From positions 1 through 24,175 of IMG/VR virus record IMGVR_UViG_3300009788_000294: a stretch of 24,175 nt of DNA; one strand, written 5' to 3'. This DNA is from a virus. The translations under genes and the position numbers were made by a program. Below, piece by piece: positions 1 to 24,175 of this stretch. Position 1 is the stretch's first letter. Every line of letters begins with the position of its first letter. The notes under the pieces are model-generated. The model worked only from the letters and a program-made list of their open reading frames with translations. It made no database searches and was not told where the DNA came from.

Positions 1-1
1 G

Positions 2-79
2 AGAGCAACAGATGTAGCATTAAAATTCAACAGAAGTGCCAGTACAGGCAACGATCATTTGCAAGTGAAATTTACTTAA
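2..79 (+). CDS. Tail protein, C-terminal end only (probable major tail tube)
   Basis: The first 26 codons of the window are open in one frame and end at TAA (77-79). The visible tail reads ...LKFNRSASTGNDHLQVKF. The gene starts upstream of the window, so no domain can be assigned from what is here. The guess of tail tube protein rests only on position: in siphophages the tube gene usually sits directly before the tail assembly chaperone genes, which follow here. A promoter lies between this gene and the next one. Confidence 0.45.
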   Translation, partial: RATDVALKFNRSASTGNDHLQVKFT

Positions 80-104
80 TGTTTTTAGATTATTATGATA
101 TAAT
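76..104 (+). promoter_or_regulatory. Putative extended -10 promoter before tail chaperone gene
   Basis: TATAAT at 99-104 is preceded by TGA at 96-98, giving the extended -10 form TGnTATAAT. A weak -35 match (TTAATG, 76-81) lies 17 bp upstream. Transcription would start near 111 and reach the RBS AGGAG (132-136) of the gene at 146. The promoter is inferred from sequence only. Confidence 0.4.
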
Positions 105-145
105 ACTTTTAATAGGATAATAATTTTAATCAGGAGTATTATATT

Positions 146-520
146 ATGGATATGTCTTACCTGAAAAAACCAGATAAAGGTGTTTGGTTTGTTTTTCAAA
201 AAGATGTTAAAGTTAAAATAAAGTCAGTTCGACCATTTGAAACACGAGAATTTACAAAAGTAAATACATTTGAAGAAGTGCAGGAAGGTATTACATTTAC
301 TAGAGTAGATAGTGACAAAACGGCACTTGATATTAGATGTGCTACGATAGTAGATTGGGAAAATTTAAAGGAAGGTAAGAAGGATTTTCCTTGTAATCAA
401 GAAAACAGGAGATTTCTTCTTGAAAATTGGAATGATTTTCTTTTATTTGTGATTGAAAAATCAACCATTATAGAAAAAGGTTACGTTGAGCATGAAAAAA
501 TACTTGAAAAAAACTCCTGA
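146..520 (+). CDS. Tail assembly chaperone, short (G-like) form
   Basis: This 124-residue protein sits immediately before the frameshift site and the tape measure gene, the place of lambda gpG-type chaperones in siphophages. Such chaperones coat the tape measure protein and recruit tail tube subunits during tail assembly. The start ATG is preceded by AGGAG with a 9-base gap. The protein is soluble, with no signal peptide or membrane segment, and is rich in aromatic and charged residues. Its last codons contain the slippery heptamer A AAA AAC (508-514), where some ribosomes should move into the -1 frame and make a longer fusion with the region ending at 837. I do not recognise a named family from the sequence; the assignment comes from gene order plus the frameshift signal. 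Confidence 0.75.
   Translation: MDMSYLKKPDKGVWFVFQKDVKVKIKSVRPFETREFTKVNTFEEVQEGITFTRVDSDKTALDIRCATIVDWENLKEGKKDFPCNQENRRFLLENWNDFLLFVIEKSTIIEKGYVEHEKILEKNS
508..514 (+). other. Programmed -1 ribosomal frameshift slippery site A AAA AAC
   Basis: In the reading frame of the gene at 146 the codons are GAA (506-508) AAA (509-511) AAC (512-514), so the heptamer X XXY YYZ is A AAA AAC, one of the canonical -1 slippery sequences. Slipping back one base re-pairs both tRNAs, and translation continues from 514 in the frame that stays open to 837. Without slipping, a TGA follows two codons later (518-520). Confidence 0.85.
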
Positions 521-837
521 AGTGGGCTAAATTAAAAATTAGTTCACATATTTCAGGATGTAGTGCTTGTAAATTAAAAGAAGTAAAAATACCTGGCTGG
601 AAGCCTGATTGTAAACAGTGCGAAGTGAGGAATATAATATTATTACCTGAAAACTATAATACATGGGAGATGTATTGCATAGTAAGTGGTCAAGTTAATG
701 AATCGGGACAGTTAAAATATGAATCTTTTCCATTTGTTTTTGATTTATTCTTAACAGATTATTGCAATGAAGAAAAAAAACGAATATTTAATTTAATATG
801 CAAAATACATCAAGTAAGATTAAGTAAAGGTAAGTAA
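514..837 (+). CDS. T domain of tail assembly chaperone G-T fusion (made by -1 frameshift)
   Basis: The frame entered after slipping at 508-514 stays open for 107 codons to TAA at 835-837. The fusion would be 230 residues: 123 from the frame starting at 146 plus 107 from here. A GTG at 625 could be mistaken for a start, but it lacks a ribosome binding site and would drop the first third of the domain. In lambda-type phages the T domain of the G-T fusion contacts the tape measure protein and the tube. This T domain has two CxxC pairs (codons at 559-570 and 610-621) spaced like a zinc-binding finger, similar in look to the cysteine-rich proteins later in the window. The gene ends 3 bases before the tape measure start. 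Confidence 0.75.
   Translation, partial: LLKWAKLKISSHISGCSACKLKEVKIPGWKPDCKQCEVRNIILLPENYNTWEMYCIVSGQVNESGQLKYESFPFVFDLFLTDYCNEEKKRIFNLICKIHQVRLSKGK
515..558 (+). promoter_or_regulatory. Frameshift-stimulating stem-loop
   Basis: Bases 522-530 pair with 539-547 in a 9-bp stem (two G-U pairs) with an 8-base loop. The stem begins 7 bases after the slippery heptamer, within the usual spacer range for -1 frameshifting. An outer 7-bp helix (515-521 with 552-558) lies below it, separated by a 4-base bulge. I see this pairing directly; its stimulatory role is inferred from the position. Confidence 0.7.
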
Positions 838-840
838 GAA

Positions 841-3270
841 ATGCCCGAAGAAGTCGGAATCACTATTAAAGTAACTGAAGACGGTACACTTTTAATTGAA
901 AAAACCGGTGAAGATTTTGAAGAAGTTGGAAAGCAAGCAAAAAAATCCAACGAAACCACTCAAAAAGCGTTTAAAAAAACCAATGATGTTTTGGATAAAT
1001 CCAATAAAAAAACCAAAAACTTAATATCGTCAATGATATCATTTAAGAGTATAATTGCGTCTGTTGCCGGTGCTGCCGGTTTAGGGCTACTTATACGTGG
1101 TTTTTCAAAAGCATTACAAGTTTCCAATCAATTTGAAAATGCATTATTGGGACTTAGTTCTGTAACTAAATCATTAAATCTGGATGTAAATACTGCAACT
1201 AAAGCAGCTCAAGACCTTGCTAGTGATGGTTTAATAACTGTTGCTGAAGCTTCTAATTCATTAAAAAACCTATTACTCAGGGGTTTTGGTTTGGATCAAG
1301 CTATTACAATAATGGAAAGATTTAAAGATATTGGAGCGTTTACTAGGCAAGGGCAACTACAACTGGGTGAAGCGATTGTGGGTGCTACTCAGGGACTAAA
1401 AAATCAATTATCTATTTTAGTTGATAATATAGGTTTAACTAAAAACATATCACAAATATGGAAAGAATATGCTAAAAATATCGATATTGGTGTTGGTAGT
1501 TTAACTAAGGCTCAAAAAGTACAAGGTGAATATATTGGCATATTAAGAGAAACTAATCCATTTGTCGGTGATGCAGCTAAATTATCAAGTAGATTTTCTG
1601 GTGCAGTGTCTAGGTTAAATGCTTCAATTAAATTATTAAATAAAAGTGTAGGTGATCAATTAAAGCCTGAAATGCAAAAATTAACATCTACTTTAAATAA
1701 TAATGTTATTAGTTTAACTGGATGGATAAATAAAAGTAACGCTGTTGGAAAATCAGCAACAGTTATCGGTAGTACATTTAAAATATTAAGCGATATTTTA
1801 TTCGTAACTGAAAGTTCTACTATTAGAGCTGCTAATGCTATGGATCAATTAGGTCAACAAATAACAGACACAGCATTTAAAATGTTAGGATTAGGTAGGG
1901 AAATGATTTCTATTACTACTTTTTCTGAAAACATATCCAAAATTATATTTGATTTTCCTGGTTTTGTGGAAGAATCTGTAATTAAAGATCTGGAAATTGT
2001 TAATTTCCTGCTTAAAAAAAATGAAAAAGCCTTACAGCGAACATTCATTAGTCCTCGTATTTTACTTGGCGAAGAAAGTCCCCTCGCAAAACAACCCGAA
2101 AAAGAAGCTCCAGTAATACCTATTAATGCTAAAACAGCAAAAATACGTCAAAGAATAGCACTTGAAACTGCCAATATTATTGCTGGTTTTGAAACGGACT
2201 TAACTAATAAACTAAAAATTCAATCTCAGATTAAATTAGCACTTTTTAAACAAACAGAAAAAGATCAAACCGCAATAGCATTGTTCGAAAATCAATTAAA
2301 ATTAAAAGACGCTATTGCTATTGCAGAACAGAGAATAATTGCAGAAGAGCAAGGCATTGAACAAGAATTAAAGGGAAGAAAAATAGTTAACGATGCCAGA
2401 ATAAAGTTTGAAGAAGAAACGAAAAAAACATCGGACAAAAGACAACAAATAGCACTTGAAACTGTCAATATTTTATCGAACACCGAGACCGATCTAGCTA
2501 ATAGATTAAATATCCAACTTCAAGTTAAATTAGCACTTTTTAAACAAACAGAAACAGATCAAACAGCAATAGCATTATTTGAAAGTCAGTTAAGAATACA
2601 AAATGCTATTGAAATTGCAGAACAAGAAACTTTAATAAGGAACGCAAGTAACGAACAAGCTATAAAAGGACAACAGATTGTAGATGCAGCAAGGCGTAAA
2701 TTTGTAAAACAAACAACTGACGCTGTTATTGCAGGTTTAAAGCAGGAAGAAAAAGGAGCAAGAATAGTTGCTCAAGCTAAAATTGATTTTGATAAACAAC
2801 AAGCTGATGATAAAATAACTCAAACCCAAAGAGTCTCGTCAACATTATCTTTCTTAGCTAATTCAGCATTAGCACAAAACAAAAAAACTTTTATCATTAG
2901 TAAGGCTGCCAATATCGCAATTGCTACAATGAATACGTTTACAGCAGCTACGGAAGCATTAAAAATACCGGGCATAGGATTCGCTGCTGCTGCTGCAGTT
3001 AAGGTAGCAGGATTAGCTAACGTTGCTAAAATAGCATCTACTAGTTTTGGTGGGACAATAACAAGTGGTACTGGTAATGTAAACACTGTCAGTTCACCTA
3101 CTACAAGTAATGCATCGGCTACTACAAACTTTCAAGATATTACAAACACTGAAACAAGGAAACAAGAAGTAAATATTTTTATCGATGGAGTATTACTTGA
3201 AAGTAAACGTCCAGAACTAGCTAGACTGATAGATCCATTTTTAAAGGAAGCACAAAAGGATGTAGCATAA
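841..3270 (+). CDS. Tail tape measure protein
   Basis: This 809-residue protein has the hallmarks of tape measure proteins: it is the largest alpha-helical protein of the tail block, rich in Lys, Gln and Ala, with a charged helical N-terminus and a hydrophobic Gly/Ala stretch (about residues 65-85). A second hydrophobic Ala-rich segment (about 690-730) lies near the C-terminus. It sits directly after the frameshifted chaperone pair and sets tail length. Residues 436-533 and 534-631 form two tandem copies of a 98-residue unit, most alike over the first ~64 residues of each; the DNA offset is exactly 294 bp. The start ATG has AAAGG about 10 bases upstream. The stop overlaps the next start (TAATG at 3268-3272), so translation is probably coupled. 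Confidence 0.9.
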   Translation: MPEEVGITIKVTEDGTLLIEKTGEDFEEVGKQAKKSNETTQKAFKKTNDVLDKSNKKTKNLISSMISFKSIIASVAGAAGLGLLIRGFSKALQVSNQFENALLGLSSVTKSLNLDVNTATKAAQDLASDGLITVAEASNSLKNLLLRGFGLDQAITIMERFKDIGAFTRQGQLQLGEAIVGATQGLKNQLSILVDNIGLTKNISQIWKEYAKNIDIGVGSLTKAQKVQGEYIGILRETNPFVGDAAKLSSRFSGAVSRLNASIKLLNKSVGDQLKPEMQKLTSTLNNNVISLTGWINKSNAVGKSATVIGSTFKILSDILFVTESSTIRAANAMDQLGQQITDTAFKMLGLGREMISITTFSENISKIIFDFPGFVEESVIKDLEIVNFLLKKNEKALQRTFISPRILLGEESPLAKQPEKEAPVIPINAKTAKIRQRIALETANIIAGFETDLTNKLKIQSQIKLALFKQTEKDQTAIALFENQLKLKDAIAIAEQRIIAEEQGIEQELKGRKIVNDARIKFEEETKKTSDKRQQIALETVNILSNTETDLANRLNIQLQVKLALFKQTETDQTAIALFESQLRIQNAIEIAEQETLIRNASNEQAIKGQQIVDAARRKFVKQTTDAVIAGLKQEEKGARIVAQAKIDFDKQQADDKITQTQRVSSTLSFLANSALAQNKKTFIISKAANIAIATMNTFTAATEALKIPGIGFAAAAAVKVAGLANVAKIASTSFGGTITSGTGNVNTVSSPTTSNASATTNFQDITNTETRKQEVNIFIDGVLLESKRPELARLIDPFLKEAQKDVA
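2146..2733 (+). repeat. Two tandem 294-bp repeats inside the tape measure gene
   Basis: Matching blocks occur at a constant 294-bp offset, for example AGCACTTGAA at 2157 and 2451, and TTAAATTAGC at 2231 and 2525. Each copy encodes 98 residues. Similarity is strong in the first two thirds and fades after that. No indels are needed over the similar part. Confidence 0.8.
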
Positions 3271-4052
3271 TGAGTTTACCGCAAATATTATATGAAAATA
3301 TTTATTCTACAGGAACAATAACTGTTACAAGTACCGATTCTAGTATTGAATTTGATAAAGATAATATTTTTGATTGGAGAACCTACACTTTATGGAAAGC
3401 TTCTAGTTCAGCTAATCAATCCATAACTGTAGATAATGGATCGGCTAGAACTGTTAATATTTTAGCTATTATGAGTCATAATTTATTTACAGCCGGTTCC
3501 ACGATATCGGTTGAGAGTTCCAGTGATAATTTTTCGGGTGATACTACTAGTGTCTTGTCTGGGTTTACTGTAACTACAAATAGGGTTATATTGAAAGATT
3601 TAGGCTCGCCAGCATCTAAAAGGTATTGGCGAGTGAATTTCAATTCAAACTCAACTGCTACTTTTGCGGGTATAATCGCCCTGGGAGATAAGTTGGAATT
3701 TCCTTTTCCGCTCAGTAATAATAATAATTTCGATCCATTGGCTCATACAATTAAATCGGAAAGTTTAAGATCACAGACCGGTAATCATTTAGGTTCATCT
3801 TCCAGTTTTAAAGAATTAACACTCACTCCAACATGGGAGTTTTTAAGTCAATCATTTGTTGATGGTGGTTTAGCGACATTTTACGATACACATGCTTCAG
3901 AATTAACACCTTTTTTTTGGTCATGGGATTTAAGTAACCGTTCTACTGAAGTTTTTTTAGTGGCTTTACCTCCTAATTTCAGTAGAAATTTTCCTTTTGC
4001 GGGTACTACCAGAAATATTTCTTTTACATTTAAAGGGATTCTTGAACTATGA
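3270..4052 (+). CDS. Distal-tail-like structural protein with galactose-binding-like fold
   Basis: This 260-residue protein follows the tape measure gene, where siphophages encode the distal tail (Dit) protein that joins tube and tip. Residues about 20-140 read like an F5/8 type C (discoidin, galactose-binding-like) beta-sandwich: NIFDWRTYTLWKA near the start, then alternating beta strands and the RYWRVNF strand typical of the fold's last strands. The C-terminal part, with many aromatic residues, resembles a tube-binding beta domain. No catalytic motif is visible. Its start overlaps the previous stop by one base, and its stop overlaps the next start (ATGA at 4049-4052). The fold is a pattern judgement and I could not align it. 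Confidence 0.6.
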   Translation: MSLPQILYENIYSTGTITVTSTDSSIEFDKDNIFDWRTYTLWKASSSANQSITVDNGSARTVNILAIMSHNLFTAGSTISVESSSDNFSGDTTSVLSGFTVTTNRVILKDLGSPASKRYWRVNFNSNSTATFAGIIALGDKLEFPFPLSNNNNFDPLAHTIKSESLRSQTGNHLGSSSSFKELTLTPTWEFLSQSFVDGGLATFYDTHASELTPFFWSWDLSNRSTEVFLVALPPNFSRNFPFAGTTRNISFTFKGILEL

Positions 4053-6544
4053 TTAATTTAGGTAATACTATAGCTAAATGGAAATTATCCGATCCTATTG
4101 GTAGTTCTCAATTAGATTCTTCTTTTAATAGTCATAATTTAATAGAAGTCGGTACGGCTGCCTTTTCCCTTACGACAGATTCTTTTGGTAAAACAGGTAA
4201 GGCTTTAACTTTTGACGGTGTAGACCAATACATAACACACATTGATAACGTTAAATTTTCTGTAACCGGAGATCTTACAATATTTGGCAGATTTAAATTT
4301 ACAACCGCTGGAACTAAAAAAAATATACTATCCAAATGGATAGTAACAGGTCAACAATCATATCTCGTATTTATTGAATCAACCAATAAGTTGGTTTTTT
4401 TGGTTAGTAATGACGGTACAGCATTTACAGCTATAACAGGAGGTACAACGTTAGTTATCGATACCTGGTATTCGTTCATAGCTGTTCATGTTAATGGATC
4501 TCAGTTGGAATTATATTTAAATGATGTTTCTGATGCCGCTCCTGTGGCACATACTACTGGTATATTTGATAGTACAGCTGACTTTAGGTTGGGGTCTGAA
4601 AGTACTCCACCGGTTTTCTTCTACGAAGGTGATTTAAGTAACATCCTTCTTATGGATCAAATTTTAACACCAACTGAACGAACTCAATTATTTAATTCCA
4701 GAACAGACTTTCAAACTTTATATGAACAAACTATTAAAAATATAAATAAAACTCCTACAACCTTGATATCGATAGATATTACAGAAGTCACTGACCTACA
4801 AACAGCTACAACTTATTTATTTAGCGAAAAAGATAAACCACTACACATTGAAAACCCGACAACTGCTAAACCTTATTTAATATCTGATTTTAATTTAGGA
4901 CAAGAAATAAAAGAAACTGTCACTGTTGTAAACAGGTTAAGTGTTATTTTAGCTGATGACTTCAATGCTGATGACTCTACTTTTTGGAGAGTATGGAAGG
5001 CTAATAACCCTTTTTATTTAAATAGAAGATTGTCTGTTAAAAAAGGTTTTTCCGGGTTTAATGAAAACGAATATAAAACTATATTTACTGGATTAATTCA
5101 AAATATGATCTTTAAAAATAATGGGACTATTGAATTTGTCGTTAAAAATCTCCTTACTATCGGAGATCAATTAGTACCTAACGATACAGATGGGAAATTA
5201 TCAGCAAGTTTACCACCTTCCGGTAATGTGTCTCTGGAAAATACAACTGACATGGATCAATACGAACCATCTGGTTATGTTAAAATTAATAATGAATTAA
5301 TTAATTATTCATCTAAAAGTGGTACAACACTAATTGTTAGTGCTGCTGGTCGTGGTAAATTCAACCCCGATGGTTGGGATAATGCAACTACACATGATTT
5401 AGGTGAAGTCGTACATCAAGTAACTGTGTTTGAAGATTTAAACCCTATTGATATAGTAGAGACTTTACTTGAAACGGCAGGATTAGATATAACCCCAGGT
5501 GTTGGTGATCTTGATAATGGAACTTTTGGAAGTTTTAATACTGTAAGAGACGATTGGTTTAATGGTATTAAAGTTCGAGGGGTTTTGGATAAATCATTGA
5601 AAATTACACAATATTTAAAGGAACTCAGGGAGAGTGGTTTATTTTCAATTTTCCAAAACGAATCACAACAACTTGCTATATCCTATTTAGCACCACCTTC
5701 TTTGTCAGTGGAACCAGTAACAATAACCGATGCTAATAATATTGTTTTCAACTCTAGTGTTATCAATGATAAGATGGATCTTCAATTAACGAGAGTTACT
5801 CTATCATATAATTTACTAGGCAGTAAGTCAGGTCAAGATCCTTTTGATTATACGCATAAAACTAAATTTATAGACGTAACCAGGGAAAATAATTATCTAC
5901 AGCAAAAATCCAAAGAAATAAATTCCAGATGGATCAGGACAGATTTAGGTGGAGATGCTTATGCGCTCAGGATAATTAAAAATTATATTAGAATTTTTGG
6001 AGATGGAAGAAAAACTTTAAGTTTCAGTCTAGAAACTAAATATGCTTTACTTCAGGTGGGTGATCTATTCTTCCTCACTACTTCACAAATTCAAAATAGT
6101 ACAGGCACACCAATATCTGATCAATTGTTTTATGTATTTAAAAAACAACAGTCAAGCAATAACTTATGGCAATACGAAGCTTACGATTCTACCTTAACAC
6201 TACCTATTGGATATATTTCACCATCTGATCATCCTGACTTCACCAGTGCTTCTGTAGCGCAAAAGAAATATGCTTTCATAGGTGTACCAGAACCAACCGA
6301 TACAGGAGATATTAGTAGTGGGTCAGCTATTGTTCAAAATTTAACTGATACTTCTATATTTTTCATAAGTCAATTGGTTACCGGTATCGGTGTACCTTTT
6401 AATACTAAAATATTAAGTATTGATTCAGGTACGCAAATTACGTTAACCGATAACGCTACTACAACAACTATTGGTATTACTTTGACATTTTACGCCAAAC
6501 TAACAACAATGTCTGATAATTCAGATGGATTTTATCTTTTTTAA
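4049..6544 (+). CDS. Tail hub / tip protein with N-terminal LamG-like lectin domain
   Basis: This 831-residue protein probably forms the tail tip hub and contacts the cell surface. Residues about 35-205 look like a concanavalin/LamG domain: GKALTFDGVDQYI, then a W..FIAVHVNGSQLELYLND strand pattern. The middle (about 220-620) resembles phage hub proteins, with YKTIFTGLIQNM followed by strands and a long mixed alpha/beta region. Near the C-terminus (about 755-820) is a beta-hairpin module of the type ...VTGIGVPFNTKILSIDSGTQI, seen repeatedly in phage virion proteins. There is no visible peptidase or lysozyme motif. The start overlaps the preceding stop, so the two are translated together. The hub role is inferred from order and length; the LamG call is stronger. 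Confidence 0.65.
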   Translation: MINLGNTIAKWKLSDPIGSSQLDSSFNSHNLIEVGTAAFSLTTDSFGKTGKALTFDGVDQYITHIDNVKFSVTGDLTIFGRFKFTTAGTKKNILSKWIVTGQQSYLVFIESTNKLVFLVSNDGTAFTAITGGTTLVIDTWYSFIAVHVNGSQLELYLNDVSDAAPVAHTTGIFDSTADFRLGSESTPPVFFYEGDLSNILLMDQILTPTERTQLFNSRTDFQTLYEQTIKNINKTPTTLISIDITEVTDLQTATTYLFSEKDKPLHIENPTTAKPYLISDFNLGQEIKETVTVVNRLSVILADDFNADDSTFWRVWKANNPFYLNRRLSVKKGFSGFNENEYKTIFTGLIQNMIFKNNGTIEFVVKNLLTIGDQLVPNDTDGKLSASLPPSGNVSLENTTDMDQYEPSGYVKINNELINYSSKSGTTLIVSAAGRGKFNPDGWDNATTHDLGEVVHQVTVFEDLNPIDIVETLLETAGLDITPGVGDLDNGTFGSFNTVRDDWFNGIKVRGVLDKSLKITQYLKELRESGLFSIFQNESQQLAISYLAPPSLSVEPVTITDANNIVFNSSVINDKMDLQLTRVTLSYNLLGSKSGQDPFDYTHKTKFIDVTRENNYLQQKSKEINSRWIRTDLGGDAYALRIIKNYIRIFGDGRKTLSFSLETKYALLQVGDLFFLTTSQIQNSTGTPISDQLFYVFKKQQSSNNLWQYEAYDSTLTLPIGYISPSDHPDFTSASVAQKKYAFIGVPEPTDTGDISSGSAIVQNLTDTSIFFISQLVTGIGVPFNTKILSIDSGTQITLTDNATTTTIGITLTFYAKLTTMSDNSDGFYLF

Positions 6545-6555
6545 GGAATTACATA

Positions 6556-7689
6556 ATGGGTGAAGGTGATTTTTCTAGCAGTAACCAACTAACTACATCT
6601 GAAGTAGATGCCGATAGTCCAATAACTGAAACTCTTACGACTAAATATAAAGAGCGAGATAATGAGATTATAGAGCTTGCATTAAAAGCTAAATTTTTTG
6701 GTGGTACTGGCATTGATGGCCCTATTACAATTTCAGCCAATACAACATTGGATGCATTATTGGATTCATTTAGCATAACTGATGGCGTTATTCGTTGTAC
6801 AACCTTTACTCTTAATGCCGGAATTACTTTAAGTGTTGGAAGAATTCAATTGGCTGGAGATATTACTAGTGCATCATTAGTAGTTGATGGTATTTCTGAT
6901 ACTTCAGATTTATCAGTAGATCAAAGAATGAGCGTATCAGCCGATGTGGTAGACGGTAATTATATCGATATAATTAATTCCGGGGTTCAAATAACCATGA
7001 AGAATTCTACCGCAACTGCAACAGGCACTAGAACTTTTACTTTTTTCAAACAACAACAATTAATTATTCTTGCTTCCAGTAATATCCTGATTAATGGTAC
7101 AATAGCGTGTGACGGTGCCGGACATCAAGGAGCATTAAGAGGTTTCGGTGATGATACTAATGGTTTAAATGGTACTGCTGGTGATTTTGGCGGTGGTTCC
7201 GGTGCTGGTGAAAGTAGTGGTAGTACTGGTGGTGCTGGTGCTACTGGTTTTGAATATAATAGCGGTGGTGGTGCTGGAGCTGTGTCTGGCGGTAATGGTG
7301 GTTCTGTGGATAGTTTTGCCGGGTTTTTAGTTAATTCAGATATTGCAGATTCGATAGGTGGTGCAAGTGGCGGTGCTGGTGGTAATAGTGGTACTGATAG
7401 TAGTGTTAATTACGGTGGTAACGGTGGTGGATTTGTTTTTTTTGAATCTCCAGTTATTAATATAACCTCTACTGGTATTGTTACTGCTGTTGGTTTAATT
7501 GGTGGTAGTGGTTCTGCACCTGGTGGTTCTGACGGTTCAGCCGGTGGTGGTGGTGGTGGTGTTATTATTTTAAGGGCTGGTAATTTAATAGAACTAGGTA
7601 GTGTTACTGCTGCTGGTGGTGCTGGTCAGCCTGGTGGTGGCGGTAGTGGCGGTGCTGGTACGATTATTAGAGAGGTAGTTGCTAGATGA
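6556..7689 (+). CDS. Glycine-rich tail adhesin-like protein
   Basis: This 377-residue protein has an N-terminal part (about 1-185) of short beta strands and a C-terminal half (about 186-377) extremely rich in Gly, Ser, Ala and Asn, with runs such as SAGGGGGGVIILRAG. Gly-rich domains of this kind in phage fibre-tip adhesins (for example T4-type gp38 relatives) stack as polyglycine-II helices whose loops bind the receptor; that comparison is from composition only. The RBS AAGGA is 8 bases from the ATG. The stop overlaps the next gene (ATGA). Glycine codons are mostly GGT in repeating GGTGGT patterns, which invites slippage and length change. Confidence 0.6.
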   Translation: MGEGDFSSSNQLTTSEVDADSPITETLTTKYKERDNEIIELALKAKFFGGTGIDGPITISANTTLDALLDSFSITDGVIRCTTFTLNAGITLSVGRIQLAGDITSASLVVDGISDTSDLSVDQRMSVSADVVDGNYIDIINSGVQITMKNSTATATGTRTFTFFKQQQLIILASSNILINGTIACDGAGHQGALRGFGDDTNGLNGTAGDFGGGSGAGESSGSTGGAGATGFEYNSGGGAGAVSGGNGGSVDSFAGFLVNSDIADSIGGASGGAGGNSGTDSSVNYGGNGGGFVFFESPVINITSTGIVTAVGLIGGSGSAPGGSDGSAGGGGGGVIILRAGNLIELGSVTAAGGAGQPGGGGSGGAGTIIREVVAR

Positions 7690-7898
7690 GTCATGAATCG
7701 CCTTGTGAACATAGTAAAAGTACCAGGGAAATGTTAAATAAAATGGATAGCGATATAAAGGATAGTTTTAAAGATTTTCAGCATCAATTAAACAATATTC
7801 ATGATAAATTTATAAATAGACCTCCTGTATGGGCAACTGTATTAATAAGTGTATTAAGTGCAATTACTTCCGGTATGATGACATTGTTATTAAAATAA
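7686..7898 (+). CDS. Small membrane protein, XhlA-type holin accessory candidate
   Basis: This 70-residue protein has a charged, probably coiled-coil N-terminal part (about 10-44) and a single C-terminal membrane helix (about 48-69, WATVLISVLSAITSGMMTLLL) ending in a lysine. This layout matches XhlA/hemolysin-type phage lysis accessory proteins, which sit at the membrane next to holin and endolysin. Here no endolysin or second holin is next to it in the window. The start overlaps the previous stop (ATGA at 7686-7689). A spanin-like or tail-anchoring role is also possible. The TAA stop adjoins a promoter. Confidence 0.55.
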   Translation: MSHESPCEHSKSTREMLNKMDSDIKDSFKDFQHQLNNIHDKFINRPPVWATVLISVLSAITSGMMTLLLK

Positions 7899-7901
7899 CT
7901 C

Positions 7902-7930
7902 TTGACAGTGGGATAAACATATGATATCAT
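7902..7930 (+). promoter_or_regulatory. Strong sigma70-like promoter after the tail operon
   Basis: TTGACA (7902-7907) is a perfect -35 box, followed after 17 bp by TATCAT (7925-7930), four of six matches to the -10 consensus. Transcription should start near 7937. The -35 box begins three bases after the stop codon of the upstream gene, the same arrangement as the promoters at 12791 and 23536. Confidence 0.65.
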
Positions 7931-7936
7931 ATATTT

Positions 7937-8042
7937 ATAGTTACTTAATTTACTTAGTTTACTTAAGAGTGTATTCCCTCCAATACTCTCTATCTTAGTC
8001 TCGAAAAAGAGCCGATAATTTAAATTATCGGCTCTTTTTTTT
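7937..8042 (+). ncRNA. Candidate phage small RNA with CCCTCC loop
   Basis: A strong promoter (7902-7930) is followed about 70 bp later by a perfect terminator (8004-8042), with no credible open reading frame between them. The predicted transcript is about 105 nt. It contains three copies of a 9-base unit (TTACTTAAT, TTACTTAGT, TTACTTAAG at 7941-7967). A stem-loop follows (7966-7975 with 7982-7991, one T-T mismatch) whose 6-base loop is CCCTCC (7976-7981). A C-rich loop can pair with GGAGG ribosome binding sites, as in C-rich-loop regulatory RNAs of Gram-positive bacteria. Candidate targets in this window carry GGAGG at 12922-12926 and 22165-22169. Transcription and targets are inference. Confidence 0.45.
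8004..8042 (+). terminator. Rho-independent terminator, perfect palindrome
   Basis: Bases 8009-8021 and 8022-8034 are exact reverse complements (13 bp; the innermost A-T pairs form the loop in RNA), flanked by AAAAA and a run of eight T. The symmetry makes it work on both strands, although no gene faces it from the other side. Confidence 0.85.
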
Positions 8043-8068
8043 ATCCTCAATTGTTTATCAAATAATAC

Positions 8069-8097
8069 TTGATTAAAATATCCTGCAATGTTAATAT
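8069..8097 (+). promoter_or_regulatory. Weak candidate promoter upstream of pyrG
   Basis: TTGATT (8069-8074), a 17-bp spacer and TAATAT (8092-8097) resemble a sigma70 promoter. Transcripts would start near 8104 and meet the terminator-like hairpin at 8156-8198 before the CTP synthase gene. No better promoter is visible between that hairpin and the gene. Confidence 0.3.
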
Positions 8098-8155
8098 TGT
8101 AATAGTGATCATTGAGCTATTCACTCCATGAATAAACTCATATTCTTCACCTTAT

Positions 8156-8198
8156 AATAAAATTAGCCAACCCTTTAAAAGGTTGGCTAATTTTATTT
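8156..8198 (+). terminator. Terminator or attenuator hairpin before pyrG
   Basis: Bases 8156-8172 pair with 8181-8197 in a 17-bp stem with an 8-base loop (CTTTAAAA), and the 3' side ends in TTTTATTT. It lies 41 bp before the CTP synthase start with no clear promoter in between, so pyrG is reached either by readthrough or by controlled antitermination. It could also end any transcript that passes the first terminator. Confidence 0.7.
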
Positions 8199-8239
8199 CA
8201 TCTAAACCGATATATGATTATTAAAAATAAGGGGTAGGA

Positions 8240-9844
8240 ATGACTAAATACATTTTCATTACAGGTGGTGTTGTCTCATCACTAGGGAAAGGCATTGTAG
8301 CAGCCTCGATTGGTAATTTACTTGAATACAGAGGGTTTAACGTTGATTTCTTGAAATTTGATCCCTATATTAATTACGATCCAGGTACTATGAATCCATA
8401 TCAACATGGTGAGGTATTCGTTACTATAGACGGAGCAGAAACAGATCTTGACCTTGGACATTACGAACGTTTTACCTCTAAAATCACAACTAAATATAAT
8501 AATTATACGGCTGGTAAAATTTACTCAAATGTAATACGAAAAGAACGAAATGGTGAATATGAGGGGGCTACAGTTCAAATTATCCCTCACATTACTAACG
8601 AAATAAAATCACATATTGAGCAATTTAAAGATAAAACAGATGTTGTTATTGTGGAAATTGGGGGAACGGTTGGTGATATTGAATCTTTACCGTTTTTAGA
8701 GGCAATTAGACAATTTAAGAGAGATGTTGGTCGTAAAAATGTAATATTTATACATTTAGCTCTAATACCTTTCTTAAATACTGCTGATGAGTTTAAGACC
8801 AAACCGATACAGCATAGCGTTATTAAACTTAGAGAGCTTGGAATACAACCTGATATTTTAATTTGCAGGTCAAATGTTGAATTACCTGATAAAATTAAGA
8901 AAAAAATTGAATTATTTTGTGATGTTGATCTTGAATTTATAATAAGTAATTATGATATCGAGTCGATATATGAAGTACCTATACAGTTGCAGAATAAAAA
9001 ACTGGATACAATCATTATAAAAAAACTCGGCCTTAAATTGAAAAAACTTGAAAACCAGGAATGGGTTGATTTGATTGAAAAACAAAAAAAAATCAATAAT
9101 AGCTCCACATATGTAACTATTGGAATTATAGGTAAATATCTTTGTAAGGATGCGTATATGAGTTTGAATGAGGCTATAGTTCATGCTGGAATTGAATTAA
9201 ATGTAAACATTAAACTTGATTACATAGATTCATCAGAAAATACCGACAAAACAATAAATATTTGTAAAACACTTGATGCTATTATTGTACCTGGCGGATT
9301 TGGAAAAAGAGGGATAGAGGCCAAGTTAAAAGCTATTAAAATTGCTAGACTAAACAAGATACCTTTCCTTGGTATTTGTCTTGGTATGCAATTAGCTATT
9401 ATCGAATTTTGCAGGAATAAAATATACTTACCCAGTGTTGATAGTGAAGAATTTAATCAGTCATGTGAAAATACTGTCATTGAAATAATTGAAAAAGACA
9501 TGGAACGCCCTGAACTTGGGGGAACATTAAGAGTGGGTAGTAGTTATTATTGTAAATTAAAAGATACATATCTAGCCAAGAGATACTATAAAGAATCCTT
9601 AATAGAAGAAAGGCATCGCCACAGGTTTGAATTTAATATTGATTACAGAATCATATTAGAAGATAACGGAATGATCATTACCGGTGAAAGTTTAAATTCA
9701 AAATCAGTAGATATAGTGGAACTTAAAGATCATCCATTTTTTATGGGTGTTCAATTTCATCCTGAATTTAACAGTAAATTCACAAAACCACATCCTTTAT
9801 TTATCGGACTTATTAAAGCAGCCATTACGTATAAGGAGAAATAA
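8240..9844 (+). CDS. pyrG: CTP synthase (glutamine hydrolysing)
   Basis: This 534-residue enzyme makes CTP from UTP, ATP and glutamine in the cytoplasm. It is full length (family about 530-550). The amidoligase domain (about 1-265) has the P-loop GGVVSSLGKGI (Lys17), the KFDPYIN strand and GAETDLDLGHYERF. The glutaminase domain (about 290-530) has PGGFG, the nucleophile in GICLGMQ (Cys380) and FHPE (His507, Glu509), so both active sites look intact. The segment FVTIDGAETD has Ile where cellular enzymes usually have Asp or Glu, a point to check in the nucleotide site. The RBS GGGGTAGG is close to the ATG. Gene order and base composition match the phage neighbours, so this is phage-borne rather than host flank. 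It probably enlarges the CTP/dCTP pool for replication, ahead of helicase, SSB and primase genes. Confidence 0.97.
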   Translation: MTKYIFITGGVVSSLGKGIVAASIGNLLEYRGFNVDFLKFDPYINYDPGTMNPYQHGEVFVTIDGAETDLDLGHYERFTSKITTKYNNYTAGKIYSNVIRKERNGEYEGATVQIIPHITNEIKSHIEQFKDKTDVVIVEIGGTVGDIESLPFLEAIRQFKRDVGRKNVIFIHLALIPFLNTADEFKTKPIQHSVIKLRELGIQPDILICRSNVELPDKIKKKIELFCDVDLEFIISNYDIESIYEVPIQLQNKKLDTIIIKKLGLKLKKLENQEWVDLIEKQKKINNSSTYVTIGIIGKYLCKDAYMSLNEAIVHAGIELNVNIKLDYIDSSENTDKTINICKTLDAIIVPGGFGKRGIEAKLKAIKIARLNKIPFLGICLGMQLAIIEFCRNKIYLPSVDSEEFNQSCENTVIEIIEKDMERPELGGTLRVGSSYYCKLKDTYLAKRYYKESLIEERHRHRFEFNIDYRIILEDNGMIITGESLNSKSVDIVELKDHPFFMGVQFHPEFNSKFTKPHPLFIGLIKAAITYKEK

Positions 9845-9846
9845 TT

Positions 9847-10116
9847 ATGGAAAATTTTTTAACTAAAATAATTGAAATTCAAAAAAAAATAGGTAAAAAT
9901 TACTGTGTAGGTATTTTTACAGATCCAGAATTGAAGCAAATTACATTGCAAATTAAACGTTATCATAATTACGTACCGTACGGAATTGAAAATACGTGGA
10001 GTTTTGATTATTTAATTAATACTGAAAATCTCAATTTAGAAGTTAATCTTTTTATACAAAAAGCTAAATATACAATTGACAACACAATCAATAGTACAGG
10101 ACCTAATAAAATATGA
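9847..10116 (+). CDS. Small protein of unknown function
   Basis: This 89-residue protein begins 2 bases after the CTP synthase stop and its own stop overlaps the helicase start (ATGA at 10113-10116), so it is certainly translated within this operon. The RBS is AAGGAGAAA just upstream. The composition is acidic to neutral, with several aromatic residues (NYVPYGIENTWSFDYL) and no cysteine motif or membrane helix. I do not recognise a family. The C-terminal third looks helical. Its place between CTP synthase and an SNF2 helicase suggests an accessory replication role, but nothing in the sequence shows one. Confidence 0.75.
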   Translation: MENFLTKIIEIQKKIGKNYCVGIFTDPELKQITLQIKRYHNYVPYGIENTWSFDYLINTENLNLEVNLFIQKAKYTIDNTINSTGPNKI

Positions 10117-11600
10117 TTTATAATTACAAGACAAAACCATATAATCATCAAAAAGAAGTTTTTGAACTATCGAGAGATGAAACAGTTTATGCTTTATTTA
10201 TGGAAATGGGAACCGGTAAGAGTAAAGTTATTATTGATACTATTGCTTATAATTATCTGAAACGTAATATTTTTATTGCTATTTTTTTTGCTCCAATCGT
10301 TGTACATACTAATTGGTTGAGAAATGAAATTCCTGCCCATTTACCTGATAATATAAAGTGGGATGCTTTCTTATGGGAAGGTAAAAAAACAAAAAAAGCT
10401 AAAAAGGAATTTGATTATGTTATGAATTTACGGAATAAATTAACATTTTTAATTATCAATATCGATGCTTTATCAACTGATAGAGGTAAAAACGCTGTAA
10501 TAGGATGGATAAATCACACTATTGATAATATAGTTATAATAGATGAATCAAGTAGAATTAAAACACCCAATTCAAGAAGAACTAAAAATATTTTAAAAAT
10601 AAGTAAACAAGCATATTTCAAAAGGATATTAACCGGCACACCAATTACAAATAATCAACTGGATTTATTTTCTCAATTTGCTTTCCTTGGTCTTAATATT
10701 ATAGGTGAAAAAACTTTCTGGAATTTTCAAAATAAATATGCAAAATGGGAAACACAAACTAACTGGAAAACTAAAAGAGAATACAGGACACTTATAGGGT
10801 TTAGTAATACTAGAAAATTAATTGAAAAAATAAAACCATACACTTATTATTGTAAAAAAAGCGAATGCCTGGATTTACCAGATAAAATATATGAAAGAAT
10901 TTTAATTGAATTTACACCTAAACAACAAAAACTTTACGAACAAATAAAGAGAGATGCATTACTTGAAATTACAGGTAATAATGGAAATTCCAATGTTTCA
11001 ATAATCACACCTAATGTATTATCGAAATTAATTAGATTAAGACAAGTAACTGGCGGTTTCCTTCCTAAAACTTTTATAGATGAAAATGCTATACCCGGTG
11101 AATATATAGATATTTGTGATGGTAAAAACCCAAGATTAAAAGCATTAATTGAATTATGCCAGGATGTGGATGGTAAAATTTTAATATGGAGCGTATTCAG
11201 GCCTGAAATTAAAGCCATAAGTGATGCTTTGAAAGAAGAATTTGGTAAAAATTCAGTAGTTGAGTATCATGGCGGTATAAATAGGGTTGACCGTATAAAT
11301 GCCGTTAATTCCATACAATGTAACGATACTGTAAGGTTCTTTATCGGACAACCTCAGAGCGGAGGTATTGGCCTTACATTAACAGGTGCTAATACTGTTA
11401 TTTATTATAGTAATTCATTTAATTCTGAGGATAGATGGCAATCAGAAGATCGTGCTCATAGGATAGGTCAAACCAAAAATGTTACTTATTTTGATTTCGA
11501 GGTTGAAGGTACTACAGATACTCAAATAATTCATGCTTTAATTGATAAAAAAGATATTGCAACATCAATAGTTAAAGGATTACGAGATGAAAACAAATGA
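10113..11600 (+). CDS. SNF2-like superfamily 2 DNA helicase/translocase
   Basis: This 495-residue ATPase has the SF2 motifs in order: Q-like entry YNHQKEV (about 10-16), Walker A EMGTGKSK (31-38), motif Ia FFAPIVVHTNW, Walker B IIDESS (DESS, 144-147), motif III LTGTP (173-177), then in the second RecA lobe ILIWSVFRPEIKAI, motif V SGGIGLTLTGAN and motif VI EDRAHRIGQT (near 440-455). DESS in place of DEAH and the AHRIGQ motif are typical of phage and bacterial SNF2 proteins. Such enzymes translocate on duplex DNA and are common in phage replication and recombination blocks. It overlaps the genes on both sides by 4 and 14 bases. No target-binding domain is fused to it. Confidence 0.9.
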   Translation: MIYNYKTKPYNHQKEVFELSRDETVYALFMEMGTGKSKVIIDTIAYNYLKRNIFIAIFFAPIVVHTNWLRNEIPAHLPDNIKWDAFLWEGKKTKKAKKEFDYVMNLRNKLTFLIINIDALSTDRGKNAVIGWINHTIDNIVIIDESSRIKTPNSRRTKNILKISKQAYFKRILTGTPITNNQLDLFSQFAFLGLNIIGEKTFWNFQNKYAKWETQTNWKTKREYRTLIGFSNTRKLIEKIKPYTYYCKKSECLDLPDKIYERILIEFTPKQQKLYEQIKRDALLEITGNNGNSNVSIITPNVLSKLIRLRQVTGGFLPKTFIDENAIPGEYIDICDGKNPRLKALIELCQDVDGKILIWSVFRPEIKAISDALKEEFGKNSVVEYHGGINRVDRINAVNSIQCNDTVRFFIGQPQSGGIGLTLTGANTVIYYSNSFNSEDRWQSEDRAHRIGQTKNVTYFDFEVEGTTDTQIIHALIDKKDIATSIVKGLRDENK

Positions 11601-12348
11601 AGTAATAAATCAAATCATTAATGATTGCAATAATAGTATCGTAGATGTTAATTCTTACAGTAACGAGAAGTTGTGTGATATTTATTTAGACGATGAACGG
11701 GATGATTCTAAAAATAATTGTCTGGAATGTCCAGTATATTTTGTGACCGGCGATGTTGAATGTCTTTTAAACGTTGATATTAGAAATTTCATTAAACATA
11801 GAGATAAAGAACATAATTCACAAGATAAAAAAGAACCATGCGATAAATGCAAAGAATTAAAGAAAAAAGAAGGTGTGTTTTATAGGGAAGTACTTCGGAA
11901 GTATAATAAAAATACAGGATCAATTCAAAATTTTTTCAATAAAAGAAATAATATTTTAATTAAAAAAAATATTACGGATCTGGAATTAATATTGAGCGGT
12001 ACCGGTTCATTAACCGATACTGGTGCTGGTTTATTAACTGGTGTTGGTTTAAGGAAAAACATTTATCATAATCATTTATGTTGTTATTTTGGGGATTGGG
12101 TATCAGGTTATTGCTTAAATTGCCCCATAAAAATAAAAACAAACATCAAATATTGTCACAACGCCCCTTTACATGAACTAGTGAAACATTTAGATTTTAA
12201 AAGCAAAGATAATAAGGAGGGGGTTGAATATGGAATGACGCATCCCGGTTGTAAAATTTGCAATACTGCAATTGAAAAACAAATAGTTTTTTTAAAAAAT
12301 TTCCTAACTAAACAAGAAAAAAAGGAAGTTCAAGATGAAAATAAATAA
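11587..12348 (+). CDS. Cysteine-rich protein with duplicated zinc-binding-type module
   Basis: This 253-residue protein carries two copies of a cysteine module. Copy one: Cys30, CLECP (45-49), VTGDVEC (Cys59), then CDKC (85-88). Copy two: CC (165-166), CLNCP (176-180), Cys190, then CKIC (222-225). A Thr/Gly-rich linker (about 137-155) separates them. The same module, C-x(n)-CxxCPvy-x(n)-C ... CxxC ... E..FL, appears in the next gene, and a looser version occurs at 22177. Paired CxxC motifs suggest zinc binding, but no enzyme motif is visible. Related small cysteine-rich proteins are common in phages and mostly of unknown function. The start lies inside the helicase gene's last codons, with AAAGGA upstream, and it overlaps the next gene by 14 bases. 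Confidence 0.8.
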   Translation: MKTNEVINQIINDCNNSIVDVNSYSNEKLCDIYLDDERDDSKNNCLECPVYFVTGDVECLLNVDIRNFIKHRDKEHNSQDKKEPCDKCKELKKKEGVFYREVLRKYNKNTGSIQNFFNKRNNILIKKNITDLELILSGTGSLTDTGAGLLTGVGLRKNIYHNHLCCYFGDWVSGYCLNCPIKIKTNIKYCHNAPLHELVKHLDFKSKDNKEGVEYGMTHPGCKICNTAIEKQIVFLKNFLTKQEKKEVQDENK

Positions 12349-12787
12349 AACTGTGAAAATAAAAGCCATCAAAGGAAGTATTAAAAAATGGAAACATATT
12401 TTATTTAACAATAGTATTGATTATGGTACTAATAATTGTCCGCTTTATCATCGTTTTTTAAATAAAAAAACGATAAACGCATGTAAGTTATGTCCTGTTT
12501 ATAAAGTAACTGGATTGAATTATTGTTGTGGCTCACCTTACCAAAAGTGGTCTAATCACCAATCAATTATACATAATAAATTTTTTCCTCCATTTGAAAT
12601 ATTTGATACAACTAAACCTCAAGCCGCTACGCTTAGTAGATATGGTAGATCAGGAATGCAACTGCTCTATCAGCGTGTTCCTGGAACAACTAGTTGTTTA
12701 AAATGTACAGAAACGGCACGTCAAGAGTTATTTTTCCTGCAAAACTTAATTACATGTAAAACAAGAAGAAGGAAGTTTAAAAAATAA
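12335..12787 (+). CDS. Cysteine-rich protein, paralogue of preceding gene
   Basis: This 150-residue basic protein holds one copy of the cysteine module: Cys35, CKLCPVYKVTG (50-60), CC (64-65), SPYQKW (67-72), and CLKC (121-124), followed by E.FFLQNL and a Lys/Arg-rich tail. The spacing and the CPVY..TG signature match copy one of the preceding gene, so the two are paralogues from duplication. Zinc binding is likely from the cysteines. The basic C-terminal tail (TRRRKFKK) could contact nucleic acid, which is inference. It overlaps the preceding gene and ends directly at a promoter. Confidence 0.8.
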   Translation: MKINKTVKIKAIKGSIKKWKHILFNNSIDYGTNNCPLYHRFLNKKTINACKLCPVYKVTGLNYCCGSPYQKWSNHQSIIHNKFFPPFEIFDTTKPQAATLSRYGRSGMQLLYQRVPGTTSCLKCTETARQELFFLQNLITCKTRRRKFKK

Positions 12788-12790
12788 CTC

Positions 12791-12828
12791 TTGATTACGA
12801 CACCGTTGTAAGATATAATTAAATTATA
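12791..12828 (+). promoter_or_regulatory. Repeated phage promoter/operator, copy 1
   Basis: TTGATT (12791-12796), a 17-bp spacer, and TATAAT (12814-12819) form a strong promoter. The -10 box is the left part of a perfect odd palindrome TATAATT-A-AATTATA (12814-12828). The same block, with the same spacer length, recurs at 20583 and 23536. Identity upstream (AAAATAACTCTTGATTACG) is shared with the 23536 copy. It drives the replication genes that follow. Confidence 0.85.
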
Positions 12829-12848
12829 AGATCAAAGAGGAGTAGTAA

Positions 12849-12899
12849 TTGAAAAATAACAAGAAAAGTAATTTTAGCTATGCGTGTCGTAAATTTTAA
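12849..12899 (+). CDS. Possible 16-residue leader peptide
   Basis: A TTG start (12849) with a very good RBS (AAAGAGGAG at 12834-12842, 6-base gap) opens 16 codons, M-KNNKKSNFSYACRKF, ending TAA at 12897-12899. It lies in the leader between the promoter at 12791 and the gene at 12934. The strong RBS with nothing else to serve is the main evidence. It is too short for coding statistics. Confidence 0.3.
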   Translation: MKNNKKSNFSYACRKF

Positions 12900-12933
12900 C
12901 ATAAAGGAATAATAATTAAACGGAGGTATCAAG

Positions 12934-13194
12934 ATGGGATTAGAGATAAGTTTAATGACTGGTAAAATTATTTGTGATGATTGTGATACTGAAGAGGAAT
13001 ATAAATTCGAAGCAAAAGAATCTATTCCGGTCGATAGTATGATTCATAACATTTTATTAAACTTACCTTCGGGTTGGGATATTGATCCAGATCAAGACTA
13101 TAACGTACTATGTCCTGAGCATTTTGCGGAATTAGAAGAAGAAGGAGATTTAGAAAGAAAAGCAAGACATAAAACATCTATAAAGTTTTTTTAA
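12934..13194 (+). CDS. Small zinc-ribbon-like acidic protein
   Basis: This 86-residue protein contains CDDC (residues 14-17) and CPEH (about 60-63), a CxxC plus CxxH arrangement that suggests one zinc site. Between them is LPSGWDIDPDQDYNVLCPEH, a pattern shared with small phage zinc-ribbon proteins of unknown function. It is strongly acidic. The RBS CGGAGG (12921-12926) is the best in the region, 7 bases from the ATG. It is the first full gene after promoter copy 1 and heads the replication operon. Confidence 0.75.
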   Translation: MGLEISLMTGKIICDDCDTEEEYKFEAKESIPVDSMIHNILLNLPSGWDIDPDQDYNVLCPEHFAELEEEGDLERKARHKTSIKFF

Positions 13195-13226
13195 TAGGCA
13201 ATCAATGTTAAATGAAAGGTATTAAT

Positions 13227-13799
13227 ATGGAAATAATTAATTTTATAACGCCTGAAACTGTTAAAAAAGACCTTAACAATACAAGACAAGTATCGGAAAT
13301 TCAAAAAGTAATCAATAATTTAATATCCAAAAATAAAAAAGTACAAAAATTAGAAGAGGAGCTAAAAGAAGCTAAAGAAAAGCTGAAAGAAATATCAGAA
13401 GAAGATTTACCGGCTTTATTTTCGGAACACGATATTGAGTCGTGGCAAATCAAAAATGGACCATTAGTTAAACTGGAAACAAAATATACTTTTTCATTAC
13501 CTTCTGTAATTACAAAACCAAAAAAAAGGGCTAAAGCTTTAAATTGGATTGAAAATAATATAGAATCTGATATTATTAAACGTACAATATCTATCGAATA
13601 CGGCATTGATGAAGCTTCCAGGAAAGAAGCGAATAAATTAATTGCAAATTTAACTAAAAATGGCTGTTCGTTCAATGATAAACCTAATGTAAATCCTCAA
13701 ACATTAAAAAAATGCTTGATAGAGAAACTGGAAAAAGGTGACGATGTTCCAATGGAATTATTTAACGGATATGAAATTAATCAAGTTATTATAAAATAA
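13227..13799 (+). CDS. Coiled-coil phage protein of unknown function
   Basis: I start this 190-residue protein at the ATG at 13227 because AAAGG (13215-13219) lies 7 bases before it; an in-frame ATG at 13212 lacks a good RBS. Residues about 30-65 form a strong coiled coil (KLEEELKEAKEKLKEISEEDLPALF), shown here only in part, and the C-terminal third has a NPQTLKKCLIEKLEKGDDVP segment. This combination, with a coiled coil ending in EEDLP and a C-terminal 'P-x-TL ... GdxvP' helix, occurs in a widespread phage protein family near SSB and primase genes. Its function is not known to me. Confidence 0.75.
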   Translation: MEIINFITPETVKKDLNNTRQVSEIQKVINNLISKNKKVQKLEEELKEAKEKLKEISEEDLPALFSEHDIESWQIKNGPLVKLETKYTFSLPSVITKPKKRAKALNWIENNIESDIIKRTISIEYGIDEASRKEANKLIANLTKNGCSFNDKPNVNPQTLKKCLIEKLEKGDDVPMELFNGYEINQVIIK

Positions 13800-13817
13800 A
13801 TTCTAAAGAGGTATATT

Positions 13818-14267
13818 ATGAAGCTTAATTTAAGGGAAATAATATCTATTCAAACCGGTAAGTTATTTACTAGAAACGGTATGGACGATATTTATAAAAT
13901 ATATAATAAATTATATGATACGTCATTTATGACTCATGAATTACCTTATATTTGCAAACAAACACAACCGTTATTAAATGAAAAATTCCCACAATTTAAT
14001 CTTGAGTGTAAATCTAATTCAACTAAAAATTTAAAAACAAGTTTATGTAAATTAGGTAAATTACTTAAAGTTCTTTATTTTAATGATTCATCTGAATGTG
14101 AAATTGAAGCACAAATGGATAGTTTCTTTAAATCGTTAATTTCTTATTATGGTAATACGTTTATATTTGAAATAGAAGAAGAACTAAAGAAACTATCCAC
14201 TGAAAGTAGTAAAAGTGATGCCTGGAATTCAATTAAAGATAAAGCTGTAATAATTACTACACAATAA
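13818..14267 (+). CDS. Phage protein of unknown function, DUF7736-like N-terminus
   Basis: This 149-residue protein begins REIISIQTGKLFTRNGMDDI and continues to FMTHELP (about 38-44). The 'sv.TG+Ll.....d+y.+...l.....tHelp' pattern recalls a small phage domain (DUF7736) of unknown function. The remainder is helical and acidic at the end. It has no cysteine pair or membrane helix. The RBS AGAGG lies 7 bases upstream. It sits between the coiled-coil protein and the SSB-like gene, so it is probably an early replication-block gene. The domain name is from memory of the pattern and is uncertain. Confidence 0.7.
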   Translation: MKLNLREIISIQTGKLFTRNGMDDIYKIYNKLYDTSFMTHELPYICKQTQPLLNEKFPQFNLECKSNSTKNLKTSLCKLGKLLKVLYFNDSSECEIEAQMDSFFKSLISYYGNTFIFEIEEELKKLSTESSKSDAWNSIKDKAVIITTQ

Positions 14268-14277
14268 AGGAGAAGTA

Positions 14278-15075
14278 ATGTCAAAAGATGAAAACGAAGT
14301 AATGGTAAAAGAAAATAATAAAGTAAATCTCTTTGAAGGGTTTGAAGAATTTACAGAGTTTGAAAATGCAGGATTTGAGGGAGTAGATCAGGAATGTCTT
14401 CAAGTTCCAATGATAAAATTACTTCAAAAGTTATCACCGGAACTGGATGATAATCCTGCTTTAAGTGCGGGTATGTTTTATAATAATGTAACAGGTGAAT
14501 CTAGTAATACTATTACAGTTATTCCTTGTTATTTTAAGAGGGAATTTTTAGAGTGGGTGCCTAAAGATAATGGTGGTGGATTGGTTGGTACTTATCAAAT
14601 AAATGATGCTATAATAAATGACATAACCAGAAATGAAAAAGGTAATGATATGCTTCCGAATGGTAATAAGTTAGTGGATACTAGATCTCATTATATTTTA
14701 ATTGTGTCAGATTCAGGAGAATTTAGTTTTGCTGTTATTAACTTTTCCGTTACATCTACTAAAATCAGTAAGAATTGGCTTGCCGGTATGAAAATGATAA
14801 AATGGGATAAACCTGGTGGGGGTAAATTCACACCTCCAACTTTCGCCTATAAATACAATTTAACAGTAGGTGAAGAGAGTAATTCGAAAGGAAAGTGGTT
14901 TCAAACTAAAATAGAGAGAACTACAAGAGTAGATAGTAAAGAAATTATAACAGCTGCTAAATCTTATTACCAAACTATAAAAAATGATGTAGTTAAAATT
15001 GTTCAAGAAAAATCTATTAATGATGATACCACTAACAATACTGACAATAGAAGTTCAGATATGCCTTTTGATTAA
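14278..15075 (+). CDS. Single-stranded DNA-binding protein, T7 gp2.5-like candidate
   Basis: This 265-residue protein has the layout of phage ssDNA-binding proteins of the gp2.5 type: an early 'VPMIKLLQKLSPEL' segment, an OB-like beta region with ITVIPCYFKREFLEWVP (about 80-96), a long mixed middle, and a disordered Asn/Asp/Ser-rich tail ending DMPFD. The acidic, Phe-containing C-terminus is the part by which SSB proteins recruit polymerase and helicase partners. It would coat single strands during replication, directly before the primase-helicase gene. The RBS AAAGGAGAAG is excellent. Sequence similarity to classical E. coli SSB is absent, so the call depends on layout and context. Confidence 0.65.
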   Translation: MSKDENEVMVKENNKVNLFEGFEEFTEFENAGFEGVDQECLQVPMIKLLQKLSPELDDNPALSAGMFYNNVTGESSNTITVIPCYFKREFLEWVPKDNGGGLVGTYQINDAIINDITRNEKGNDMLPNGNKLVDTRSHYILIVSDSGEFSFAVINFSVTSTKISKNWLAGMKMIKWDKPGGGKFTPPTFAYKYNLTVGEESNSKGKWFQTKIERTTRVDSKEIITAAKSYYQTIKNDVVKIVQEKSINDDTTNNTDNRSSDMPFD

Positions 15076-15107
15076 TTAGTTAACATAAAGATTTATTTAG
15101 TTGTATT

Positions 15108-15150
15108 ACATATAAAGAGTATCCTTACTTTAAAGATGCTCCTTATATGT
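15108..15150 (+). promoter_or_regulatory. Long hairpin in primase leader
   Basis: Bases 15108-15123 pair with 15135-15150 (16 positions, one A-C mismatch, one G-U pair) around an 11-base loop. No T run follows, so it is not a terminator. It ends 13 bases before the primase ATG and its AAGG ribosome binding site (15153-15156). It could be an mRNA processing or stability element or a protein-binding site. Confidence 0.55.
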
Positions 15151-15163
15151 TTAAGGAAATATA

Positions 15164-18118
15164 ATGTCTAAATCATGGGATGATTTAAAAAATGAAATAA
15201 AACGAATGATAAAATGGCAAGATTTTTATAGAGATGTCAAGAATATAAAAACCTCTACGGCGGATTGGATGAAAGGCAATTGCCCTTTACATAACGATAC
15301 GACAGCATCATTCACTTTTCATTCAAAACATTTAGGATGGATGTGCCACGCAGGATGTGGTCAGGGTGATATTTTTGATTTTTTAGAAAAAAAAGATGGA
15401 TTAGATTTTAAAGCAGCTATTAATATGCTCGCTGACACATATCATTTAGAAAAACCCAATAATAACCCTACCCCAGAAATACCCGAACTACTTATCGAAA
15501 AATACACAGAAGCCTTATTAAGAACAAACCATATCAAGACCATATTAACAGAACAACGAGGACTTTCAATTGACACTATTAAAGCATTTGGATTAGGATG
15601 GAGTTCTAAAAGAAAAAGAATTACTATACCTATAAGAGACGACAAAGGTAAGTTAGTAAACATAAGATACTATTTACCGAATGCAGGTAAAAAAGACATT
15701 AAAATTCAAAGTCATACTATTGAGGTAAATGATAAAAAAATAGGTTACGGCAATATGCGTCTATATGGTGTTGATAAATTAATTATTTACAAAGGTAGTC
15801 AAGTTATTATTTGTGAAGGTGAACTGGATCGTATACTTTTAGAACAATATGGTTTTATGGCTGTAACTGGTACGGCAGGTTGTAATGGTTTTAATCGGGA
15901 ATGGACTCAATACTTTAAAAATAAAGATGTTATTCTTTTATTTGATTGTGATCAAGCAGGAATGAGGGCTATTAATCAAACGATAATCCCTAAATTTAAA
16001 AATACTGAAATTAAATCAATTAGAAATGTAAAATTACCATTAAACGGTACTAAGGATGAAAAAGATATCACTGACTATTTCATTAAAGCACAATTCGGTA
16101 AGGAACATTTAATTAATTTAATTAATACTACAAAAACACATAATTATATAAAGAAAATAAAACAAGAAGAAATAATAAAACTGGATTCATTCATTGAAAT
16201 AGAACAAGATATATATAAAAATAAAAAAGTAGAATGCGATATTGTAATTGACGGAGAAACTGAAGAATCATTCCACGCTGTAACTGAATTTAAAGTAATT
16301 TATTGCAAATTGCTTGACCAAGACAAATGCTCCGATTGTATGGAAAACATACAAATACCTTTAGGTAGTGAGGAATTTATATATAGTTGCATGTCTGATG
16401 ATTCCAAAGTTCTAGGCAGGCTTAGGGATTATTGTTGTAGATATGGGCAAAAGCCTACTATTGAGAAATTAAAATCCCGGACAATTAAAGAATTCTTTTG
16501 TCATCAAGTTATAAATAGAATAACCGAACGTTCTGACGACGACACTTCACAAACAACTAATGGTAAGGTAGAAGAATTTCTGGAAAAGAAAGTATATTAT
16601 ATTTCACATGAACGACCCAAGGTTGGTATCTATAAAGCTATAGGGTGGGTTAAAACTCATCCGAAAACACAAGCCATAACTTTCCTAATAGAAACTCTAA
16701 CGCCACAGGAGGACGATTATCAGGCGTTTAGAGTTGATGATAATATTGAATTGTTGAATGAAATTAAAAAATATCCTGGCAGTAAAATGGTTAAGGATTT
16801 AACTAACCATGTTACTGGTATTTACGAGAGAGATGAATTGATTTATGCCTGCTTATTAACGTATTTTTCACCGTTATGGTTTATTTTTAACAGTGAAAAA
16901 ACTAGAGGATGGATCAATACAGCCATTATAGGAGACGTTGGAACCGGTAAAACTCAAACCTTTACCCGGATAGCTGATTTCATTAATGTTGGTGATGTTA
17001 TTAGTGGTCTTACAAGTAGTAGAACTGGCGCTCTTTATGCTATAACTAACAGTCCAACTAAAGGTTGGAAGATAACTATCGGAAGATATCCAGCTAATGA
17101 TGGGAAATTATTACTTATCGATGAGGCGCAACATTTCGATCCCGAAGAGATGAAGCAAATAGGTAAGGCAATGGATGAAGGGTGTCTCCACGTTAGTCGA
17201 GTTGTTGATCAGGTTTACGATACACGTACCAGATTATTATTAATATGTAATCCTGTTAAGCAACGAAATATGGACGGTTACGCTTTTGGATGCACTGTTT
17301 TGCCTGAATTATTTAATTCAGCATTCATCAGGCGATTAGATTTGGCTATTATTGTTAATTCTAATGATATTGAGAGTGATAAATATATTAATCAATTAAA
17401 GCCTAACAAGAAAGAACAAAAGATAACAGCTGAAATGTTAAGAGCTTTGGTTTATTGGGCATGGAATTTAAAAATAAAACAAATTAACTTTACAGACCAA
17501 GCAACTAATTTATGTTTAACTAAGGCAGAGGAACTTAGTGAAATTTATTCATATGCTAGTGATGTACCTTTGGTATTAAAGGCTGATTATCGAAAAAACA
17601 TTGCAAGACTTGCTGTAGGGTTTGCAGTAATGAATATTAATACTCAGGACTTTAATGAATTAATAATAACAGAAGAACATATTATTATGGCTGTAGAGTT
17701 CGTTAAAATTATCTATTCTAATAGTAATTGCCAGTTAGATGAATATAGTGATATTCAAAAAATGTCTGAACAACTTAAGGATTATAATAATATAGAGTCT
17801 ATTTTTATAAACAAAAAATCAAAAGATAATGACTCTTTGTTTTTTTCTGTAATAATATCTCTATTAAAAACACAGGATTGTATAAAGCGTAATGTATTAC
17901 AAGAACAAGTAGATTGTAGTGATTGGGATTTAAGAGGTGTTTTGAGTGTACTTAAAAAATTCAATTTAATTAATAGTTCCAGGAATGGCTTGATTCGGAC
18001 CAGTAAGTTTACTAAATTTATTAAAATATTTAAAATTGAAAATTCCGAGTTTTGGAAGAAAGAATTAGAAAAATACTACAATAATAATGTTGTTATTGAA
18101 GAGAACATGCCTTTTTAG
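15164..18118 (+). CDS. Primase-helicase: DnaG-type primase fused to MCM-like AAA+ helicase
   Basis: This 984-residue replication protein has, in order: a CHC2-type zinc domain (CPLH 40-43, Cys61, Cys65, then GQGDIFDF); a TOPRIM primase core (CEGELD with Glu218/Glu220/Asp222, VTGTAG, DCDQAG with Asp261/Asp263); a middle domain with four cysteines (381, 389, 392, 409); and an AAA+ ATPase with Walker A GDVGTGKT (590-597), Walker B LLLIDEA (649-655), sensor-1 Asn in ICNPV (696), and FIRRLDLAII (721-730) in the place of the MCM 'SRFDL' motif. MDEGCLHVSRVVD corresponds to the MCM 'aMEq..vsvaKag' loop. A helical/winged-helix-like end follows. It probably primes and unwinds at the phage fork. The last residues, EENMPF, resemble an SSB tip. 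The stop is TAG. Confidence 0.9.
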   Translation: MSKSWDDLKNEIKRMIKWQDFYRDVKNIKTSTADWMKGNCPLHNDTTASFTFHSKHLGWMCHAGCGQGDIFDFLEKKDGLDFKAAINMLADTYHLEKPNNNPTPEIPELLIEKYTEALLRTNHIKTILTEQRGLSIDTIKAFGLGWSSKRKRITIPIRDDKGKLVNIRYYLPNAGKKDIKIQSHTIEVNDKKIGYGNMRLYGVDKLIIYKGSQVIICEGELDRILLEQYGFMAVTGTAGCNGFNREWTQYFKNKDVILLFDCDQAGMRAINQTIIPKFKNTEIKSIRNVKLPLNGTKDEKDITDYFIKAQFGKEHLINLINTTKTHNYIKKIKQEEIIKLDSFIEIEQDIYKNKKVECDIVIDGETEESFHAVTEFKVIYCKLLDQDKCSDCMENIQIPLGSEEFIYSCMSDDSKVLGRLRDYCCRYGQKPTIEKLKSRTIKEFFCHQVINRITERSDDDTSQTTNGKVEEFLEKKVYYISHERPKVGIYKAIGWVKTHPKTQAITFLIETLTPQEDDYQAFRVDDNIELLNEIKKYPGSKMVKDLTNHVTGIYERDELIYACLLTYFSPLWFIFNSEKTRGWINTAIIGDVGTGKTQTFTRIADFINVGDVISGLTSSRTGALYAITNSPTKGWKITIGRYPANDGKLLLIDEAQHFDPEEMKQIGKAMDEGCLHVSRVVDQVYDTRTRLLLICNPVKQRNMDGYAFGCTVLPELFNSAFIRRLDLAIIVNSNDIESDKYINQLKPNKKEQKITAEMLRALVYWAWNLKIKQINFTDQATNLCLTKAEELSEIYSYASDVPLVLKADYRKNIARLAVGFAVMNINTQDFNELIITEEHIIMAVEFVKIIYSNSNCQLDEYSDIQKMSEQLKDYNNIESIFINKKSKDNDSLFFSVIISLLKTQDCIKRNVLQEQVDCSDWDLRGVLSVLKKFNLINSSRNGLIRTSKFTKFIKIFKIENSEFWKKELEKYYNNNVVIEENMPF

Positions 18119-18124
18119 TACTTT

Positions 18125-18142
18125 AAAAACATCCTAGAGAGT
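18125..18142 (+). repeat. 18-bp direct repeat, left copy
   Basis: AAAAACATCCTAGAGAGT matches the right copy at 18580-18597 except for C versus G at the sixth base. The two copies flank the inverted repeat at 18221-18552. The offset is 455 bp. Confidence 0.75.
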
Positions 18143-18220
18143 TTGTAATTGATTAATAATAATACATATTTTACTTTAATGAAAATAAATATATCATCAT
18201 TTTTTACGTTATTAAATTTC

Positions 18221-18552
18221 CAACTAATTGATTTTAAAGGAAACAGTATTTTAATTTTCTGTACTTACTATACACGAGTAGTGTAAGTTGTTGATTTAAT
18301 TACATATCTATATATCCCCTCACGGATAAATGAAAAAGTGCCCTGCCCCTATAATTTAACGGAGTTGCTACTATTTAACATAAACGTCGCAAGTATGACT
18401 TTTTTTAGGGGCACCCGCTTTGAGCGTTTATCTGTGAGGATTTAGGGTTTTAGTTTATGGTTTTCTTTTATTATCAACAAGTTAAGTCCCTCATTTAACG
18501 CCACAAGAACAAATATACTAAAACATATGTTTCTTTTAAAATCAATTAGTTG
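18221..18552 (+). ncRNA. Candidate large structured RNA (or origin) closed by a 25-bp helix
   Basis: Bases 18221-18245 pair with 18528-18552 over 25 positions, all Watson-Crick except one G-U (18239 with 18534). Inside lie a hairpin at about 18263-18288; a 13-bp stem 18318-18330 with 18427-18439 (one G-U); within that a 7-bp stem 18344-18350 with 18407-18413 and a 4-bp hairpin 18416-18426; and a 5-bp hairpin 18481-18485 with 18495-18499. A 7-bp hairpin (18553-18572) abuts the closing helix. Both long stems deviate only by wobble pairs, which favours RNA. No terminator follows, so it may be cut from the primase transcript. Large ornate phage RNAs (GOLLD, ROOL) are the known comparison, but I cannot test a match. 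A replication origin is the alternative. Confidence 0.5.
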
Positions 18553-18572
18553 TAGTGCTTTATGTAGCACTA
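18553..18572 (+). other. 7-bp hairpin adjoining the large structure
   Basis: TAGTGCT (18553-18559) and AGCACTA (18566-18572) form a perfect stem with loop TTATGT. It starts at the base next to the 25-bp helix and could stack on it. No T run follows. Confidence 0.6.
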
Positions 18573-18579
18573 AGGGAAC

Positions 18580-18597
18580 AAAAAGATCCTAGAGAGT
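18580..18597 (+). repeat. 18-bp direct repeat, right copy
   Basis: AAAAAGATCCTAGAGAGT repeats the left copy at 18125-18142 with one mismatch. It lies 27 bp after the large inverted repeat. Confidence 0.75.
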
Positions 18598-18635
18598 AAA
18601 GTAAGTTATTGAAAATAAAGTAAATAAGTAATTAT

Positions 18636-18676
18636 CAATAGAAAGTTATGTAAGTTTCTATTGTACACATTATAAT
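18636..18676 (+). promoter_or_regulatory. Dyad and -10 box before the gene at 18692
   Basis: CAATAGAAA (18636-18644) and TTTCTATTG (18655-18663) form a perfect 9-bp dyad with a 10-base centre. A TATAAT box follows at 18671-18676. The dyad covers the place of the -35 box, for which no good match is seen, as expected for an operator at a regulated promoter. An RNA hairpin is the alternative. Confidence 0.45.
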
Positions 18677-18691
18677 GCAAGGTATACACGG

Positions 18692-19528
18692 ATGAACTTA
18701 AATAATATTTGTAACGATCCTATTATAGTTAATAGTAAACACATAAGCAAGTTAATGAAGGAAGCTCAAGATGAAATTAATATATATTACAAAATAGGTG
18801 ATATGGTAAGATTAGAGAAATTTAAGCAATGGCCTGGAGCAGAGAAAAAACTTGCCGATAAAATGGAGAAAGCAATTAATGATAATAATAATTACATTAA
18901 TGCTATTAATGAGTGGAAGGAATTTTGGCTTAAAAGTACTCAAGCTATGAGAAAAGAAGATTTGATACAAAAAAAAACAATAGATATTACAATAAGGGAC
19001 TTACTTGAGTCCAATCAGTGCTTACAAATATTATGGAAAGGTCACACTGTTAATATTGCTCCTTCGGTTGAGATGAGAAAAAAAATGACCAAGACAGGTG
19101 AATCATGGTTTACTATAGAAGAGGTTTTGATCTTTAAAAATAAAACAATAAATGAAGATCAGCTTGAAAAACTCATAACAATAAAAGAACAATTTAACGG
19201 ATGTATTAAAGAAAATGAAAATATCGAAAAAATAAAAGTCAAAGCTAAAGAGAGATTGCTATATAAACACAATATAGACTCTACAGTAGAGGAAAAAGTA
19301 AATAACATAAAATCACAAGCAATTGAATTAGGATGGCCTGAGGAGCAATTAACGTCTATTCAGGGATATTTCAAATATCCTCTAAGTGAAGAATATGGGT
19401 TAATTTGTCATATAGGAAAAAATGATACTATAGGGACGGTTAATAAAGACTATATTGAGATTATAGGGCCGGCACCCAGAAATATAGTTCATAAATTTTT
19501 AAGGAGAACAAGGAAAAATAATTGTTAG
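18692..19528 (+). CDS. Hypothetical protein, helical, 278 residues
   Basis: I do not recognise this protein. It is Lys/Glu/Asn-rich and mostly helical; about residues 150-215 could be coiled coil. A short C-terminal domain (about 225-270) contains GLICHIGKNDTIGTVNKDYIEIIGPAP, a probable beta hairpin set. No nuclease, methylase or ATPase motif is visible. The RBS AAGG (18679-18682) is 9 bases from ATG, with a -10 box just upstream, so it heads a new operon. The stop is TAG. A methyltransferase fragment begins in another frame over its last codons, which carry AAGGAG (19501-19506) suited to start translation of that fragment. Confidence 0.7.
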   Translation: MNLNNICNDPIIVNSKHISKLMKEAQDEINIYYKIGDMVRLEKFKQWPGAEKKLADKMEKAINDNNNYINAINEWKEFWLKSTQAMRKEDLIQKKTIDITIRDLLESNQCLQILWKGHTVNIAPSVEMRKKMTKTGESWFTIEEVLIFKNKTINEDQLEKLITIKEQFNGCIKENENIEKIKVKAKERLLYKHNIDSTVEEKVNNIKSQAIELGWPEEQLTSIQGYFKYPLSEEYGLICHIGKNDTIGTVNKDYIEIIGPAPRNIVHKFLRRTRKNNC

Positions 19529-19718
19529 AAAATTAACACCAATAGAATGTGAACGTTTACAAACATGGCCTGATGGGTTTACCGAAGGAGTTAGTAATAC
19601 TCAAAGATATAAAATGATTGGTAATGGTTTTACTAGTGATGTTTTTATTGAATTTTTAAATAAAATGAAAGAAGATATGAAAAATGGTAATTCTTTACGT
19701 AATACAGAGAATAAGTAA
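19521..19718 (+). pseudogene. C-terminal fragment of a cytosine-C5 DNA methyltransferase
   Basis: This frame is open from 19503 to TAA at 19716-19718. It encodes RKLTPIECERLQ (C5-methyltransferase motif IX) followed by TWPDGF and QRYKMIGNGF (motif X), then helical residues to the end, about 65 residues in all. These are exactly the last conserved blocks of Dcm-type enzymes. Motif I (SAM binding), the catalytic PCQ loop and the target recognition domain are absent here and upstream. There is no ATG; the possible start is ATT at 19521, with AAGGA 6 bases and AAGGAG 14 bases upstream. It is either a relic of a deleted gene or the small subunit of a split enzyme (as in M.AquI), whose large part would lie outside the window. 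Confidence 0.7.
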
Positions 19719-19923
19719 AAAAGGTAAATTATTGAGCTATAAAAGAAAGTATTTGAAAAATTGGGAATCAATTGATCAGTATTATTTTTCAAATTATATT
19801 AATAAAAAGACTCTTTGGGTACATTCTCAATATCAAAGAATAAGTATGAATTGGGATTGTAAATTACCTAATATTAGAAGAAAAATAAATTGTAAAATAA
19901 AAAAATTAATAAAGAGGAAATAA
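19684..19923 (+). CDS. Small basic hypothetical protein
   Basis: The frame gives 79 residues from ATG at 19684, but this start overlaps the methyltransferase fragment by 35 bases and has little RBS. A TTG at 19732 with AAAAAAGG 7 bases upstream would give 64 residues and is a good alternative. The protein is very basic (C-terminus KINCKIKKLIKRK) with several Tyr and Trp, suggesting nucleic-acid contact. I do not recognise a family. It ends 3 bases before the VRR-NUC gene. Confidence 0.55.
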   Translation: MVILYVIQRISKKGKLLSYKRKYLKNWESIDQYYFSNYINKKTLWVHSQYQRISMNWDCKLPNIRRKINCKIKKLIKRK

Positions 19924-19926
19924 TTA

Positions 19927-20352
19927 ATGAATCCTGAAAAAAGATTATGGAATTATTTAAAACAAGGTATGGGTAATAAATGGCACGCTCAAAGACATGA
20001 GGATGTATCAGCACAAGGTGTGCCAGATGTAAGTTATGGTGTAAATAGTAAGAACGGTTGGATTGAATTGAAAGTAATTAAAGAGTATCCTAAGTGCAAT
20101 ACTACATTAATTAAAATCAGACATTTAACACCTATGCAAAGGAATTGGTTGAAAGCTAGAGGCGAAACGGGTGGCAGTTGTTGTATTTTATTGCAAGTAG
20201 AAAAAGATTATTATTTATTTGACTGGACGAAGGTCTGTGAATTAAATAAAGGTATACCTAGGAATAAAATGAAGTACCACGCTATAACTTCTTATAGAAA
20301 TAAAATCAATTTCAATGATTTATTGTGGTTATTGGCACATATAAATACATGA
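19927..20352 (+). CDS. VRR-NUC family nuclease
   Basis: This 141-residue protein has the PD-(D/E)xK core in compact form: GVPDVSYGV (Asp34) and, after a short loop, GWIELKV (Glu47, Lys49), followed by LTPMQRNWL (about 68-76) and a GGSCCILLQV strand. That order (PD, ExK, then 'l.p.Q..wl') is typical of stand-alone phage VRR-NUC proteins, which act as structure-specific or Holliday-junction nucleases in replication and recombination. The length is usual for the stand-alone type. The RBS is GAGGAAA. It lies downstream of the primase-helicase and may resolve branched DNA. Endonuclease specificity cannot be read from the sequence. Confidence 0.85.
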   Translation: MNPEKRLWNYLKQGMGNKWHAQRHEDVSAQGVPDVSYGVNSKNGWIELKVIKEYPKCNTTLIKIRHLTPMQRNWLKARGETGGSCCILLQVEKDYYLFDWTKVCELNKGIPRNKMKYHAITSYRNKINFNDLLWLLAHINT

Positions 20353-20366
20353 AAGGGAATTAAGTA

Positions 20367-20597
20367 ATGAAACAAAGACGTACAAGTAAATGTAAATACT
20401 GTGGAATAATAATTATGTTTACTATCAGTAAAAACAATACATGGGTTCCAGTAGAACTAATATCACTTGACGGTGGTGACTGGGTGTACGATGGTAAACC
20501 TTTGGAATTTTGGCCTGAAATACATTTTATTCATGAGTGTGAAGATGATATTAACGATTTCAATAATATTGATATTTCATACTTGATTACATTGTGA
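20367..20597 (+). CDS. Small zinc-ribbon-type phage protein
   Basis: This 76-residue protein has CKYC (residues 9-12), a hydrophobic beta hairpin with NNTWVPVEL, and HECE near position 58-61, giving a CxxC...HxC metal site. The pattern 'CkyCg..i.f......W+P..l' followed by a late H..C is common in small phage proteins of unknown role. The C-terminus is acidic. The RBS AAAGGGAA is good. The end of the gene (from 20583) overlaps promoter copy 2, and its TGA stop lies inside the promoter spacer. Confidence 0.75.
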   Translation: MKQRRTSKCKYCGIIIMFTISKNNTWVPVELISLDGGDWVYDGKPLEFWPEIHFIHECEDDINDFNNIDISYLITL

Positions 20598-20620
20598 TAG
20601 TAATGTATAATTAAATTATA
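20583..20620 (+). promoter_or_regulatory. Repeated phage promoter/operator, copy 2
   Basis: TTGATT (20583-20588), a 17-bp spacer, and TATAAT (20606-20611) within the palindrome TATAATT-A-AATTATA (20606-20620). It drives the hexapeptide-repeat gene. Its -35 box is also coding sequence of the upstream gene (codons for Leu-Ile). Confidence 0.8.
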
Positions 20621-20661
20621 AAGTGAATCCTAAAAAATACAAATAATAAAGGGAATATTAA

Positions 20662-21282
20662 ATGAAGAAATACGAATTAACTAAAAATATTAAAACAGTA
20701 GGTGATTTAACTCTATATCAAATTAAAGCTTCTAGAAGTTTCAAAAACGTTAAAAAAGGAGACTTGGGCGGTTGGATTGAAAAAGAATACAATTTATCGC
20801 ACAAAGGCAATTGTTGGGTTTCCGGTGATGCTGAGGTTTGCGGTGATGCTAAGGTTTGCGGTAATGCTTGGGTTTTCGGTGATGCTTGGGTTTCCGGTAA
20901 TGCTAAGGTTTACGGTGATGCTAAGGTTTCCGGTGATGCTGAGGTTTTCGGTGATGCTGAGGTTTGCGGTAATGCTTGGGTTTTCGGTGATGCTGAGGTT
21001 TGCGGTAATGCTTGGGTTTCCGGTGATGCTTGGGTTTACGGTGATGCTAAGGTTTACGGTGATGCTAAGGTTTACGGTAATGCTAAGGTTTTCGATGATG
21101 CTGAGGTTTCCGGTGATGCTAAGGTTTCCGGTGATGCTTGGGTTTCCGGTAATGCTAAGGTTTACGGTGATGCTAAGGTTTCCGGTAATGCTTGGGTTTT
21201 CGGTGATGCTAAGGTTTACGGTGATGCTAAGGTTTGCGGTGATGCTAAGGTTTACGGTGATGCTGAGGTTTCCGGTGATTAA
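20662..21282 (+). CDS. Hexapeptide-repeat (left-handed beta-helix) protein
   Basis: This 206-residue protein has a short globular N-terminus (about 1-49) with DLGGWIEKEYNLSHKGNCWV, typical of phage and bacterial proteins that begin 'l.+I+A...F.dVk.GdlGG+ie.e.NLs..G.cWV'. Residues 50-205 are 26 uninterrupted hexapeptides of the form [DN]A[EKW]V[SCFY]G (one ends in D). Such repeats fold as a left-handed parallel beta-helix, six residues per face. There is no catalytic His of the acyltransferase type and no C-terminal cap; the protein stops one residue into the next repeat. The role is unknown; some relatives are thought to be structural. RBS AAAGGGAA. It is driven by promoter copy 2. Confidence 0.85.
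   Translation: MKKYELTKNIKTVGDLTLYQIKASRSFKNVKKGDLGGWIEKEYNLSHKGNCWVSGDAEVCGDAKVCGNAWVFGDAWVSGNAKVYGDAKVSGDAEVFGDAEVCGNAWVFGDAEVCGNAWVSGDAWVYGDAKVYGDAKVYGNAKVFDDAEVSGDAKVSGDAWVSGNAKVYGDAKVSGNAWVFGDAKVYGDAKVCGDAKVYGDAEVSGD
20809..21276 (+). repeat. 26 tandem 18-bp coding repeats
   Basis: The unit is RAT-GCT-(GAG/AAG/TGG)-GTT-TNC-GGT. Only the first codon, the third codon and the middle base of the fifth codon vary among most units; the middle base of TNC takes all four bases. Because 18 is a multiple of three, changes in unit number keep the frame. Confidence 0.9.
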
Positions 21283-21313
21283 AACTATAAGGAATAAAAT
21301 AAAAGGATAATAA

Positions 21314-21589
21314 ATGTCAGAAATATGGTACCAAATATCTATAGGTAATATTAAATGGGAAACGGTAAATATAAGGGAAATAGTAATAATGCGGTCTACA
21401 AGACATTTTTTAATATATGAGAATGGTTCTAGAGAGGCTAAAATTAACGGATTGAATAGATATTTTCAAACTAAAGTTGAAGCAAAAAATTATATAATTA
21501 AAACATTGAAAGTAAAAATAAATAATAGAAAAAAAGATATCAAGGATATGTCAATACAATTAGAGAATTTAAAACTGTCTATTAAGTAA
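21314..21589 (+). CDS. Hypothetical protein, 91 residues
   Basis: I do not recognise this protein. It starts with a beta-rich segment (WYQISIGNIKWETVNIREIV) that includes HFLIYENGSREAK and ends in a basic helical coiled-coil-like tail (KINNRKKDIKDMSIQLENLK). The RBS AAAAGGA is 7 bases upstream. It follows the repeat protein in the operon from promoter copy 2. No metal-binding or membrane feature is seen. Confidence 0.65.
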   Translation: MSEIWYQISIGNIKWETVNIREIVIMRSTRHFLIYENGSREAKINGLNRYFQTKVEAKNYIIKTLKVKINNRKKDIKDMSIQLENLKLSIK

Positions 21590-21597
21590 GGTGCGGT

Positions 21598-21990
21598 ATG
21601 GCAATAAAGTGTAATAAGTGTGGTCAAAAAACATATGTACTGGAAAGTATTTATACTATAATTTCATGGCATTGTTATTTTTGCGGTAAATATAAATATG
21701 TGGGTACTGGTAGTTTATTTGACTATAGAAAATTAAATGAAAAACCCGGAAGAAATAAAAATAATGAAGCAATTAAAGATGATAAATACTATACTTTAGC
21801 AGAGATAGCCTTATATTATGGTTATGAGACCAAGCAGATATTGTATTTAACAAATAGAAGATCAGGTATACAACTAAAAACTATAATAATAGAACACCCG
21901 ACAATTGAAAACAAAAGAGTCAAGGGCGTTCAAGGTGGGAATTGGAAGAGGTTTTGGAAGAAATATAAATTAGAACAAAAAAATAAATAA
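21598..21990 (+). CDS. Zinc-ribbon protein with possible DNA-binding C-terminus
   Basis: This 130-residue protein has a four-cysteine zinc ribbon (CNKC at 5-8, CYFC at about 26-29) in the first 35 residues. The later part includes YYTLAEIALYYGYETKQILYLTNR, shown here only as the core of a helix-turn-helix-like segment (about 62-85), and ends very basic (GNWKRFWKKYKLEQKNK). A ribbon plus helix-turn-helix would suit a small transcription factor or DNA-binding protein, but this is an inference. The RBS AAGG is close to ATG. Confidence 0.7.
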   Translation: MAIKCNKCGQKTYVLESIYTIISWHCYFCGKYKYVGTGSLFDYRKLNEKPGRNKNNEAIKDDKYYTLAEIALYYGYETKQILYLTNRRSGIQLKTIIIEHPTIENKRVKGVQGGNWKRFWKKYKLEQKNK

Positions 21991-22176
21991 TACCCTATAT
22001 ATGTATATATAATCATTTTACTATATATGGTAAAATATATTCTTAAACTAATTGATAGTATACCACACTTATAGGATAAAATAAAGGTATTGAAATTGTA
22101 AAAATATACCTTTTATAACTCATTGATTTAAAAGGATATATTATGATGATTAATTTATTTAAAAGGAGGAACGAAA
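21991..22176. other. AT-rich intergenic region with a weak hairpin
   Basis: Between the zinc-ribbon gene and the cysteine-rich gene lies about 186 bp of very AT-rich DNA. An 8-bp stem AAAGGTAT/ATACCTTT (22083-22090 with 22106-22113, 15-base loop) ends in only four T. TTGATA near 22056 and AT-rich boxes hint at a promoter, but spacing is poor. A 25-codon ORF (22143-22220) with AAAAGG upstream overlaps the next gene in another frame. Confidence 0.5.
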
Positions 22177-22587
22177 ATGGACATGAAGAACATGACGTCA
22201 AAACAGGCAACATTTTATAGTATTGCCTTGTGGAACTGGATGGAAAAAACAGGAAGTAAATATAAGGATGATTAGATAGGTTGGGAAAAAAACAGAGGAT
22301 TATTTAATATTAATGAACCTTTTTGCTTTTTATGTTATTGTAAAGGAATGTTTCCTGCTTATTCATGTCCATTAGACGATTGTATGGGGTATAAAAATGG
22401 CCTTTTTAAGATTTGGTCAAGATCTGAAAATATTTTAGAAAGAAAATTACATGCCGGTAATTTAAAAAGAAAACTAATAGAAGCATATGAAGCCATGCCT
22501 AGTGATTATGTATTTATTGACAAGGTTTCTTTGAAATTAAAATTTAATAGTATACGGTTTGGTGAGGGTATATATTTGGATTATTAA
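22177..22587 (+). pseudogene. Cysteine-rich phage protein gene interrupted by in-frame TAG
   Basis: ATG 22177 has a perfect RBS (AAGGAGG, 22163-22169). After 32 residues (MDMKNMTSKQATFYSIALWN...) an in-frame TAG occurs at 22273-22275. The same frame then runs on for 103 sense codons to TAA at 22585-22587, with IGWEKN, CFLCYC and SCPLDDC. Related phage proteins have this order without a break: a helical LWnW start, a GW segment, then CFlCey...CskCPl. So the two halves were one gene of about 136 residues. An ATG at 22348 lacks suitable RBS spacing and would omit CFLCYC. It may be a nonsense mutation, a sequencing error or amber readthrough. Confidence 0.65.
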
Positions 22588-22605
22588 ATTCGGAAAGGAA
22601 ACACT

Positions 22606-22866
22606 ATGTTTACATTTAAAGGCGGTAATGAGGTTGATGTTGATAAAATAGAGGGCATTAGTAAAATATTTAACGAACTTAAAATAACAACCAATGGAAA
22701 AAGAAATATATATTATTATCATATTTTTTTAACTTCTGGTCAAAAAATGGAAATAACAATCATGGATTTTAATTCTAAAAGTAAAGTTATGATGTATTTT
22801 AAAGAAACAAAAACCAGATTACATAAAGAATGGAATAAAGCTAAAACTAAAAATGGGTGGTGGTAA
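22606..22866 (+). CDS. Hypothetical protein, 86 residues
   Basis: I do not recognise this protein. It has a beta-rich N-terminal two thirds (KRNIYYYHIFLTSGQKMEITIMDFN as the core, shown only in part) and a basic helical end KEWNKAKTKNGWW. No cysteines or membrane segment. The RBS GGAAAGGAAA is 6 bases from ATG. The stop overlaps the next start (TAATG at 22864-22868), so the two are probably translated together. Confidence 0.65.
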   Translation: MFTFKGGNEVDVDKIEGISKIFNELKITTNGKRNIYYYHIFLTSGQKMEITIMDFNSKSKVMMYFKETKTRLHKEWNKAKTKNGWW

Positions 22867-23132
22867 TGGGATCAAGTAAAGATATGGCTATCGTGACACT
22901 TGAACGTCATGATGGAGATAAAATTAAAGCATTAAAGAGTGTAAGTAAAGGTATCAAGACAAACTTGACAGTTCTTTTATTGTTAATTGCAGGAATATAT
23001 CATTGCTCAACCAATGAGGGTGGTATTATTATTACTTTAATATTATCCATGATGTTTCTTTTTGATATTTGTATTTTTTCAGCTCAAATATTTATACAAG
23101 ATGAATTGAAGAAATTAAAATCAAAGGAGTAG
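22866..23132 (+). CDS. Small membrane protein with two transmembrane helices
   Basis: I start this 88-residue protein at ATG 22866, which overlaps the upstream TAA; in-frame GTG codons at 22857 and 22860 lie inside the upstream gene. Two hydrophobic stretches (about residues 31-48, NLTVLLLLIAGIYH, and 54-76, IIITLILSMMFLFDICIF) predict a hairpin membrane protein with charged ends. Two-helix small membrane proteins in phages include holins and superinfection-exclusion proteins. Neither can be chosen here. The C-terminus is basic (DELKKLKSKE), so both ends may face the cytoplasm. Stop is TAG, followed at once by ATGTGA. Confidence 0.65.
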   Translation: MGSSKDMAIVTLERHDGDKIKALKSVSKGIKTNLTVLLLLIAGIYHCSTNEGGIIITLILSMMFLFDICIFSAQIFIQDELKKLKSKE

Positions 23133-23173
23133 ATGTGAAATTTAATCGGAACGACTATTAGTAATTTAATGAT

Positions 23174-23198
23174 AGGTATTGTCAACACAATAATACCT
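23174..23198 (+). other. Hairpin between genes
   Basis: AGGTATTGT (23174-23182) pairs with ATAATACCT (23190-23198) in a 9-bp stem with one G-U pair and a 7-base loop. There is no T run. It lies in a 106-bp gap; the role could be mRNA processing or a binding site. Confidence 0.45.
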
Positions 23199-23238
23199 GC
23201 TTGATGAGTAAAGTAAAATTAGTAAGGAATAAAATATA

Positions 23239-23532
23239 ATGACAAATAGAATTAAAATAGAAAAATATCCTAATTTATACTGGGAAATAGAAAAAATAGA
23301 AAAACACACAATGCTTATGTGTTTGTATTTTAAAATTAAAACAGGCACATTATCTGTTGATATAATGTGCATTGAATATGATAGTAAAAAGAAAACCTGT
23401 GATGTTACTATAATGTTTAAGGAAATAAGTTGTTTCCATATTAATATTACACCTTCTGATATAATGTCAAATTATATAGAATTAGTTGTGAAATATGTAA
23501 AAGAAGCAATATTAGAAGTTAATGAAAAATAA
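23239..23532 (+). CDS. Hypothetical protein, 97 residues
   Basis: I do not recognise this protein. It is mostly alternating beta strands (NLYWEIEKIEKHTMLMCLYF, TLSVDIMCIEY, CDVTIMFKEISCFHINI) with one C-terminal helix (NYIELVVKYVKEAILEV). Cysteines are scattered and not in CxxC pairs. No signal or membrane helix. The RBS AAGGAATAA lies just upstream. Its TAA stop is followed three bases later by the -35 box of promoter copy 3. Confidence 0.65.
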   Translation: MTNRIKIEKYPNLYWEIEKIEKHTMLMCLYFKIKTGTLSVDIMCIEYDSKKKTCDVTIMFKEISCFHINITPSDIMSNYIELVVKYVKEAILEVNEK

Positions 23533-23535
23533 CTC

Positions 23536-23573
23536 TTGATTACGGTATTATTGTAAGGTATAATTAAATTATA
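23536..23573 (+). promoter_or_regulatory. Repeated phage promoter/operator, copy 3
   Basis: TTGATT (23536-23541), a 17-bp spacer, and TATAAT (23559-23564) in the palindrome TATAATT-A-AATTATA (23559-23573). Together with the upstream AAAATAACTC it closely matches copy 1. It drives the truncated gene at 23651 after an 80-base leader in which ATTGTT (23596-23601) and AACAAT could pair. Confidence 0.85.
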
Positions 23574-23650
23574 AAGTAAAGGAAGAAGGGCGAAATTGTT
23601 CTATTATTGGTAAAAACAATATTATACCGAAATAGCGAAAGTAGGAAAAA

Positions 23651-24175
23651 ATGAAAATATATAAACTGGTCGATAAAGATTATAAAACTCATAATAAGAC
23701 ACAATGGGAAATTGGGAAAACAAATAGTTTACCTGCGGTCAAGAATCCCCAACTTTGTTCTAAAGATGTATTGCACGGATATACCCATAAAAACCTGGCA
23801 TTATTATTAAACTCGATACATGCAAATATTGCCGAGGTCAAGATATTGGAATGTGAAGGAGAAGTAGTAGTACAGGATTGGGGAAAAGTTGGATGCTTTA
23901 AATTGACTCCAATATCTGAAGTTAATGTTCCGCTCTGGTTTACTATGGAAGATAGAAAGCAAAAGATTTATATTCGCTTTGCAATTCTATGTGCAGAGAA
24001 AGTTTTGTATTTATTTGAAGAGGAATGCCCTGAAGACAAAAGACCTAGAGAAGCAATTAATGTTGCTAAAAACTATCTAGAGACGAAGGCAGCAGGGGCA
24101 GTAGAGGCAGAGGCAGCATGGGCAGTATGGGCAGCAGCAGCGGCAGCAGAGGCAGCAGGGGCAGCAAGGACAGCA
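23651..24175 (+). CDS. Phage protein with alanine-rich repeat tail, truncated by window end
   Basis: The frame runs 175 codons from ATG 23651 to the window edge without a stop. The N-terminus has LPAV..PQLCSKDVLH (about 27-41), YTHKNLALLLNSIHANI (44-60), VVVQDWGKVGCFKLT (72-86) and IRFAILCAEKVLYLFE (108-123), then RPREAI. This is a common phage protein family of unknown role, in which the conserved head is followed by long Ala-rich helical repeats. Here the repeats begin near residue 146 and consist of Ala with Glu, Trp, Gly and Val. Similar Ala-rich domains are called Imm-5-like in some annotations; a link to immunity is not shown here. It is driven by promoter copy 3. Confidence 0.75.
   Translation, partial: MKIYKLVDKDYKTHNKTQWEIGKTNSLPAVKNPQLCSKDVLHGYTHKNLALLLNSIHANIAEVKILECEGEVVVQDWGKVGCFKLTPISEVNVPLWFTMEDRKQKIYIRFAILCAEKVLYLFEEECPEDKRPREAINVAKNYLETKAAGAVEAEAAWAVWAAAAAAEAAGAARTA

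Follow-up and report, generated by a model that had tools for sequence, protein, structure and literature searches.

The gap between genes at positions 18119–18691 of the virus record IMGVR_UViG_3300009788_000294 is probably a phage replication origin, possibly acting in part as a single strand folded on itself; we put the probability of this reading at about 0.6. The window, meaning the whole stretch of DNA that was analysed, is 24,175 bases long with a G+C content of ~30%, and all of its larger genes are carried on the + strand. An earlier note on this DNA had left two readings for the element at 18125–18597: a structured origin, or a large RNA resembling GOLLD or ROOL. The RNA reading is left with neither an Rfam match nor a homologue. 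The structured origin is the better supported of the two, because the gene adjoining the gap encodes a primase-helicase of the initiator type that carries a winged helix at its C-terminus, because relatives have long inverted repeats built of repeats, unrelated in sequence, beside the same gene, and because the long helix has arms whose repeat also has unpaired copies.

The presence of a folded structure in the gap beyond chance was confirmed. When the whole 573-nt gap was folded as RNA, its z scores against shuffles were -6.0 (+ strand) and -4.8 (- strand); for the core at 18205–18575 the values were -8.8 and -5.6. Folded as single-stranded DNA, the scores were -7.2 (+) and -5.8 (-), and the long inverted repeat reached z 10.9 over shuffles. 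A scan of the + strand in 350-nt folds found just one other equally extreme place, a bidirectional terminator pair at ~8.0–8.2 kb. There, two bidirectional intrinsic terminators (7900–8239; a perfect 18-bp and a near-perfect 21-bp inverted repeat) stand between the tail genes and the CTP synthase operon, whose full-length phage CTP synthase (pyrG, 8240–9844) is rare in annotated phages, with 16 matching records and none above 60% identity. A terminator reading of the hairpins in the gap was rejected, since no T run follows them.

The fold is closed by a 25-bp helix between a left arm at 18221–18245 (+) and a right arm at 18528–18552 (-), which contains one G-U pair and encloses 282 nt, just as the earlier note had described it, and has a pair probability of 0.99. 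The nested stems and hairpins that were described inside the helix also lie where they had been placed. On its 5' side a small hairpin occupies 18263–18288 (+; pair probability 0.92–0.94), and a central rod-like hairpin spans 18318–18439 (+; 0.96–0.99), with stems of 15 bp (18318–18332/18425–18439), 6 bp (18335–18340/18416–18421) and 8 bp (18344–18351/18406–18413). The 13-bp stem with one G-U that had been reported is present, but belongs to the 15-bp stem, which has two. Outside, a 7-bp hairpin at 18553–18572 (+; 18553–18559/18566–18572, pair probability 0.98) abuts the 25-bp helix, and corresponds to the stacked hairpin of the earlier description.

The mismatches of these stems bear on which molecule is folded. 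All three in the central hairpin are G-T on the + strand, and over the main helices of the window 4/4 mismatches are G-U on the + strand with no A-C; the single mismatch in the corresponding stem of a Candidatus Kuenenia prophage (L095) is likewise G-U. The sample is small, and some helices were found by folding with G-U allowed, which favours G-U. Even so, the pattern suggests a role for base pairing within the + strand itself. From the wobble-only breaks the earlier note had argued for selection at the RNA level; the breaks are indeed wobble-only, but they would suit equally well an origin at which one DNA strand folds, the proposal made for pRN1 and BIP-1. The gap could instead encode a large structured phage RNA, either transcribed by itself or processed from the early mRNA, closed by the 25-bp helix and functional as folded RNA. 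We consider this rather unlikely. The + strand does fold better than the - strand for its composition, the wobble-only mismatches suit an RNA, and the central hairpin, rod-like with internal loops, is more RNA-like than a protein site; on the other side, the bias of the fold search toward G-U weakens the second of these points, and around the structure no clear promoter or terminator was found.

The earlier note overlooked that further copies of the helix arms are present in the gap. The arms belong to a 22-bp family with four copies, R1–R4, starting at 18222 (+), 18462 (-), 18530 (-) and 18603 (+). R1 (18222–18243) and R3 (18530–18551) are the helix itself, while R2 (18462–18483) lies outside the long helix and matches the arm at 18/22; R4 (18603–18624) is the weakest, with 16/22 to the arms and 17/22 to R2. 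That R2 and R4 are imperfect and stand in A+T-rich DNA, and that the other two copies are the helix itself, counts against an origin. None of 400 shuffles reached the third copy and one of 400 the fourth; with the arms taken as given, the chance of a third copy of this quality is P = 0.007. The fold needs neither R2 nor R4, which speaks against a large RNA and points to a protein-binding repeat.

Also overlooked was an 18-bp direct repeat on the + strand, whose copies AAAAACATCCTAGAGAGT (18125–18142) and AAAAAGATCCTAGAGAGT (18580–18597) are identical at 17/18 positions and coincide with the ends of the element as first described. As the best direct repeat, it reached z 6.1 over shuffles. Between its first copy and R1, and not among the R copies, lies an A+T-rich stretch (18146–18206), ranked by nearest-neighbour energy as the second least stable 60-bp segment in the 24-kb window, and a candidate melting site. 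Repeats at such positions could also mark a small non-autonomous mobile element, either of 332 bp, bounded by 25-bp terminal inverted repeats that match at 96%, or of 437 bp between the 18-bp direct repeats, whose 17/18 identity would suit flanking repeats. This is very improbable: no target duplication adjoins the 25-bp arms, as a MITE-like element would have it, the segment between the direct repeats has no terminal inverted repeats, and the element is single-copy, with no second one in the record, in phages or in plasmids. Moreover, the Kuenenia prophage has a structure built alike, with other sequence, in the same place.

The gap begins at the stop codon of the gene at 15164–18118 (+), a primase-helicase of 984 aa, and the element does follow a replication gene as had been noted. 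Pfam found a DnaG zinc finger, a Toprim domain and an MCM P-loop domain in the protein. A model of its C-terminal half has a pLDDT of 88 and matches MCM helicase structures at Z ~31; the last 105 residues were modelled as a winged helix (~aa 891–946) and match winged-helix DNA-binding domains with Z up to 10. Since the C-terminus is complete in comparison with relatives, the gap lies outside the gene. By analogy with P4 alpha and pRN1 ORF904, such a protein is expected to bind the origin, open it and prime (PMC4234260), and it is the likely initiator here.

All open reading frames in the gap are ≤45 aa, in agreement with the claim that the element has none, and no tRNA genes lie near. GC skew shows no turn at the gap, which counts against an origin. 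A retron or DGR was rejected, as reverse transcriptase is absent from the annotated families of the window. The gene following the gap (18692–19528) had no family match, and directly 3' of this orphan gene, 19529–19719 resembles a C-terminal piece of a C5 DNA methyltransferase (KLTPIECERLQTWPDGF); it is probably a remnant methyltransferase, with the catalytic part absent. Further on, ~26 copies of an 18-bp repeat at 20817–21279 encode a VSGDAKVYGDA-type repeat protein.

Searches for homologues of the gap were negative. The Rfam check suggested in the earlier note gave no match at the gathering score for the window and no relevant match at E ≤ 10 for 18000–18800; it showed no intron, in favour of the note's account, and no match to GOLLD or ROOL, against its comparison with these RNAs. 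A group I or II intron was rejected on this ground, and also because the primase gene reaches its natural end upstream of the gap. Similarity to the gap DNA in phages and plasmids was limited to A+T-rich chance matches, and neither these collections nor viral contigs nor the loci of relatives yielded a DNA relative. The RNA reading therefore has no covariation in its favour. A scan of viral contigs for the pattern of the G+C-rich stem returned one match, in G+C-rich coding DNA, which was discarded as chance.

The best clue to the likely role of the gap is given by the closest relatives of the primase-helicase. These are found in the Kuenenia prophage L095 (46% protein identity), the bacterium L096 (44%), the Planctomycetota genome L105 (45%) and the viral contig L014 (33%). 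Searches of Planctomycetota and of the phylum of L096 yielded L105, a primase fragment truncated by the contig, and others more distant at ~30%, and L014 was the only close relative found in the viral contigs. The gene is followed by a gap of 271 nt in L095, 600 nt in L096, ~120–170 nt in L105 and 371 nt in L014; most of the distant relatives have no gap 3' of it, which counts against an origin.

Directly after the gene, L095 has a 26-bp inverted repeat (8901–8926/9101–9126) with one wobble, unrelated in sequence to the helix of the window, in which a perfect 14-bp inverted repeat is nested; the fold has a z score of -5.9. With a long helix, a 5' hairpin and an inner stem its layout resembles that of the window, and this likeness would suit a large RNA as well. 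However, all four arms in L095 are copies of the 12-bp GTGTGTATAGTT, in the order + - + -, and a single repeat forming every arm is odd for an RNA and normal for protein sites. The L095 region at 8901–9126 can also be described as an inverted-repeat unit of the 12-bp iteron with a 43-nt spacer, occurring twice at an exact distance of 143 bp with differing spacer sequences. Alignment of the window gap to the L095 gap found no convincing homology: the best local match, 18570–18643 against 9027–9098, was reached by 1/100 shuffles in one of 12 comparisons. No viral contig was found with the L095 iteron, and sequence matching the L095 gap in another genome lies at contig ends, looks like chance and was set aside. 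In L105, a 12-bp repeat occurs three times in alternating orientation, and the inverted repeat has z 4.5. The inverted repeats of L096 and L014 are weak (z 3.4 and 2.7), with no significant fold. This is the main weakness of the case for an origin, and it tells against a large RNA too.

In phages more distantly related through this protein, namely Microbacterium phage Kate, Youna2, BSP7 and the viral contig L046, iteron-built long inverted repeats stand up to 750 bp upstream of the gene, with repeat units CCCACAAT (Kate), CACACAAT (L046) and TGTAAAG (Youna2). That these arrays are not downstream counts against the origin reading of the gap. Their mismatches in Kate, L046 and BSP7 include ones other than G-T, as expected of double-stranded sites. 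The iteron arrays 5' of the gene in Kate (L012, 2622–2731) and L046 (4371–4505) are unannotated and are candidate origins. When the long-range inverted repeats of 40 loci were ranked, five of the top six fell within 750 bp of the gene, a zone holding 17% of what was searched outside the gene (P 7e-4). The window, which prompted this count, is itself counted, and the 750-bp limit and the 38-bit cut-off were both set with the data already in view.

The same loci bear on whether the gap is a regulatory site alone, either a set of operators for a phage repressor or regulator or a site of the partition or packaging type, with no origin function. Repeats in both orientations suit any DNA-binding protein, and the gap stands before the orphan gene. 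Nevertheless, we think this quite improbable, as relatives keep such arrays beside the primase-helicase though the genes otherwise flanking it differ between them, and an operator would not need the central hairpin or the A+T-rich stretch.

Herein, we outline how an origin in the gap might work. The primase-helicase made from the upstream gene would bind the repeats through its C-terminal winged helix, the candidate sites being R1–R4 and perhaps also the 18-bp direct repeat; the inverted order of the R copies gives the long helix. MCM-type rings would then load and open the A+T-rich stretch, the putative site of melting. The exposed strand, by the wobble pattern the + strand, could form the 25-bp stem together with the central hairpin, a fold that may guide loading or priming. 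As a broader and more tentative proposal, which we would not yet expect to hold, a phage lineage around Planctomycetota and neighbouring bacteria may use an origin that acts as a large folded strand and is recognised by a Toprim-MCM-winged-helix initiator, in which the fold is kept while sequence and repeat vary freely. If the origin reading is right, it supplies a concrete origin for phages that join a bacterial-type primase to MCM, the archaeal and eukaryotic helicase family, and widens the rule by which initiators of this sort have the origin next to their own gene. It would also be a warning that long inverted repeats of protein-binding sites can mimic giant RNAs in fold predictors.

With GOLLD and ROOL, the gap shares a large multi-branched fold in a phage genome; it differs in having no Rfam match, homologues, covariation or nearby tRNA genes, and in arms that behave like DNA repeats. 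Origins of replication offer closer parallels. In PICIs, the origin lies immediately 3' of pri-rep, and its A+T-rich region is flanked by two sets of iterons (PMC6092414); in P4 alpha, a Toprim primase and a helicase are joined to a repeat-binding winged helix at the C-terminus (PMC4234260). The window is alike in that the gap lies immediately 3' of the primase-initiator gene, often fused in PICIs, and in that the initiator has primase, AAA+ helicase and C-terminal winged helix. It differs in that the helicase is an MCM-type AAA+, the repeats are long, partly degenerate and low in number (of four 22-bp copies, two are imperfect), the least stable stretch falls outside R1–R4, and a large central hairpin is added. 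In pRN1 and in BIP-1, a Bordetella phage whose origin is proposed, a large stem-loop lies 3' of the gene for primase, helicase and winged helix, its structure kept and its sequence not (PMC4234260). The window likewise has a large stem-loop, 18221–18552, just 3' of its replication gene. However, pRN1 joins an archaeo-eukaryotic primase to an SF3 helicase, whereas the window has DnaG zinc finger, Toprim and MCM; the pRN1 stem-loop measures ~100 bp and has no iterons, while that of the window measures 332 bp and its arms are the repeats. Keeping the structure while the sequence changes is seen in L095, whereas L096 and L014 have no significant fold. By analogy with these systems, the window appears to combine candidate iterons and an A+T-rich stretch 3' of the gene, as in PICIs, with a large stem-loop as in pRN1, together with an MCM-type initiator.
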